Part shown: one piece after another, positions 1 through 64,000 of the stretch
How the letters are laid out: every line of letters starts with the position of its first letter
Numbering within the stretch: position 1 is the stretch's first letter
NCBI GenBank assembly: GCA_009839485.1
Contig: VXPQ01000032.1
Location: 154,982 to 218,981, forward strand
Source of the DNA: Bacteroidetes bacterium SB0662_bin_6
GTDB lineage: Bacteria; Bacteroidota; Rhodothermia; Rhodothermales; VXPQ01
Length of the DNA: 64,000 nt
Direction: 5' to 3'
The notes under the pieces: model-generated
Seen by the model: only the letters and a program-made list of their open reading frames with translations
Databases searched by the model: none
Told to the model about the DNA's origin: nothing
Translations under genes and position numbers: made by a program

Positions 1-7
1 AGCAAAC

Positions 8-71
8 AATAACGGACATTTTTTGAAATACTGGAAGAATACCCCTCTATAGGGCCTTGGAAATAACGGAC
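8..71. repeat. 10-bp direct repeat, two copies
   Basis: AATAACGGAC occurs at 8-17 and again at 62-71, just downstream of the rhomboid gene's stop codon. The copies are identical and 54 bases apart. Function is unknown, and chance recurrence cannot be excluded because the window starts here. Confidence 0.3.
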
Positions 72-704
72 CTATACCCCGATGATTCCCAACTGTCGCA
101 GAAATACTTCCACGGCCCGTGGCTCCAGCAGGATCGTCAGCATCAGCCCGCCCAACGCGCCGCCGAGATGGGCCTCGTGCGCAATGCCGCCCCCTGCACC
201 GCCATGCGAACGCCGCATCGCATACATCGAGACGACGACATACCCTACGGCAAAGAGCGCTGCGGGAATGCCTATCGGCACAAAGAAAATGTAGATGGGC
301 TGGAGCGGCGCAAACAGACAGTAGCCGAACAGCACGCCGCTGATCGCCCCGGAAGCCCCTACCGCCGCGTATGTGACGGAATGCCTGTGCATCGCCAGCG
401 AAAGTCCGTGCGCCGCCAGTTCGGAGCCGAAGTACAGCACCAGAAAAGAACCCGGACCCAACACATACTCCATCTGGGGACCGAAGAAGTACAGCGTGAT
501 CATATTGAACAGCAGATGCGTCCCGTTCACATGCACGAACCCTGCCGTGATAAGCCGGGCGTATTGTCGATGGCGCAGCACCAGGTACGGTCTGAACGCC
601 AGGCGATCCATGAGGGAGCGATCAAAAAATAGCGTATAACCGCTCGTCAGCAGGATGGCGACAAGCAGAAACAGCGTAACCGGCGAATCGAAAAGAGCGG
701 ACAT
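72..704 (-). CDS. Rhomboid family intramembrane serine protease
   Basis: This 210-residue polytopic membrane protein should cut transmembrane substrates within the lipid bilayer. The rhomboid signature is complete. GASGAISG around residues 117-123 holds the nucleophile Ser119. The HEAHLGG segment near residues 176-182 supplies the catalytic His (probably His179). GTHLLFNM at 61-68 provides the conserved His and Asn of the oxyanion region. About six hydrophobic segments are visible. A Gly-rich loop lies at 167-174, just before the His helix. The gene starts five bases after the purQ stop on the same strand, so the two are probably cotranscribed, although no functional link is known. The family is certain; the substrate is unknown. 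Confidence 0.9.
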   Translation of the reverse strand: MSALFDSPVTLFLLVAILLTSGYTLFFDRSLMDRLAFRPYLVLRHRQYARLITAGFVHVNGTHLLFNMITLYFFGPQMEYVLGPGSFLVLYFGSELAAHGLSLAMHRHSVTYAAVGASGAISGVLFGYCLFAPLQPIYIFFVPIGIPAALFAVGYVVVSMYAMRRSHGGAGGGIAHEAHLGGALGGLMLTILLEPRAVEVFLRQLGIIGV

Positions 705-709
705 GCGTG

Positions 710-1417
710 CTACGCCGGCACCGCCGTGATGTGATCCATGATGGATTCGAAAAGATACTTCCCGTCGTCGCTTCCAAGCATCCCTTCCGCACAGCGATCG
801 GGATGCGGCATCATGCCCAACACGTTACGCCCCTCGTTCACGATACCCGCAATGTGCCGGGCCGACCCGTTCGGATTCGCCTCCGGCGCAAGTTGCCCTG
901 CTTCGTCGCAATACCGGAACACGATCCGCCCCTCGCTCTCAAGCCGGTCCAGCACCTCGTCCGAGGCGAAATAATTTCCCTCGCCATGCGAAATCGGGAT
1001 ACGGACGACCTGCCCCTCCTTCAGGCGGATGGTATACGGCGTACGGGCATTTTCGACCAGCAAGTGCACCTGCTTGCATACGAAGCGAAGCGAAGCGTTT
1101 CGCATAAGAACACCCGGCAGCAGACCCATCTCGCAGAGCATCTGGAATCCGTTGCATATACCGAACACCAGTCCTCCGTTCGCGGCGAACCGCGCCACAT
1201 CCTGCATGACCGGAGAAAATCGGGCAATGGCTCCGGAGCGCAGGTAATCCCCGTACGAAAAACCGCCGGGCAGAATGACCACATCCACATCGCCGACGCT
1301 GCTTTCCTTGTGCCAGATGAAGCGAACCTCCTGGCCGAACACATGCTTCGCGGCATGATAAGCATCATGATCGCAATTGGACCCTGGAAAAACGATCACG
1401 CCGAATCGAACAGCCAT
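710..1417 (-). CDS. purQ: Phosphoribosylformylglycinamidine synthase subunit PurQ (glutamine amidotransferase)
   Basis: PurQ releases ammonia from glutamine for PurL, which makes formylglycinamidine ribonucleotide in purine synthesis; PurS is the third partner. At 235 residues it has the size of the small, separate PurQ. The class I amidotransferase triad is visible: Cys88 in GICNGFQ, His205 in MMPHPDR and Glu211. The N-terminal [12 protein letters not shown] is typical. The reading frame stays open upstream, but the ATG at 1417 matches the family's N-terminus ([12 protein letters not shown]), so I use it. purL and purS are not adjacent. A rhomboid gene follows after five bases. Confidence 0.96.
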
Positions 1418-1641
1418 GGAGTATCCGGAAAAGATTTTACGAAAAATGGCCCATCGGCAGCGCGTGCGTGTCACGGCAAATCGCAACGGGGAACGAATAT
1501 CCGGCAGGGCGTTCGAATATCTGCCGAATACAGGCACAGGAAAACATCCGTGCCGAACGGGGATGCCGTGTTAAGGCTACAATATACTAAAGCCCGCGCG
1601 CTGTACGCAGCGCCTTCCGCGTAAACAAGCAAGAACCGCAT

Positions 1642-2613
1642 ATGAATTATCGTCGTTTTGGACGCCTCGGCTGGGAAGTCAGTGACATCGGATACGGGAT
1701 GTGGGGCATGGGAGAATGGCCGGATTCCGATGACGCTGAATCCATGAACTCCATGCACCGGGCCATTGCGTTGGGATGCACCTTCTTTGACACGGCGCTG
1801 GCCTACGGAGAAGGGCACAGTGAGCAGTTGCTGGCCAGACTGGTAGCAGCACACCCGGATAAAACCCTGTACACGGCTTCCAAAGTGCCGCCAAAAAATA
1901 ACCAGTGGCCCAGCCGGCGGGGATTCACGCTGGACGAGGTGTTTCCGCCCGACTATGTGAAGGCGTCTGTCGAGCAAAGCCTCGAAAATACAGGGCTTGC
2001 CCATATTGACCTGATGCAACTGCACGTATGGGAAGACGACTGGCTCGACGACGACAGGTGGATCGCCACGCTGGAGGATTTTCGGCGACAGGGACTTATC
2101 CGGGGAATAGGTATCAGCCTGAACCGGTGGGAACCCTGGAACGGGGTGAAAGCCGTACGGAGCGGTCTGGTGGACGCCGTACAGGTCATTTATAACATCT
2201 TCGATCAGGCGCCCGAAGACGAATTGTTCGCGGCCTGTACGGAAATGGATGTTGCCGTCATTGCCCGGGTCCCCTTCGACGAGGGCGGATTGACGGGAAA
2301 CCTTACCAAAGACACTTCCTGGCCGGAAGGCGACTGGCGCAACCTCTACTTCGTACCGGAGAATCTTGTCCCGACCGTCGAGCGCGCCGAAGCGCTTAAA
2401 ACGATACTGCCGGAAGGTATGAGCCTGCCGGAAATGGCGTTGCGGTTCATTCTTTCGCACGACGCCGTATCGACCATTATCCCCGGCATGAGAAAGCTCC
2501 GCCACGTCGAGGCCAATATCGCCGCGAGCGACAAGGGGGCGCTGGATGCCGATCTCCTGGACGCACTCCGGGCGCACCGCTGGGATCGGGAACCCACAGA
2601 ATGGTCACATTAA
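1642..2613 (+). CDS. Aldo/keto reductase
   Basis: This 323-residue protein is a TIM-barrel NAD(P)H-dependent oxidoreductase that reduces aldehydes or ketones. The catalytic tetrad can be assigned as Asp50, Tyr55, Lys81 and His128 (FFDTALAYGEG, YTASK, LMQLHVW). The C-terminal cofactor region is present as STIIPGMRKLRHVEAN. The start ATG at 1642 gives the family's usual N-terminus, MNYRRFGRLGWEVSDIGYG. Only 19 bases separate it from the DUF58 gene, so it may be cotranscribed with the Bat operon, in the place where a MoxR ATPase gene often sits. The physiological substrate cannot be inferred. Confidence 0.93.
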   Translation: MNYRRFGRLGWEVSDIGYGMWGMGEWPDSDDAESMNSMHRAIALGCTFFDTALAYGEGHSEQLLARLVAAHPDKTLYTASKVPPKNNQWPSRRGFTLDEVFPPDYVKASVEQSLENTGLAHIDLMQLHVWEDDWLDDDRWIATLEDFRRQGLIRGIGISLNRWEPWNGVKAVRSGLVDAVQVIYNIFDQAPEDELFAACTEMDVAVIARVPFDEGGLTGNLTKDTSWPEGDWRNLYFVPENLVPTVERAEALKTILPEGMSLPEMALRFILSHDAVSTIIPGMRKLRHVEANIAASDKGALDADLLDALRAHRWDREPTEWSH

Positions 2614-2632
2614 CGCCTGCCCTATACGCTGC

Positions 2633-3511
2633 ATGATTCCGCGGGAACTGTTCAGGAAAATTCGGCGGATCGAAATCCGTACGAAAGGGCTTGTCAATAA
2701 TTTCTTCGGAGGCGAATACCATTCGGCTTTCAAGGGGCTGGGTATCGAGTTTTCGGAAGTGCGCCCGTACCAGGTGGGTGACGACATCCGTTCGATCGAC
2801 TGGAACGTTTCTGCGCGTACCGGAGAGACCTATGTGAAGGTGTTCGAGGAGGAACGCGAGCAAACGCTCATGCTGGTAGTGGACGTATCCGGGTCGGAGG
2901 ATTTTGGATCGCAAGCGCAGTTTAAACGAGAAGGAGCGGCAGAGATCTGCGCGATCATCGGGTTCAGCGCCATTTCCAACAACGACAAGGTAGGGCTCCT
3001 GCTAACCTCGGATCGGGTCGAACTCTTCGTGCCCCCGAAGAAGGGGCGCCGGCATGTATTGCGCTTGCTCAGGGATCTGTTTGCTCACGAACCGGAATCC
3101 CGGAAAACCGATCTTGCAACCGCTCTGGATTATCTGCCCCGCATGCTTAATCGCCGCTCCATCGTGCTCGTCATCAGCGATTTTATGGACGAGGGTTTCG
3201 AGAAAGCGTTGCGGGTGGTGGCCCGGCGTCACGATACCATCGGCGTGCGGCTCGAGGATCCCCGCGAACAGACCTTGCCGCGCATGGGACTGATCGAGCT
3301 GACCGACGCGGAAACCGGCGAAACGGTTGTCGTGGACACGAATGACCGGCGGGTGCGCGAAACATTCGCCGCCTCCGCCGAGGCGCGCCGGGCACAACTC
3401 GACGATCTGTTCCGGCGCATCGGTATGGATCATGTGACCATCCGCATGGACGAAGGGTATGTGGAACCCCTGATCCGATTCTTCCGCCACCGAAACAGAG
3501 CGAGGGCATGA
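2633..3511 (+). CDS. DUF58 domain protein of the Bat operon
   Basis: This 292-residue cytoplasmic protein has the DUF58 signature: the GxGxEFSEVRPYQVGDDIRS-type block at about residues 36-54, followed by IDWNVSARTG. A degenerate VWA-like fold follows (LVVDVSGSED near 81-90; IVLVISDFMD). DUF58 proteins are classically encoded between a MoxR AAA+ ATPase and VWA proteins and are thought to act with them as a metal- or stress-related chaperone module. No moxR gene lies in the window. The ATG at 2633 begins the conserved N-terminus; the frame is open further upstream but unlike the family there. Its stop overlaps the next start in ATGA. Confidence 0.92.
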   Translation: MIPRELFRKIRRIEIRTKGLVNNFFGGEYHSAFKGLGIEFSEVRPYQVGDDIRSIDWNVSARTGETYVKVFEEEREQTLMLVVDVSGSEDFGSQAQFKREGAAEICAIIGFSAISNNDKVGLLLTSDRVELFVPPKKGRRHVLRLLRDLFAHEPESRKTDLATALDYLPRMLNRRSIVLVISDFMDEGFEKALRVVARRHDTIGVRLEDPREQTLPRMGLIELTDAETGETVVVDTNDRRVRETFAASAEARRAQLDDLFRRIGMDHVTIRMDEGYVEPLIRFFRHRNRARA

Positions 3512-4602
3512 TGCGGCGTATATCGGGAGCAGCTTCCCCGGCGCGGAGGGCCTTTTTTTTCGTTCGAACGGGCACAGTCCGGGGGCGAGGGATCGGGATG
3601 TGCTTGCTCTGGCTGGCTTTCGCCTGGATACCCTGGCCGGCCGCCGGACAGGATGCTTCGCCCGGGCACACAACACGGGAAGTACGACTGTATGTCCTGG
3701 CGGACAGCGTAGCGATCGGCGAGCAATTCTTCCTTGCGGTGACCGCTCGGCACGACACGACCGAGACCATCTCTTTTCCGCTCCCGAACGATGGAGAAGC
3801 GCTTGCTTTCGGAGATGTGGAGGTGCTGGAAGCAGCTATACATGAACGCCTGCTCCCGGATGGCATGCAGGTAGACAGCTCGGTCTACCTGGCAACCTCG
3901 TTTGCGCTCGACACCGCCCATGTCGCCCCGATCCCGGTCGGGTTTACGGCAGGCGACGATGTGCTGATCGTTCAGACCGATTCGATATGGATTCCCGTCC
4001 GCTCCTTCGTACCGGAAGACGCGGAAGACATCCGGGACCTTGCGCCGCTCGTAGCGTTTCCACGATCCATATGGTGGATTGTGGCGGGCATCACCCTGTT
4101 ATTGCTGCTGGCGGCGGGCATCGCCTGGTGGATCCGCCGGCGCCGAAACCGGGATGACGAGCACGAAACGGAGTACATCCCCCCGATCCCTCCCGACCAG
4201 GAAGCCTATGACAGGCTGGACGCCCTTGAAAAAACGGACCTGTCGGATCAACGGAACATGCCGTTTTTCTATGACGAATTATCAGGACTCCTCAGAACGT
4301 ACGTCGCCCGGCGCCTGCATGTGCAGGCGCTGGAAATGACAACCGGTGAAACGGTCGCGCGGCTCCGGGAACAGGATATGCCCGACAGCCAGACGATCAG
4401 TCGGTTCCGGAACGTCCTCATAGCCTGCGATTACGTGAAATTCGCCGATGGCCGGCCTCCTGCGAAACAGGGTAAAGAGCTGATCGGTACGTCTCGTAGT
4501 ATCATTGAAACGATGGAAATGCAGGCGCGCGCAGCGGAGGAAGCAGCGGCAGAAGAAACAGCCCGCAACAGCGATCCGCGTTTCACGGTTTCCCCGGAAT
4601 GA
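3508..4602 (+). CDS. Membrane-anchored Bat operon protein, DUF4381/BatD-C-like
   Basis: This 364-residue protein has an N-terminal export signal (hydrophobic stretch about residues 29-45, ending AAGQ). An extracytoplasmic beta-rich region runs to about 180. One transmembrane helix lies near 190-212 (SIWWIVAGITLLLLLAAGIA), followed by a basic RRRRNR stop-transfer. The cytoplasmic tail (about 230-335) resembles the helical tails of BatD/DUF4381 proteins, with the pattern FYDELSGLLRTYVARRLHV. It overlaps the DUF58 gene by four bases and precedes batA by one base, so translational coupling is likely. It is the usual unnamed member of Bacteroidota Bat operons. Its biochemical function is not established. 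Confidence 0.75.
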   Translation: MMRRISGAASPARRAFFFVRTGTVRGRGIGMCLLWLAFAWIPWPAAGQDASPGHTTREVRLYVLADSVAIGEQFFLAVTARHDTTETISFPLPNDGEALAFGDVEVLEAAIHERLLPDGMQVDSSVYLATSFALDTAHVAPIPVGFTAGDDVLIVQTDSIWIPVRSFVPEDAEDIRDLAPLVAFPRSIWWIVAGITLLLLLAAGIAWWIRRRRNRDDEHETEYIPPIPPDQEAYDRLDALEKTDLSDQRNMPFFYDELSGLLRTYVARRLHVQALEMTTGETVARLREQDMPDSQTISRFRNVLIACDYVKFADGRPPAKQGKELIGTSRSIIETMEMQARAAEEAAAEETARNSDPRFTVSPE

Positions 4603-4603
4603 T

Positions 4604-5590
4604 ATGCAGTTCGCACAACCTGAGTGGTTCTGGCTCCTTGCACTCGTTCCGCTTGTAGCGGGATGGGCGTGGTGGTACGAATTCCGTACGCGCAAAGGCA
4701 TGCGTTTCAGCGGCATCGACCCGGTGCGCAGCATGCCCAAATCATTGTGGGTACGTCTGCGCGAACTGCCCGCCGTACTCAGGATCGGTGCGGTAGCGCT
4801 CGGTATACTTGCCCTTGCCCGTCCGCAGGAACGGGACACAATCCTCGAGCGCTATGCGGAAGGCGTGGATATTGTCCTTGTGCTCGACACCTCCACGTCC
4901 ATGCGGGCCGAGGATTTTTCCCCGAACCGTTTCGAGGCAGCCCGCGATGTAGCAGCGGAGTTCATCGAGTCACGCACATCGGATCGTGTGGGCCTGGTTG
5001 TGTTCGCAGCGAAAGCCTACACGCAAACGCCGCTGTCGCTCGATTACAACTTCCTGCTGCGCATGCTCGACGAAGTGGAGGTCGGCGTGATTGAAGACGG
5101 CACCGCTATCGGTACCGCCATCGCCATGGGCGTGAACCGCCTCAAGGACAGCGCCGCCGAAAGTAAGGTCCTGATCCTGCTCACGGACGGGCAAAACAAC
5201 CGGGGCGAGATCGATCCCGTAACTGCTTCGGAGGTCGCACAAGCGATGGACGTACGCATTTATTCGATCGGCGTGGGCACACACGGGGAAGCTCCGTTTC
5301 CCTTCGACGACCCCTTTGGAGGCCAACGGCGTCAGATGATCCCTGTCGAAATCGACGAGGACATGCTCTCGTCCGTGGCGGAAAAAACGGGCGGGCGCTA
5401 TTTCCGCGCCACAAACAAGCAAGCGCTCCAAAACATCTACGCAGAAATCAGCGAACTCGAAAAAACGGAAATAGAGGAGCGCTTCTACACAGACTATACG
5501 GAACGTTATGCTCTATTTCTGTGGCCCGCCCTTGGCCTGCTTCTCCTCGAACTCTTGCTCTCCGGCACGCGTCTGCGGCGCGCCCCCTGA
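4604..5590 (+). CDS. batA: BatA, VWA domain membrane protein
   Basis: This 328-residue protein has two N-terminal transmembrane segments (about residues 8-24 and 57-72) and a von Willebrand A domain (about 88-290). The MIDAS metal site is intact: D95xSxS in VLDTSTSM, with later Thr (DGTAIGTAI) and Asp (LLTDGQNN). One more helix lies near the C-terminus (ALFLWPALGLLLLELLL). Bat proteins are linked to aerotolerance and stress survival in Bacteroides and Leptospira, but the molecular role is unclear. The ATG at 4604, one base after the preceding stop, gives the conserved MxFAxPxWFWLL N-terminus. The related VWA protein BatB follows six bases downstream. Confidence 0.93.
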   Translation: MQFAQPEWFWLLALVPLVAGWAWWYEFRTRKGMRFSGIDPVRSMPKSLWVRLRELPAVLRIGAVALGILALARPQERDTILERYAEGVDIVLVLDTSTSMRAEDFSPNRFEAARDVAAEFIESRTSDRVGLVVFAAKAYTQTPLSLDYNFLLRMLDEVEVGVIEDGTAIGTAIAMGVNRLKDSAAESKVLILLTDGQNNRGEIDPVTASEVAQAMDVRIYSIGVGTHGEAPFPFDDPFGGQRRQMIPVEIDEDMLSSVAEKTGGRYFRATNKQALQNIYAEISELEKTEIEERFYTDYTERYALFLWPALGLLLLELLLSGTRLRRAP

Positions 5591-5596
5591 CCCTGC

Positions 5597-6634
5597 ATGG
5601 ACTGGCTGCATCCTGCATATCTCTGGACCGTGGCGGCAGGCCCTGCGCTGGCCGCAGTCCTCTTTCTGTGGGCGGCGCAGAAACGCCGCGAGGCAATTCG
5701 GCGGTTTGGTCTCCGGGATACCGTGGCCCGCCTCACGCCGGAAACCAGCTCACGGCGCCGGCGATGGAAAGCAGCCATCGTGACATCCGCTATCGCCCTT
5801 GTTGCGCTTGCGCTGGCCGGGCCGCGTTTCGGCACGCAACTCCGCGATGTGAAGCGTGAAGGGGTTGATCTTGTCATCGCCCTCGATGTGTCCGCGTCCA
5901 TGCTGGCTGAAGACGTTGCCCCGAATCGCCTTGATCGCGCCAAAAACGAAATCCGAAAATTGCTGGACGAGCTGCGCGGCGACCGGATAGGGCTGGTTAT
6001 TTTCGCCGGGGACGCCTTCCTGCAATGCCCGCTCACGACAGACTACTCCGCAGTGCGTCTCTTCCTCGATGTAGCCGGTCCGGAAGCCATCGCGGTGCCG
6101 GGTACCGATTTCGGAGCCGCCCTGAACATGGCCGTACAGGCCTTCGATATTCCGGCTGAATCTCCGGATGACGGGCGCAGCCGTGCGCTGCTCTTCGTGT
6201 CGGATGGAGAAAACCACGTAGCGGACATGGAAGAACTGGCCGACCTGGCTCGCGACGAAAACATCGTCATGTATGCGGCAGGCGTGGGCGAAACGGGTGG
6301 GAGCCCGATCCCCATCTACCAGAACGGTCGGCGAACCGGGTTCAGGGAAAATGCGGACGGGGATATCGTAAGCACCCGCCTTGAAGAAAACGGCCTGCGC
6401 CAACTGTCTGAGGGAGGCGCATATTTCCGCATTGCCCGCACCTCCAGTTCCCTATCCAAAATAACGGAGGCGTTGGAACGTTTGGAAAAAAGTGAGTTTG
6501 CCCAGGAAGAATTCGAGGAATACGAAGAAAAATTTCAATGGCCGCTGGCGCTTGCCCTTTTGCTGTTGCTGATCGAACGATCCATTCCCGACCGGCGTAA
6601 AAACCGCAACAAGGATCGGCTCGGGTCCGCTTGA
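5597..6634 (+). CDS. batB: BatB, VWA domain membrane protein
   Basis: This 345-residue paralogue of the preceding BatA has the same plan: membrane segments near residues 8-27 and 58-75, a VWA domain with MIDAS D97xSxS (IALDVSASM) and SDGENH later, and a C-terminal helix (PLALALLLLLIERSIP). In BatB proteins the VWA domain is expected to face the periplasm beside BatA. A Lys/Arg/Asn-rich tail ends the protein. Its stop codon overlaps the TTG start of batC in TTGA, which suggests translational coupling across the operon. Assignment as BatB rather than a second BatA rests on gene order. Confidence 0.92.
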   Translation: MDWLHPAYLWTVAAGPALAAVLFLWAAQKRREAIRRFGLRDTVARLTPETSSRRRRWKAAIVTSAIALVALALAGPRFGTQLRDVKREGVDLVIALDVSASMLAEDVAPNRLDRAKNEIRKLLDELRGDRIGLVIFAGDAFLQCPLTTDYSAVRLFLDVAGPEAIAVPGTDFGAALNMAVQAFDIPAESPDDGRSRALLFVSDGENHVADMEELADLARDENIVMYAAGVGETGGSPIPIYQNGRRTGFRENADGDIVSTRLEENGLRQLSEGGAYFRIARTSSSLSKITEALERLEKSEFAQEEFEEYEEKFQWPLALALLLLLIERSIPDRRKNRNKDRLGSA

Positions 6635-7548
6635 AAAACATCCGTATCATGTCCCTTTTCGCTATCCTTCTGTTGCTGCAATCCGCGGCTGCGCCTCCTG
6701 TCGCACAGCGTGCGCAAGACGAAGCAGCGGGCGCCGCCCCGCCTGCTGTGGAGCAGACACAGGAACCCGAGGCATCACCCGAAGGACTGTGGGCGCCAAG
6801 CGGCAAACGGGACGGACGACGCGGTAACGACCTGTACCGTCAGGAAGCCTACGACGATGCCGCGGCCGCCTATGCCGGCGGCATCGCCATCCTTCCCGAC
6901 GATGCCCAACCGCATCTGCGCTATGGCCTGCGCAACAACCTTGGAGCAGCGCTCCTCAAGTCAGGCAACGCCGAATCCGCCCGCCAGACGTTCGATCAGG
7001 CCATTGCGGAAGCCGGGGAAACCGGCGAAGAAATCGACGTTGCCCGATCGGCCTATAATGCCGGCAACGCCGCTTTTGCCGTGCAGGACCTTGAGGGAGC
7101 ACTCGCATACTACCGCGACAGCCTGCTTCGGAACCCGGATAATGAAGATGCCCGGTTCAACTACGAATTCGTGAAACGGCGCATCGAAGAGCAGGAACAA
7201 CAGGAACAGCAAAACAGCCAGCAACAAGAACAGAATCAGGAACAGGAACAGCAGGAATCCGGCAACGAAAACAGCAACAACGACCAGAACGAACCGCAAC
7301 AGGACGAAAACGAGTCGCCACAGCAGCAAAGTGGGCAGAATGAGCAGCAGGACGAAAACGAACAGCCACAAAACGAATCCCCACAGGAGCAGGAACAGCA
7401 ACCACAGAACAGGCAAACCGGAGAACAGCAACTGAGCCAGGCCCAGGCCGAGCGTATCCTGCAGGCCCTGGAACAGGAAGAAGGCAACCTGCTACGGGAA
7501 ATCCAGCGTACCGAGATGCGCCCGCACCGGGTGGAAAAAGACTGGTAG
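6631..7548 (+). CDS. batC: BatC, TPR protein with Gln/Asn/Glu-rich low-complexity tail
   Basis: This 305-residue exported protein has a signal peptide (MKNIRIMSLFAILLLLQ), two to three tetratricopeptide repeats (about residues 68-180; typical GNDLYRQEAYDDAAAAY and ALAYYRDSLLRNPDNEDARFNYE), and a long Gln/Asn/Glu/Ser-rich tract (about 187-285). TPR plus low-complexity tail is the hallmark of BatC, which probably organises contacts with the VWA proteins. The best start is TTG at 6631, which overlaps the batB stop. It supplies the Lys that a signal peptide needs; the first in-frame ATG is at 6649 and would lose it. Confidence 0.88.
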   Translation: MKNIRIMSLFAILLLLQSAAAPPVAQRAQDEAAGAAPPAVEQTQEPEASPEGLWAPSGKRDGRRGNDLYRQEAYDDAAAAYAGGIAILPDDAQPHLRYGLRNNLGAALLKSGNAESARQTFDQAIAEAGETGEEIDVARSAYNAGNAAFAVQDLEGALAYYRDSLLRNPDNEDARFNYEFVKRRIEEQEQQEQQNSQQQEQNQEQEQQESGNENSNNDQNEPQQDENESPQQQSGQNEQQDENEQPQNESPQEQEQQPQNRQTGEQQLSQAQAERILQALEQEEGNLLREIQRTEMRPHRVEKDW

Positions 7549-7566
7549 AAAAAGGCGGGACGTGCA

Positions 7567-10215
7567 ATGAAAAAACACTTGTTTCATATCGGGATACTGA
7601 TGCTTTTCGGAATGCCGGCGGCGTACGGACAGGATATCGAAGTCCGCGCCACGGTCAACGAAACGACCATCGGCGCCCGGGAGCAACTGATTTTCAGCGT
7701 GGAAGTCGCGGGAGCCGGATTTTCCGGTGTCGAAACCCCCTCTCCGCCGGAGGCTGAAGGGCTCGCGCTCCTGCAAAGCACTCCGAGCGTGCACCGCAAC
7801 ATGACGTTCACGAACGGTGCGCTTGAGCAAAGTGTAACGTTCCGCTGGAGCTACCGCCCGCTTCAGGAAGGCCCGGCCCGCCTTCTGGCCACCAGCGTGA
7901 CCGTGGACGGACAGACCTGGGAAACACAACCGCTCGAAATCATCGTAGTGGACCAGGCCCAACGGCCTCAGCAACCACAGCCCCAGGCTTCAAACTGGCC
8001 ATTCGGCGCACCTTCGCCCACCTGGCCTCAGGATAGCCGCAAAAACAACACACCTGCGGTTCTCGAACCGAACGATTTGTTTATCCGCGCCGTGCCCAGC
8101 GCCACCACGGCACACCAGAACGAACAAATCGTCGTCGAGTACCTGCTGTATTTCCGGGACGGCATCCAGTTGCGTCACAGCCGTCTTGCGGGGTCCTGGG
8201 ACGCCGAGGGATTCTGGCGCGAGGAATTCGACATCGACACGCGTCCCCTACCCGGAAATGTAGTAGAGAATGGGTTACTCTATCACACGATTCCGCTGAA
8301 GCGGGTCGCTATCTTCCCGACCCGGCCCGGTACGCTCACGGTCGATGCGCTTGAGGTCGAATCCGAAGTGCACCTGCCGTCCGCAACACGAAGCAGCCCA
8401 TTCGACCGGCTTTTTTCGTTGCGCGGGCAATTCCAGCCTGTCGAGATCGCTTCCGAACCGCTTGGGCTGCGCATTACTCCGCTGCCTGAAGGCGCGCCGT
8501 CCGCTTTTTCCGGAGCGGTCGGTACCTGGAATGTAACGGCTTCGGTCAACAAGACAGACGTGGAGGTAGGCGAACCCCTGCATATTGTCATTACTATCCG
8601 GGGGACCGGCAACGTAGCCACGCTGGACGAACCGGCATTTGCCCCCCCGGGGGCCTTCGAGCGGTACGAACCGAATATCGAAACATCCATCAACCGGGGG
8701 GGACGGCGCATACAGGGCCGCAAGACCTTCGAGTATATCGTGATCCCGCGCGCCAATGGATCGTTCGAGATGCCTCCCGTTATATTCGCCTGGTATGACC
8801 CCGGGCAGGATCGCTATGTGGAGCAACAGGCCGAACTGCCCGTTATTCGCGTTACCGGCTCGGTTGAGGCGTTGGCGGCAGGAACCACCGCCGCGGGCTT
8901 CCCCGTAGACGATATCGCGGGTATTCTGGCGATTTCCGGTAGCTGGCGGCCGATCGAAGAAACGCCTCTGCACCGACGCGCCTGGCCGTATGCCGCACTC
9001 CTGTTTCCGCCGGGCTTCCTGCTATTTCTGTACGTCCGACGCCGCCATGCCGATCGGCTGTCGAGCGATACGGAATATGCACGCGGCAGGATAGCGCATC
9101 CGCTGGCCCGCAAGCATCTGCGGCAAGCCGGGAAATTGCTGGAAAGCGCTCAGCCCATTGCCTTTTACGAAGAAATAGAGCGAGCGCTGAACGGTTTCAT
9201 CGGCAACCGGCTGAACGTTCCCGAAACAGGATGGACCCGCGACCAACTGGACGCTTGCCTGCACGGCGCCGGGGTAGAAACCAGCGTCCGCGGGCTCCTG
9301 CGCGAACTCCTCGATGAATGCGATCAGGCCCGATTCGCACCCGTACTGCCCGACCGTACCGCTATGGAAAGTGCGCACGAACGGGCGGCTTCGCTGATTG
9401 TCGCCGTGGACGAAGCGGTCACATCGACCCGCAACGGAAAAACGACCGGAGTAAACAAGGCGGCAATCCTCGGGCTGCTCACCATACTGCTACTCCCCTG
9501 CGCGCGCTCCGCACAGGCGCAAGACATTCCGGAAGCAGTGCGCCATTTCGACGAGGGAAACCGTCTCTTCCGCGAAGGCGCCCACAGAGATGCCGTGACC
9601 AGTTACCAGAACGCCCTTGAAGCCGGATATGCAAGCGGCGCCTTGTACTACAACATGGGGAATGCATATTTCCGACTGGACGAAATCGGACAAGCCATCC
9701 GATTCTACGAAAAGTCCCGGCGATACATGCCGGAAAGTGAAGAACTGGCGCATAACCTCACTATTGTCCGGGACCGGACCACCGACAGTTTCTCGCAACT
9801 GCCCGCCCCCTTCTGGCGCCCGGCATGGAACCGCCTCGTTCACACCCTGTCCCCGACCGGCATCTTCCTGTTCGGACTGCTGGGCTATGGAGTGGCCTCG
9901 GCAGCCCTTGCCATGCGCATCCGCCGTACCCGGTCTCCATGGTTGCGGCGTGCAGTGCTGGCCGGGATAGTGAGTGCCACCCTTTTTGTCCCGTTCGGGT
10001 TCGTTGCATCCTGGGAAGAAATGCACACGGTGCAGGCCGTCATGCTGGAAGACGCCACGGACCTGACCGACCGCCCGGATGGATCGGCTACAGACCTGAC
10101 CGTACACGAAGGCGCCGTCGTCAAGGTCGTAACGGTCCGTGCCGCCTGGAGCGAAGTGCGTCTGCCGAACGGGGTCCAGGGGTGGGTTCCCACCAGCGCC
10201 TACGGCGAAATTTGA
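7567..10215 (+). CDS. BatD-BatE fusion protein
   Basis: This 882-residue protein joins two Bat proteins normally encoded separately. Residues 1-21 are a signal peptide. The region to about 470 is BatD-like (repeated beta domains, IEVRATVNETTIGAREQL). A membrane helix lies at about 478-495, followed by the BatD helical tail to about 615. A second signal-peptide-like segment (about 629-652, AAILGLLTILLLPCARSAQA) then introduces a BatE module: TPR repeats (about 655-735), two helices (about 765-785 and 796-815) and a C-terminal SH3-like domain ending QGWVPTSAYGEI. There is no stop, and no ATG or GTG immediately before the second signal. The extracytoplasmic face is inferred. Sequencing error is possible but the frame is clean. 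Confidence 0.88.
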   Translation: MKKHLFHIGILMLFGMPAAYGQDIEVRATVNETTIGAREQLIFSVEVAGAGFSGVETPSPPEAEGLALLQSTPSVHRNMTFTNGALEQSVTFRWSYRPLQEGPARLLATSVTVDGQTWETQPLEIIVVDQAQRPQQPQPQASNWPFGAPSPTWPQDSRKNNTPAVLEPNDLFIRAVPSATTAHQNEQIVVEYLLYFRDGIQLRHSRLAGSWDAEGFWREEFDIDTRPLPGNVVENGLLYHTIPLKRVAIFPTRPGTLTVDALEVESEVHLPSATRSSPFDRLFSLRGQFQPVEIASEPLGLRITPLPEGAPSAFSGAVGTWNVTASVNKTDVEVGEPLHIVITIRGTGNVATLDEPAFAPPGAFERYEPNIETSINRGGRRIQGRKTFEYIVIPRANGSFEMPPVIFAWYDPGQDRYVEQQAELPVIRVTGSVEALAAGTTAAGFPVDDIAGILAISGSWRPIEETPLHRRAWPYAALLFPPGFLLFLYVRRRHADRLSSDTEYARGRIAHPLARKHLRQAGKLLESAQPIAFYEEIERALNGFIGNRLNVPETGWTRDQLDACLHGAGVETSVRGLLRELLDECDQARFAPVLPDRTAMESAHERAASLIVAVDEAVTSTRNGKTTGVNKAAILGLLTILLLPCARSAQAQDIPEAVRHFDEGNRLFREGAHRDAVTSYQNALEAGYASGALYYNMGNAYFRLDEIGQAIRFYEKSRRYMPESEELAHNLTIVRDRTTDSFSQLPAPFWRPAWNRLVHTLSPTGIFLFGLLGYGVASAALAMRIRRTRSPWLRRAVLAGIVSATLFVPFGFVASWEEMHTVQAVMLEDATDLTDRPDGSATDLTVHEGAVVKVVTVRAAWSEVRLPNGVQGWVPTSAYGEI

Positions 10216-10271
10216 AAAAGTAATGGCAAATTTGTCTCGTGTGCGTACCGGGTGAAACAGACGACGAGACA

Positions 10272-10300
10272 TTGACAACCGGCCCCGTACAGACTATACT
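10272..10300 (+). promoter_or_regulatory. Sigma-70-like promoter of dnaX
   Basis: TTGACA at 10272-10277 is separated by exactly 17 bases from TATACT at 10295-10300, which lies 50 bases before the dnaX ATG. This is a full -35 hexamer and five of six -10 bases of the enterobacterial consensus. It has no Bacteroidota TAnnTTTG -7 element. Confidence 0.6.
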
Positions 10301-10350
10301 TATTCAACCGGTTCACGCCCCTCCGGCCCCTACAGAACCGTCTCGTCAAC

Positions 10351-12363
10351 ATGTCCGAACAGAGGTATCTCGTCACCGCGCGCAAGTACCGCCCGCAGCG
10401 GTTCGACGAACTGGTGGCGCAGGAGCACGTCACGGAGACGCTCCGTAACGCGATCCGATTGGATCGGCTGGCTCACGCGTATCTTTTCAGCGGGCCGCGC
10501 GGCGTCGGCAAGACCACCGCAGCACGCATTCTGGCAAAGGCCATCAACTGCACCACCGCACCGGAAGAACGCGACGGGCAGGCGGAACCGTGCCGCGCCT
10601 GCGAGCAATGCCGCACGTTCGAGGAAGGACGCAGCCTGAACGTCATCGAGATCGACGCCGCCTCGAACAACCGCGTCGACGATATTCGCGACTTGAGGGA
10701 AACGGTGCGCATCCCCCCGCAGGGCGCCCGCCGCAAGGTGTACATCGTAGACGAGGTGCATATGCTCTCGACGGCAGCCTTCAATGCGCTCCTTAAAACC
10801 CTGGAAGAGCCGCCGCCGCATGTCCTCTTCATCTTCGCAACGACCGAGCCGCACAAAGTACTCCCCACCATTCTGTCCCGGTGCCAGCGGTTCGATTTTC
10901 GCCGTATTTCCGTACCCGAAATCGTTGCCCGGTTAAATGACATCTGCAAAGAGGAAAATATCCGCGCAGACGAAGCCTCCCTGCTGCTCATTGCACGCAA
11001 GGGGGATGGCGCGCTCCGGGATGCGCTGTCGGTATTCGATCAGGCCGTTTCGCTGTGCGGTTCGGACATCGCCTACGCAGAGCTCGTCAAGGCGCTTGGC
11101 GTGGTAGACATCGACCGGTATTTCGAAGTGACAGATCGGATCGCCGCGCGCGATATGGGAGGAATGCTGCAACTGGTCGAAAACGCGATCCGGGCCGGGC
11201 ATGACCTCCAGGAGTTTCTTGCCGGACTGACGGAGCACCTGCGCAATCTTCTTGTTGCGCGCACGATGGAGAATACGGAACTGATCGAGGCGGCGGAAGC
11301 GACCCGGAAACGCTATGCCGAGGCGGTGGCGCCTTTTTCGGAAATGGACCTGCTGCGTCTTCTGACGCTCGCTGCCAATGCGGAAAGCACGCTCAGAAAC
11401 AGTATCCAGCCGCGCCTGAAGGTAGAAACCATCCTGCTGAACATGGCGATGGTCACACTGGGTGCAGACCTGCGCGAGGCGCTTGCAAAAATAGATCGGC
11501 TGGAAGCCGCAGAACCGGACAGGCGGTCTCCCGGTAACGCAAACACCAAGGCGTCGGCAAGCCCGCGCGCGCCGGAAAAAACGACATCGACTGCGCGCAA
11601 AGCCACGGCCTCACCTCTCCAAAAAAAACAAAACGCCCCGGCGCCCCGTAACGCCGACCCGGATACGCCCCCGGGCGATCCCGAACCCAGGGCCGCGCCG
11701 AAAGCACCGCCCCCCCGGAAAGACGAGCATCCTTCGGAATTGGCGCCGCCTGCGGCGCTGACTCCCGTGACCGCGCCTGCAGAAACCCCCGAGCCTGTCC
11801 GGCAACCCGATGCCTCCCCCTCCATTGCCGACACCCTGTTCGGCGACCCCCTGATTCCACGCGACAGCATCCCGACCGAAGACACACTGAGTACCGCTGG
11901 CGGGCAGGATATCGCAGCCGAAGTAGACACCGCCGTCCTTGAAACGGTCGAAACGGACGCCATCGTCGCCCCGGATGAAAATGCGAACCCCATTGCAACC
12001 GTCTGGAACGATCTGCTGGAGCACGTCAAGGAGGATAAAATACAGATATGGTCCATGCTGCATCGCGCGCAGCCGGAAGGATACGACGAGGGCATCATTC
12101 ACATCGCTGTCCCGGACGACTTCCACCGGCGTGTACTGACCGAACGCGCCGGCTACATAACCGGGCAACTGAAGTCATTGGCGAAGGTGCCGATCCACAC
12201 GATTCAATGTGCAGTACGCGAAGACATGAACACCTCCGGACCAGACGGCGCCGCCGAAACCGCCGCCGATTTTGATCCGTACGAATACATGGAACGCAAA
12301 CGCAAGGAAAATCCGGTGGTGCGCGAAATTTTCGACCAGTTCGGGGGTGAACCCGTCTGGTGA
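10351..12363 (+). CDS. dnaX: DNA polymerase III subunits gamma/tau
   Basis: This 670-residue tau protein is the clamp-loader ATPase that also couples polymerase and helicase. The AAA+ domain has Walker A GPRGVGKTT (48-56), a zinc module (Cys67, Cys81, Cys84, Cys87), Walker B DEVH (134-137) and sensor SRCQRFDF. Clamp-loader domains run to about 385. A Pro/Ala-rich linker (about 385-540) leads to a C-terminal tau domain (about 545-670). Within the linker, codons 424-426 form the heptamer A AAA AAA, and a -1 shift there would stop after seven codons, giving a 433-residue gamma form close to the 431 residues of E. coli gamma. The neighbours ybaB and recR repeat a very widespread gene order. Confidence 0.97.
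   Translation: MSEQRYLVTARKYRPQRFDELVAQEHVTETLRNAIRLDRLAHAYLFSGPRGVGKTTAARILAKAINCTTAPEERDGQAEPCRACEQCRTFEEGRSLNVIEIDAASNNRVDDIRDLRETVRIPPQGARRKVYIVDEVHMLSTAAFNALLKTLEEPPPHVLFIFATTEPHKVLPTILSRCQRFDFRRISVPEIVARLNDICKEENIRADEASLLLIARKGDGALRDALSVFDQAVSLCGSDIAYAELVKALGVVDIDRYFEVTDRIAARDMGGMLQLVENAIRAGHDLQEFLAGLTEHLRNLLVARTMENTELIEAAEATRKRYAEAVAPFSEMDLLRLLTLAANAESTLRNSIQPRLKVETILLNMAMVTLGADLREALAKIDRLEAAEPDRRSPGNANTKASASPRAPEKTTSTARKATASPLQKKQNAPAPRNADPDTPPGDPEPRAAPKAPPPRKDEHPSELAPPAALTPVTAPAETPEPVRQPDASPSIADTLFGDPLIPRDSIPTEDTLSTAGGQDIAAEVDTAVLETVETDAIVAPDENANPIATVWNDLLEHVKEDKIQIWSMLHRAQPEGYDEGIIHIAVPDDFHRRVLTERAGYITGQLKSLAKVPIHTIQCAVREDMNTSGPDGAAETAADFDPYEYMERKRKENPVVREIFDQFGGEPVW
11622..11656 (+). 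promoter_or_regulatory. Putative -1 frameshift signal in dnaX
   Basis: The heptamer A AAA AAA (11622-11628) lies in the X XXY YYZ register of the dnaX frame, inside a run of eight A. Ten bases downstream a 5-bp GC stem can form (CGGCG 11639-11643 with CGCCG 11652-11656). After a -1 slip, seven codons (Thr-Lys-Arg-Pro-Gly-Ala-Pro) precede TAA at 11649-11651. The run could instead cause transcriptional slippage, as in Thermus dnaX. The stem is short, and I see no Shine-Dalgarno-like stimulator upstream. Confidence 0.65.
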
Positions 12364-12438
12364 TACCCGCAATGCGTACACCTGCGATTATGTCGTTAAA
12401 CTTTTTTCTCTCTTGATCTCCGGAAAACGGTGAATGGT

Positions 12439-12771
12439 ATGCCCGACGGCGTAAATATGGCCGACATGTTCGGCATGGTGATGGAAATGCAGAAGAAGAT
12501 GAAGGAGGCACAGGAGAACCTTGCCTCCAGAACCGTAACGGCCGAGTCCGGCGGCGGCATGGTCAAGGTGACCGCCAACGGCGCTCGCCGCATCACGAAT
12601 ATCCGTATTGAGCCAGGGGCGGTCGATCCCGAAGACGTTGAATTGCTGGAAGATCTTGTCGTAGCCGGAGTAAACAAGGCGCTCGATGAAGCCGAGGAGA
12701 TGGCGAACAAGGAAATGGGCGGCATTGCGGGCGCCATGCTCCCCCCGGGCATGGGCCTGCCTGGATTTTGA
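12439..12771 (+). CDS. YbaB/EbfC family nucleoid-associated protein
   Basis: This is a small DNA-binding protein (110 residues from this start) that forms tweezer-like dimers and is almost always encoded between dnaX and recR, as here. An N-terminal amphipathic helix (MEMQKKMKEAQENLAS) precedes the typical strand block (VTAESGGGMVKVTANGARRITNIRIEP) and C-terminal helix (LLEDLVVAGVNKALDEAEEMANKEMG). It ends with a flexible Gly/Pro/Met tail. The start is uncertain: a GTG at 12430 would add three residues and has GGA five bases upstream, while ATG at 12439 is my choice. Family assignment is secure. Confidence 0.93.
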   Translation: MPDGVNMADMFGMVMEMQKKMKEAQENLASRTVTAESGGGMVKVTANGARRITNIRIEPGAVDPEDVELLEDLVVAGVNKALDEAEEMANKEMGGIAGAMLPPGMGLPGF

Positions 12772-12848
12772 ACCTGTACCCGGAACCTCGCGGTAAAGCA
12801 GCTTGCATTGCCTGAACGCAGCCTGCCTCTGAAACAGTACGTACACGC

Positions 12849-13538
12849 ATGGGATTCACCTCCGAATCGGTTGAGGCGCTTGTCGAGCAGTTTGCCAAAC
12901 TGCCTGGCATCGGGCGAAAGACGGCGCAGCGGCTGGCGGCCCACGTACTCAAAATGTCCCGCGCCGAGATCGCAGAACTGGCGCACACGCTGATCAGGGT
13001 CAAGGACACCGTCAAGCAATGTTCCGTCTGCTGCAACGTAACCGATGCAGACCCTTGCGCCATCTGCAGTTCACCACAACGCGACCATGCCGTAATTTGC
13101 CTCGTGGAAGAAGCCAATGACGTCCTGGCGATCGAGCGCCTCAATGAGTACCGGGGCGTATATCATGTACTGGGAGGGGCCATCTCGCCACTGGACGGCA
13201 TAGGCCCGGAAGATCTCCATATCGCCGAACTCCTGCAACGCATCGACCCGACCCATGAGCAGGCCACTGCACCGGTATCGCAAAACGGGCGGGCGTCTGC
13301 CGGGGAGAACACAGAAGACGCACCCGTTCCGAATACACGTATCCCCCCAAAGGAAATTATTTTTGCACTGAATCCTACAGTGGAGGGAGACACCACGGTC
13401 TATTATCTCTCTCAATTGCTCAAACCCGCCGGCGTGCGCCTGACGCGCATTGCCCGGGGTCTGCCCATAGGGGGAGACCTCGAATACGCCGACGAAGCCA
13501 CGCTGGCCCGCGCCCTTGAAGGCCGCAGCGCCCTCTGA
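12849..13538 (+). CDS. recR: Recombination mediator RecR
   Basis: RecR works with RecO (and RecF) to load RecA on gapped DNA. The 229-residue protein has the N-terminal helix-hairpin-helix ([13 protein letters not shown], 18-30), a four-Cys zinc finger (Cys58, Cys61, Cys70, Cys73), a TOPRIM domain starting [15 protein letters not shown], and the C-terminal [28 protein letters not shown]. It is about 30 residues longer than most RecR proteins because of a polar insert at about 137-166 inside TOPRIM, just before [13 protein letters not shown]. The ABC permease gene begins six bases after the stop. Confidence 0.96.
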
Positions 13539-13544
13539 CCGCCC

Positions 13545-15191
13545 ATGTTAACGCGCCGAGGGTCTACGCTCCTTGCCGTTCCCGTCCTGCTCATACTTGC
13601 AGTGTACGTGCTCTACCCGAGCCTGCGTACGTTCGAATTGGGGCTGACCGCGGAAAACTACTCCCGACTGTTTTCTTCCTGGTCGTCCGCAAACGTACGG
13701 GCCCTGTTCAATTCCGTATTCATCTCTGTGGCGACCGTGCTTGGGGGAGGTATACTTGGCACAACGCTGGCCTGGTGTTTTCATCGCTTCCGGTTCCCGC
13801 TGCGCGGTACGCTGATGGCGGTCGCCGCCTTCCCCCTTGCACTGCCTCCCCTTGTAGGCGTGCTTGCCTTTCTCTTCCTGTACGGCGAAAGCGGTATTCT
13901 CCCACGGGTGCTTCAGGATATCTTCCGTCTCGCCAATGCGCCGTTTGCATTCGAGGGCCTCTCCGCCGTCTGGCTCGTGCATGTCTATGCCATGTACGTC
14001 TATTTTTACCTGTTTGTGTTATCGGCGCTCCGCAACGTGGACAAGAGCCTGCCCGAAGCTTCCGCAGATCTTGGCGCCTCCGGGGCCACCACGTTCCGGC
14101 GCGTGATCCTGCCGCAACTGAGACCGGCGCTTGCCGGAGCGGCCCTGCTCGTTTTCATGATCTCCATGGCATCCTTCACGGCGCCACTCCTTTTCGCCGG
14201 CACAGAGAGTTTCCTGACGTTGCAGATTTACAACTACAAGACGAATGGCAACCTCCCTCTGTCGGCAGCTGTCTCCGTCCTGCTGACTGCGATCTGCCTG
14301 CTGTTTCTTTTTCTGCTCGAAAGCCGCCGCAGGCGTAGTGTACAGGGAGCAGCAAAAGGAGTCGCCGCTCCGCCGGTACCCGTTCGGAGCGGAGCCGGGC
14401 GGATCGTTGCCGTCGCAGCGGCTCTGCCCATGCTGGCGTTCCTGCTTTTGCCCGTGGCGACCGTCGTACTGATCTCGTTTGCACAGGAAGGGAGCTGGAC
14501 CTGGCAGATTTTTCCGACGGCGTATACCTTCGACAATTATGCAGCGCTTTTCCGGGATCCGGACGTACTCGATCCCATCTGGAACAGCTTGCGCATGGCG
14601 CTTCTCGCGACCGCCGGAAACATTGTGTTCGGCGTCGGGGCCGCCCTGTACATCGCGAAGGGAAAAATCCCGGGGCGCGGACTGGCGCGCCTGCTCACGG
14701 CCCTCCCGTTCGCCATTCCGGGCACCGTGATCGCAGTAAACCTGATCGTCACCTTCAACGAACCTACCCTGCCTGCACTGAACACCATCCTCGTCGGAGG
14801 ATTCTGGATTTTGCCGCTGGCGTATTTCATTCGCCACATCCCTTTCGTGGTACGCTCGACCACCGCAGCCCTCGAGCAATTCGACGACCGTCTTGCGGAA
14901 GCTTCCGCCGATCTCGGCGCCCGATTCGCCACCACGTTCCGCCGCATCGTGCTACCGGCCATCTCGCCGGGTATCTGGGCGGGCGCCCTGCTTACCTTCG
15001 TCGCATCGGTGGGCGAATTCGTTTCGTCCATCATGCTCTATGTTTTCGACAACCGTCCGATCAGCGTGGAAATTCTGGCTCAGTTACGCCTTTACGACTT
15101 CGGCGCCGCAGCAGCCTATAGCGTATTCCTGATGCTGTTGATCGGACTGGCCACCGTGGCTGTAGGAAGATCGGGCACATCCATTGTATAG
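13545..15191 (+). CDS. Iron(III)-type ABC transporter permease, fused double domain
   Basis: This 548-residue inner-membrane protein has about twelve helices in two binding-protein-dependent permease halves. Each half carries an EAA loop that docks the ATPase: EASADLGASGATTFRRVILP at 171-190 and a near copy, EASADLGARFATTFRRIVLP, at about 451-470. This fused layout is typical of FbpB/SfuB ferric-iron permeases and of ThiP, so iron is the likelier substrate and thiamine an alternative. No ATPase or binding-protein gene is nearby, so its partners must be encoded elsewhere. It follows recR by six bases, probably read from the dnaX promoter region. Confidence 0.88.
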   Translation: MLTRRGSTLLAVPVLLILAVYVLYPSLRTFELGLTAENYSRLFSSWSSANVRALFNSVFISVATVLGGGILGTTLAWCFHRFRFPLRGTLMAVAAFPLALPPLVGVLAFLFLYGESGILPRVLQDIFRLANAPFAFEGLSAVWLVHVYAMYVYFYLFVLSALRNVDKSLPEASADLGASGATTFRRVILPQLRPALAGAALLVFMISMASFTAPLLFAGTESFLTLQIYNYKTNGNLPLSAAVSVLLTAICLLFLFLLESRRRRSVQGAAKGVAAPPVPVRSGAGRIVAVAAALPMLAFLLLPVATVVLISFAQEGSWTWQIFPTAYTFDNYAALFRDPDVLDPIWNSLRMALLATAGNIVFGVGAALYIAKGKIPGRGLARLLTALPFAIPGTVIAVNLIVTFNEPTLPALNTILVGGFWILPLAYFIRHIPFVVRSTTAALEQFDDRLAEASADLGARFATTFRRIVLPAISPGIWAGALLTFVASVGEFVSSIMLYVFDNRPISVEILAQLRLYDFGAAAAYSVFLMLLIGLATVAVGRSGTSIV

Positions 15192-15711
15192 GATACTATA
15201 GGGCCACTTCGCTCAGCGCTTCACGTTCGCACGTGAAGTGCCCTTCCGGAGGCCGAGAGGGGCACGCTGGTCGACTTCTTCCCGAAGACTGCACGGAAAC
15301 GCCGCCATACTGCACAGATTTCCGCCGGCAATGCGCGCAGGGAACTATTTCACTCCGGTTCGTAGGAAAGAACTCCTGTCGGACCGGCAACGCGCCATAT
15401 TCTGTAAATCCTTTTTTCGAACAGGCGCTTTGTCCCACTCGACACCCTCACCCGGATCTACGATCAAATTTCCTCTCGCCTGCGCGCACTTCTGCTACCG
15501 TTTCTCGTAAACAAGGGGCTTGTCAAAAACCGCCCCGCCTTAGGACGATAAAACGCTCCGCAGCGGGGGATCAGTGTCCCCCATCAGAGTACTGCAAAAC
15601 CGCCGCGGGGTAATCGGGTCGTCTATACATCGTAGTTATCCACGATCATCGCGAAGAAGTCGGGTGAGTTCGCACGCCGTACGCATAACGGGACAAAAAC
15701 GCCCCGGTCGC
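15192..15711 (+). other. 520-bp region without a recognisable gene (sprA leader)
   Basis: No open frame here resembles a known protein. Two perfect or near-perfect hairpins are visible. One at 15216-15241 has 11-bp arms including one G-U pair and a TCGC loop, shortly after the permease stop. The other at 15565-15582 is GGGGGA-TCAGTG-TCCCCC, about 130 bases before the sprA start. Neither is followed by a T-run. An in-frame GTG at 15574 could extend SprA, but the added residues do not look like a signal peptide. I see no clear promoter hexamers. Confidence 0.5.
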
Positions 15712-18700
15712 ATGGATGCCCCACGCGCGCATGCAGCAGGCGCCATCATCATGGCGGTCCTGTTGCAAGGCATGGCGGCGCACTACGGCAGCGCACAGGT
15801 TTCTCCACCGCCGAAAGACGACACCGTTTCGGATACGGACGCCCCCACATTCGGGATGATCTTTTTCAACCGCACCGCAACGGCCGACCCGGACACCCTC
15901 ACATTCGAGATGATTTTCGGCAATGCCGCCGAGAGAGCCGACACGACCGATACCACGGCTTATCGCAGGGCGGATTTCTACCTGCCGTCCACACAGCCCG
16001 ACCGCCGGATGGCGTCCCCGGTTCAACGGGCCCGCCGCCCCTTCTTCCCTGCACTGGGCAACTATTGGCGCCACGAGGTCGAGCTCGACTCCACCCGGAA
16101 GGAGTTTATCGTCCGCGAATTCGTCGGGGAGAGCGAGGTGCGATATCCGCTCGTCATCGACTTCGAAAGCTACCGGGAACGCCGCCTGAACGCCTGGCTC
16201 AGCGACAACTGGCGTATCATCAGCGAACAGAAAGCCCAGCAACGGCGGCAGCGGACCCGGGGCGGTATTGGATTCAATATCGCCATACCCGGCGGCCGGC
16301 AAAGCGCCTTCAGCACCATATTCGGCGCAAACACCGTGAGCCTTCGCGTAAACGGGCAGGCCAGTATCCAGGCCGGCTTCGATTACCGCAAAAGCGACCA
16401 GCAGGTGGCTGTTACGGGACGATCCGGACAACTTTCTCCGGAATTCAATCAGGACATCCGCCTTGGCATCACGGGCTCGATCGGCGACAAACTCGACATT
16501 GACGTAGACTGGGACACGCAAAATCAGTTCGAATTCCAGAATCAACTCCGGCTACAGTACACGGGATACGAAGACGAAATTATCCGGAATATCGAAGCGG
16601 GAAACGTCAACCTTTCGACGCCCTCGCGCCTGATTCGCGGCGGCCAGAGTCTGTTCGGCATCAAAAGCGAATTCCAACTGGGCGGCTGGCACCTGACGAC
16701 GGTGGCAAGCCAGCAGGAAGGCCAGACGAACAGCCTGTCCATCGAGGGCGGGGCCCAGACGACGGAATTCGACATGAAGCCGACGGAATACAACGACAAT
16801 ACGCACTATTTCCTTGCCTATTATTTCCGCAATCGCTGGGAAGACGCCCTGCAAAGCCCTCCGCAGATACTCGTCGCCAACGGGTTCGAAAGCATCACCG
16901 ACATCGAGGTCTGGAAACTCGAACGAACCAGCGCCGAAGAGGAAAATGTGCGCCAGGCCGTTGCACTGGTCGATCTTGGAGAACCCCAGGATGTCGTGCG
17001 TCTGGCCAACGGCTATACGGCGCAGACCCTTCCCGGCACCGATGTCTGGCGATACCCGCAAGCCGCGCTGGATGCGGAGGTCCGGAACGGCGAGGCCAAG
17101 CCACAGGATTATCTGGCCTCACTGGGTCTGGGCGACGACGATTTTCAGGTGGGTAAATTCAAGAAACTCCGGCCGGGGAGCGACTTCGATTTCGACAATG
17201 TGCTCGGGTATATCTCCTTGCGGCAGCGCATGCAGGAAAACGAGGCGCTGGCCGTGGCTTTTCGTTTCCGGGCAAATGGGCAAACGTATCAGGTGGGAGA
17301 TTTTTCCTCGGAAACAGGGGGGGCTTCCGGCGGGCAAAATTCGGATCGCCTCGTACTGAAACTGCTCAAGCCTGTGCAACTGCGCCAACCCAACCCCGAA
17401 GGGGATTTCAACCCGGCCGCATGGTATCTCGAATTGCGCAACATCTACCGGATACCCGGCCGGGGGTTGAACCCGAACGACTTCGAACTGCAAGTGGAAT
17501 ACCAGCCCCCGGGCAGTCCGGCGGCTACCGTCATACCCGAACTGAACGGCGCCAAACGGCAAACGCTTCTCCAACTCCTCGGACTCGACCGTCTCAATAC
17601 AGACCTTGCGGAACGCCCCGATGACATTTTCGATTATCTCGTCAACTTCACGATCAACCCTTCGAAAGGCGAGTTGATCTTCCCCTGGCTCGAACCCTTC
17701 GGAAGTCATATAGAGGACGTTATTGACGGTCTGGACATCCCTGAAAGCCAAAAACAGGCCCGCAAAAACAAATTCGCGTACGCCGGCCTCTATACGCAAA
17801 AGAAAGAACTGGCTGCTCGCCAGTCACAATTCGACGTATATCGTATACGGGGATCTTACAGAGGCGCCGTACAGGATTTCTACGACTTGCGCGCCTTTTC
17901 AGGACTCATCGAAGGGTCCGTTAACGTCACATCGGGCGGAAGCAGGCTGACGGAGGGCACCGATTTCATAGTGGATTACCAGGGCGGCACGGTCACGATC
18001 ATCAATGACGCCTACCTGATCGGGGGGCGCGCCATCGAAATCGATTACGAGCAGAACTCATACTTCAACATCCAGAAAAAGACGTTGCTCGGCGCCCGCC
18101 TCGATTATGTCGTCAGCGACGAACTCGCATTCGGGAGTACGATGTTCAGACTGAATCAGAAATCCCCTATCGATAAATACCGCGTCGGGGAGGAGCCGAT
18201 TTCGAACACCATCTGGGGACTGGACGGCCAACTGAACATAGAGCCTCTGTGGTTGACGCGCGCCGTCGACGCCATTCCTTTGATCCAGACCCGGGCGCCC
18301 AGCCATATCCGGGTATCCGGAGAATTTGCGCAACTCCGCCCCGGAGCAAATCCTACCACAGCCTTCGAACGGTCACGGAGGAATCTCAGAAAACTGGGCC
18401 AGGACTTCGAGGGCGACGAGTTGAGGGGCATTTCCTATCTCGACGATTTCGAGGGCTTCGAAAATACCTATTCGTTGCGGCAGGCCGGCGGGTGGCACCT
18501 CGCTTCCGCCCCCGATTCGATCAGCGTATATCCTGCCGACTTTTCGGGCTTTACGGCGGATTCGTTGCGCACCAACTGGCGCGCGGTGCTTGGCTGGTAC
18601 TCGCTGCACCAGAACACGCTGGAAGATCTGATCGGAAAAAACACAAAATGTGATTCGGTGGATCCGGCTATTTGCCCGGTCCGCATCAACGAAGTATTGC

Positions 18701-21700
18701 CGAACAAGGATGTCAGCAAGGAATCGCATCCATTTATCCAGCCGCTTGACGTCTACTTTACGCCCCACCAGCGCGGACCGTACAACTACACGCGAGATCT
18801 CAAGGGCTTTCTCGACGAACCCCGGAACACATGGGGCGGCATGGTGCAGCGATTGCCGGAAGGATATACCGATTTCTCGACCAAGAACATCGAGTTTATC
18901 GAATTCATCGTAAAGGTGTATCCCGAACGCGGAGGACGTGTTCACCGGGATGCGAAGTTATTCGTGGATCTCGGCTCCATTTCGGAAGACATCATTCCCA
19001 ACGGCCTGCTCAACACGGAGGACGGCCTTACCCTCGCCAGCGTCAGCGTACGCGATCTGGACTCATGGAGCCGCACCGCCAGCGGTACGCAGAATATTAC
19101 GATCGACGTGGACGGACAACGCACGGAAGATCTTGGCCTGGACGGATTGGCTTCCTACTCCCCCTCCGATTACGACGATCTGGTAACCGAACAAGCGCAT
19201 TTCAGCAATTTCCTCGATGCGCTCGACGACGGGGTATCCGACCCCCGTTACCGCGCCGAGGCGGCAAAAGCCCGGCTCGACCCTTCGGGCGACGACTTTT
19301 TCTACTTCGGAGCAAACGAATACTTCGAAAACCCGGTGTATTATCCGGGCGGCGCCAGTGTGCAGGAGCGCTTCTCCCGTTACTTTCCAAGCACGGAAAT
19401 AAACTCGTTCGAGGCCCAGAAAGAGTTGGCCCCCTCTCTATACGGCAACAGGGGCAATTCGCGCCTTCCCGACACCGAGGACCTCAACATCAATTCGGCG
19501 GCCGATACCGACAACAGCTATTTTCAGTACCAACTGCCTCTGGCGCCTGCAGCGCTCGACTCCCTTGCCAGACCGGAGCGCACGAACGATTATGTCGTCA
19601 CGGAAATTGCGCCGGGCGGCGGATGGTATCAGATCCGCATTCCCGTCCGGGATTTCACGCGCCGGGTCGGCAATATACAGGACTTCAGCCTCATCGAATC
19701 GATCCGGGTATGGACCACCGGACACGATAACCCTGTCACACTCCGTTTCCCGACGTTCGAGCTGGTGGGCGCCCAATGGCAGAAATCCGAGGCGGTCATA
19801 TCCGAACGAAGCCTTCCGGCCGACATCCTGCGGGACCAGACGCGCCTCTCCGTTTCGAGCATAAACAACGAGGAAAACAGCACCACGTACGCCACGCCCA
19901 ACGGCACGATCATCAGCCAGATCCGCACCACTGCAGGGGAACTGCAAAACGCCCGCGAACAGGCCATGGCTTTGCGGGTCGAGAACCTGACGCCCGGCAA
20001 GCAGCAGGCTATTTTCAAGACGTACAATCAGGAAGTCGATTTGCTGAAATACTCGAACCTGCGCATGTTTCTGCACATGCACGGCGAACGGGGGGACGGC
20101 GCACCCATCGAAGAGCGGGATAACGTTCGCTTCTTCCTGCGCCTTGGCGCCAACGAAACGAACGACTACTACGAGTACGAGATGCCGCTGTCCCCCAGTT
20201 CGATCGCCTCAAGAGACGCCGACGAACTCTGGCAGACCAGCCGCATGGTAGGAGGCGAACTCATCGATCTGAATTCGGTGAATATCAAACTGGGGGCCCT
20301 GAACCAGCTCAAGGTATCGCGCGACGACCGGGCCTTCGCCACAGACAGCGTCTACTGGTCGGATATTCACGATGTGCCCCTGAGTCCCGGCATCGCTGAA
20401 TTCGCCCCGCCGGGTACCCGCCTCGGCGTCAAGGGAAGACCCTCCCTCGGCGGCATCAACACGATCGTACTTGGTATTCGCAACACGGCGGACTCGACCA
20501 TTGCCGGCGTTCGGAACTCTCGGCCCGAAGATATTCTCGGGGATGTGACGGTCTGGGTAAACGAATTGCGGGTATCCGGCTACGATGAAACGAACGGCTG
20601 GGCCGCTATCGGAAACGCAGATATCAAACTGGCCGATTTCGCCACGCTCAGAGCCAGCTGGAAACACCAGACTGACGGCTTCGGTGGCCTGGAAAGCACG
20701 TTGGGTGATCGCGAGCAGGATAAAATATCCAACTGGAGCGTTACGACCGATGTCAACCTCGACAAATTCATCCCGGAAAAATACGGCTGGACGCTTCCCG
20801 CCTCGGTCCAGGTATCCAATCAGACGACAACGCCTCGTTTTTCACCCAACCGGGGAGACATTCGCCTTGAGGAACTGCTTACACAGACCGATCGGAACGA
20901 CGAACTGACCGAGGCGGAACGTGAGCAGAAAAAAGACGAAATCATCGAAGCGGCCCAAACCCGATCCGTCACACGCTCCTACAGTATACGCGTCGGAAAG
21001 TCGGGATCCGACTCGCGGGTGTTGCGCAATACGCTGGACGGCATTGCCTTCAGTTTTTCTTCCTCGGATGCGGCGGCAAGTAATCCATCCCAGCGAAAAC
21101 GGGACAACCAGCGCTGGAACTCCTCTCTCACCTACCGGGTGAATGTTCGGCGGCCGCGTACGGTGCGCCCGTTCTGGTTCCTCGGCGATATCCCCGTGTT
21201 GCGCACCCTCGGCGGATTGAACTTCAATTATGCCCCCAGGGCCGTCACGGCCGGAGCCACAGCGGCACGGAACTTCAGCGTGTCGCAAGACCGCCGCCGC
21301 GAACTTCCCGATCCGATGGCGGAATTCTTGCCGGAGCTGGTCGAATTTCCGCTGCGCCAGTCGCACGCGCTTTCGCACCGGCGCAACGGCAACCTCCAAT
21401 ACGATCCGTTCCAGTTCCTCAACGTGTCGTATACGGCCAGTACAAGCCAGAGCCTGAATGCAGCAGGGGTGGATACCGTATTTACTGTAATCCGGGTGGA
21501 CAGTCTGAGTAACGAGAGCTTTTTTGCGAACACGACAGAAGCAGAAGCGCTCGCTTCGGGACTGATCAATGAAAACGATACACGGTACGAAATCAGCGAA
21601 TTGCGTCTGGTTCGAGCAGGCCAGGTGCTCAACCGCATCTTCTCGGGACACGAAGGGGTTCGAACCGATCAGCACAACGAACAATTCACGGCTACCTTCA

Positions 21701-23733
21701 ATCCCAGAATGCCGGCTTCCCTGGACTGGTTTAATATCCAGAATATCACCTGGAGTTCACAATTCTCCTGGAGAAACGGTTCGGTTGGGCGTAACACCGG
21801 CGCCTCTGCAAGCAACCAGTCCCAGGTGAGCGGCAGCAACACAATCCACCTGCAGGACCTGTTCCGGAAAATCCCGTTCTACGAAGTGATGGAGCAGGCA
21901 GAGAACCAATACCGGCAGGAAAAGGAGGCCGAGCGTGCACAGCGCCGGCAGGAACGCGCTGCTGCGAGAGAGGAACGCAGGGCTATCAGGGAAGCGGAGC
22001 GTGAGGAAAGAAGACGCCTGGAACAGGAAGAGGAAGAGCGCAGGGAGCGGGAAAAGGCCGCTGCAGAGGCGGCGGAAGAAGAGGGAACAGGTGAAGGCGA
22101 AGAGGACGATGCCATACAGGAAGAGGAAGAGGCGCTGCTCGAAACGGAAGAAATGCCCCTGGAAGGCGAGGAGGCGCTGCCCACGCCCGAAGTCTTGCCT
22201 GTAGAGGAAGAAGACACACCGCCTGCCGGCGAGTTGGAACTGACCGGCGAAGCCGAAGAAGAAACGCCGGGTGACGAAAACATTGAAGTGGAAGCCGAAG
22301 AAGAGGACAGCGGTCCGAATTTCTTCACGACTTTGTTGCCGAACCCTGCCTCGATAGCTCGCCGTACCCTCCTGGCAATCACAGGTATCAGGGAGTTGAC
22401 GATCACGTACAGATCGAACCAGGGCAGCAATTCCAGCAACGTGGGACGGCTCTTACTGGATGATAACGACAACATCCTCGGCGTAGATGCCCCCTACAGT
22501 CTTGTGGACGCCATCTTCAATAACGAAGGGCCGCCTTTAGGATACCGCTTCGGACTCGAACGGGATCTACCCCTTGAACAGCGTATCATCAGTGACCGGA
22601 TACAAGTGCGGGACGCCTTGACGGCTCAGCAGCAGATACAAGGGCGCACGACGCTCAACCCCACACAATCCCTCCAGATCAATCTGACCTGGAATGCCAA
22701 TTGGACAAACAGCACCAACCGGACGTACCGTCCGGACCCGATCACGATCACAGAAACATTCACCGGATCGAACCGGGCATCCGTTTGGGTCTTCGGGCCG
22801 GGATATCTGGACATGTTCGCAAGGCAGTTGGAAACCTACCAGCAAGACGATGCCCGGGCGGCTGATTCCCGGCGCATCGGCGACGAAAATGGAGACGGGC
22901 GTATCGTGCTCACCAATGAATCCATCGTCACCGATTTTCAGGATGCCTTCCTCTCCGGCCTGGGTACAGTGGACTCACGAGGATTCCTGCCTTTCCCCAT
23001 GCCCGGCTGGCAAATTTCCTGGTCGGGAATCGGGCAATGGCCCATCATCCGCAACCTGGTTACGAATGCCAGCATCCGGCATGGCTATAGCTCGGACTAC
23101 GCCACGGATTACCGCCGCAATGTGATTTCGAGTGACTCGACCCGTGCTTTTGCGCTGAGTGGACAGCAAATCGTGTTTACCATCCCCGAAGACGAGATCG
23201 GGAGTCTCCGGGTAAACGAACGCTTCCAGCCGCTGATCGGGCTTGACCTTTCCTTCAAAGGCAATCTTCAGACGAGCATTACCTGGGAGAAAAGCACCTC
23301 CTACGTGCTGAGCACCACCAACTTCGAGGTGTCGGAAAACAACAACAGTCAAATCACCATGACGGCCAACTATTCCAGATCCGGCATGAAGTTGCCCTTC
23401 CTGAAAAGGATCAACAACCGGATCAGTTTCAGCCTGACTATGTCCGTTGCCAACCTGAGCGACCGGCGCTTTTTGCTGCGACGGGCGTTAACGGATTACA
23501 TTGACCGCCGCCAGGAATTCCGGGTCGACGACGCACTCGAGGGAGACAACGTATCGGTTATTTCCGCTTCGAAACGCTACACGGTCGCACCCCGCATTTC
23601 CTACCAGATCAGCAATCGCGTCAGCACGGATTTCACGCTTCGCTACGAGAACTTCATCAGTGAAGACAGTCGTACGCCTTCCTCCACCAACATCAACGGT
23701 GGGGTTAATTTCCGGTTAAGCATCGCCAACTGA
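15712..23733 (+). CDS. sprA: SprA, outer-membrane translocon of the type IX secretion system
   Basis: SprA (also Sov) forms the giant beta-barrel through which T9SS cargo crosses the outer membrane; it is also needed for gliding in flavobacteria. This copy has 2673 residues. A hydrophobic export segment (GAIIMAVLLQGMAAHYGSAQ, about 11-30) is followed by the repeated SprA blocks, for example GIGFNIAIPGGRQSAFSTIFG and LRLGITGSIGDKLDIDVDWD, and by many barrel-like strands to a terminal NGGVNFRLSIAN. A highly charged tract (about 2062-2203), first Arg/Glu-rich and then almost purely acidic, interrupts the C-terminal third. ATG at 15712 is preferred over the upstream GTG. The T9SS-tagged metalloprotease at 28307-30877 is a likely substrate. 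Confidence 0.93.
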   Translation: MDAPRAHAAGAIIMAVLLQGMAAHYGSAQVSPPPKDDTVSDTDAPTFGMIFFNRTATADPDTLTFEMIFGNAAERADTTDTTAYRRADFYLPSTQPDRRMASPVQRARRPFFPALGNYWRHEVELDSTRKEFIVREFVGESEVRYPLVIDFESYRERRLNAWLSDNWRIISEQKAQQRRQRTRGGIGFNIAIPGGRQSAFSTIFGANTVSLRVNGQASIQAGFDYRKSDQQVAVTGRSGQLSPEFNQDIRLGITGSIGDKLDIDVDWDTQNQFEFQNQLRLQYTGYEDEIIRNIEAGNVNLSTPSRLIRGGQSLFGIKSEFQLGGWHLTTVASQQEGQTNSLSIEGGAQTTEFDMKPTEYNDNTHYFLAYYFRNRWEDALQSPPQILVANGFESITDIEVWKLERTSAEEENVRQAVALVDLGEPQDVVRLANGYTAQTLPGTDVWRYPQAALDAEVRNGEAKPQDYLASLGLGDDDFQVGKFKKLRPGSDFDFDNVLGYISLRQRMQENEALAVAFRFRANGQTYQVGDFSSETGGASGGQNSDRLVLKLLKPVQLRQPNPEGDFNPAAWYLELRNIYRIPGRGLNPNDFELQVEYQPPGSPAATVIPELNGAKRQTLLQLLGLDRLNTDLAERPDDIFDYLVNFTINPSKGELIFPWLEPFGSHIEDVIDGLDIPESQKQARKNKFAYAGLYTQKKELAARQSQFDVYRIRGSYRGAVQDFYDLRAFSGLIEGSVNVTSGGSRLTEGTDFIVDYQGGTVTIINDAYLIGGRAIEIDYEQNSYFNIQKKTLLGARLDYVVSDELAFGSTMFRLNQKSPIDKYRVGEEPISNTIWGLDGQLNIEPLWLTRAVDAIPLIQTRAPSHIRVSGEFAQLRPGANPTTAFERSRRNLRKLGQDFEGDELRGISYLDDFEGFENTYSLRQAGGWHLASAPDSISVYPADFSGFTADSLRTNWRAVLGWYSLHQNTLEDLIGKNTKCDSVDPAICPVRINEVLPNKDVSKESHPFIQPLDVYFTPHQRGPYNYTRDLKGFLDEPRNTWGGMVQRLPEGYTDFSTKNIEFIEFIVKVYPERGGRVHRDAKLFVDLGSISEDIIPNGLLNTEDGLTLASVSVRDLDSWSRTASGTQNITIDVDGQRTEDLGLDGLASYSPSDYDDLVTEQAHFSNFLDALDDGVSDPRYRAEAAKARLDPSGDDFFYFGANEYFENPVYYPGGASVQERFSRYFPSTEINSFEAQKELAPSLYGNRGNSRLPDTEDLNINSAADTDNSYFQYQLPLAPAALDSLARPERTNDYVVTEIAPGGGWYQIRIPVRDFTRRVGNIQDFSLIESIRVWTTGHDNPVTLRFPTFELVGAQWQKSEAVISERSLPADILRDQTRLSVSSINNEENSTTYATPNGTIISQIRTTAGELQNAREQAMALRVENLTPGKQQAIFKTYNQEVDLLKYSNLRMFLHMHGERGDGAPIEERDNVRFFLRLGANETNDYYEYEMPLSPSSIASRDADELWQTSRMVGGELIDLNSVNIKLGALNQLKVSRDDRAFATDSVYWSDIHDVPLSPGIAEFAPPGTRLGVKGRPSLGGINTIVLGIRNTADSTIAGVRNSRPEDILGDVTVWVNELRVSGYDETNGWAAIGNADIKLADFATLRASWKHQTDGFGGLESTLGDREQDKISNWSVTTDVNLDKFIPEKYGWTLPASVQVSNQTTTPRFSPNRGDIRLEELLTQTDRNDELTEAEREQKKDEIIEAAQTRSVTRSYSIRVGKSGSDSRVLRNTLDGIAFSFSSSDAAASNPSQRKRDNQRWNSSLTYRVNVRRPRTVRPFWFLGDIPVLRTLGGLNFNYAPRAVTAGATAARNFSVSQDRRRELPDPMAEFLPELVEFPLRQSHALSHRRNGNLQYDPFQFLNVSYTASTSQSLNAAGVDTVFTVIRVDSLSNESFFANTTEAEALASGLINENDTRYEISELRLVRAGQVLNRIFSGHEGVRTDQHNEQFTATFNPRMPASLDWFNIQNITWSSQFSWRNGSVGRNTGASASNQSQVSGSNTIHLQDLFRKIPFYEVMEQAENQYRQEKEAERAQRRQERAAAREERRAIREAEREERRRLEQEEEERREREKAAAEAAEEEGTGEGEEDDAIQEEEEALLETEEMPLEGEEALPTPEVLPVEEEDTPPAGELELTGEAEEETPGDENIEVEAEEEDSGPNFFTTLLPNPASIARRTLLAITGIRELTITYRSNQGSNSSNVGRLLLDDNDNILGVDAPYSLVDAIFNNEGPPLGYRFGLERDLPLEQRIISDRIQVRDALTAQQQIQGRTTLNPTQSLQINLTWNANWTNSTNRTYRPDPITITETFTGSNRASVWVFGPGYLDMFARQLETYQQDDARAADSRRIGDENGDGRIVLTNESIVTDFQDAFLSGLGTVDSRGFLPFPMPGWQISWSGIGQWPIIRNLVTNASIRHGYSSDYATDYRRNVISSDSTRAFALSGQQIVFTIPEDEIGSLRVNERFQPLIGLDLSFKGNLQTSITWEKSTSYVLSTTNFEVSENNNSQITMTANYSRSGMKLPFLKRINNRISFSLTMSVANLSDRRFLLRRALTDYIDRRQEFRVDDALEGDNVSVISASKRYTVAPRISYQISNRVSTDFTLRYENFISEDSRTPSSTNINGGVNFRLSIAN

Positions 23734-23774
23734 GCCGAATCCCGCCCCGTCAAAAGGCATGGAGGCCACATAAT

Positions 23775-24533
23775 ATGAGCACATCGAGATCCGTAATGGT
23801 CTGCGACATCGGGCAGATGGATTACCGGCCCGCCTGGGCTCTCCAGCAGCGTATCCAGCATCGCCTTATTACGGCAAAGCGACGCACTCCCCCGGAAGCC
23901 CTCCCGCATGTGTTCCTGTTCGTTGAACACCCGCCTGTGTACACGATCGGAAAAAGCGGGAATCGCCGAAACCTGCTCGTTTCCGAGGAACTGCTTCGAC
24001 GACGGGGCGCCGAATTCGTCGAAATCGATCGGGGTGGAGACATTACCTACCACGGCCCGGGCCAGATCGTGGGCTATCCCATATTGGATCTGGATCGATT
24101 CGTTGCCGACATACACAAGTATCTGCGCCTGATCGAACAAACGATCATCGACACGTGCGCATCGTACGGTGTGCAAGGCGGGCGCATTGCAGGGCGCACC
24201 GGAGTCTGGATCGATGCGGACGCGACAGCAGGTCCAGGGAACGAAATCGCCCGAAAAATATGCGCGATGGGCATACGGTGCAGCCGCTGGGTAACCATGC
24301 ACGGGTTTGCCCTCAACGTAAGCACGGACCTGAACTGGTTCTCGCACATCGTGCCCTGCGGAATTTCAGACGGTAACGTAACGTCCCTCGAAAAGGAGAC
24401 AGAACACGCTCTCGACCCGAAGAATGTGAAGGAAAAGATCGTTCACCACTTCGCAAACCTGTTCGAAGCACAGGTCCGCCAATTCAGCGGCATCGTCGCC
24501 AACGAATTTCTCGCCGATTTCCTTGAGGAATAA
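23775..24533 (+). CDS. lipB: Octanoyltransferase LipB
   Basis: LipB moves octanoyl groups from acyl carrier protein to lipoyl domains, the first step of lipoate synthesis before LipA. The 252-residue protein shows RGGDITYHGPGQ (86-97), the catalytic dyad Lys161 (ARKICAMG) and Cys195 (IVPCGIS), and the substrate pocket sequence VTMHGFALNVSTDL. GGAGG at 23761-23765 is a good Shine-Dalgarno nine bases before ATG 23775, which is unusual here because most starts in the window lack one. lipA is not adjacent. A small unknown gene follows. Confidence 0.96.
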   Translation: MSTSRSVMVCDIGQMDYRPAWALQQRIQHRLITAKRRTPPEALPHVFLFVEHPPVYTIGKSGNRRNLLVSEELLRRRGAEFVEIDRGGDITYHGPGQIVGYPILDLDRFVADIHKYLRLIEQTIIDTCASYGVQGGRIAGRTGVWIDADATAGPGNEIARKICAMGIRCSRWVTMHGFALNVSTDLNWFSHIVPCGISDGNVTSLEKETEHALDPKNVKEKIVHHFANLFEAQVRQFSGIVANEFLADFLEE

Positions 24534-24629
24534 ACATCACGCATCCTGCTCGGGGATCCTCTCCGGACAATCAGGGGTACCCGAAAAAGATGGATCGAAG
24601 CAAACAAACACGCGCACAATTCCAGACAG

Positions 24630-24995
24630 ATGGCTGCAAATAAACCTCTCAATCTTGAACAATTCGTCCGCATACTGCTCGCAGAAACGCTTTTCTACGA
24701 CGATGAGTACGGCGCCATCGGCAGCCTCAGTCTGATCGATACGCAAAAGAAACGGGAGCGCTTTATCGCTTCATTCATGCCCGAAGACGGGGCGTTTGTG
24801 ATCGAGGAGGCAACCGCCTGGGAAAAAGACGGTGAAGGAGAAGAAGCCATCGGCTACGAAATGGCCGTGGACAGTAAGGAGAATGCTTCCTTCAACTCGC
24901 CCGAGGAAGCCGCGGGTGCTCTCCTCAAACTGGCAAAGCGGCACAATCTCCTCCCCGGTATCACCATCCTATTCGAAGAGGACGAGATCACCTGA
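24630..24995 (+). CDS. Small conserved-looking protein of unknown function
   Basis: This 121-residue, strongly acidic, soluble protein has no signal peptide or membrane helix. The sequence alternates predicted helices (LNLEQFVRILLAETLFYDD; SPEEAAGALLKLAKRHNL) with an acidic strand region (GAFVIEEATAWEKDG). It ends ILFEEDEIT. I do not recognise a family. Base composition and codon use resemble the neighbours, and the frame spans most of the space between lipB and the convergent rsfS, which supports a real gene. Confidence 0.65.
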   Translation: MAANKPLNLEQFVRILLAETLFYDDEYGAIGSLSLIDTQKKRERFIASFMPEDGAFVIEEATAWEKDGEGEEAIGYEMAVDSKENASFNSPEEAAGALLKLAKRHNLLPGITILFEEDEIT

Positions 24996-25045
24996 ACCCG
25001 TCCGGGAACACAGCCCCCGCTTCCGGCGGCATCACTCCGTGTGCC

Positions 25046-25456
25046 TTATCCCGCGCCCCCGGACGTGCGCAGGCCGCCCTCGTGCAGCAGCCCGGTCGGA
25101 TCCGCATGTTTTTTCGGCGCATCGCCCCACAATCTTTCCAGATCGTAAAATGCCCGCTTTTCAGGGCTGAAGACGTGCACTACCACATCCACATAGTCAA
25201 GCAACACCCATTGCCAGACATCAGCGCCTTCGAGGTGCCATGGTTTTTCACCGCACTGCGTGTGCAGGCGCGCTCTTACTTCTTCAGCAACCGCCTTGAT
25301 CTGCAGCTCTGAATCACCGGTGCCGATCACAAAATAATCGACGAAGCCGGCTACATCGCGCATGTCCATGACCGTGACATCCCGGGCCTTCTTGTCAAGC
25401 ATGGCCTCCACGGCGTGCGTAACCAGCGTGTACGAAACATCCATAGACATATTCAT
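25046..25456 (-). CDS. rsfS: Ribosomal silencing factor RsfS
   Basis: RsfS (YbeB/Iojap family) binds ribosomal protein L14 on the large subunit and blocks subunit joining under starvation. The 136-residue protein has the family core: DMRDVAGFVDYFVIGTGDSELQIKAVAEEV, then the WHLEGADVWQWVLLDYVDVVVHVF region and the closing FYDLERLWGDA. A short Gly-rich tail extends beyond the usual end. Its start overlaps the upstream LytR_C gene by four bases. In many Bacteroidota ftsH follows, but here the operon ends. Confidence 0.95.
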   Translation of the reverse strand: MNMSMDVSYTLVTHAVEAMLDKKARDVTVMDMRDVAGFVDYFVIGTGDSELQIKAVAEEVRARLHTQCGEKPWHLEGADVWQWVLLDYVDVVVHVFSPEKRAFYDLERLWGDAPKKHADPTGLLHEGGLRTSGGAG

Positions 25457-25875
25457 TCCTTGAAGGGACGCAACGTCTCGTAGTCCAGGCCGATCACTAC
25501 CGAAGCGTCCAGAAAATACTCCGGGCGAATATCCTGTTCGACCTGTTGAATACCCAGTTCTTCAGCCACTTTACGCGCCGTTTCAAGATTCCCGACCCGG
25601 TCGATCACCATGGAGCGAGCCACATTGAACGATTCGTAATCCCCTACCTCCACCACGTCATAGCCGTGCTCACGCAGAAACTGCGTCATCACGCCCGCCA
25701 GACCGCCGATACCACACCCGTTACGCACCTCGACTTGTATAATTTCGCGAGCAGTTCTGTCTTCCTGATCGGGAAGAAGGGTAACCCGTGTCACGAAATT
25801 GTAGGCGAGCACGAGTACAACCAGGCCAAGTACAGCAATGGCCGCCCCCATGAAGCGATTCTTCCAACGACCCAT
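25453..25875 (-). CDS. LytR C-terminal domain membrane protein
   Basis: This 140-residue protein has one N-terminal transmembrane helix (about residues 9-27, AAIAVLGLVVLVLAYNF) and an extracytoplasmic LytR_C domain (about 47-138; VEVRNGCGIGGLAGVMTQFLREHGYDVVE, ending ASVVIGLDYE). The domain is found at the C-terminus of LytR-CpsA-Psr enzymes and alone in Bacteroidota, where its role is unclear but probably concerns the envelope. It overlaps rsfS by four bases, an arrangement shared by many relatives, so translational coupling is likely. Confidence 0.88.
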   Translation of the reverse strand: MGRWKNRFMGAAIAVLGLVVLVLAYNFVTRVTLLPDQEDRTAREIIQVEVRNGCGIGGLAGVMTQFLREHGYDVVEVGDYESFNVARSMVIDRVGNLETARKVAEELGIQQVEQDIRPEYFLDASVVIGLDYETLRPFKE

Positions 25876-25911
25876 AAACCGGGCAATTAATCGAGGACGC
25901 AGCGGCCTTGC

Positions 25912-26511
25912 TTAGCGAAGATTATCGTTCCAGAAAAGATCGTCGGCAGACCCCACGCGCATATACATCATGCGGCTGCCATAATAAGGTGAGTACCCGA
26001 AACCGGGGCCATATCCATAGCCGTACCTGCCGTAGCCCCCGTATCCGTACGGGTTCATGTAGCTCCCATACGGACTTTGCCGCACGGAAAAATGCAATTG
26101 CACCTTGTCGTTCGGGCGATAGGCAATCTCCGCATTACGCAAAAGGAACCGACCCTGCATTCCCTGCGAGGCGCCGAACATATTCGATCCCCCGAACGGC
26201 GAGAAGGCATAAGCCAGATCAACCCGCCCGGCCAGTTTGCTGTTGAACTGGAAGCGCATGGTGTTGGTGTACATGCCGAGCGACGAACCAACCCCGCCGA
26301 ACGATCCTATCGACATTTCGTACGAATGCCCCATCCGGAAATGCTGCGGACTGAAAAGCCGATTCAGTGAAAAAGCCGGTCCGGACCGGGCATCATAGAG
26401 CCGGGACTGGACTTCCTGATTACGCGCATCCTCGCGGAGTTGGGCCTGCGCGGGTACAGCTACGCCGAAAAATACGATCAGCCAAAGAAGAAACAGCGTG
26501 TTTCGCATCAT
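25912..26511 (-). CDS. Secreted Gly/Tyr-rich protein, possible small outer-membrane protein
   Basis: This 199-residue protein starts with a clear signal peptide (about 1-23, ending VPAQAQ). The mature part has alternating strands (MGHSYEMSIGSFGGVGSSLGMY, MRFQFNSKLAGRVDLAYAF, VQLHFSVRQSP), compatible with a small beta-barrel or a beta-sandwich. A Gly/Tyr-rich stretch follows at about 148-180 (repeats of GYG and YG), before a final polar MYMRVGSADDLFWNDN segment. No family is recognised. It is first in the run with the LytR_C gene and rsfS and lies behind a strong promoter. Envelope location is inferred. Confidence 0.75.
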   Translation of the reverse strand: MMRNTLFLLWLIVFFGVAVPAQAQLREDARNQEVQSRLYDARSGPAFSLNRLFSPQHFRMGHSYEMSIGSFGGVGSSLGMYTNTMRFQFNSKLAGRVDLAYAFSPFGGSNMFGASQGMQGRFLLRNAEIAYRPNDKVQLHFSVRQSPYGSYMNPYGYGGYGRYGYGYGPGFGYSPYYGSRMMYMRVGSADDLFWNDNLR

Positions 26512-26597
26512 AACGAAAACGGTTTGTGGCGCAGGGTCATGCGCTGCTGAAAAAGTGCGACGGGAACGTATAGTACGGAAACGCCCATTATACCTGA

Positions 26598-26626
26598 ATA
26601 ATAGACCTCCCGGAACTGTTTGTCAA
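26598..26626 (-). promoter_or_regulatory. Consensus sigma-70-type promoter, minus strand
   Basis: Read on the minus strand, TTGACA (26626-26621) is followed after exactly 17 bases by TATTAT (26603-26598). It points at the Gly/Tyr-rich protein whose start is at 26511, and so probably drives that gene, the LytR_C gene and rsfS. The match is six of six and five of six. A second TATAAT lies just downstream, without a good -35. Confidence 0.65.
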
Positions 26627-26694
26627 TACGAATCGATATCCCCGCACATTGAATATATTTAGGTAACGCGGTACTTCCCCGACTATTGCACCCT

Positions 26695-27723
26695 ATGTCA
26701 GACGACGCATGCATACTGGGCATCGAGAGCTCCTGCGATGATACGGCAGCCGCTATCGTAGCGAACGGCAAGGTGCTTTCCAGCGAGATTTTCTCGCAGC
26801 AGGTTCACACCCGGTTCGGGGGGGTGGTCCCCGAACTCGCCTCGCGTGCGCACCAGCAACGCATCGTTCCGGTGGTTCGTACGGCGCTCCGCAAAGCCGG
26901 CGTCGCACCATCCGACCTCACCGCCGTGGCGGTAACCCGAGGACCCGGTCTTGCCGGATCGCTGCTGGTGGGGCTCGGCTTTGCCCGGGCCTACGCTTTC
27001 GGGCTGGGCGTGCCGGTGATGGGAATCAATCATCTCGAAGGACACATCTTTTCCGCGTTGATCGGTCGGGAGCTGCCGGAGCATCCCTGGCTTTGTCTCA
27101 TTGTTTCCGGAGGGCACACGCAGCTGGTGCTCGTGGAGGAAGGGCTTGCCCTTCGCATCCTCGGCACAACCCGGGACGACGCTGCAGGAGAAGCCTTCGA
27201 CAAAGTCGCCCGCCTTCTCGATCTCCGTTATCCCGGCGGCCCCGCTATCGACCATCTCGCTGCACAGGGAGATCCGGCCTTCCATCGCTTTCCACGCGCC
27301 CGCCTTGAAGGACACGACTTTTCATTCAGCGGGCTGAAAACATCCGTGCTCTACTACCTGAACGGGCTCGGCGAAAAAAAGCGCACGGCGCTCATGCAAC
27401 GCCATCTGCCGGATATTTGCGCTTCTTTCCAGGAAGCGGTCGTGGATATGTTGATCGACGCCCTGCACCGCGCCATCGAAGAAACCGGGGTGCGTGACGT
27501 ACATGTGGTCGGGGGCGTCTCCGCCAATGCAAGACTGAGACAGCGGGCGCAAACACTGGGCGAAACATGCGGCGTACGCATACACATACCCCCGCCCGCA
27601 TACTGTATAGACAATGCCGCCATGATTGCCTTTGCGGCGTACATCCGGCTCTCTATCGGGAAAACGGACCCGCCGGACAACCCTGTAGCGGAACCGAACC
27701 TTCCCCTTGCAACGTTTCCGTAG
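26695..27723 (+). CDS. tsaD: tRNA N6-adenosine threonylcarbamoyltransferase TsaD
   Basis: TsaD transfers the threonylcarbamoyl group to A37 of ANN-decoding tRNAs, working with TsaB, TsaC and TsaE. The 342-residue protein has the ASKHA fold: ILGIESSCDDTAAAIV at the start, the metal-binding His113 and His117 in NHLEGH, IVSGGHTQLV, and GGVSANARLR near the end. ATG at 26695 gives the conserved MxxxxILGIESSCDD start; an in-frame TTG at 26686 adds only three residues. A run of seven A in a GEKKR segment resembles the E. coli dnaX slippery site but leads to no nearby stop. Confidence 0.97.
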   Translation: MSDDACILGIESSCDDTAAAIVANGKVLSSEIFSQQVHTRFGGVVPELASRAHQQRIVPVVRTALRKAGVAPSDLTAVAVTRGPGLAGSLLVGLGFARAYAFGLGVPVMGINHLEGHIFSALIGRELPEHPWLCLIVSGGHTQLVLVEEGLALRILGTTRDDAAGEAFDKVARLLDLRYPGGPAIDHLAAQGDPAFHRFPRARLEGHDFSFSGLKTSVLYYLNGLGEKKRTALMQRHLPDICASFQEAVVDMLIDALHRAIEETGVRDVHVVGGVSANARLRQRAQTLGETCGVRIHIPPPAYCIDNAAMIAFAAYIRLSIGKTDPPDNPVAEPNLPLATFP

Positions 27724-27739
27724 CGCGGGATCGCCCGAA

Positions 27740-28171
27740 ATGCATCCCCTTCCGAGATTTCACGCAACCGAAGTCCTTCTCATGCCCTCCGGATCGAAGC
27801 TGCCGGAAAGCCTGCGGCAGTCCATGCAGGATCTGATGGATCATTTCGGCGAGGACGCTCCCGACATACCGGCGCATCCTTCCGAAGACGATATGACGCC
27901 CTGGCGGCAACGGATAGATGTCCTGGACCGCATCATGCTGCTCGTGATGAACGAGCGGGTGCAGTGCGCGAACGCCCTCGGCGCAATAAAGAAAAAAATG
28001 GGTTTACCCGTGTATTTCCCGAAGCGGGAAGCAGAAGTCATCCGTAATGTCCTGGCCGGGAACAAGGGACCCCTGTCCGACGCCGCCGTACGGAGACTGT
28101 TCGAACGGGTAATCGATGAAACCCGCTCGGACGAACGACACAAGTATAAAGAACTGGACGAAGGCGAATAA
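27740..28171 (+). CDS. Chorismate mutase, AroQ-type domain protein
   Basis: Chorismate mutase makes prephenate for Phe and Tyr. This 143-residue protein has an N-terminal acidic extension (about 1-50) and an all-helical AroQ-class domain (about 52-135): WRQRIDVLDRIMLLVMNERVQ, ANALGAIKKKMGLPVYFPKREAEVI, then GPLSDAAVRRLFERVIDETR. The usual catalytic pattern of Arg, Lys and Glu/Gln can be traced. It stands alone, without a prephenate dehydratase or DAHP synthase domain. The start is uncertain: ATG 27740 has GGGA nine bases upstream, while ATG 27782 would give 129 residues. Confidence 0.87.
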   Translation: MHPLPRFHATEVLLMPSGSKLPESLRQSMQDLMDHFGEDAPDIPAHPSEDDMTPWRQRIDVLDRIMLLVMNERVQCANALGAIKKKMGLPVYFPKREAEVIRNVLAGNKGPLSDAAVRRLFERVIDETRSDERHKYKELDEGE

Positions 28172-28306
28172 CACTGGAGCCGAGGCTCTGCTGCACCTCT
28201 CCCAACCCTGGCGCAGGACGGCGGGCAATCCCCGCACCAACCGGACGCGACAGCGCACACCCTGCCATCGAAAACAGGGTCCCGGCTTATCGCTTGCCAC
28301 CATTAT

Positions 28307-30877
28307 TTATTTCAACAGCACCATGTGCCGGGTCAGCGTGTGCTTCCCTGTTTCGAGCACATAGACGTACACGCCGCTGGCCCACCCGGAGGCATCCAAC
28401 CGCACTTCATGCTCGCCTGCCGGGCGCAGGCCATCCACCAACGTAGCCATGTTTTGCCCCAGCAGGTTGTACACGGACAGCCGGACCCGGTCGGCAACCG
28501 GTTGCGTCCAGGAAATCGAGGTGCTCGGGTTGAACGGGTTCGGATAGTTCTGCGCCAGACGGACAGCCGATGGGAGTTCTACAGGATCATCCGTGGACAC
28601 AGGGCCCAGAGGGGTAAGGAACCGGGCGCGAATAGGAAACACCTGCCCGGCGAGCGACAACCAGTCGACACAATTGTCGTTGTCATCTCTCTCCCGGCAC
28701 GTCCGAAATCTCGCCACGGGACTCCAACCCGTAACGCTTTCTCCATCCCGATTCGTGTACGTGGTGTACCAGTACGCCAGGGTGTCCTGCACGGTGCTTC
28801 TCGCACGCGCAAACACGGCAGAAAGGTAATTGATATCGGTTCCCTTATTGGCAAGGCCGATAAAAATCCGCTCCGGTAGCATCGAAAGCGCCTCTTCGTC
28901 CGCCGGAAGATTGACCCTCAGGAATGAATACGTTCTCTCACGATCGATGCGCGGTGAACCACTGGGTGATTCATCCACATCCATGCTATAGAGTTCATCG
29001 CCCGGTAAACCGTCATCGCCCACATTCCATACTTTGAGGGTGAAATCGCGGGGCGCGCCGAGGGGCGCCGTGCGATTAGTGTACTGGTTATCATATATCG
29101 GCGCCACGAAGACCGCCCCCAGACGCGACCCGGAGGAGGGCACATCGTAGAGCTGAGCCATAATGTCTTCGGCGTCGGCAAAAAGGAATACCTCGTCCTC
29201 ATTTGCACCGGTGTCGTAGGCCACCGTGGTCACATCGAACGCGGCGCCTCCCCAGTTTCCGGTAATATCGAGCTTGATGGACGGGGCATTGAAACTCTCC
29301 GACGCCCGGGTGTTCACGACAATAAGCGTCACCCGTGCATACTCCCCGGCAACCGTATGCTCTTGCGTTTCGGGATCGAGGTCCACGAGTTGCTTCGCGC
29401 CCGCCTCCGTTTCGGTGAACAGCCGCAGCGACAGATCGGAACGGTTGCTTGCGCCCGCAGCAATCCGGGCGCCCGTTCCTCCCCCTCCGCCTTCGCCCCC
29501 GCCTCCTGCATCCTCGAAGTCCCTGATTTCAAGTTCGAGGTTCGTGACACTCTCCCAGGTCAGATAATCGACGGCCCCGCTCGAAACGTTCACCGTGGTC
29601 CCGGAGGGCGCAGGCTCCACCTCGGTATCCACTGTGACTGTAGATACCGCTCTCAAGCCTTGCCGGAACGGGGATTTGTACGCATACTTCGCATCGACTC
29701 CCGCGTCGTTGACGAAATTCGTGGTATGAAAATCCGCCACGATATCCGCCGTGGTAAGGTTGTTCTCGCCCAGAATGAGGTCGTATCCGAACACGCCGTT
29801 GAGCCACGACCCGCTCGGACAATAATTGACGCCCGAAGGACACTTTGCTTGCACGATGGACCCGGTGGCTTCCGGCCCGATCCGGTCCGCAATGTAGGTG
29901 GTGAAGAGCCCCGAACGCTGGTAATCGTTTTCCACCTGCCGGATCGTTCCCCGGTCGCGCCAGGTGAGCAACCGGACACGAATCTCCTCCGGATCGTTCA
30001 GATACCGGATGCGTCGGGGGGGAAAGCCGTTCAGCAGTTCCGCCCATTCCGACAACCCCTCGTTGATGAAGGTCAACTCCGATCCCGGCCCCGATTGATA
30101 GGCATAATGGATCAGATGCTGGTACTCGTGCGCAATGGTACCGCCAAGCGAAGCAACGCCTCCCCTTAGCCCCTGGGGCAGATCGACATAAAGAATGTTG
30201 GCCGCATTGCCCTCGCCCGGATCCGGATTGGGATCCAGATCCCGCGATGTGACGTAGCCGAGCACGCAGCAATCGTCGTTGCCCTCCTCGATATCGAAGA
30301 GAAGAATATCGACCTTGCCGTCCGCATCGGGCGAATCCGGCGGATCGCCGAAAATCTCGTTGCTGTTTTCAACAAGACCCTTTTCGGAGTTCCAGGATCC
30401 CTCAGGCGTCTCGGTAAGCACATAGGCCGAGATTTGTGCAAGTTGCTCCTCGCTGGCGACCCCCTGCTGATGCTGATCGTTAGCAACCCAGATATTGGCG
30501 ATATCGCTCTCGTCCACCAGCGTAAACGTGAGGGTTTCCCAACTGGGCGTGTCTCTGCTGAGGTCGGTAAGTACATTGAACTCTTGCTCAGAGCCGATCT
30601 CATAGGATACCGCGGTCTTTGCAACGGGCAGCAAACCAAGCGCTTTCGCCTCAAGATATGCCTGGAATGCGGCTACAGCTTCCGGCATCCGATCCAGTCG
30701 GTCCGTCACGTGGATAACGCGCATCCCGTCGTCCGCCGACAGAAGAGGGTCTTCCTCGGCGACAGGCGGTTGCATGGGTTCAAGCCGGCCCGAAGACTGG
30801 GCAAACGCAGGCGACACGACCATCAGTACGGCAAAGCAGAGCGCCGGGGAGAAACATGCGGTAAGGTGTTTGATCAT
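28307..30877 (-). CDS. Secreted zinc metalloprotease with T9SS type A sorting domain
   Basis: This 856-residue exported protein starts with a signal peptide (about 1-25, ending SPAFAQ). The zinc motif is H250-E251-x-x-H254 in IAHEYQHLIHY, and Glu273 in INEGLSEWAE is the likely third ligand, as in gluzincins. A cluster of Cys around the domain (DDCCVLGY; CPSGVNYCPSGSW) may form disulfides. A Gly-rich linker near 455-470 precedes beta-rich modules. The C-terminus (from about 772) is a T9SS type A domain: LAQNYPNPFNPST, then VYNLLGQ, GEHEVRLDASGWASGVYVYVLETG. It should cross the outer membrane through SprA. ATG 30877 is chosen for the signal peptide. Substrate unknown. Confidence 0.9.
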   Translation of the reverse strand: MIKHLTACFSPALCFAVLMVVSPAFAQSSGRLEPMQPPVAEEDPLLSADDGMRVIHVTDRLDRMPEAVAAFQAYLEAKALGLLPVAKTAVSYEIGSEQEFNVLTDLSRDTPSWETLTFTLVDESDIANIWVANDQHQQGVASEEQLAQISAYVLTETPEGSWNSEKGLVENSNEIFGDPPDSPDADGKVDILLFDIEEGNDDCCVLGYVTSRDLDPNPDPGEGNAANILYVDLPQGLRGGVASLGGTIAHEYQHLIHYAYQSGPGSELTFINEGLSEWAELLNGFPPRRIRYLNDPEEIRVRLLTWRDRGTIRQVENDYQRSGLFTTYIADRIGPEATGSIVQAKCPSGVNYCPSGSWLNGVFGYDLILGENNLTTADIVADFHTTNFVNDAGVDAKYAYKSPFRQGLRAVSTVTVDTEVEPAPSGTTVNVSSGAVDYLTWESVTNLELEIRDFEDAGGGGEGGGGGTGARIAAGASNRSDLSLRLFTETEAGAKQLVDLDPETQEHTVAGEYARVTLIVVNTRASESFNAPSIKLDITGNWGGAAFDVTTVAYDTGANEDEVFLFADAEDIMAQLYDVPSSGSRLGAVFVAPIYDNQYTNRTAPLGAPRDFTLKVWNVGDDGLPGDELYSMDVDESPSGSPRIDRERTYSFLRVNLPADEEALSMLPERIFIGLANKGTDINYLSAVFARARSTVQDTLAYWYTTYTNRDGESVTGWSPVARFRTCRERDDNDNCVDWLSLAGQVFPIRARFLTPLGPVSTDDPVELPSAVRLAQNYPNPFNPSTSISWTQPVADRVRLSVYNLLGQNMATLVDGLRPAGEHEVRLDASGWASGVYVYVLETGKHTLTRHMVLLK

Positions 30878-30971
30878 CGAAGTGCGAGATAGGTGCCTGT
30901 GAACAAAGAACGGGGGACGATCAGGAAAGGAATAGCGGCATACGCCGAGGTTTTGAATCAGGCGGAATGTA

Positions 30972-30989
30972 TACCTTGTAACAAAGGTA
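30972..30989. promoter_or_regulatory. Interrupted palindrome in a divergent promoter region
   Basis: TACCTT (30972-30977) and AAGGTA (30984-30989) form a perfect inverted repeat with a six-base centre, midway between the divergent metalloprotease and lipoprotein genes. It could be an operator, but no regulator is encoded nearby. Confidence 0.35.
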
Positions 30990-31010
30990 CGCACACTCTC
31001 GTAAACAGTG

Positions 31011-31019
31011 CCCCCCCCC
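31011..31019 (+). repeat. Homopolymer of nine C upstream of a lipoprotein gene
   Basis: Nine consecutive C residues lie 14 bases before the ATG at 31034. Tracts of this kind often change length by slippage. Here it would alter leader spacing, or the frame if translation began further upstream. Confidence 0.5.
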
Positions 31020-31033
31020 TTGTTTTCAGCAAA

Positions 31034-31444
31034 ATGAAATCCGATTACACCGTGCGCAAACAACTGCGAATGAAGCCGTCCGGTACACACGGGACCGGCG
31101 TGTGGAATACATGCCGCGCATACCGCATCCGCCGGTACCGAAAATACGCGATTTTTGTGTGCGCGGCATGCTTTATGTCAGCCTGTCTTGTCTCCTGCGC
31201 CACAGATCGCGTATCCGACGCAGACACCATCACGGTGGAAGGCATGGTCACCGTGCGCGGCAACGAACCTTTTGCCGCGTATGTGCTCGAAACATCGGAT
31301 CGCAATACGTACGTCCTCGTCTTTCCTGAGGCCGTGGAAACCCCGGCCCGCCTGCAGGTAACGGGTCGGTTGTATCTCGGGGAATGGGATGGACAATCGT
31401 ATGCGCATATCGAAGTCCATTCGCATGAGGAACCGGCTGAGTAA
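31034..31444 (+). CDS. Small lipoprotein, possible OB-fold domain
   Basis: This 136-residue protein has a basic N-region, a hydrophobic run (AIFVCAACFMSACLVSC) and a lipobox ending at Cys55 (LVSC, from this start), so it should be a lipid-anchored envelope protein. The mature part has about 80 residues, and its alternating strands (TITVEGMVTVRGNEPF, YVLVFPE, ARLQVTGRLYLGEW) resemble a small OB fold such as those in BOF-type lipoproteins; this is inference. The start could instead be ATG 31070, which removes twelve residues. It is divergent from the metalloprotease gene and convergent with murJ. No family name is assigned. Confidence 0.65.
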   Translation: MKSDYTVRKQLRMKPSGTHGTGVWNTCRAYRIRRYRKYAIFVCAACFMSACLVSCATDRVSDADTITVEGMVTVRGNEPFAAYVLETSDRNTYVLVFPEAVETPARLQVTGRLYLGEWDGQSYAHIEVHSHEEPAE

Positions 31445-31527
31445 ACCCCGTTCGGCCGGGAAACGTATGCGGCCAACGACAAATGCCGGTCGCACACGGG
31501 ATAAAAGGTACCGACATCTGCGTCCGG

Positions 31528-33264
31528 TTATCCGTCCTCCTTTCCGCGCTTGACAAACTGTCCGATCAGGGGATCCATTTCAGGGGCGCGTCGCAGGAAC
31601 GAGGCGCCCAGATACCCTGTTGCGTACACCGATACCACGATCAGCGCTTCGACCGCAATGTGCATGCCGGGAAGAAGCCACCATACGACTCCTGCGGGCG
31701 CCGCGGCAGCCAGCGCCGTCGCCGTCATGCGCCGCACACCCGCCCATGGCAGGCGAAAAGCAGGTATCATGGCTCCCATGGATCGCTGGAGACGCCATAG
31801 TTCGATCCATGCGCCTGTCGTCGCGCCAATGGCCAGCCCGAGACTGCCCAGATACAGCGTACGACCTTCCGCGACGAAACCCGCGACATCCCCGACGGCA
31901 ATCCCGTCCAGCAGAAACATCGCCGGGATAGCCACGACCGTCGATACGACCACACGCACTACGGCAATGCGGGCCGGCGTTCGCGTATTCTTGCGCGCAT
32001 AGAACGCGTTCTGCAGCAGTCGGGACATGGCCGTGGCAAGCAACCCCAGTGAATAACCAGCCAGCACCAGATAGACGAGCCAGGAATCCTCGGAGCCGAA
32101 TTCCCCGGTGCGGAAAAGCGCCCCGACGATAAGCAGGCCAAAAGCCAGGTACCCGATGCATGTGGGCACCGTCAGAAACAGCATCTGGTTTATGGACCGG
32201 CCCAGGCGCTGCATGAATGCTTCGGTTTTCTCCAGGCCGAAGCGGGAAAGCTCGGGCAATTCGGACGCGGCCAGGGACATACCGAAAAGACTTATCGGCA
32301 GAATGTACAACATCTGCGCCGGCCGCAGCGACGATACGGCGCCGGCCGCCAGCAAGGAAGCCAGCAAAAGATCAAGATAAGAGGACAGTTGATAGACGCC
32401 CCGTCCGGCCACCGCAGGTCCAAAGGCGCGTATCGCCTCCCTGACGCCCGCAATCTTCGCGGAAAAGGCAAGCCGGAAGCCGCGAAGCATCCGGAACACG
32501 AGAGGCGCCTGCACTGCGAACTGCAGGAAACCACCCAGAAAGGCACCGTAGAACGCAGCGAACAGCAGATCGGTCCGCGCACCCGCTTGCAAGCCTGCCG
32601 CCGGCGCCAGCACCATACGCGCACCGACGATCAGGGCGCCGATGATGGCCGCATTCCACAGCACGGGAGCAAAGTAAGGCAGAAAGAACCGGCGATGACT
32701 ATTGAGTATGCCCAGACACCATGCCGCCAGCACCAGCAGGCCGGTCATCGGAAATATGATCCGTACCGCCTGTACGGCCAATTCGAACCGGTTGATCGGC
32801 AATTCGCCCGCCGCCACTGCGGCCGCATCGTCCCGAAAACCGACTGCGAAAATCGTCACGATCGGCTCGGCAAGCAGGATACCCACCAGACTCAGTGCGG
32901 CTGTAAGGGCAAGCAGCAAGCCGAAAACCGCACCGGCAAACCGGCCTGCCTCCCGTTCACGCCCCTCCTCGATCATCTTCGAGTAGATGGGGATGAACGC
33001 CGCCGAGATCGTGCCCTCTCCCAAAAGATTTTGCAGCAGGTTCGGGCCCCGGAACGCCACCTGAAAAACATCGGCGTGTGCGCCCAGCCCGAAGAAATGG
33101 GCAACCACCCGCTCCCGCACGAACCCCATGAGGCGACTGGTAAGAATCCCCGCCCCAACGACGCCGGCCGCATTGCCGGGCGGCGACGTGTCGTCATCTC
33201 CGTTGCGGACTGCCCGAACCTCCGGCTCGGGACTTTCTGCCGGTTCGAAAGGAATATCGCTCAT
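31528..33264 (-). CDS. murJ: Lipid II flippase MurJ
   Basis: MurJ flips lipid II across the inner membrane for peptidoglycan synthesis. The 578-residue protein has a cytoplasmic N-terminal extension of about 30 polar residues, then the MATE-like bundle of about fourteen helices. Landmark sequences are SRLMGFVRERVVAHFFGLG, DVFQVAFRGPNLLQNLLGEGTISAAFIPIYS and LRPAQMLYILPISLFGMSLA. The conserved Arg residues of the first loop are present. It starts five bases after aroQ ends. An approximately 30-residue cytosolic head rich in Glu and Pro is longer than usual. Assignment is secure. Confidence 0.95.
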   Translation of the reverse strand: MSDIPFEPAESPEPEVRAVRNGDDDTSPPGNAAGVVGAGILTSRLMGFVRERVVAHFFGLGAHADVFQVAFRGPNLLQNLLGEGTISAAFIPIYSKMIEEGREREAGRFAGAVFGLLLALTAALSLVGILLAEPIVTIFAVGFRDDAAAVAAGELPINRFELAVQAVRIIFPMTGLLVLAAWCLGILNSHRRFFLPYFAPVLWNAAIIGALIVGARMVLAPAAGLQAGARTDLLFAAFYGAFLGGFLQFAVQAPLVFRMLRGFRLAFSAKIAGVREAIRAFGPAVAGRGVYQLSSYLDLLLASLLAAGAVSSLRPAQMLYILPISLFGMSLAASELPELSRFGLEKTEAFMQRLGRSINQMLFLTVPTCIGYLAFGLLIVGALFRTGEFGSEDSWLVYLVLAGYSLGLLATAMSRLLQNAFYARKNTRTPARIAVVRVVVSTVVAIPAMFLLDGIAVGDVAGFVAEGRTLYLGSLGLAIGATTGAWIELWRLQRSMGAMIPAFRLPWAGVRRMTATALAAAAPAGVVWWLLPGMHIAVEALIVVSVYATGYLGASFLRRAPEMDPLIGQFVKRGKEDG

Positions 33265-33269
33265 GCGCG

Positions 33270-33701
33270 TTACGCTCCCGCTCCATCCAGGAAGTAGCGC
33301 ACGGCCAGTTCGTATCCTTTCATGCCAAGACCCACAATCTGCCCTGCGGTTACGGCTGCCGTCAGAGAGCGATGCCGAAAAGATTCGCGGGCATGCACAT
33401 TCGAAAGATGCACCTCGATGACCGGCACATTTACCGCCGCCACCGCATCCCGCAATGCTATGGACGTATGCGTAAAGCCCCCGGGATTGAACACCACGCC
33501 CGACGCGCCTTCGCTGGCCGCTTCATGAAGCGCATCGATCAGATTGCCCTCGTGATTACTCTGGACAAACCGGAAATCGACGTCGGGGAACAGAGCGCAT
33601 AATGCATCCTGCATGTCGGACAGCGTGGCGGTTCCGTAAGTTTCCGTTTCGCGCGTACCGAGCAGATTCAGGTTGGGACCATTGAGAATAAACAGTTTCA
33701 T
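33270..33701 (-). CDS. aroQ: 3-dehydroquinate dehydratase, type II
   Basis: This enzyme makes 3-dehydroshikimate in the shikimate pathway. The 143-residue protein has all type II marks: LNGPNLNLLGTRE at the start, the catalytic Tyr in the TYG segment, SNHEGNLIDALHEA, VFNPGGFTHTSIALRDA with the catalytic His, and IEVHLSNVHARESFR. The frame continues upstream, but ATG 33701 fits the family N-terminus (MKLFILNGPNLN). It lies between the MBL hydrolase (82 bases) and murJ (five bases) in the minus-strand run. Confidence 0.96.
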   Translation of the reverse strand: MKLFILNGPNLNLLGTRETETYGTATLSDMQDALCALFPDVDFRFVQSNHEGNLIDALHEAASEGASGVVFNPGGFTHTSIALRDAVAAVNVPVIEVHLSNVHARESFRHRSLTAAVTAGQIVGLGMKGYELAVRYFLDGAGA

Positions 33702-33783
33702 GGAGTATCCTCCGGACCGTTCATGCAAGAGAGGCGGGTACGGAAATATACGCAAACGGCGTCGGGCAGAGGGAATCGTGTCT

Positions 33784-34587
33784 TCAGACGCCCGTTTCGA
33801 ATACCAATCCGTCGTATCCGAGCCGAATGCCTTCCGGCAAACGAGCATCGGCGTCGGCATGCAGCGTGCTATGCGTCATGTGGGTAAAATACGTCTGCCG
33901 TGCACCAATGCGCTGCGCGGCGCGGATCGCCTCGTCAAAGGAAAAATGGGTCGGATGCCCCTCCTCGCGCAGGGCATCGAGGACCAGCACATCCAGGTCC
34001 TGCAGTAAATCGAAACTTTCTTCCGGAATACGATTGGTGTCCGTCAGATAGGCGAACTTTCCTATCCGGTATCCGAAAAGGGGCAGGGGCCCATGATAGG
34101 CATCGATGGGAATAACGGACACCGAGCAGGAGGAATCGCTGCGCCCGGTTACGGTAAAGGGGCCATCGACGGCTTTCAGAACCAGATTGGGAACCCCGGG
34201 ATACGAACCGTCCTCAAAGATATAAGTGAACATCTTTTGCAGGACTTCCACCGTATTGCGGCGGGCATAGCAAGGAACGGGACGGCGGTTTTTGAACAGA
34301 AAAGGACGGAGATCGTCAATCCCGCCCACATGGTCGAAATGGTGGTGCGTGAACAGAACCGCATCGATATGCCGGATATCTTCGCGAAGCGCCTGCCTGC
34401 GAAAATCCGGTCCAATGTCTATAAGGATGCGGAGCCCCTTCGTCTCGAAGACACATGCGCTCCGGGTACGTTCGTCGCGGGGATCCCCGGAAGTGCATAC
34501 AGGACACGCACACCCTATTACGGGAACGCCGGTAGATGTACCCGTGCCAAGCAAGGTAACTCGAATTCGGTCCTCATTCCGTGTCAT
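33784..34587 (-). CDS. MBL-fold metal-dependent hydrolase, PhnP-like
   Basis: This 267-residue metallo-beta-lactamase-fold enzyme has the metal motif H81-x-H83-x-D85-H86 (THHHFDHVGG), a downstream Asp (YLTDTNRI) and a late His (THMTHSTLH). The N-terminal TLLGTGTSTGVPVIGCACPVC carries the Cys triplet typical of the PhnP branch, which cleaves cyclic phosphodiesters; many relatives outside phosphonate operons have other or unknown substrates. No phn genes are nearby. The start is taken as ATG 34587, which overlaps the upstream gene by 14 bases; an earlier start at 34614 would lengthen the overlap. Confidence 0.88.
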   Translation of the reverse strand: MTRNEDRIRVTLLGTGTSTGVPVIGCACPVCTSGDPRDERTRSACVFETKGLRILIDIGPDFRRQALREDIRHIDAVLFTHHHFDHVGGIDDLRPFLFKNRRPVPCYARRNTVEVLQKMFTYIFEDGSYPGVPNLVLKAVDGPFTVTGRSDSSCSVSVIPIDAYHGPLPLFGYRIGKFAYLTDTNRIPEESFDLLQDLDVLVLDALREEGHPTHFSFDEAIRAAQRIGARQTYFTHMTHSTLHADADARLPEGIRLGYDGLVFETGV

Positions 34588-34867
34588 CCGCTTCGTAGAA
34601 CTCCGCCGGCTCATGCTGTCGCCATATTTCCTCGACGGCGGCGCGCACGGAGGGTTTTAGAAAGATATCGTCGATGGGCAACCCCCGAAGGCTGTTCGCC
34701 AGCACGACCAATTGCGTTTCGGGAAGATGCTGCTTGTTCAACACAATGATTTCCTCATCGGCAATCTTACACCGCCCACCTCGAAAATTACCCTTCTCCA
34801 TGCGCACTTCCAGACCAAACCCGGCTGCCGCTTCCCTGAGTTCTTCAAGGATGTGTTTTGTCTTCAT
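34574..34867 (-). CDS. Small conserved-looking protein of unknown function
   Basis: This 97-residue soluble protein has a predicted alpha-beta-alpha pattern: MKTKHILEELREAAAGFGLEV, a strand pair with a basic turn (MEKGNFRGGRCKIADEEIIVLN), and a helix-rich end (LVVLANSLRGLPIDDIFLKPSVRAAVEEIWR). It has no signal or membrane segment. I do not recognise the family. It overlaps the MBL hydrolase start by 14 bases, which suggests translational coupling, so a shared process with that enzyme is possible but unproven. Confidence 0.75.
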   Translation of the reverse strand: MKTKHILEELREAAAGFGLEVRMEKGNFRGGRCKIADEEIIVLNKQHLPETQLVVLANSLRGLPIDDIFLKPSVRAAVEEIWRQHEPAEFYEADDTE

Positions 34868-34936
34868 CGGAACGTCCGTATGGATAGGACCAGGATACTC
34901 ATTGCATTGTGCGGCGGGATGTTCGGAACCCTGCGG

Positions 34937-35719
34937 TTACCAGTTCAGACCCAATGTGATCATGTGTTGGGACCCGAGGTAATCAAGTCGGGTCTCGCTG
35001 GGTTCCAGGATCAGGTTCGCCTCGCCCACCCGCCAGGATTGGGTACGGAATCCGTATCCCGCGGACAAACCAAAGCGCTTGAACACCTCGCGAATATGCA
35101 TACGCGCACCCGCATCCACCAGCCATGCCATACCCGTGCTTCCCCCAAAGGAACGCAGCGCAATACCCAATGCCGGAGCGGCCCGTGCCTCTAAACGGAC
35201 ATTTTTACCCCGCTCCGTGCTCCCACCCAGGCCAACACCCAAACCAATCACCGTCACCTGAAACGATCCAAAGGGGGAATTCGCCTGCCCCTTCGGCGCT
35301 ACGCGACGGTAGTTCGTCTGCAACGTCAGGGGAAGGTACAGCCGGGACGTCTCCGAGGCTCCGATGGTGAAGAGAGAGCTCCAGGTTGCCACGGCAACGT
35401 CAAGTAACCTCGAGTTGTGACCAGCGGTGGAGCTTTCCGACCCATAGGTTAGGGTCGCGGAGATATTGGCCCGTGCGTACATAATACCATAGGCCGGGCC
35501 GGTGAACATCGGCGCCCCTTCGGTCGGCCTGTTCGTGTCAGGCTGGAAATCGACGGCCTGCCAGATGATCGAAAGCTCTCCGGCGCGTTGCTGTGCCACC
35601 CTTCCGTAGGAAAAAAGCTGTGCATGGACCTCCGGAACCACCGCAAGAGAAGCAAAAGCAAGCAATAACGCCAGCGTAACGCCTGCAACCGGAAACAACG
35701 GACTTCTGCGAAGGGACAT
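34937..35719 (-). CDS. Exported beta-rich protein, probable outer-membrane protein
   Basis: This 260-residue protein has a long signal peptide (about 1-34, LALLLAFASLAVVPEVHAQ). The mature part consists of alternating amphipathic strands (ISATLTYGSES, LYLPLTLQTNYRRV, FQVTVIGLGVGLGG, VRLEARAAPALGIALRSFGG) and ends with an aromatic residue (MITLGLNW), the usual C-terminal signal of outer-membrane beta-barrels. I do not recognise a specific family. ATG 35719 is chosen because it begins the signal peptide; upstream in-frame codons are unlike any secretion signal. It lies between the RNase E/G gene and the small unknown gene. Confidence 0.8.
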   Translation of the reverse strand: MSLRRSPLFPVAGVTLALLLAFASLAVVPEVHAQLFSYGRVAQQRAGELSIIWQAVDFQPDTNRPTEGAPMFTGPAYGIMYARANISATLTYGSESSTAGHNSRLLDVAVATWSSLFTIGASETSRLYLPLTLQTNYRRVAPKGQANSPFGSFQVTVIGLGVGLGGSTERGKNVRLEARAAPALGIALRSFGGSTGMAWLVDAGARMHIREVFKRFGLSAGYGFRTQSWRVGEANLILEPSETRLDYLGSQHMITLGLNW

Positions 35720-35769
35720 AATGAGTAAGAAAAGCAGGGGAAGCGGTCCTTGGCGCAAGGCCGTTCGAC

Positions 35770-37596
35770 CTAACCGGGTCTCGCGCCTCTCGACAACGGA
35801 ACCTTCCGGGTGAGGTCCTCCCCGGATCGGGTATCCGTGACGCGGAACGCGTACGGCGACATCGTTCCGTCTGTTTTGAGACGAATCGACAGCGAATGTT
35901 TCAGAAAGAACCCGAAACGGTTGGCGGTAATTTTGCGCCTCAGCCAGGCGGCCGTAAACGGGTGCGTCCATAGCGTAAGGCGCCGGGAACCGCCCAGGGC
36001 CTTGTACCCCACCACCCATTGCTCAATTTCCTGGAGCACCACCATCGGATCCGGGCGCCTTCCCCGGGAACTCCCACGCCCCCTTCCGGAAGACCGTTTC
36101 GGTTCGTTCCGGTCCTTTTTTTCGGGGGGCCGCGTTTCGCTCCGGGCGGGTTGCGCCGTCCCGGCCGAACCATTCTTCGTCAGAAAATCGGGGGAGTTTC
36201 CCCCCGCTGTGACACTTGGACGCAAACGTTGCCGGGTGATCTGGACAAGCCCGAAGTCGCTCATGGGCAGTACCTTCGTCACAGCGCGGTCTTTTCTGAA
36301 TTCCTTCCTGAGCTCATCATAGATTTTCCTCCGGTTCTTCTCATCACGGAGGTCAATGAAATCGACTACGATGATGCCGCCGAGATCCCGCAGGCGAACT
36401 TGCTTGGCGATGGCGCGCGCGGCTTCCAGATTCACCTTTACCGAACTTTCCTCCTGCGAAAGCCCATGTCCCGCCCTGCCCGAGTTCACATCCACCACAT
36501 GCATGGCCTCCGTATGCTCGATAAAGAGATACCCGCCGCCAGGAAGATTAACACGCCCTTCGAATGCCTCCTGTATTTCGGCCTGGATGCCGGCCACCTC
36601 GAACACATGCTTCTTTCCGTTGTGATGCCGGATGGCGTCGGCCATCTGTGGAGCTACCGCCTGAATGTAATTCCTGACGTTTCTGTAAAGCCGTTCGTTG
36701 TCGATCAGCACCCGGTCGTAATCTTCGGAGAACCGATCACGCATAACCGACGAGAGCATATTCACATCCCGATGAACCGGCATGGGCGGGTTGGGGCGCC
36801 CCGCGAGTTTCTGCTCCATCTTGCGCCATTTATCAAGCAGCAGTTGTAAATCCGTGTCGAGCGTTTTAGCATTTTTCCCCTCGGCCACCGTACGCACGAT
36901 CAGACCCACGCCTGGAGGAACGAGACTTTTGGCGAGCGCTTTGAGCCGCCGCCGTTCCTTGTACGAATGAATCTGCTTGGACACGGCTACATAGTTTCCG
37001 AACGGAACGAGAACCAGAAAGCGTCCAGCCATCGAAATGTCCGTGGAAACACGGCTGCCCTTATTCGAGATCGGTTCCTTGACGACCTTGACCAGAATGC
37101 GCTGGTTGACCTTGAGATACTTCTCCGGCGGATCGGCGGATCGGAGACTTTTATCGGTTCTTCTCGACAGGCGTTGTACGAGTCGTCGCCGAGCGCGGAG
37201 TTTCGCTATCGGCGCAACGCGAGTTGTTTCGTCGGTTCGCCCGGATGCGCTGTGATCGCGGCGCGGCTTGCGGCGTGCGCCCCGTTTTCTCGGCGGCTTC
37301 CGATTTTGATTGACTGTGCGGGATACATCCGGTTGCTTTGCGTCCACGAACGCGAGCAACTGCCCGATGTCATCCGACAGATCGGAAAAATGTAGAAAGG
37401 CGTCCTGTTTTCGCCCAATGTCCACGAACGCGGCCTGGATGCTTGGCATAACCTTGCAGACCCTGCCAAGGTAAATGTCGCCGATCGTTCGGGAATTATC
37501 AGGGTTCTCTATGTAGAGTTCTGCGAGACTTCCATTTTCTACGATGGCTATCCGCGTTTGCGCCTTCTCTGCATTGATGACAATTTCCTTACCCAT
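35770..37596 (-). CDS. rng: Ribonuclease E/G family endoribonuclease, atypical
   Basis: RNase E/G enzymes cut AU-rich single-stranded RNA in rRNA maturation and mRNA decay. This 608-residue protein has the S1 domain (IGDIYLGRVCKVMPSIQAAFVDIG, resuming after 160), the 5'-sensor and DNase I-like parts, and catalytic Asp369 (VVDVNSGR) and Asp412 (VVDFIDLRDE). Two features are odd. A basic insert (about 90-158, rich in Arg/Lys) splits the S1 domain. The CPxCxG zinc-link that normally follows QRxRP is absent, replaced by a Ser/Gly/Arg/Pro tract (about 462-520). The whole protein has one Cys, Cys47. The start is ATG 37596; a GTG lies 15 bases upstream. Confidence 0.93.
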   Translation of the reverse strand: MGKEIVINAEKAQTRIAIVENGSLAELYIENPDNSRTIGDIYLGRVCKVMPSIQAAFVDIGRKQDAFLHFSDLSDDIGQLLAFVDAKQPDVSRTVNQNRKPPRKRGARRKPRRDHSASGRTDETTRVAPIAKLRARRRLVQRLSRRTDKSLRSADPPEKYLKVNQRILVKVVKEPISNKGSRVSTDISMAGRFLVLVPFGNYVAVSKQIHSYKERRRLKALAKSLVPPGVGLIVRTVAEGKNAKTLDTDLQLLLDKWRKMEQKLAGRPNPPMPVHRDVNMLSSVMRDRFSEDYDRVLIDNERLYRNVRNYIQAVAPQMADAIRHHNGKKHVFEVAGIQAEIQEAFEGRVNLPGGGYLFIEHTEAMHVVDVNSGRAGHGLSQEESSVKVNLEAARAIAKQVRLRDLGGIIVVDFIDLRDEKNRRKIYDELRKEFRKDRAVTKVLPMSDFGLVQITRQRLRPSVTAGGNSPDFLTKNGSAGTAQPARSETRPPEKKDRNEPKRSSGRGRGSSRGRRPDPMVVLQEIEQWVVGYKALGGSRRLTLWTHPFTAAWLRRKITANRFGFFLKHSLSIRLKTDGTMSPYAFRVTDTRSGEDLTRKVPLSRGARPG

Positions 37597-38188
37597 ATAA
37601 GACGTGAGCACACGCCTTCGATGAGCCGGTTGATGTGTTGTGCACCCGGATCTGCCGGACCGGATATGGCGCCTGAACGATGGGCCGATACGGTCCCAAT
37701 GGCATTTTCATGTGGAGACAGGCAGGTATTCCATGCAATGGTTGCAAGCACATGCATGAAACACGTTTCGAAGAGTGTGCCGTCAGGTTTGGAGCGTCGC
37801 CAGACAACTGGAATATGCCCGGTAAACGGGCTATTCGGCATGAACGCTCCACCTCGCGCATAGGCAACGCACAAAGTACGCTGCTTACGGGAAACAGTAT
37901 CGAAAAACCGACTCAAGGACAACGTGCTACGCTCCTTGAAAAATTGTAAAAAGTCGTGTGTGAAGATCAGCACCCCAGCCGGGGCAGCTAAAGAAAACTC
38001 AACATTTTCTATTATGTTAGATGCCGGCGCTGCATAAATGATCCCGGCGCCGAATCGGCACTTTGTCCTGGTTTACGCGTAAGTATATCAGCTTTGACGT
38101 GCTACACAAAACCGAAATTTCGGTGCTATAATAGTAAGGCCAGCCCTGGTACGGAGCTGCCCGCGTAAATACCACATAACCCCCCATC
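37597..38188. other. 592-bp region without a recognisable gene
   Basis: This gap separates the divergent RNase E/G and citrate synthase genes. Frames on both strands give Cys-, Arg- and Met-rich translations that resemble no family. The left part may be a long 5' leader of the RNase gene, as in E. coli rne, where the leader mediates autoregulation; this is an analogy only. A small CCCC-AGCC-GGGG hairpin lies near 37973-37984. The right end holds the citrate synthase promoter. Confidence 0.45.
38111..38132 (+). promoter_or_regulatory. Citrate synthase promoter: palindrome plus extended -10
   Basis: ACCGAAATTTCGGT (38111-38124) is a perfect 14-bp palindrome. Its last T together with the next base gives TG, one base before TATAAT (38127-38132): a textbook extended -10 (TGCTATAAT) 56 bases before the gltA ATG. 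A protein bound to the palindrome would cover the -35/-10 spacer, so repression is the simplest guess. Confidence 0.55.
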
Positions 38189-39373
38189 ATGCCAGCCTCT
38201 GCTCAAAACAACGTATCGAAAGACCCCGAAAAATCAAAAAATACGCCGGCAGTGAAGGTGCAGGGACTGGCTGATGTCGTTGCATTGGATTCACACATTG
38301 CTTTTGTCAACGGGAAAATTGGACAACTATCGTATCGCGGCTACGATATCCGCGATCTCGCCCAAAACACTTCCTACGAAGAAGTTTTCTGCCTTCTCCA
38401 CGACGGGGACCTTCCTAATCAGGCTCGCCTCGACCAGGCGAAAGAACAATTACGGGCAGCCCTTGTCCTGCCGGAAGGCATATGGAGTATTTTACGCCGC
38501 ATTCCCAAAGACGCCAATCCCATGGCGTCCCTCCGAACGGCAGTTTCTGCACTAAGTCTGTTCGACGACGAGGCCGATGACGGATCGCCTGAGGCGAACT
38601 ACAGAAAATCAATCCGGATCGTTGCGCGTGTTCCTTCGATCATTGCAGCGATCGACCGGTTGCGTAAAGGAAAAGAACCGGTAGCTCCTCGCACGGATTG
38701 TTCGCATGCGCACAATTTTCTCTACATGCTTAATGGCGAAAGACCCGGAGAGATGGCCGAACGCACGTTCGACACATGCCTGGTGCTTCATGCCGAACAC
38801 GGGCTGAACGCCTCTACCTTTGCCAGTCGGGTGATCGGAGCAACGCTATCGGATATGTACTCGGCGGTAACAGGCGGCATTGCCGCGCTGAAAGGTCCGC
38901 TCCACGGTGGGGCCAATCAGGAAGTCATGCGCATGTTGCTCGAAATCGACTGTTCCGGTCAACGACCCGCCGACTATATCGCGGCAAAACTTGCAAAGAA
39001 GGAACGCATCATGGGCTTCGGGCACCGTGTCTACAAAACGATGGACCCGCGCGCCGGCATTCTCAAAGACATGAGCAAAGGACTCGGTGAGGAAATCGGC
39101 TCCCTGAAATGGTATGAAATGAGCCTGGAAATGATGGAAATTATGAAGGCGGAGAAAGGCCTGTATCCCAACGTGGATTTCTTCAGCGCCTCCATCTACT
39201 ACGCGCTGGGCATCGCTATCGACCTGTACACGCCCATCTTCGCATTAAGCCGAACGGCAGGCTGGAGTGCTCACCTGAAGGAACAATGGGAAGACAACAG
39301 GCTGATTCGCCCGAAGGCCGCATATGTTGGCCCACAAGGAAAACGTACACTGCCGATCGGGCAGCGCGCGTAA
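38189..39373 (+). CDS. gltA: Citrate synthase
   Basis: This 394-residue enzyme condenses acetyl-CoA and oxaloacetate, the entry step of the TCA cycle. Catalytic residues are His239 (GPLHGGAN), His279 (GFGHRVYK) and Asp330 (NVDFFS). The length and the RGYDI N-terminal region fit the shorter dimeric type found in Gram-positives, archaea and many Bacteroidota rather than the NADH-regulated hexamer. A 25-residue polar N-terminus precedes the fold. It lies shortly before sdhCAB, so two parts of the TCA cycle cluster here, separated by a small lipoprotein gene on the other strand. Confidence 0.96.
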   Translation: MPASAQNNVSKDPEKSKNTPAVKVQGLADVVALDSHIAFVNGKIGQLSYRGYDIRDLAQNTSYEEVFCLLHDGDLPNQARLDQAKEQLRAALVLPEGIWSILRRIPKDANPMASLRTAVSALSLFDDEADDGSPEANYRKSIRIVARVPSIIAAIDRLRKGKEPVAPRTDCSHAHNFLYMLNGERPGEMAERTFDTCLVLHAEHGLNASTFASRVIGATLSDMYSAVTGGIAALKGPLHGGANQEVMRMLLEIDCSGQRPADYIAAKLAKKERIMGFGHRVYKTMDPRAGILKDMSKGLGEEIGSLKWYEMSLEMMEIMKAEKGLYPNVDFFSASIYYALGIAIDLYTPIFALSRTAGWSAHLKEQWEDNRLIRPKAAYVGPQGKRTLPIGQRA

Positions 39374-39485
39374 ACACTTTTCTCCACGAATAAACGAGGA
39401 AAAAAGAAGCAAGGCAGATGTGCTGCGGCCCGTGATCAGAATCTGTCCTGACCACAGGCCGTGTGATATCAATCAGGCGAATAAA

Positions 39486-39779
39486 CTATTCCTCTGCCTC
39501 CTCCGCGGATGCCTCCTCCTCCATTTCTTCCATGGCCTCCTCTTCCATGCCTTCCTCATCCCCCATGTCCCCCATGTCTTCACCTTCCATCTCTCCCTCC
39601 ATCCCGTCACCTTCCATCTCCATCTCATCGGCTTCCATCTCCATGGCTTCGCCTTCCATCTCCATGTCATGGTCTTCCATCATAGCATCTTCGCTATCCG
39701 CCTCCTGCCCTCCACAGCCGACAAGAGCCGTCAAGGCAATCACAAGGGTCATTATGGAAAACGTACGCAATATCGTCAT
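39486..39779 (-). CDS. Met/Glu-rich small lipoprotein
   Basis: This 97-residue protein has a signal peptide with lipobox LVGC (Cys22). Everything after it is low complexity: alternating Met, Glu, Asp and Gly (DHDMEMEGEAMEMEADEME and similar), ending in an almost pure Glu/Ala tail. There is one His. The mature chain is very acidic with about twenty Met, which could bind soft metal ions such as Cu(I), or could simply be an unstructured acidic spacer. The DNA repeat units are imperfect, so the tract is not a simple trinucleotide run. ATG 39779 is chosen for the signal peptide. No family is recognised. Confidence 0.75.
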   Translation of the reverse strand: MTILRTFSIMTLVIALTALVGCGGQEADSEDAMMEDHDMEMEGEAMEMEADEMEMEGDGMEGEMEGEDMGDMGDEEGMEEEAMEEMEEEASAEEAEE

Positions 39780-39905
39780 AGCTGGCCTCCTTATGGCGAG
39801 TGGTTCTTCAAGTGCAGATCTTTGGCAGAGCTTCTTGCGAGATACCCCGCAAACGCCCTCTCCCCAAAGCATGCGGCTCAATTCCGGACAATAGACAGTA
39901 TATTC

Positions 39906-39916
39906 ACAAAGTTTGT
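39906..39916. promoter_or_regulatory. Short palindrome in the divergent lipoprotein/sdhC region
   Basis: ACAAAGTTTGT is an 11-bp inverted repeat with a single central base. It lies just upstream, on the minus strand, of TATACT (39902-39897), a possible -10 of the Met/Glu-rich lipoprotein gene. The 226-bp region holds no other gene. Regulatory meaning is speculative. Confidence 0.25.
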
Positions 39917-40005
39917 AATAATCCAATGGAACCTGATATTTATTATCCTTAGCATCCCTTTTTGTATCCTGTTACGCCCTGACGAGGCCCGAAAAGCCCT
40001 GCACC

Positions 40006-40719
40006 ATGGCGCCCCGGATTAAACACGACAAACCTGGTCTTTGGTCGGCCCTTTCCTCCCCGATCGGCAAAAAGGTGCTGACCGGGGTTACCGGCTTCGC
40101 GTGGGCGGGGTTCGTGATCCTGCACATGGCAGGAAACCTGAGTTACTTCGGTGCGGGCGAGGCATACAACGAATATGCGCACAAGTTACTGAGCACGGGG
40201 CCGCTCCTCTACGCAGTCGAGATTGTGCTCCTGATTTGCCTCGTAATTCATGCCATCCTTGGAGTAAATATCTACCTCGGCAAGCGGCGCGCCAGAAAGC
40301 AGGGCTACGACACCTACCGAAGCGCCGGGCGCCCCGGATTGCAGTCTCCGAGTTCCCGAACCATGCTCCTGACAGGTGTCGTCCTGCTTGTTTTTCTCGT
40401 GATCCACCTCAAATCGTTCAAGTTCGGCCCCGGTATCGCAGAAGGGTATAGCCTGCTGGTGGATGGTGAACCTATCCGGGATCTCAAGCGGCTGGTCACA
40501 GAGAAGTTTCAGCACCCGATCTATGCATTCGGATATACAGGCGTAATGGTTTTGCTGGGATTTCATTTGCGCCATGGAGTATGGAGCGCACTCCAGTCCC
40601 TGGGCGCCATGAACCGCCGCCTGACCCCGTTGATCTACGGGATCGCGGCCCTGCTCGCCGTCGGCATTGCCGCAGGTTTTATTGTGCTGCCCCTGTACAT
40701 TTACTTTTTCGCCCCGTAA
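40006..40719 (+). CDS. sdhC: Succinate dehydrogenase cytochrome b subunit, SdhC type B
   Basis: This 237-residue membrane anchor has five transmembrane helices and should carry two b-type hemes, as in Wolinella- and Bacillus-like complexes with a single anchor subunit. Candidate heme ligands are His40 (ILHMAGN), the His in VIHAILG, the His in VIHLKSF and those in FHLRHG. It passes electrons between the iron-sulfur subunit and menaquinone. sdhA begins ten bases after its stop, followed by sdhB, so the order is C-A-B. There is no separate sdhD, as expected for this type. Confidence 0.95.
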
Positions 40720-40729
40720 CTCCGCAGCC

Positions 40730-42646
40730 ATGAATCTGGAAGCCCACGTTCCGCCCGGCCCCCTTGCAGAGAAGTGGCAGAACTATCTCGACAGGGCGAA
40801 GCTCGTCAATCCGGCAAACAAACGGAAGCATGATATCCTTGTGGTAGGTACGGGGCTGGCCGGAGGCTCCGCCGCAGCCACGCTGGCCGAGCTCGGATAT
40901 AATGTCAAAGTGTTCTGTATCCAGGATTCGGCCCGCCGCGCTCATTCGATCGCGGCGCAGGGCGGCATTAACGCCGCCAAGAATTATCCGAACGACGGGG
41001 ACACCGTCTGGCGTCTGTTTTACGACACGATCAAGGGGGGAGACTATCGTGCCCGCGAGGCAAATGTGCACCGTCTTGCCGCCGTCAGTAACCATATCAT
41101 TGACCAGTGCGTTGCGCAGGGCGTCCCGTTCGCGCGGGAATACGGCGGCCTGCTTGACAATCGCTCCTTTGGCGGGGCCCAGGTGTCGCGTACGTTCTAT
41201 GCCAGAGGCCAGACCGGCCAGCAACTGCTGCTGGGCGCTTACCAGGCGCTCGAACGGCAGATCCGGACCGGCGGGGTAAAGATGTTTCCTCGCAGGGAAA
41301 TGCTCGAACTCGTAGTCGTGGACGGTCAGGCGCGGGGTATTATTGTCCGCAATCTCGTAACCGGTGAGCTGGAACGCCATGCCGGCGACGCCGTGCTGCT
41401 ATGCACAGGAGGCTACGGCAACGTGTATTTTCTTTCCACGAACGCCAAAAATTCCAACGTCACTGCAGCATGGCGATGCCACCGGAAAGGCGCCTTTTTC
41501 GCCAATCCGTGTTACACCCAGATTCACCCGACCTGTATTCCCGTGTCGGGGCAGTACCAATCCAAACTGACGCTCATGAGCGAAAGCCTGCGCAATGACG
41601 GCAGGGTCTGGGTGCCCCGGAAAGCCGGCGATGCCCGCCCCCCTGAAAACATCCCGGAAGAGGAACGTGACTACTTCCTGGAGCGCCGGTATCCCGGTTT
41701 CGGCAATCTTGTCCCCCGGGATGTGGCATCGCGCGCCGCCAAAGTGGTATGCGACGATGGATTCGGCGTAGGTGCTACGAGGCAGGCTGTCTATCTGGAT
41801 TTTGAGAATGCGATCGGGCGTCTCGGGGAATCCGGAGTGAGAGAACGGTACGGGAATCTTTTCGAAATGTACGAGCGCATCACGGGTGAAAATCCGTACG
41901 GGGTTCCGATGCGGATCTATCCCGCCGTACACTACACGATGGGCGGCCTGTGGGTCGATTACCGCCTCATGAGCACGATCCCGGGGCTGTTCGTGCTGGG
42001 AGAAGCCAATTTTTCCGACCACGGTGCAAACCGGTTGGGGGCCAGCGCACTCATGCAGGGCCTTGCCGACGGGTATTTTGTCATTTCTTCGACGCTGGGA
42101 GACTACATTGCCTCCGGCGGCGGCAGTGGCAAGGTGGATGTTTCGGAGGCGCCGTTCGACGAGGCATCCGGCGCGGCGGAGGACCGTATCAAACGCCTGC
42201 TCCATGTCGATGGAGGCAAAACGGTCACGGAATTTCACAGGGAACTTGGACAGATCATGTGGGACTACGTAGGTATGTCCCGAAACCGGAAGGGACTCCA
42301 GCACGCCATGGACGCCATTGCAGATCTGCGCGCCGAATACTGGGAAAACGTATCCGTGCCCGGTCGCAAAGACACCTTGAACAAGAACCTCGAATTTGCA
42401 GGCCGCGTAGCGGACTTTCTCGAACTGGGAGAACTCATGGCCCGGGACGCTCTGCACAGAGACGAATCGTGCGGCGCTCATTTCCGTGAGGAATATCAAA
42501 CGGAAGAAGGCGAGGCGCTGCGCCGGGACGAAGAGTATACCTACGTGGCCGCATGGGAATTCACGGGAGATACGGCATCTCCGGTACTGCACAAGGAAAC
42601 GCTATCTTTTGAGGTGGTCGATTTGTCCACGAGGAGCTACAAATAA
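40730..42646 (+). CDS. sdhA: Succinate dehydrogenase flavoprotein subunit
   Basis: This 638-residue protein carries covalent FAD and oxidises succinate to fumarate. The dinucleotide fold is GTGLAGG (40-46), and the FAD-linked His72 lies in [15 protein letters not shown]. Substrate and catalytic residues are in the HPTCIP segment and [19 protein letters not shown]. The C-terminal helical domain runs to the end. ATG 40730 gives a 36-residue N-terminal extension before the Rossmann fold, typical of the type B enzymes. The frame is open upstream within sdhC but not conserved. sdhB follows after 42 bases. Confidence 0.96.
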
Positions 42647-42688
42647 CGGCAGAACATTTGTCGAAGCACTGAACCATTCCGCAGCCGC

Positions 42689-43441
42689 ATGGCGCAAACG
42701 ATGACCATACACTTGAAAGTCTGGCGGCAGTCCGGCCCGGATGCAAAGGGAAAACTGGTCGATTACACGCTCGAGAACCTGAACGAGGATATGTCCTTCC
42801 TCGAGGCGCTTGACGTATTGAACGAGGAACTCATCAAAAAGGGCGAAGACCCGGTCGAGTTCGACAACGATTGCCGCGAGGGTATTTGCGGCTCCTGCGG
42901 CCTTATGGTGGGGGGTATCGCGCATGGCCCCATGAAGGCTACGGCCGTGTGCCAGTTGCATATGCGGCACTACAAGGACGGAGACACGATTGTCGTCGAA
43001 CCCTTCCGCGCCGCCGCTTTTCCCATCATCAAGGATCTGGTGGTGGATCGCAGCGCATTCGACCGCATTATTGCAGCGGGCGGCTACGTCTCCGTCGATA
43101 CGGGGGGAGCACCGGATGCAAACAGCCTTCCCATTCCGAAGGAACATGTGGACGAGGCGTTCGATTTCGCCACATGCATCGGTTGCGGGGCCTGCGTCGC
43201 CTCATGTCCGAATGCATCCGCCTCCTTGTTCACGGGCGCAAAAGTAGCCCACCTTGCACACCTCCCCCAGGGTCAGGTCGAACGCAAGGAGCGGGTTGTG
43301 CGCATGGTAGACCAGATGAAAGCCGAGGGATTCGGAGATTGCTCGAATCACGGGGAATGTGAGGCCGTGTGTCCGAAGCAAATTTCCATCGCCGCTATTG
43401 CAAAGATGCGGCGCGAGTACCTGCGCGCTCTTTTCGGGTAG
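42689..43441 (+). CDS. sdhB: Succinate dehydrogenase iron-sulfur subunit
   Basis: This 250-residue protein passes electrons from FAD to the cytochrome b subunit through three clusters. The [2Fe-2S] ligands are in [11 protein letters not shown] with a later Cys in AVCQLH. The C-terminal motifs [12 protein letters not shown] and [12 protein letters not shown] hold the [4Fe-4S] and [3Fe-4S] clusters. The gene ends only three bases from the end of the convergent carboxylase gene, so the two transcripts must overlap or stop with no room for an intrinsic terminator. Confidence 0.96.
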
Positions 43442-43444
43442 GGC

Positions 43445-44998
43445 CTACAAGGGAATATTCCCGTGCTTTTTCCGGGGATTACGGGCCACCTTGTTCCGTA
43501 GCATATCGAACCCCCGGACAAGTCGAGACCGCGTTTCAGCGGGAAAAATAATGTCATCGATGTACCCTTGTCCGGCAGCGATATAGGGATTCGCGAACGT
43601 ATCCCGGTAGTGCCGGATAAAATCTTCTTCCGCCGCCGCGGGATCGTCCGCCTCGGCCAGTTGACGCTTGTAGATGATTTCAACGGCCCCCTTCGGCCCC
43701 ATTACGGCGATTTCCGCAGTAGGCCAGGCAAAGTTGAGGTCTCCCCGGATGTGTTTCGAGTTCATCACATCGTAGGCGCCCCCGTACGCCTTGCGGGTGA
43801 TGACGGTTATTTTGGGCACGGTGGCTTCACAGAATGCATAAAGAAGCTTGGCGCCATGCCGGATAATGCCCCCCCATTCCTGATCGGTTCCCGGCATAAA
43901 TCCGGGAACGTCCTCCAGGACGAGCAATGGGATATTGAAGGCATCGCAAAACCGCACGAAACGCGCACCTTTGACCGATGCGTCCATGTCCAGCACCCCT
44001 GCCAGCGCAGCGGGATTGTTCGCAACCACGCCTATAGACTGACCGCCGAGACGGGCAAACCCTACAAGGAGATTCGGCGCAAACTCGGCATGGATCTCGA
44101 AGAAATTGCGCTCGTCCACAAGCGCCCGGATCACTTCCAGCATATCGTAGGGCTTGTTCGGATGCTCCGGCACCATATCGTTGAGCGCTTCGTCCATGCG
44201 ATCCGGCGGATCGTCGGTGGGGACGAAAGGAGGAGCATCCTCGCAATTCTGCGGGATAAAACCAAACAGATCGCGTATCCGGTGCAGGCACTCCACCTCG
44301 TTCTCGCAGGCCATGTGGGCGACCCCGCTCTTTTCGGTATGGGTGCGGGCACCTCCCAATTCCTCGGCAGTCACTTCTTCCTGGGTTACCGTCTTTACCA
44401 CATTGGGGCCGGTCACGAACATATAACTCGTGTTCTTCGCCATAAAGACAAAGTCCGTAATGGCCGGACTGTACACCGCACCGCCTGCGCATGGACCAAG
44501 CACTGCGGATAGCTGCGGCACTACGCCGGAAGCCATGGTATTCAGAAGAAAAATCTCCGCATAGCCGCCGAGCGAATCGACACCTTCCTGTATGCGGGCG
44601 CCCCCGGAATCATTCAACCCGATGACAGGCGCCCCATTCTCCAGCGCCAGGTTTATAAGACGGGTGATCTTGCGGGCATGGGCAAGCCCGAGCGACCCCC
44701 CGAATACGGTGAAATCCTGACTATAGACATAGACAAGACGACCGTCGATCGTGCCAAAACCCGTAACCACGCCGTCGCCGTACGGGCGGTGCTCGTCAAG
44801 CCCGAAATCCTGCACCTGATGCCGTACGAACACACCTGTTTCCTGAAAAGACCCGTCGTCCAGAAGAATATCGAGCCGCTCCCGGGCGGTCAATTTCCCC
44901 CGTTCGTGTTGCTGTGCAATACGCGCCGCTCCCCCACCAAGACGAGCCTCTTCGCGGCGTCTCTCGAGATCGGCACGCCTCTTTTCGCGATCGTCCAT
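43445..44998 (-). CDS. Acyl-CoA carboxylase carboxyltransferase (beta) subunit, propionyl-CoA type
   Basis: This 517-residue biotin-dependent carboxyltransferase moves CO2 from carboxybiotin to propionyl- or acetyl-CoA. The two crotonase-like halves are present. The oxyanion loops are [19 protein letters not shown] in the first half and the GAYDVMNSK region in the second. [24 protein letters not shown] is the hallmark acyl-CoA site. The end ...[16 protein letters not shown] is typical of PccB. The Asp/Ile pair that separates propionyl from acetyl substrates cannot be judged by eye. The biotin carboxylase partner is not in the window. It follows the 471-residue unknown by ten bases. Confidence 0.92.
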
Positions 44999-45008
44999 GA
45001 ATAACGGA

Positions 45009-46418
45009 TCAGGTGCAGTATCGGGCCTCTACGGCCTCGGTGAAAGTCACGGCGGGAGGGCTGTAGATGTTCACCTGATGCTTCAGGAACACCTCGTTGG
45101 CGATGGTCTGCGAAGCCTCCGACCAGTCCCTTGCGTCTTCCAGGCGCTCCAGAACGGCTTCATACGCCTGCTCCTTGCCCTGAAAAAGACACTGGACAAA
45201 AAGATCGCGGTTCCGCGCGCCGCGTTCCCCGAGTACGGTATGTTCAAGACGGGTCAGTCCCGTAGGGGCTTCGCCGGCGTCTGCAGAGGTATCAGAAACA
45301 ACGGATTCATTTTTCGGAAGCACGGAATGGCTCCGTTCGAGCGTAAAAATCCGGACAGAAGGTTCCGGCTGCGTAGCCGTTTCGATTTCCGCAGGTGCGC
45401 CGTTCTCCGCGGGTGTTCGCTCCGTGGCCACGGCGTTTTCGAGCACTTCTTCGGCAGCCGCCGGCGGAGAACCCGCGCGGAATTGTTTCCAGCGCGGCTC
45501 GGCCGAAGTATCCACGCTGTCGACAGGCGAAGAGGATGCGGGAGACTCAGCAGGTGGCGAAACATCGTCACCTGCCTGCGCGAACCGTTTCCACAAGGGT
45601 TGCGCTTCCTGGCGGCGCTCCGCCGGTCTTGCGGGCGCGTTTGCGGCCTTCCTGACGGACTTGCCGCTTTCTGCTGCATCGGGCGCAAACAATACCTCCA
45701 ACTTGTCGAAAGGAATGCTTTCCTCCGAACCGAATTGCTGTTCGAGGCGGTGCAAAACCTTTTCCGCTCCCTTTTCCTGTAAAAACGCTTGGACAAACTC
45801 CGTGGGGACCTCACGATATCCGGCAGTAGCAAGCACGCTGACAAGCGGATCGAATAATCGGAGCCAGTCCTCCGGGGAACTGTCCGAGGCAAGTTGTTGA
45901 TCGGCCTGACACAGGAACTCTTCGAACCGATCTCGTCCAACCGGCTCGTCACCCTGTTCATCCAGCCAGGTTTCGAGCGCTTCCCGGTACGGAATCTTCG
46001 CAGGATACAACCCCATGCGATCACGCATCGTGCCTGCACGCACCGGAGTGCCCAACGGATCAAACACCGAATCGATCAGCGAAGCCGTGGGCTGGATAAC
46101 CAGATAGAGCGTCTGTTGGCACGCATTCTTCAGGAAGTCGGCCCATACGAAAGCAGGAAAAGCCGGATGGCGCTTCATGACCTCCATAAAACGGGTGTGT
46201 GCCTCTTGCACCTCTGCTGCCTGCAGATCCACCCAGGAATTTTGCAGATTGCGCTCCGGGAGGGTATCCCGGAGTTTCATATTTAGTACCTGTTCGAGAT
46301 AATCAGCGAGCGCCTCCGGCATCGGATCGCGTCGGATGTCCGAACGTCCGTATGTGCGATCCGCGGGAAATGCATCGATCAGGCGATCGAACAGGGCTTG
46401 AGCGATCGTAGTAATCAT
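45009..46418 (-). CDS. Protein of unknown function, two domains joined by a long disordered linker
   Basis: This 469-residue protein has no signal peptide or membrane helix. The N-terminal part (about 1-250) looks globular and mostly helical ([61 protein letters not shown]). The middle (about 255-385) is rich in Pro, Ala, Ser and Glu and repeats a PLWKRFAQ / PRWKQFRA motif. The C-terminal 75 residues are helical ([42 protein letters not shown]). I do not recognise a family. The start ATG 46418 is uncertain by five codons. It may share a transcript with the carboxylase gene downstream. Confidence 0.8.
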
Positions 46419-46717
46419 GGTATGCCGTTGCAACGAATGAAATTAACGACGCGGCAAGCGGCGGTTCGATGGGTGGAGGGGCAGAAAGGCGACCGCGCGC
46501 TATGTTCAGGACATCCTGGTTCGGGAACCTGTGGATGCCTCGACACCGGATATGGCCGGGTTGTCATGACCAAAATCCGGACACAAAAAACCCGTTGCCG
46601 TTTTCCACGGAGCGCCCTGCATGCAGGTTCCCGTCTTCCGGAACATTGCATTCGACCAAGCCACCGCGTATTTATTCATCGTCGGGATACGGCGGATACG
46701 TAAAAAACCCCTCGATT
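46419..46717. other. 299-bp divergent intergenic region
   Basis: This separates the unknown gene (minus) from the aminotransferase gene (plus). I see no clear promoter hexamers, RNA gene or terminator. The frame of the aminotransferase is open through it but its translation is Arg/Cys/Trp-rich and unlike the family. Confidence 0.4.
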
Positions 46718-47920
46718 ATGTCATTGCTGCAGGAACGATTCGAACGATTCATGGCGTGGACAAGCGATACGCCGCTCGGGCTCGTCATAGACCGGGCACA
46801 GGGATCCTGGTTATACCTCTCCGATGGGCGTCGCATCGTCGATATGATCAGCGGTATTGCCGTTTCTTCGCTGGGGCACGGACATCCGGCGGTCGTCGAG
46901 GCTGTCCGGAAGCAAGCTGCCCGCCATATGCATGTCATGGTCTACGGCGAATTCGTGCAGCGCCCGCAGGTGGATCTGGCTGCATTTCTGGCCGGACGCC
47001 TACCCCCTTCTCTTCAGGTAACCTATTTCACAAACTCCGGAACAGAGGCCAATGAAGGCGCCCTGAAGCTGGCAAAAAAAGGAACGGGACGGTCAAGGAT
47101 GATCGCTTTCGAGGGGTCGTTCCACGGGGACACGCACGGTTCCCTGTCCGTGACTGGTCGAGACGTGTACCAGGATCCCTTTCGTCCGCTGTTGCCCAAT
47201 GTGGACATACTCCCCTTCAACCACGAGCGCGCCCTGCAGGCCATCGACGAACAAACGGCCTGCGTGATCACAGAGCCGATTCAGGGGGAAGGCGGCATCA
47301 ACATACCGGAGGACAACTGGATGCGGGCCCTGCGAGCGCGCTGCAACGAAACCGGCGCCCTGCTGATCTTCGACGAGGTGCAAACAGGATTCGGACGCAC
47401 CGGAACGCTTTTTGCGTTCGAGCAGTTCGGCGTCATTCCCGACATTCTGACGATTGCCAAAGCCTTCGGCGGCGGCATGCCGCTTGGGGCATTCATTTCC
47501 AGCGCGGACCGCTTTCAGGCGCTGCGGCGGGACCCCCCACTGAGTCATGTAACCACATTCGGAGGACATCCGGTATCCTGCGCCGCCGCACTGGCCGCCC
47601 TGCAGGTGATCGTCGACGAGGAACTTCCCGTTCGGGCCCGCGCCATAGAAAAACGGGTTCGTCAGCGTTTGCACCATCCGTTGATCGTCGAAGTGCGGGG
47701 ACGGGGCGCTATGCTGGGAATGCAACTTCGCGATACAGACCTGACCGCCCGGACCGTGCGTCGGTGCCTCGAAGAAGGTGTGCTGCTCGGATGGACGCTT
47801 TACTCGGACTGCCTGGTGCGCATTGCCCCTCCGCTTACGATCCCCTTCGACGTACTCGACGGAGCTTGTGATACGATTATCCGGGCGCTGGACACAGTGG
47901 AGCAGGATACGCAGGCATGA
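46718..47920 (+). CDS. Class III (ornithine/acetylornithine-type) aminotransferase
   Basis: This 400-residue PLP enzyme is of fold type I, class III. Visible marks are the N-terminal GSWLYLSDGRRIVDMISGIAV, FTNSGTEANEGALKLA (phosphate loop), FEGSFHGDTHGSLS, LIFDEVQTGFGRTGTLFAFE with the pyridine-binding Asp, and the Schiff-base Lys in TIAKAFGGGMPLGAF. The substrate could be acetylornithine, ornithine or another omega-amino acid; no arg genes are adjacent to decide. The start ATG 46718 fits the family length. The stop overlaps the next start in ATGA, so it is coupled to the NFACT protein gene. Confidence 0.9.
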   Translation: MSLLQERFERFMAWTSDTPLGLVIDRAQGSWLYLSDGRRIVDMISGIAVSSLGHGHPAVVEAVRKQAARHMHVMVYGEFVQRPQVDLAAFLAGRLPPSLQVTYFTNSGTEANEGALKLAKKGTGRSRMIAFEGSFHGDTHGSLSVTGRDVYQDPFRPLLPNVDILPFNHERALQAIDEQTACVITEPIQGEGGINIPEDNWMRALRARCNETGALLIFDEVQTGFGRTGTLFAFEQFGVIPDILTIAKAFGGGMPLGAFISSADRFQALRRDPPLSHVTTFGGHPVSCAAALAALQVIVDEELPVRARAIEKRVRQRLHHPLIVEVRGRGAMLGMQLRDTDLTARTVRRCLEEGVLLGWTLYSDCLVRIAPPLTIPFDVLDGACDTIIRALDTVEQDTQA

Positions 47921-49569
47921 TTGCGAATTACCATACGCTGCGGGCACTGATTGCGGAATGGCAAACTTCGCTGATCGGGTGTACGCTCGAAGACGCCTGG
48001 TCGCAGGAACGGGACGAACTCTCGCTGGCATTTAGCGCCCCGGGGACCACCCGAACCGTCCGTATCGGTGTCCGGCTTCCTCTTCTTTTCATCGTTTGCG
48101 CCGACGGGTACGCCCGCGCCCGCCGCAATGTCGCTACGCTGTTCGAGCCGGCCATCGGCAGAAGGATGGAAACCCTGCGGATCGCTGACCGGGATCGCAT
48201 GATCTTTCTCGGGCTCTCCGGCGGCATGACCTTTCATATTCCGTTGTTCGGCCCGCATGCCAATGTATTCCTCGTGGCGGATGACCGCATCCTGACTGCT
48301 TTTCGGAACGATGCCGCGCTCGCAGGATCCGCCCCTCCCGCACCGCGTCCGGCGCCCGACCCCGATACCTGTACGGCATTCGAAGCAAGCTGGCGCCCGA
48401 AGGGCGGCTCCATCGTCCGGACGGTTTGCCGGGCGTATCCGTTGTTCGATCGTACCCTCGGCATTGAGACGATCACCCGCGCCGGGTTGGATCCGCAGGG
48501 AACGGACGATGTGCCTCCCGGCGATCTGCAGGCGCTTTTCCGAACCGTGGAAACAGTGCGCCGGGCTCTCCTCGCCCCGGCTCCCCGCATATACCGGGAC
48601 GAAAAGGGCGCCCCGATTTTCTCGCTCATTGCCCTCGAACACGCTCGCCATCTCCAGGAAGAAACGTTCGACACGGTCAGCAAGGCCGTTCAGGAAGGAG
48701 TACGCCGATCCCTGGCGCATCATCGCTTCCGGGAACTGTTCGACCCTATGGACAAGGCGCTCGAACGTGCAGCGAAGCGATACGCCCGGCGGGTACGACA
48801 CATGAAGGAAGAATTGTCCCGGGAAAGCCGCGCCGGTCGTTACGAGACCTGGGGGCATCTGCTGACGGCCCAGGCGCACGATATCCCTCGAGGCGCCGAG
48901 GAAGCATCCCTCGAAGACCTGTTCGCGGAAGGAAAAAGGGTAACCGTGCCTCTTGACCCTGCCCTTTCGGGTATGGAAAACGCACAGGTATTTTACGACC
49001 GGGCGCGGCGCACGCGCGTTGCGCGCGAAACCGCCGAAAATCGCCTGGCGGAGACAGAAAAAGACGCACAGAAAGTCCAGGACCTGCTGGATGCGCTGCA
49101 TGCCACGGAAAGCCTGCGGGCCTTGCGCACCTTCCGCAAGGAACAGGCTGACCGGCTGGCCCGCTTCCTGCCCGATGCGGAACAGGAAAACAAACGAATA
49201 CCTTTTCGAAGATTCCGCCTGCCGGAAGGATATGAGGTCTGGGTAGGCCGCAATGCCCGTCAGAATGACGAACTGACGTTTCGTCACGCGCAAAAATACG
49301 ACCTCTGGATGCATGCCCGCGGCGTATCGGGCGTACACGCCGTGCTCCGGCTGCCCCATCGCAATGCGGCGCCCGGAAACGCTATCGTGCGGCAAGCGGC
49401 ATCCATCGCCGCCTGGTTCAGCAAGGCCCGGGGAAGCAACCTTGTGCCGGTGATGGTCACCGAACGCAAATACGTGCGCAAAGCGAAAGGAACGCCGCCC
49501 GGCGCCGTAACGGTGGAACGTGAAACCGTAGTCCTTGTGGAACCCGGCCTTCCGGACAGTGCGTCGTAA
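47917..49569 (+). CDS. NFACT family ribosome quality-control protein (RqcH/Rqc2-like)
   Basis: This 550-residue protein has the NFACT-N domain at its start, central helix-hairpin-helix and coiled-coil regions (for example RARRTRVARETAENRLAETEKDAQKVQDLL, about 365-395), and a C-terminal NFACT-R (DUF814) domain (about 430-545; YEVWVGRNARQNDELTFRHAQKYDLWMHARGVSG). Members bind stalled 50S subunits carrying peptidyl-tRNA and add alanine tails; in Gram-positives some act at the surface as fibronectin-binding proteins. Here the role in ribosome rescue is more likely, given the lack of any signal sequence. It overlaps the aminotransferase gene by four bases. Confidence 0.9.
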   Translation: MIANYHTLRALIAEWQTSLIGCTLEDAWSQERDELSLAFSAPGTTRTVRIGVRLPLLFIVCADGYARARRNVATLFEPAIGRRMETLRIADRDRMIFLGLSGGMTFHIPLFGPHANVFLVADDRILTAFRNDAALAGSAPPAPRPAPDPDTCTAFEASWRPKGGSIVRTVCRAYPLFDRTLGIETITRAGLDPQGTDDVPPGDLQALFRTVETVRRALLAPAPRIYRDEKGAPIFSLIALEHARHLQEETFDTVSKAVQEGVRRSLAHHRFRELFDPMDKALERAAKRYARRVRHMKEELSRESRAGRYETWGHLLTAQAHDIPRGAEEASLEDLFAEGKRVTVPLDPALSGMENAQVFYDRARRTRVARETAENRLAETEKDAQKVQDLLDALHATESLRALRTFRKEQADRLARFLPDAEQENKRIPFRRFRLPEGYEVWVGRNARQNDELTFRHAQKYDLWMHARGVSGVHAVLRLPHRNAAPGNAIVRQAASIAAWFSKARGSNLVPVMVTERKYVRKAKGTPPGAVTVERETVVLVEPGLPDSAS

Positions 49570-49739
49570 ACCGGACCTGTGCAGCACACCAGGGCCTGTT
49601 ACCACTATGATTTCCCGTATACTCCTGTAGTTCAACCCCCGACCGGCAAGGTATCCTCACGTTTCCTATGCCGGTCTGCAATGCGTACCTTGCACGCTCG
49701 GCACAAACATTCGTCCTAATCCAGCACACGCTCTATGTC

Positions 49740-50549
49740 ATGACCTGGTGGGAGGCAGCGCTTCTCGGTCTCATTCAGGGAATAACGGAATTTCTCCCCG
49801 TTTCTTCCTCGGGACATCTTGTGCTCGTCCAGCACTTGCTTGGTCTGGAGATCGATAACATTACCTTCGAAGTGTTCGTGCATTTCGGCACGGTCCTGAG
49901 TATTGCCACGGTATACCGCGTCCGCATCCTTGAAATAGTGCGCGGGGTATGGGAGGGGGTACATCGGCCCGGCCGCATCGGCGCACAGTACCGCAGCAAC
50001 AGGGATTTTCGATTTGCGATCTTCATCCTCCTGTCCATGATCCCCGGCGGGGTAATGTATATACTTTTCAGAGAGCCTCTGGAAGCCGCTTTTTCGGCGC
50101 CGCATCTCACCGCCGGTATGCTTCTCGTTACAGGCGCTCTGCTGCTGCTCACCCGCATTCGCCCGCACCCCGCAGGGGATATATCCGCATGGAAATCCAT
50201 CGTGACGGGAGTGGCGCAGGGGCTGGCGATGATTCCCGGTATTTCCCGTTCGGGAGCGACGATCTGCGCTGCACTGTACCAGAACGTACGACCCGCACAG
50301 GCGGTCGCCTTTTCGTTCCTTATGTCGGTGCCGGTCATTACAGGCGCAACGGGTATCGAGGCAATACGGATTGCGCAGGCCGGAGACATCACGAATCTGC
50401 TGCCGATTCTTTTGGGTACACTTGTTGCGTATGCATCCGGCGTATGGGCAATCAGGACGGTAATCCATTTCGTGAAGCAGGGAAACCTGGCCTGGTTCGC
50501 CTATTATTGCTTCCTTGTGGGCGGTTTGGGGCTGTGGTGGTGGTTGTAA
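49740..50549 (+). CDS. uppP: Undecaprenyl-diphosphate phosphatase UppP (BacA)
   Basis: UppP regenerates the undecaprenyl phosphate carrier for peptidoglycan and other wall polymers and can confer bacitracin tolerance. The 269-residue polytopic membrane protein has both active-site blocks: GLIQGITEFLPVSSSGHL (14-31) with the Glu-rich motif and Ser/His, and the PGISRSGATI motif (about 171-180) with the catalytic Arg. ATG 49740 matches the family start (MTWWEAALLGLIQGITEFLP). The Der GTPase gene follows 25 bases downstream. It complements murJ in this window, though the genes are not linked. Confidence 0.95.
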   Translation: MTWWEAALLGLIQGITEFLPVSSSGHLVLVQHLLGLEIDNITFEVFVHFGTVLSIATVYRVRILEIVRGVWEGVHRPGRIGAQYRSNRDFRFAIFILLSMIPGGVMYILFREPLEAAFSAPHLTAGMLLVTGALLLLTRIRPHPAGDISAWKSIVTGVAQGLAMIPGISRSGATICAALYQNVRPAQAVAFSFLMSVPVITGATGIEAIRIAQAGDITNLLPILLGTLVAYASGVWAIRTVIHFVKQGNLAWFAYYCFLVGGLGLWWWL

Positions 50550-50574
50550 ATGGCAGATATATGGTAAGGACCTC

Positions 50575-51894
50575 ATGAGGCTGGTAGCTGTCGTTGGCCG
50601 CCCGAATGTGGGCAAGTCAACGCTCTTCAATCGTCTGGTGGAGGCGCGGCAAACCATTGTGCATGACGAGCCCGGGGTCACGCGCGACCGGGTGTACGGC
50701 ACGGTCGAATGGGCGGGGCATACGTTCGATGCCGTGGATACAGGAGGGTTCGTGCCAGCTACCGCCGAGGTGTTTGCAGAAGCCATCCGCGAGCAAGTGC
50801 ATATCGCTATTGACGAGGCCGATGCCATTCTTTTCGTCGTAGACGTTATGACCGGTATCACGGATCTCGACGAGGAACTGAGCGCAGTGCTCCGCCGGAC
50901 CGACAAGCCTGTTCTGGTAGTCGCCAACAAGGCGGACAATGACCAGCGGCGCTGGCAAGCCGGCGTATTCTATGGACTCGGACTGGGCGAGGTGTATCCT
51001 GTGAGCGCTATCAACGGGACCGGCACCGGGGAAATGCTCGACGACCTGACCGCCGAGCTGCCGGATGCCCCGGAGACCCTGCCCGAGGATACCCGTATTC
51101 GTGTGGCGCTGGTCGGTAAACCGAATGCCGGTAAATCTTCGCTGGCGAACGCCATTCTCGGATTTCCACGATCTATCGTCACGGAAATCCCCGGCACGAC
51201 CCGGGACGCCATTCACTCGGTGATCGAATTCGAGGACCGGGAAATCGTGCTGGTCGACACGGCCGGTCTGCGCAAGCGGGCAAGAGTGGCCGGAAACATA
51301 GAATTTTACGCCACGCTGCGGACCCGTCGAGCCCTGGCGGCGTGCGATGTCGCTGTGCTTCTGGTGGATGCCGCCGATGGCCTTCAGATGCAGGATATCC
51401 GCATTCTGAAGCAGGCGGAAGAACTCAGAAAAGGGCTCGTTATCGCCGTAAACAAATGGGACCTGGTCGAGAAAGAAACCAACACGGCCCGGGACTGGCG
51501 CCGTGGAATTCGCAAGCGGCTCCCGATGCTGGACTATGTGCCCATATTGTTCATTTCCGCGCTCACCCGCCAACGGGTGCATACCGTACTCAACTCAGCC
51601 ATTGCAATTTATGAGCGGCTGCGTCTGCGCATTCCGACCCATGAAGTAAACGAAGTGATGCAAAAAGCTATCAGCAGGCATCATCCTCCCACATGGCGTA
51701 ACCAGTTCGTGCGGATAAAGTATGCGTCGCAGGTGGCATCGAATCCTCCCGTATTCGCCTTTTTTTGCAATTATCCGAAAGGCGTACACGAGTCATACCG
51801 GCGATATCTCGGAAACGAACTCCGCAAGGCATTCGATTTCGACGGGGTCCCGCTTACCCTGGTGTTTCGCGCCAAGTCGCGGGAGCGCGCGTAG
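50575..51894 (+). CDS. der: Ribosome-associated GTPase Der (EngA)
   Basis: Der has two tandem G domains and helps assemble the 50S subunit. The 439-residue protein shows GRPNVGKST, then DTGG and NKAD in domain 1, and GKPNAGKSS, then DTAGLRKR and NKWD in domain 2. The C-terminal KH-like domain ends GVPLTLVFRAKSRE, as usual. ATG 50575 begins the conserved MxxVAVVGRPNVGKST. It shares a short intergenic distance with uppP and is followed by 186 bases before nuoI. Confidence 0.97.
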   Translation: MRLVAVVGRPNVGKSTLFNRLVEARQTIVHDEPGVTRDRVYGTVEWAGHTFDAVDTGGFVPATAEVFAEAIREQVHIAIDEADAILFVVDVMTGITDLDEELSAVLRRTDKPVLVVANKADNDQRRWQAGVFYGLGLGEVYPVSAINGTGTGEMLDDLTAELPDAPETLPEDTRIRVALVGKPNAGKSSLANAILGFPRSIVTEIPGTTRDAIHSVIEFEDREIVLVDTAGLRKRARVAGNIEFYATLRTRRALAACDVAVLLVDAADGLQMQDIRILKQAEELRKGLVIAVNKWDLVEKETNTARDWRRGIRKRLPMLDYVPILFISALTRQRVHTVLNSAIAIYERLRLRIPTHEVNEVMQKAISRHHPPTWRNQFVRIKYASQVASNPPVFAFFCNYPKGVHESYRRYLGNELRKAFDFDGVPLTLVFRAKSRERA

Positions 51895-52040
51895 ATCTGC
51901 TTCCGGCAGCACCCCCCGAAACCACGTGGCACGAGGCGCTTCCCGCATGCTGAAGCCTTTTCTGCAAGAGCGCGTCGTATTTCCGCGATCTTCTCCGGCG
52001 AATCCTCGCGATATCCGTCGTCAGGGCGTATCTTGCGTAG

Positions 52041-52048
52041 TATCTTTG
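52041..52048 (+). promoter_or_regulatory. Bacteroidota-type -7 element before nuoI
   Basis: TATCTTTG (followed by CG) matches the TAnnTTTG element used by the primary sigma factor of Bacteroidota. It lies 32 bases before the nuoI ATG at 52081. I do not see a convincing TTTG -33 element at the usual distance, so this is tentative. Confidence 0.45.
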
Positions 52049-52080
52049 CGTTGATATTTTTCGCTTCCTCCGAGTCCGCC

Positions 52081-52731
52081 ATGCCCGGCAAACCGCTACC
52101 TGTGAAAAAGAAGAATGAGCGCACGCTCAATTTCTGGGAGCGTCTGTATCTCCCGGAAGTGTTCAAGGGCCTTGGGTACAGCTTTCGCAAAATGCAGCAG
52201 CCAAGCTATACCCTCCAGTACCCGGAAGAGCAATGGTATCCCCCCGACAGTTATCGGGGCCGTCCGGTGCTGGTCGAGGAAGAGGGCCGTCCCCGTTGCG
52301 TTTCCTGCAACCTGTGCGCACGAGCTTGTCCCCCGATGGCTATTGCCATGCAATCGCGCGAAATGGAGGGGGCCAAGGAGCGGGAACCGGAGTGGTTCGA
52401 GATCAACATGCTCCGGTGCATCTACTGCGGGTACTGCGAGGAAGTCTGCCCGGAAGAAGCCATCGTCATGTCGAAAGAATACGATCTGACCTTCCAGAGT
52501 CGGGAGGAAGCCGTATTTGGTCTGGAACGACTGCTTATGCCGGCAGAACGTCTCAAGGACCGGTTCGATTGGCTCGAGGCCTACAAGGACCGGCAGTTCG
52601 GAGAACAATGGGATTTCCGGCGGGAAAACAACGTGCACAGTCTCAGGGACCGTGCTTTTCTTGCATCGCTGGCGCAGGAAATCCACGCTGATACAGAGGC
52701 TCCGACCGAGCCGTTGCCCGATACGGAATGA
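52081..52731 (+). CDS. nuoI: NADH-quinone oxidoreductase subunit I (NuoI-like), solitary
   Basis: NuoI carries the two [4Fe-4S] clusters N6a and N6b of complex I. This 216-residue protein has both binding motifs: [12 protein letters not shown] and [12 protein letters not shown], with the typical [17 protein letters not shown] amphipathic start. The family's usual size is about 150-220. No other nuo gene lies nearby, so it is separated from the rest of complex I, or serves a related ferredoxin-linked reductase. Its stop overlaps the DinB-like gene start in ATGA. A Bacteroidota-type -7 element precedes it. Confidence 0.9.
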
Positions 52732-53264
52732 CCAACGCCTCCGACGTTCCCCGAACCGCCGGGGTACGCCAGGCATTGCTGGATCAACTGGCGTATCTGA
52801 TCGACGAAACCGCCGTGTTGCGGGAGCATGTCGGACGCATTCCGGAAAGCGTTCTGAAAGGGCGGCCGATAGAAAGCGAGCTCTCCTTCCTGGAAATGTA
52901 TGTGTCGCTGTACCTTTTTGACCAAAAGGTATATTCTCCGGCGGTTGCCCGTCTCGCGGAAGGGAAGGATGTTTCCCTCGATGTCCCCGGGGAAAGAGAG
53001 ATGCTTGACGACGCAGCGCCGGAACACACGGAAATAGAGGCCGTGCTCGATCATATCAGCACGGCCCGTACAGGGTTGGCGACCTTATTTTCCGGGCTCG
53101 ATGTACATGCGTGGCGGACCCCGGTGACAATCAATGGCGCCGTCACGGACGTGTTTGGTCTGGCCCATCATGTCATCCGACACGATGTCGATCTTCTGCG
53201 CAGGGCAGCGACCCGGCTTCACGAAAGCAGACTCACTTCGCGCAGGGAGGACATTCCAAAATAA
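52728..53264 (+). CDS. DinB-like superfamily protein
   Basis: This 178-residue protein looks like a four-helix-bundle DinB/YfiT-type protein. The C-terminal helix has the metal-ligand-like pattern [16 protein letters not shown], with His147, His148 and His152. The bundle helices are [46 protein letters not shown] and [22 protein letters not shown]. DinB proteins often act in thiol or metal chemistry but many are uncharacterised. The four-base overlap with nuoI suggests coupled translation. Family assignment is by pattern only. Confidence 0.6.
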
Positions 53265-53273
53265 TACGGCGCA

Positions 53274-53297
53274 GCGCGGGTTCTAAAAAACCTGCGC
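53274..53297 (+). other. Hairpin after the DinB-like gene
   Basis: GCGCGGGTT (53274-53282) pairs with AACCTGCGC (53289-53297), nine pairs including one G-U, with a CTAAAA loop. It begins ten bases after the stop codon. No T-run follows, so it could stabilise the 3' end rather than act as a strong intrinsic terminator. Confidence 0.4.
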
Positions 53298-53415
53298 TCG
53301 GTGTAACGATTACGGAAAAACTCCGTTTAATGGATATAAAGGTCCGGAGCAAAAACGAGAATCCGTACCTTACCAGCCCTTTGCGTCGAGAAATACTTGC
53401 ATAGCTCCCGGGAAC

Positions 53416-54438
53416 ATGGCCGCACGCGAAAAAACATACAATGACATCGCCTCGGCATTCCGGCAGGGAAACTTCAAACCGCTCTATTTTTTCTACGGCG
53501 AGGAGCGGTTTCTTATCGACGAATTGCAGGAGGTCCTGCTGGCGAATGCGCTCGCCCCGCACGAACGAGACTTTAATCTCGATATCGTGTACGGCCCCGA
53601 TACGGATGCACAGCATGTGCTGGCACTGTGTGCGTCCTTCCCGGTAATGAGTGAACGGCGTGTCGTGATCGTACGCGACTTTGAAAAACTGAAGGACAAC
53701 CGCCTGTTCAAAGAGTATGCGCAGCGTCCGAATCCGGCGGCGGTGGTCGCACTCGTATGCAACTCGAAACCGGACCGCTCAAGGCATCCCTACCGGGCCC
53801 TTCGGGAGCACGCCGTTGCGATGGAAAGCAAACCGCTCTACAGCAATCAGATGCCCGGCTGGATCAAGGAGCGCGCAGCAAAGCAGGGATACGATATGAC
53901 GCCGGAGGCCATACATATGCTGGCCGACTATGCGGGCGCCGATCTCGGGACGGTGGTCCGCGAGATGGAAAAACTTGAAACCTATGCGGCCGGACGAGAG
54001 ACCATTACAGCGGACGATGTTGTTCGCGCGGGTGGACATAGTCGGAGTGTCAATGTCTTCGAATTGCAGAAGGCAATAGGCGAGCAGCGCGGCAGAGATG
54101 CGTTTCACATTATGGAACGAATGTTGCCGCGTGCATCCAATGTGCGCGGAGAAGCACTCATGATCATTGCCGTCCTGAACGCTTATTTCACGAAGCTCTG
54201 GAAACTCAGCGCCTGCGAATCGTCCATGTCAAACAAGGAAATGGCACGCCATATTGGCATATCGCCATTTTTCCTCAAGGAATACCTGACAAGCCTCCGC
54301 CGATACAAGGCGCCGGCGATCCGGAATACGTTCCCCGTATTGCTGGCAGCGGATTACGAACTGAAGGGAGGAGCCGCGCGGAGCGAACGTCTGGTGATGA
54401 CATTAATGCTTCGCAAAATACTACCGCCCCCCTTATGA
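53416..54438 (+). CDS. holA: DNA polymerase III subunit delta
   Basis: Delta is the clamp-loader subunit that opens the sliding clamp. The 340-residue protein matches HolA: KPLYFFYGEERFLIDELQEVLL at the start, FPVMSERRVVIVRDFEKL, the PGWIKERAAKQGYDMTPEAIHMLADYAGADLGTVVREMEKL block, and a C-terminal collar domain. A Walker motif is absent, as normal for delta. Together with dnaX it means two clamp-loader genes occur in this window, 41 kb apart. The next gene is an ECF sigma factor, 94 bases downstream. Confidence 0.95.
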   Translation: MAAREKTYNDIASAFRQGNFKPLYFFYGEERFLIDELQEVLLANALAPHERDFNLDIVYGPDTDAQHVLALCASFPVMSERRVVIVRDFEKLKDNRLFKEYAQRPNPAAVVALVCNSKPDRSRHPYRALREHAVAMESKPLYSNQMPGWIKERAAKQGYDMTPEAIHMLADYAGADLGTVVREMEKLETYAAGRETITADDVVRAGGHSRSVNVFELQKAIGEQRGRDAFHIMERMLPRASNVRGEALMIIAVLNAYFTKLWKLSACESSMSNKEMARHIGISPFFLKEYLTSLRRYKAPAIRNTFPVLLAADYELKGGAARSERLVMTLMLRKILPPPL

Positions 54439-54532
54439 CCACATTGCCTTGTTTACCGCACAATAAGAATGGGGGACCGTACGTTCCCGATCTTGTGCGA
54501 TAGATGTCAGCATACACCCAGGATGTACGCCC

Positions 54533-55195
54533 ATGCAGAACACTCATGTCATAAAGCGCCGCCATACGACCCGGAAGAACACGAACCCGAATACGCGGTA
54601 TCTGGATGCGCTCAGTCCGATGAGCGACGAGGACCTGATGTCACATTTTCAGGCAGGAACCGTAGAGGCATTCGACATTCTGGTAAGCCGGTACAAGGAT
54701 CCGCTCACCAATTATATCTACCGGTTCCTCGGCGATATGAAGGAATGCGAGGACCTTCTTCAGGAAACATTTCTGAGGGTCTACCGCAACAGGCACTCCT
54801 ACCGACGGATCGCCCGCTTTTCGACATGGCTCTACACGATTGCCGGAAATCTGGCGCGGTCGGAATACCGTAAGCGCAAACGGCGCCGGATATCTTCTCT
54901 TCAGTCGGTCAACAAGAACGACGAAGAGTACGAGATGGAAGTACCGGATGAAACCTTCTCTCCGGACAAGGACACGGAAAGTTCGATCCAGGATTTCTAC
55001 ATCCAGGACGCGTTGACGAAAATTCCTGAGGAGTTTCGTGAAGTAGTCGTGCTGCGGGACGTGCAGCAACTGTCGTACGAGGAAATCGCGGAGATCACGG
55101 GATTGCCCATGGGAACGGTGAAAAGCAGAATTAATCGCGGCAGAACGAAACTTCAGATACTTCTGAAGGATATCTACTTTGTACAGGAGGAATAA
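54533..55195 (+). CDS. ECF-family RNA polymerase sigma factor
   Basis: This 220-residue protein has sigma region 2 (about 47-115; FDILVSRYKDPLTNYIYRFLGDMKECEDLLQETFLRVYRNRHSY, FSTWLYTIAGNLARSEYRKRKRRR) and region 4 (about 160-212; EFREVVVLRDVQQLSYEEIAEITGLPMGTVKSRINRGR), without region 3 or 1.1, so it is group 4. An acidic linker (about 132-158) lies between. A 29-residue basic N-terminus precedes the core; the true start might be ATG 54620 instead. The next gene, a membrane protein of anti-sigma layout, is probably its regulator. Target genes are unknown. Confidence 0.92.
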   Translation: MQNTHVIKRRHTTRKNTNPNTRYLDALSPMSDEDLMSHFQAGTVEAFDILVSRYKDPLTNYIYRFLGDMKECEDLLQETFLRVYRNRHSYRRIARFSTWLYTIAGNLARSEYRKRKRRRISSLQSVNKNDEEYEMEVPDETFSPDKDTESSIQDFYIQDALTKIPEEFREVVVLRDVQQLSYEEIAEITGLPMGTVKSRINRGRTKLQILLKDIYFVQEE

Positions 55196-55219
55196 CTTCG
55201 CCTCGCAGTGCTTGCACGA

Positions 55220-55280
55220 ATAAGGCTGGCGCAGGGTGTAATGAAAAGCCCTTTTTCCCCGGATCCGGGAGCAGCCTTAT
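55220..55280 (+). promoter_or_regulatory. Nested inverted repeats between sigma and anti-sigma genes
   Basis: ATAAGGCTG (55220-55228) and CAGCCTTAT (55272-55280) are perfectly complementary and enclose a perfect 12-bp palindrome, CCCGGATCCGGG (55258-55269). As RNA this would form a stem with an internal hairpin, 96 bases before the next start. It could set the ratio of the two proteins or act as a terminator-like pause. No T-run follows. Confidence 0.4.
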
Positions 55281-55376
55281 GCGTCACATAACACGGTGAC
55301 CGGTACAGCCTGTCCGGAGCAAGTATCCTTCTTCCGCAAGTTTTCCACCCGTAGTCGGAATCGGATTAGTTTGCCT

Positions 55377-56000
55377 ATGCCTAACGGGTACAGCGATTCG
55401 AAACCATACGACGCCTCGAACCTTGAGGACGAGTTTCTCTGCGAATACGTGGATGGAACCATGGATCCTCTCGTTCGCCATGTGTTCGAGGAGTATGTGC
55501 GCGCCAATCCGGGCATGGAGGAGCATATCGAGCGCCTCAGGCGCACGCGTCGGCTTCTGTGTCGTTACGCTTGTCGTTGCCGGGCGCCGAGTGATCTGCA
55601 CGATCGGCTCCGCAATTTCATTCCCGCCGAATCGTCCCGCCCCAGTGTTCCTTCCCCTGTCGTTTCCGGGGAAGAAGCGAAGGGGACCGTAGCATCGTCC
55701 TACGCCGTGACGGTGATATTAATGCTGGGGCTTGTTCTGGGAGCATCAGGAGTGCAATCCGGGAACGGTCGAATGCCCTCTTCCGCTATGGCCGGATCCC
55801 ACCATGTGCAGCACGCCTCGTCCCTTCCCTATACAGGCGAAATGATGCGTCGATCTTCATACTCGTCTGTGATTCACCCCCTGCCCCATTCTCCGCGCCG
55901 CCACCACGCACGATCCATCGTAACCGCCGGCATCAAGCGCGAACTTCGGACCCGACCAACCCCTGCCGGCTCCATGGTTGCCGAGGTGGTATTTCCCTGA
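55377..56000 (+). CDS. Putative anti-sigma factor, single-pass membrane protein
   Basis: This 207-residue protein lies directly after the ECF sigma gene. Its cytoplasmic N-terminus (about 1-85) has the anti-sigma-like pattern FLCEYVDGTMDPLVRHVFEEYVRANPGMEEHIERLRRTRRLL, with a Cys-rich CRYACRCRAP after it but no clean HxxxCxxC zinc motif. One transmembrane helix lies at about 117-136 (YAVTVILMLGLVLGASG). The outer part is short, His/Ser/Arg-rich and probably disordered. Position and layout support the assignment; sequence similarity alone does not. A GTG at 55296 would add 27 residues. Confidence 0.65.
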   Translation: MPNGYSDSKPYDASNLEDEFLCEYVDGTMDPLVRHVFEEYVRANPGMEEHIERLRRTRRLLCRYACRCRAPSDLHDRLRNFIPAESSRPSVPSPVVSGEEAKGTVASSYAVTVILMLGLVLGASGVQSGNGRMPSSAMAGSHHVQHASSLPYTGEMMRRSSYSSVIHPLPHSPRRHHARSIVTAGIKRELRTRPTPAGSMVAEVVFP

Positions 56001-56069
56001 CAGGATACTCCGATAGTGGTTTCGGAACGGGATGCCCTTCCCTGCGTGCAACGCCATACTCTGTACTTG

Positions 56070-56143
56070 GGGCCCTTAGCTCAGGGGTTCAGAGCGCTCG
56101 CCTCACACGCGAGAGGTCACTGGTTCAAATCCAGTAGGGCCCA
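56070..56143 (+). tRNA. tRNA-Val (anticodon CAC)
   Basis: A full cloverleaf can be drawn: acceptor stem GGGCCCT (56070-56076) with AGGGCCC (56136-56142), D-stem GCTC/GAGC, anticodon stem CTCGC/GCGAG with loop CTCACAC, anticodon CAC at 56104-56106, five-base variable loop AGGTC, and T-arm ACTGG-TTCAAAT-CCAGT. The discriminator is A56143. CCA is not encoded. It lies 65 bases before lysS and may share its transcript. It decodes GUG. Confidence 0.95.
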
Positions 56144-56208
56144 CATACCTTTTCGTAGAAAAAACATGTCTTTCCTGCCGACATTGCGGCCGGTACCCTG
56201 ACGAGCAC

Positions 56209-57780
56209 ATGTCGGAAACGCTGAACGAGCAGCAACAGCGCCGCCGCGAAGAACTGCATGCGCTTCGTGAAGCGGGCATTGATCCGTATCCGTATGCGTG
56301 GGAGGTCACCCACGAGACCGCGCACATCGTCGACACGTTCGACGATAACCTGCATCAACCCGGTGAAGACCGCCCCCCTCGGGATCAATACGATGTAGCC
56401 ATCGCCGGCCGCATCATGTCGCTCCGTGTCATGGGCAAAGCCGCTTTCCTCGACGTGCAGGACGAGTCCGGCTCCATTCAGGTCTATGTGCGCCGCGACG
56501 ATCTTGCTGAGGGATATTATCGCGATGTCATCCGCAGCCTGCTCGATATCGGGGATATTGTCGGCGTCAGGGGATTTGCTTTCCGGACACGCATGGGCGA
56601 GATCAGCGTGCATGCCGAGGAATTCAGAATTCTGTCGAAGTCGCTCCGCCCCCTTCCGGTAGTCAAGGAAACCGACGAAGGCATACATAACGAAGTCACG
56701 AATAAGGAATTCCGTTACCGCCAGCGGTATGTCGATCTGGTAGTCAACCCGGATGTGCGAAACGTTTTTCGCCAGCGGGCGCGCCTTATTTCCATCATGC
56801 GCCGCTTTCTGGACGACCGGGGGTATATCGAGGTGGAAACGCCTGTGCTCCAGCCCATATACGGAGGAGCGAGTGCGAGGCCCTTCACTACACACCACAA
56901 TGCGCTCGATATGACGCTCTATCTCCGCATTGCGGACGAGCTGTATCTGAAGCGGCTTCTGGTCGGTGGATTTACGGGGGTCTACGAGATTTCAAAAGAT
57001 TTTCGCAACGAGGGACTCAGCCGCTTCCATAATCCGGAATTCACCATGATGGAGCTCTATGTCTCCTACAAGGATTATGAGTGGATGATGGAACTCGTTG
57101 AAGAGATGATCGAGCACATTGCGATGGAATTGCACGGCACGCCGTATGTGCAATCCGGCGAGCATACGATCTCCTTCCGCCGGCCCTGGAGACGCCTGCC
57201 GCTCTTCGAGGCCATTGCAGAGTATACCGGGCATCAACTGCGAGACAAAAACGCACAGGAAGTAGCGGATACCGCCCGGGAACTCGACCTCGAAGTGGAT
57301 GAAAGCATGGGGACGGGCAAACTCATCGATCATATTTTCGGCGAGAAGGTAGAGCCACACCTTATCCAGCCCACCTTCATCACCGATTACCCCCTTGCAC
57401 TGAGCCCGCTGGCAAAGCGCCACCGCAGCGAGGAAGGGCTTGTGGAGCGGTTTGAACTCATCTGCAATGCAAAAGAGATATGTAATGCATTCAGCGAACT
57501 GAACGACCCGATCGACCAGCGCAACCGCTTCGAGGATCAGGCCCGATTACTCGCAGGAGGCGACGAGGAAGCCATGCAGATAGACGAGGACTATCTTCGC
57601 GCGATGGAGTACGGCATGCCTCCTGCAGCCGGGCTGGGTGTGGGCATTGACCGCCTCACCATGCTGATGACGGGACAGGAATCGATCCGGGACGTCATTC
57701 TGTTTCCCCTGCTCCGACCGGAATCGGGCCAGGGAGAAGACGAAGTGCAGAAAAACCAGGACGAAGACCCTGTGACATAA
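56209..57780 (+). CDS. lysS: Lysyl-tRNA synthetase, class II
   Basis: This 523-residue enzyme charges tRNA-Lys. An N-terminal OB-fold anticodon-binding domain (about 60-165; [26 protein letters not shown]) precedes the class II catalytic core: motif 1 region [18 protein letters not shown], motif 2 [20 protein letters not shown], and motif 3 [15 protein letters not shown]. The C-terminus has a 25-residue Glu/Asp/Gln-rich tail beyond the family's usual end ([16 protein letters not shown]). The coding end is nine bases from the convergent queG gene. Confidence 0.96.
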
Positions 57781-57803
57781 AAGCGCGCATCATCCGGCGC
57801 TTT
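57780..57803. terminator. Possible bidirectional terminator between lysS and queG
   Basis: AAAGCGC (57780-57786) and GCGCTTT (57797-57803) form a perfect 7-bp stem around a 10-base loop at the convergent junction. It overlaps the last codons of queG. The T-run is only three on either strand, so efficiency would be low. Confidence 0.35.
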
Positions 57804-58758
57804 CGTGCACATTCCGGCGGGCAATGCGCACATTCCTCTTGAAACCGTCGAACTTGCTGCGCCGGACGGGACTTCTTCTGAAACGCCTCCGAAATTCTTC
57901 GAGGTCGATTTCTTCCCATGCAACCAGTTCCGTATCGGTAATGCCCGGACGAGGTGCGTAGCGCTCCTCATTCGAGGGCTTCTTGAACTTGTTCCAGGGA
58001 CATACTTCCTGGCATATATCGCATCCGAATATCCAGTTTTCGAATCCGGGCTGGAGCGATGCCGGAACATCGTCTCCGCGATGTTCGATGGTCCAGTAGG
58101 AAATGCACCGGTTGGCGTCCACGGCATACGGACGATAGATGGCGTCCGTGGGGCAGGCATCGATGCATCGCGTGCACGAGCCGCAATAATCCTCCGCCGG
58201 GCTATCGTAGGCCAATGGAGTGTCTACGATGAGTTCCCCGATGAAAAACCAGGATCCGAGAGACCGGTTGATGAGATTGGTGTGCTTACCTATCCAACCC
58301 AATCCGCTGCGCTGTGCCCAGGCTTTTTCAAGCACCGGCGCAGAATCGACAAAAGCGCGCCCTTCGATACCCCCCGCTTCCCTGCCGAGCCATTCGAAAA
58401 GCGCATACAGCTTTTCCTTCATGACACGGTGATAATCTTCCCCCCAGGCATACCGGCTGATTTTACCGGCGGTCTTATGAGCAGGCGGATCCACCGGATA
58501 GTAGTAATTATGGAGAACGGAAACCACGCTGCGCGCCCCCTCTATCAGGCGACACGGATCGACGCGTTTTTCGAAATGATTCGTCATCCATTCCATGCCG
58601 GCATGGCGTCCCCCCAGAAGCCATCGCTCCAGCCGCTCCGAGTCCTCATCCAGTCGTTCGGCCTTTGCAATACCACAAGCGTCAAATCCCAGATCACGGG
58701 CACGCGCCTTGAGCGCACGACTCAGCGCTTCGGGGTTGATATGGCGTTCCGTCGACAT
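57790..58758 (-). CDS. queG: Epoxyqueuosine reductase QueG
   Basis: QueG uses cobalamin and two [4Fe-4S] clusters for the last step of queuosine synthesis in tRNA. The 322-residue protein shows the cluster motifs CGSCTRCIDACP and CDICQEVCPWN, and the cobalamin/active-site region FVDSAPVLEKAWAQRSGLGWIGKHTNLI. It belongs to the shorter form without the C-terminal HEAT-like domain of some homologues. The start ATG 58758 gives an extension (MSTERHINPEALSRALKARA) typical of the family. It lies behind a strong terminator for the upstream PKD/OmpA gene. Confidence 0.95.
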   Translation of the reverse strand: MSTERHINPEALSRALKARARDLGFDACGIAKAERLDEDSERLERWLLGGRHAGMEWMTNHFEKRVDPCRLIEGARSVVSVLHNYYYPVDPPAHKTAGKISRYAWGEDYHRVMKEKLYALFEWLGREAGGIEGRAFVDSAPVLEKAWAQRSGLGWIGKHTNLINRSLGSWFFIGELIVDTPLAYDSPAEDYCGSCTRCIDACPTDAIYRPYAVDANRCISYWTIEHRGDDVPASLQPGFENWIFGCDICQEVCPWNKFKKPSNEERYAPRPGITDTELVAWEEIDLEEFRRRFRRSPVRRSKFDGFKRNVRIARRNVHESAG

Positions 58759-58804
58759 GATGCAGGAAAAGGAGTCAGATACGCAGAGGGGCAGGTGGTG
58801 TCAT

Positions 58805-58842
58805 AAAAAAAGCGGGCCCGCCTGATCGGCGGACCCGCTTTT
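58805..58842 (-). terminator. Rho-independent terminator of the PKD/OmpA gene
   Basis: On the minus strand a 15-bp stem (58842-58828 pairing with 58822-58808, one mismatch, five-base loop GATCA) ends in seven T. It lies 40 bases after the PKD/OmpA stop and before queG. The stem core AGCGGG-x-CCGCC / GGCGG-x-CCCGCT is clear. On the plus strand only four T follow, so leftward termination should dominate. Confidence 0.85.
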
Positions 58843-58881
58843 CCGGCAGCGTCTTGCGATAATTCGCCTCCGGGGTATTGG

Positions 58882-60423
58882 TTACTCGTCGTAATACCCG
58901 ACGCAAACACCAGGTATCGTGTCCACGCGGCGCGCTTGCTGCGCCCCTTCCTTCTTGGTCGTGCCCGGCAACAGGCCGCGCCCTTCCGTCTGGAAGCGAC
59001 TTGCGGCCAAACCGTTTTCAGTGTAGAACTGCTCGACGATGCGAGCACGCTCCTCGGAAAGTTGCTGCGCATCGCGCTCACCCGGGGCGGCGTAGCCAAC
59101 GACTTCTCCACAGAGATTGGGACACTGTCCGAAGATATCGGAGTTTTCCGCAAGCGCCGCGCTCGCTTCCTCGGTCAACATGCTTGAATTCCGGTCGAAG
59201 TAGGCCGCGTTCATCTCCGTGATGTCGTAGCATATGGCGGCGAGACACGGCAACGCGGTCAGCGTAATCGACTCTGTGTCCGTGCCGCCTTCGTTTTCTA
59301 CCGTCGCCGTCACCGTGTAGGTGCCGCCCTCGGTATAGGTGTGCGACACTTCCGCGCCCGTTCCCGTGCTTCCGTCGCCGAAGTCCCAGCTATAGGTCGT
59401 AGACCCATCGCTCTCCGCACGAACGGTGAATGCAACCTCCTGAGGCTGACATACTTCGAAATGCGTATCGCTTGCATCGATGGCTACGATGGTCGGGGCT
59501 TCCACGACCTGAACGGAACACATCGCCGACACCGCGTCACGGCCATTGTCGACGGTAACCGTCACATCGTACATGCCGCCAGACGCGAAACTATGCGTGG
59601 CGGCCATGCCGGCAGCCATGCCGCCGTCTCCGAAATCCCAATTTATATTCACAGGCTGCGTGGCCTCGGGGTTCGTATCGACGGTAAAGGAACCTGCTTC
59701 GTTCGCGCCGAGAACACTCGGGCAACTCGATCCAAGAATCTCGACAGGCGTGAATGCACTTTCAAGGCTGATTCTGACCCCTACGGAAAGAGCACTCACT
59801 ACCTCGAAGGCAAGAAAGCCGTCACTTCCTCCGTCCGTATTGTCAAACCCGTCATCCGGGAACGCCAGGTTGGAAATGTTTTCGATGACAATCGACGCAC
59901 GATCGCTGACGACGAAATCAACACCGAAGCCCAGAGTCGGGCCGTACGTGGTGCTCGCCACGCTTGCCCCCGTGACATGCGCTCCGGCCGTCAGGAACGG
60001 CGCGATGCGCGACGACCCGCCATAACGGTACAGCGCCTGGAAGCTGGTGTATCCGCCGCCGGTGACGCCGCTGCCATTCCCGGGAGCTTCCGGGGTATAC
60101 ACGAGCGAAAGCGGATGATTGCTACGCTGGAGCGCCAGAGCCAGGCTGGCGTTCTGGTCAAACTGCCATCCGAACTCAATCGCGCCCGCATACGGCGTGC
60201 CGCAGCATTCGGAATCCCAACTGTCCAGATTGAAATTGAAGGGAGACTTTTCGGTGTCACCCAGATGCCACCCCAGACCCACCCGAGGCTTGACGAAAAA
60301 GGTGCCGTCCGCCCTGTAGTTCTGCGCGTGTACATCCGGTATGAGGAGGAGTGAAAACACTCCGACCAGTAAGGCGGAGCAAATGTTCTGCCACGAAACA
60401 GGCATAGTCGTCGTCAAAGGCAT
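58882..60423 (-). CDS. Outer-membrane protein with PKD repeats and OmpA-like C-terminal domain
   Basis: This 513-residue exported protein has a signal peptide (about 1-33, ending IPDVHAQ). The first 220 residues look like an outer-membrane beta-barrel (FVKPRVGLGWHLGD, FGWQFDQNASLALALQ, VVSALSVGVRISLE). Two PKD domains follow (INWDFGDGG and YSWDFGDGS, each with VTVTV-type strands, about 245-400). An OmpA-type peptidoglycan-binding domain ends the protein (ITEMNAAYFDRNSSMLTEEA, then QQLSEERARIVEQFY, about 405-513). It probably ties the outer membrane to the wall. The start could also be ATG 60405. A strong terminator follows. Confidence 0.88.
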   Translation of the reverse strand: MPLTTTMPVSWQNICSALLVGVFSLLLIPDVHAQNYRADGTFFVKPRVGLGWHLGDTEKSPFNFNLDSWDSECCGTPYAGAIEFGWQFDQNASLALALQRSNHPLSLVYTPEAPGNGSGVTGGGYTSFQALYRYGGSSRIAPFLTAGAHVTGASVASTTYGPTLGFGVDFVVSDRASIVIENISNLAFPDDGFDNTDGGSDGFLAFEVVSALSVGVRISLESAFTPVEILGSSCPSVLGANEAGSFTVDTNPEATQPVNINWDFGDGGMAAGMAATHSFASGGMYDVTVTVDNGRDAVSAMCSVQVVEAPTIVAIDASDTHFEVCQPQEVAFTVRAESDGSTTYSWDFGDGSTGTGAEVSHTYTEGGTYTVTATVENEGGTDTESITLTALPCLAAICYDITEMNAAYFDRNSSMLTEEASAALAENSDIFGQCPNLCGEVVGYAAPGERDAQQLSEERARIVEQFYTENGLAASRFQTEGRGLLPGTTKKEGAQQARRVDTIPGVCVGYYDE

Positions 60424-60505
60424 AGCGGATAAGGTCGGGATAGTTCGCGGATAATGTACGAAACGAATTGCGAAAATGCGCAACTTTCGCATGGAAGCGA
60501 AGGAG

Positions 60506-60530
60506 GCCCGAAAACAAGTGGTTTCCGGGC
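60506..60530 (-). other. Hairpin between rpsT and the PKD/OmpA gene
   Basis: Ten-base arms (60506-60515 and 60521-60530) pair with one G-U and a five-base loop. On the minus strand, six T precede rather than follow the stem, so it is not a standard terminator for rpsT. It may be a processing or stability element in the 140-bp gap. Confidence 0.35.
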
Positions 60531-60563
60531 AAAAAACAGAGCAACACCCCAGTGTCTGTCCGC

Positions 60564-60818
60564 CTATTCGAGCCCGTTTACGTACTTCTCCAGTTTGCTC
60601 TTGGAATTGGCGGCCTTGTTTTTGTGAATAATGCCCTTGGAGGCCAGCCGATCCAGCGTATGTTTTACCTGAGAAAGCAGGGCCTGTCCTTCCTCCTTGT
60701 CGGTGGTTCCGCGCAGTTTGCGTATCATGGCCCGCATGGCGCCGCGGTGAACCCGATTGCGTTCACGGCGTTCGCTATCCTGACGGACCCGCTTGGCGGC
60801 TGACTTGTGCTGAGGCAT
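60564..60818 (-). CDS. rpsT: 30S ribosomal protein S20
   Basis: This 84-residue, very basic protein binds 16S rRNA early in small-subunit assembly. MPQHKSAAKRVRQDSERRERNRVHR at the start and the C-terminal GIIHKNKAANSKSKLEKYVNGL are characteristic. Its charge pattern and length are normal. It stands alone with the divergent M23 peptidase gene on its upstream side; in other bacteria S20 expression is autoregulated, and the 170-bp upstream space could hold such a leader, but I see no clear structure. Confidence 0.96.
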   Translation of the reverse strand: MPQHKSAAKRVRQDSERRERNRVHRGAMRAMIRKLRGTTDKEEGQALLSQVKHTLDRLASKGIIHKNKAANSKSKLEKYVNGLE

Positions 60819-60988
60819 ATTGGTTCTGCACTGTTTGGATTTCGTTCGGCAGCGTATCTGCCGATCAGGTATCTGCCGGATGACACGGCAAACCCTGAAA
60901 AACGTTCGTAAAACGGGCGTTATAAGTTCTGACTGCCACCGGGTTCCATAGTTTTTAACCTCATAACGCCGGAGAGAGCGTTTCGGTA

Positions 60989-61888
60989 ATGTTTTCGTTT
61001 CTGCAGGAATTTTTCAGAAGGGGCAAGGGGATATCGACCTTTGTGGTAATACGTGAAGGCACCGGCAAGCCGGCCCGGCAATACCGGATCGTTCCCCGCC
61101 GTATACTGCTGGTGCTTTCCGGGGGTGTGCTCGTCCTTTCCGTATCCCTGCTTGCCCTGTTGTTACTGTCCCCCCTGAACAGGTTGCTTCCGGAGTATGG
61201 ACCAGCGGAAATACGCCAGAACGCCAGATTGAACGCACTGCGCATCAATGCATTGCAGGACTCTCTTGCGGCGCAGGAAGAGTATATGACCCGGCTCCGA
61301 CAGGTCTTTCTCGGGCAGATCGATCCGGACACGGAAGACCCCGTAGCGTCGGAAACATCTTTGCCGAGGGAGGACTATGCCGCTCCGGCCCCTGGCGAGT
61401 TATCATCGAACTGGACCGATCACCAGCAACCGGCCATCACGATAGACCTGCTTACGGAAAACAACGATATCCCGGCGCGCATGGCGAACACCGGCCCTGT
61501 ACGGTTTCCCAGCATCGTATGGCCGACATTAACTCCCGTGGACGGCTTCGTAACGCGCGGCTTCAATGCAAGCACAGGGCATTACGGGATAGACATTGCT
61601 GTGGAAGAAGGAACGGACATACGGTCGATCGGGGACGGATATGTGGTGATGGCGGACTGGACCCAGGAAGGAGGTTTCACCATCGCGATTCAGCATTCGG
61701 ACGGCTATCTTTCGGTCTACAAACACAATCGGCATCTTTACAAGCGCATGGGAGACCGCGTACAGGCCCGGGACAACATCGCGGTAAGCGGAAACTCCGG
61801 CGAATTCACGACAGGTCCCCATTTGCACTTTGAACTCTGGCATAATGGTCTGGCACAAGATCCCAGTGCGTATCTTGTGGGTATATAG
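60989..61888 (+). CDS. M23 family metallopeptidase (LytM domain), membrane-anchored
   Basis: This 299-residue protein has one membrane helix (about 38-62) after a basic N-terminus, a short predicted coiled coil (about 75-107; RQNARLNALRINALQDSLAAQEE) and a C-terminal LytM domain (about 178-297). The zinc ligands are intact: His198 and Asp202 (HYGIDI), and His280 in H278-L-H280 (HLHFEL). An active peptidoglycan endopeptidase is therefore expected, in the periplasm. It lies 118 bases before a bactofilin gene; M23 peptidase plus bactofilin is a known cell-shape module in Helicobacter and others, so a joint role is likely. Confidence 0.92.
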   Translation: MFSFLQEFFRRGKGISTFVVIREGTGKPARQYRIVPRRILLVLSGGVLVLSVSLLALLLLSPLNRLLPEYGPAEIRQNARLNALRINALQDSLAAQEEYMTRLRQVFLGQIDPDTEDPVASETSLPREDYAAPAPGELSSNWTDHQQPAITIDLLTENNDIPARMANTGPVRFPSIVWPTLTPVDGFVTRGFNASTGHYGIDIAVEEGTDIRSIGDGYVVMADWTQEGGFTIAIQHSDGYLSVYKHNRHLYKRMGDRVQARDNIAVSGNSGEFTTGPHLHFELWHNGLAQDPSAYLVGI

Positions 61889-61980
61889 ACCGACCATGGA
61901 GGCCATTCGCTCCCGTGCAGGGTTGTGCAACGGCCATACCGTCCAGCGCATCGTGCGCCGGAAAATCAGGCCGTAAACAA

Positions 61981-62003
61981 AGAGACATACTCAGAGACAT
62001 ACT
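61981..62003 (+). repeat. Tandem direct repeat just before the bactofilin start
   Basis: AGAGACATACT occurs at 61981-61991 and again at 61993-62003, a 12-base period, ending three bases before the bactofilin ATG at 62007. The copies are identical, which suggests a recent duplication placing two A/G-rich segments in the ribosome-binding region. Confidence 0.6.
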
Positions 62004-62006
62004 ACA

Positions 62007-62420
62007 ATGGCCAGGCAGTCAAACGGCGCCGCTCCCCCAAAGGTGAGCATCATCAGCGAAGGGACGACCTTCGAAGGCACCCTCATATCGTCCAGTGACA
62101 TGCGCATCAGCGGATGCGTCAAAGGATCCGTGGAAACCGCCGGCAAACTGGTGGTCCCGGAAAGCGGTTATATCGAAGGCAACGTCAAAGCGGCCTCGCT
62201 CGACATTGCCGGGCGCATCAAGGGCTCCATCAACGTGTCCGGCAACCTCCTGCTGAAGAGAACGGCCATCGTGGACGCCAACATCCAGCTCGGCCGCCTC
62301 ATGGTGGAAGAAGGCGCCATATTCAATGGAGAATGCCGTACGGGGGACCGGATCATTGATACCAGCGAAATTCCGGCATCGCCGGAAGGAACCGGCAATT
62401 CCGAGCCTGCCCACGAATAA
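62007..62420 (+). CDS. Bactofilin (polymer-forming cytoskeletal protein)
   Basis: Bactofilins are right-handed beta-helix proteins that polymerise without nucleotides into membrane-associated filaments and position cell-wall enzymes. The 137-residue protein shows the regular six-residue strand periodicity (TTFEGTLISSSDMRISGCVKGSVETAGKLVVPESGYIEGNVKAASL...), flanked by short polar tails. The N-terminal tail (MARQSNGAAPPKVSIISEG) could touch membrane. It follows the M23 peptidase gene and precedes the ATP synthase genes. A tandem repeat lies directly before its start. Confidence 0.93.
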   Translation: MARQSNGAAPPKVSIISEGTTFEGTLISSSDMRISGCVKGSVETAGKLVVPESGYIEGNVKAASLDIAGRIKGSINVSGNLLLKRTAIVDANIQLGRLMVEEGAIFNGECRTGDRIIDTSEIPASPEGTGNSEPAHE

Positions 62421-62438
62421 TCCGCCCGGAAACCGTCC

Positions 62439-62702
62439 ATGCCTGTTCCAAACGGCAACGATTCCGGCGATCCCCGCAGCCATTTCAGAGAAGCCGGGTC
62501 GCATCTCTCTCTGGCGCTGGAACCGGCGCTGACCCTTGTAATCTGGATAGTGATCGGCGTCCTGCTGGATCGATGGCTCGACACGACGCCATGGTTCGTG
62601 CTTGCAGGACTGTGCCTCGGGTTGATCTCGATGTGCATCCAACTGGTGCGCGGGGTGAAGAAAAGCGAATCCCGGGAAAAGAAGCGCCCGCCGCAGGCCT
62701 GA
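62439..62702 (+). CDS. AtpZ/AtpI-like ATP synthase-associated membrane protein
   Basis: This 87-residue protein has two transmembrane helices (about 26-44 and 50-70; ALTLVIWIVIGVLLDRWLDT and WFVLAGLCLGLISMCIQL) joined by a short loop, with a basic C-terminus. This is the AtpZ/AtpI pattern of small proteins encoded at the head of F-type ATP synthase operons, thought to help c-ring assembly or magnesium supply. The conserved acid residue and the downstream atpB support the call. It starts 18 bases after the bactofilin stop. Confidence 0.85.
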   Translation: MPVPNGNDSGDPRSHFREAGSHLSLALEPALTLVIWIVIGVLLDRWLDTTPWFVLAGLCLGLISMCIQLVRGVKKSESREKKRPPQA

Positions 62703-62834
62703 AAGGCCGACTCTGAATTCATTGCATATTGGCTTTTTCCCAGGCTCTTTTGCTGTACATTAGGCGTTTGAGAAAAAAGGGCATATTTCCTGGTCGGGAT
62801 TTCCCCGCGTTCTCGGGAAAATCGTTCCGCGCCA

Positions 62835-63131
62835 ATGGAAACGGAAGGATTGGGACTCGGTATCGGACTTGGTTGCCTGCTGGGCGTGTCATACGTGCTG
62901 ATAAGCTTTTTATCGAATCGCATCGCACTGCAAAGCACCCGTAATCCAATGGCTGTCGTCATAGGCGCCATGCTGGTCCGCGTTGTGGTCACCCTGGGCC
63001 TGCTGGTCATCGCCTTGCGATGGCTGCCCGTGGCCCCGACAGGCTTGCTGGCAGGGTTTTTCGCGACGTTCCTCATAGGACTCGCGATCGAAATCCGGTT
63101 TTTCCACAGGAAGCAACCCCCGACGTCGTAG
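62835..63131 (+). CDS. ATP synthase subunit I-like membrane protein
   Basis: This 98-residue protein has four short hydrophobic segments (GLGIGLGCLLGVSYVLISFL, PMAVVIGAMLVRVVVTLGLLVIALRWL, GLLAGFFATFLIGLAIEI), with a conserved-looking Arg between helices, as in ATP synthase subunit I (UncI-like) proteins. Many Bacteroidota atp operons carry such a gene between atpZ and atpB. It ends 37 bases before atpB. Similarity is by length, topology and position; the sequence itself is poorly conserved, so this is an inference. Confidence 0.75.
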   Translation: METEGLGLGIGLGCLLGVSYVLISFLSNRIALQSTRNPMAVVIGAMLVRVVVTLGLLVIALRWLPVAPTGLLAGFFATFLIGLAIEIRFFHRKQPPTS

Positions 63132-63168
63132 TTCCGGCCTGCGAAAAAAGGCCTTCTTATCGCACGAT

Positions 63169-64000
63169 ATGGCGCTGCACGAAAACATACGCTGCTTCCG
63201 GGTTATCCTGCTTCTTCTGGCAGGATGTGCGTTCCTTGCGCCCCCCCCGGCGTATGCCGCCGACGAGGGAGGAGAAATGGATGCCGTCGCTCACACGGCA
63301 GACGGCGTATATCTTGATTTCGCCCCGTTCGGCACGGTCGAACTCCCGCGCATTTTCCTGCGGAAAGACCCCTGGGGGCTGGATGTGTTTTCGTCCACCC
63401 GCTCCGCGCTGCTGTCGGAACGGTACGTGATCGAGCATGAAGAAGACGGACATGCGGAAGTCCTGCACGGCGAAGCCCTCCACGCCGCCATCGAGCACCA
63501 CGAGCACCTCTACGCCAAGCCGCAACCGGTCCTGGGAAGCATGGTGCTGGACCTGTCCATCACGCGCCATCTTGTGTTCGGCCTGCTGGCCGCTCTGATT
63601 ACGGTCGCCATCTTCGTCACGCTGGCCCGGCGCTACCGGCGCCCTGAAGACCGCGTTTCCGCACCGAGGGGCATCTTCCAGAACATGTTCGAAGCCCTTG
63701 TCGTCTTCGTACGCGATGAAATTGCTCAGCCATGCATCGGTCCCAAATACCGGCAATTCCTGCCGTTTCTGCTTACGGCATTCATGTTCATCCTGTGCTG
63801 TAACCTGATGGGCCTCGTGCCCTATGCAGGGGCCGCGACATCCAATATTTCGGTGACCCTCACGCTGGCCGCGTTCTCGTTCGTCGTAGGGCAGCGGCGA
63901 GGGTCCAGGGCATACTGGAAGCATATGTTCTGGCCGCCGGGCGTACCCTTGCCCGTCAAGTGTCTGCTCGCGCCGATCGAGTTGGTCAGCCTGTTCGCCA
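63169..64000 (+). CDS. atpB: ATP synthase F0 subunit a, 3' part outside the window
   Basis: The gene runs off the window after 277 codons without a stop. Subunit a forms the proton half-channels against the c-ring. The start ATGGCGCTG at 63169 is followed by a cleavable-looking signal (VILLLLAGCAFLAPPPAYA region, about 12-30), as is common in Bacteroidota AtpB. A soluble His/Glu-rich stretch (about 70-118) precedes the first fold helices (HLVFGLLAALITVAIFVTLA; FLPFLLTAFMFILCCNLMGLVPY). The conserved NLxGLxPY is present. The critical Arg of the later helix lies beyond the window. Eight C in a row (63241-63248) fall in the signal region. Confidence 0.93.
   Translation, partial: MALHENIRCFRVILLLLAGCAFLAPPPAYAADEGGEMDAVAHTADGVYLDFAPFGTVELPRIFLRKDPWGLDVFSSTRSALLSERYVIEHEEDGHAEVLHGEALHAAIEHHEHLYAKPQPVLGSMVLDLSITRHLVFGLLAALITVAIFVTLARRYRRPEDRVSAPRGIFQNMFEALVVFVRDEIAQPCIGPKYRQFLPFLLTAFMFILCCNLMGLVPYAGAATSNISVTLTLAAFSFVVGQRRGSRAYWKHMFWPPGVPLPVKCLLAPIELVSLFA

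Follow-up and report, generated by a model that had tools for sequence, protein, structure and literature searches.

A Rhodothermales RNase E/G without the CPxCxG zinc-link, and the distribution of the motif among its relatives

Introduction

Can an RNase E/G dispense with the zinc-link that holds together the Escherichia coli enzyme and, if so, how would its protomers and its small domain be organized? This question is raised by a gene in the window, the 64,000-nucleotide stretch of DNA from Bacteroidetes bacterium SB0662_bin_6 that was analysed here. In a preliminary description based on the letters alone, the product was depicted as an RNase E/G with both catalytic Asp residues and a single Cys, in which the CPxCxG motif is replaced by a Ser/Gly/Arg/Pro tract and the S1 domain is split by an Arg/Lys-rich insert.

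The zinc-link of E. coli RNase E is essential for activity and important for assembly, according to the accessible portions of two papers (PMC2631609, PMC12510024). According to the first of these, the zinc is located between the large and small domains, and the dimer interface consists mainly of self-complementary contacts between DNase I subdomains, with a second self-interface between the small domains; when the motif is mutated or deleted, tetramers do not form and activity falls substantially (PMC2631609). In the accessible part of the second paper, an artificially maintained E. coli tetramer is cited, at second hand, as preserving activity, and in a test on C. crescentus foci form only if at least one of two Cys residues is present (PMC12510024).

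Residues are numbered below from the GTG start, whereas the preliminary description counted from the ATG. The features of the gene are as follows.

35770..37611, minus strand: Rne/Rng family ribonuclease (RNase E/G) gene, 613 amino acids from GTG
37596, minus strand: alternative ATG start, five codons after the GTG, giving 608 amino acids; the start used in the preliminary description
37456..37458, minus strand: sole Cys of the protein, residue 52
37126..37359, minus strand: insert rich in Arg and Lys within the loop of the S1 domain, residues 85-162
36214..37125, minus strand: rest of S1, 5'-sensor, and RNase H-like and DNase I-like catalytic region, residues 163-466
36490..36492, minus strand: catalytic Asp 374 (E. 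coli D303; 369 in ATG numbering), D in 49/49 Rhodothermales rows
36361..36363, minus strand: catalytic Asp 417 (E. coli D346; 412 in ATG numbering), D in 49/49 Rhodothermales rows
36037..36213, minus strand: Ser/Gly/Arg/Pro linker replacing the zinc-link, residues 467-525, net charge +7
36178..36189, minus strand: columns aligned to E. coli C404-C407, residues 475-478, without Cys
35797..36048, minus strand: small domain, residues 522-605, retained

Family membership and catalytic core

Membership of the protein in the RNase E/G family is supported by the profiles TIGR00757 (432.7 bits; cut-off 325.95) and PF10150 (311.4 bits; cut-off 25.5). The scores for the equivalog models remain below their cut-offs, at 318.8 bits versus 594 for the RNase G model NF008689 and 248.4 bits versus 908 for the RNase E model NF008074; by the former model, therefore, the window protein is not an RNase G equivalog. 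The S1 profile PF00575 matches above its cut-off (30.7 bits; cut-off 22), with the match confined to residues 43-99 and profile positions 4-48 of 74, because the insert interrupts the domain and leaves only its first part covered.

An RNase E/G gene is present in 60/60 genomes searched, including the genome that carries the window. The latter is a 69-contig assembly with a completeness of 96%, in which the window protein is the sole PF10150 match; a second, zinc-bearing RNase E/G paralogue was considered, and none was found by that search. As a separate observation, one phylum member with a completeness of 95% (G312) had no RNase E/G match.

The catalytic core is strongly conserved. The two Asp residues of the preliminary description are intact, as D374 and D417 in the alignment, and the catalytic set D374, N376 and D417 (E. 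coli D303, N305 and D346) as well as the 5'-sensor residues R240 and T241 (E. coli R169 and T170) are identical in all 49 Rhodothermales rows. More broadly, the columns of E. coli K112, G124, V128, R169, T170, D303, N305 and D346 are invariant in those rows, and those of F57 and F67 are identical in 48 of the 49, with one gap; F62, F72 and K184 of the S1 domain are kept in the window protein. In the seven of 15 congener pairs that were computed, dN/dS for residues 163-466 is 0.02-0.07. The length of the core between anchors is 281-284 residues in nearly all fitted rows, many rows being unfitted. One contact departs from the E. coli enzyme within the order: V444 (36280-36282, minus strand) occupies the E. 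coli R373 position, where V is found in 39 of the 49 Rhodothermales rows, whereas outside the order 61 of 62 phylum rows have K or R and one has Q.

The zinc-link site and the small domain

After the conserved ITRQR, the window protein continues as LRPSVTAGGNSPDFLTKNG..., and no CxxC follows. In the alignment, D475 and T478 stand opposite E. coli C404 and C407, and C52 is the only Cys in the protein. The absence of CPxCxG, the single Cys and the tract of about 60 residues at the site (residues 467-525) are thus as first described. This linker evolves faster than the S1-loop insert and varies in length: within the genus it contains indels and its dN/dS is 0.15-0.63 (7 of 15 congener pairs computed). 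The small domain has a dN/dS of 0.06-0.38 in the same seven pairs, and its residues W532, L547 and H550 are almost invariant in alignment A2.

The region between the core and the small domain is 21-166 residues long across Rhodothermales, and several members of the order have C-terminal parts of 250-540 residues past the small-domain anchor. In one member of family f11 (G015; L284, G015:C165, 1-1300), the linker continues into a long repetitive Arg/Lys-rich tail and no small domain was seen by eye in that open frame, indicating that retention of the small domain is not universal.

The quality of a monomer model built from alignment A2 is modest (mean pLDDT 64, pTM 0.46); an earlier model from alignment A1 (mean pLDDT 51) was set aside. 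In the A2 model, the small domain is a helix/strand unit at residues 522-593, and the mean pLDDT is 71-83 in seven of the eight blocks of 521-600 and 45 in the block 561-570. The linker is modelled without structure (pLDDT 23-34, blocks 451-520), and the S1-loop insert has pLDDT values of 33-52 (blocks 91-160) and a low-confidence helix at 136-151. As the conserved stretches 406-413 and 441-466 of the catalytic region also fall below 50, these low values are weak evidence of disorder. The best Foldseek matches are to E. coli RNase E (2bx2_L, E 8.2e-38). The DNase I domain of 6x2d_A aligns over 110 columns with an rmsd of 2.2, and the whole-chain superposition is poor, with an rmsd of 17.

Distribution of motif loss

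The same anatomy is found in five congeneric genomes (83-96% identity), and CPxCxG is absent from all 71 Rhodothermales genomes read, which represent 15 families; 65 of these were read by script, five by eye (three of f10 and two of f13), and G015 from a second contig piece. Comparison with clade homologues, proposed in the preliminary description, therefore brought to light no Rhodothermales genome with the motif. All 39 genomes read that belong to other orders of the class (f16-f21) carry the motif, as do all 52 further phylum members read outside one order. The latter order came to attention through G283 (L184), a genome of the phylum sample that also lacks the motif, and its genus, family and order were then sampled. 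In this order, which is probably Flavobacteriales, the motif is absent from 60 and present in 15 of 75 genomes read, and all 39 genomes read from the family of G283 lack it. These counts are derived mostly from best-scoring matches and hand-picked loci out of wider searches (117 and 247 genomes), and the fractions should not be taken as unbiased.

Among 36 named records, 15 were read by script as lacking the motif and 19 as carrying it; the other two, read directly, proved to be one without (L041) and one with CPLCDG (L225). Twelve of the 15 are Rhodothermales-type loci, which partly repeat genomes already counted. The remaining three (L222, L223 and L226), found among ten plasmid-collection loci fetched, are short RNase E/G proteins of Alphaproteobacteria whose sequence stops at the catalytic region, with neither link nor small domain. 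In two of them, on Azospirillum plasmids (L222 and L223), the gene lies in a cluster of infA, a Maf family gene, the short RNase E/G gene and yacG.

A tree of 113 hand-picked rows, calculated from 302 core columns that exclude the motif region, places Rhodothermales in one starred clade (SH-aLRT 99). Eighteen zinc-less rows of the order of G283 form one group with a support of 87, which is not starred. The zinc-less L264 stands apart, beside the zinc-bearing L263; both belong to family f54, and the difference suggests a separate loss within it. The motif state requires three changes overall, on one quick tree with two long outgroup branches, and these are read as losses, given that the motif is found in E. 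coli and in most of the tree.

Beyond cellular genomes, 23 viral_contigs stretches matched a pattern from alignment A1 and none was confirmed as a viral relative, and a PHROG search gave no match. Matches occurred in 14 records of the phage collection and 79 of the plasmid collection, all below 60% identity. In the literature searched, as titles and the starts of abstracts, no zinc-link-less RNase E/G was found for Bacteroidota; subscription journals were mostly outside that scope, so absence from print is not established. As a single gene, the window RNase E/G is ordinary for its order, and is a modification of a well-known enzyme.

Proposed assembly without a zinc-link

The reading that best accommodates these observations, and that as a whole is considered reasonably likely, is an RNase E/G with intact catalytic residues that lost the motif once in the ancestor of the order and that combines DNase I pairing, a tethered small domain and an RNA tether in the S1 loop. 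From the distribution and the tree, CPxCxG would have disappeared in the common ancestor of Rhodothermales, from an ancestor with the zinc-link. The S1 domain and 5'-sensor would grip RNA and the Mg-binding Asp pair would cut it, as in E. coli; the residues for both steps are in place. Two protomers most likely still pair through their DNase I faces. Instead of being pinned to the large domain by a shared zinc, as in E. coli, the small domain would hang on a flexible linker, from which it could still self-associate or lend a surface to the partner protomer. The genus-conserved Arg/Lys-rich insert would most likely serve as an additional, non-specific RNA tether.

The earlier statement that zinc-based dimerization looks impossible is to be divided accordingly. 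Zinc coordination by CPxCxG is indeed impossible, as the motif is absent. Dimerization is not thereby excluded, because DNase I contacts dominate the E. coli interface and the small domains provide a second self-interface; the DNase I region and the small domain are both retained in the window protein.

Alternatively, the enzyme could be a monomer or a loose dimer that is intrinsically less active, with a zinc-link that became dispensable and whose site drifted to low-complexity sequence. The pace of linker evolution within one genus (dN/dS 0.15-0.63, with indels) is in line with such drift, as are the short proteins L222, L223 and L226, which have neither link nor small domain. However, the small domain of the window protein is retained and, within the genus, constrained (dN/dS 0.06-0.38), which is hard to square with its making no contribution, and loss of the motif substantially lowers the activity of the E. 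coli enzyme, as stated in the available text of PMC2631609. Drift to a monomer or loose dimer is considered unlikely.

The S1-loop insert

At 89 residues (78-166), the S1 loop of the window protein is longer than that of either E. coli enzyme (22 residues in RNase E, 25 in RNase G) and than those of 13 aligned relatives from the same class outside the order (37-58). The insert noted in the preliminary description is accordingly present within the S1 domain (residues 85-162), and it amounts to about 67 residues beyond the E. coli loop and roughly 30-50 beyond the loops of the same-class outsiders. In all six congeners, two Arg/Lys blocks are present and the aligned insert length is identical. 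The dN/dS of the insert is 0.04-0.25 (7 of 15 congener pairs computed), and in all seven computed pairs dN/dS is below 1 in both the insert and the linker; on these ratios the insert is under purifying selection. Binding of RNA by the insert, one of the functions first proposed for it, is plausible, as it is conserved and basic within the genus.

Across the order, the basic character of this loop is not conserved. In the 49 Rhodothermales rows, the loop ranges from 34 to 599 residues and its net charge from -29 to +27, being positive in 28 rows, zero in two and negative in 19. The insert thus appears to be lineage-specific, with a basic composition mainly in the genus of the window and some related families. 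Long loops in the order are found in the f4 row (287 residues), in f10 (412-444), in f13 (332-599) and in one f9 row (266). Outside the order, a zinc-bearing protein of family f44 (L170, from G230) has a loop of 380 residues with a net charge of +36. This long basic loop beside a zinc motif indicates that growth of the loop and loss of zinc need not go together, and S1-loop expansion would also have arisen separately from zinc loss.

These very long loops in f4, f10, f13, f9 and f44, which coexist with a core of nearly constant length, could be taken to mean that the insert is a partner-recruiting scaffold, equivalent to the terminal degradosome scaffolds of E. coli-type RNase E but placed inside the protein. 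This is considered unlikely, to the same degree as drift to a monomer: the insert of the window protein is only about 70 residues long, and several Rhodothermales have C-terminal parts of 250-540 residues instead.

Possible substitutes for the zinc-link

A different dimerization device might have arisen at the old zinc-link site, such as a coiled coil in family f14, or an unrecognized contact or partner protein might act elsewhere. The variation of the link region within the order (21-166 residues) would suit this possibility. In f14, the linkers are 105-155 residues long, and in five of six rows their heptad pattern was unreached by 300 shuffles, so a replacement clamp could exist in that family; in the sixth row, 31 of 300 shuffles were as good. 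For the 23 remaining rows whose linkers have at least 40 residues, the window protein included, heptad scores are at the floor, 0, although the score is a crude, home-made one with a heavy Pro/Gly penalty and so says little about those rows. The window linker is itself rich in Gly, Ser and Pro and is modelled without structure, and a substitute device is regarded as quite unlikely.

Finally, a sequencing, frameshift or assembly artefact that hides the zinc-link, which the division of the assembly into 69 contigs might bring to mind, is ruled out for practical purposes by the like anatomy of the five congeners and the lack of the motif in 71/71 Rhodothermales genomes, and its probability is negligible.

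Comparison with known enzymes

The window protein resembles the catalytic region of E. coli RNase E (PDB 2bx2, 2vmk, 6g63) in domain order, in the catalytic, S1 and 5'-sensor residues, and in the small domain. Unlike E. coli RNase E, it lacks the CPRC zinc-link and the long C-terminal scaffold, has an S1 loop of 89 rather than 22 residues, and has V in place of R373. It shares with E. coli RNase G a compact form, without a long tail, and a match to NF008689 (below the cut-off), whereas RNase G carries CPTC.

The nearest zinc-linked relatives belong to the same class but to other orders (f16-f21); their RNase E/G proteins have the same core but differ in keeping the motif (39/39) and in a link region of 30 residues in 13 aligned rows. 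The zinc-less enzymes of the order of G283 have lost the same motif, in a separate loss, and like the window protein retain the downstream region; unlike it, they have a link region of 24-31 residues and no S1 insert. More remotely, the archaeal FAU-1/RNase W (PDB 8wo8, 8rza) has an RNase E/G-like domain in common with the bacterial enzymes, to judge from the accessible part of PMC11602121. The structural match is weak (TM 0.24-0.31), and the title of that paper names a novel active site, whereas the window protein keeps the bacterial Asp pair.

Implications

As the loss is common to all members of the order read and is repeated in another large group, it suggests that the zinc clasp is not indispensable. 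The zinc-less enzymes of both orders, which keep the catalytic and 5'-sensor residues, can be seen as natural experiments in which catalysis is uncoupled from metal-pinned assembly, and the order-wide pattern makes the necessity of the zinc-link testable; the loss in the family of G283 would be directly testable if, as read here, that family includes cultured organisms. In annotation and structural modelling, a zinc tetramer should not be assumed for the whole family.

A wider reading is that RNase E/G was rebuilt in metal-free form at least three times in the phylum, that the small domain of the Rhodothermales enzymes is free on a disordered tether, and that in several families a scaffold for RNA or partners moved from the ends of the protein into the S1 loop. 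This combination is tentative and, taken together, somewhat unlikely; if true, substrate capture and quaternary control would be organized differently from those of characterized RNase E enzymes.

RNA decay context and neighbouring sequences

In the genome of the window (96% complete), there is no match for RNase Y and none above the cut-off for TIGR00649, presumably the RNase J model, and PNPase is present. On this basis, RNase E/G would probably be the main endonuclease of RNA decay in this organism, and the window enzyme is probably the chief initiator of decay. RNase Y scores above the cut-off in 23 of 30 Rhodothermales genomes checked; there was no match in three f14 genomes and there were only weak matches in G009, G041 and G047 (f5), and the distribution of RNase Y is patchy across the class.

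Two other open reading frames in the window may be mentioned. The one at 39486-39926 (minus strand), which is overlapped by frames on the opposite strand, has a lipoprotein-like Cys followed, at its end, by a Met/Glu/Asp repeat. The open frame at 15574-23733 encodes 2719 amino acids and is the longest among the listed reading frames of the window.
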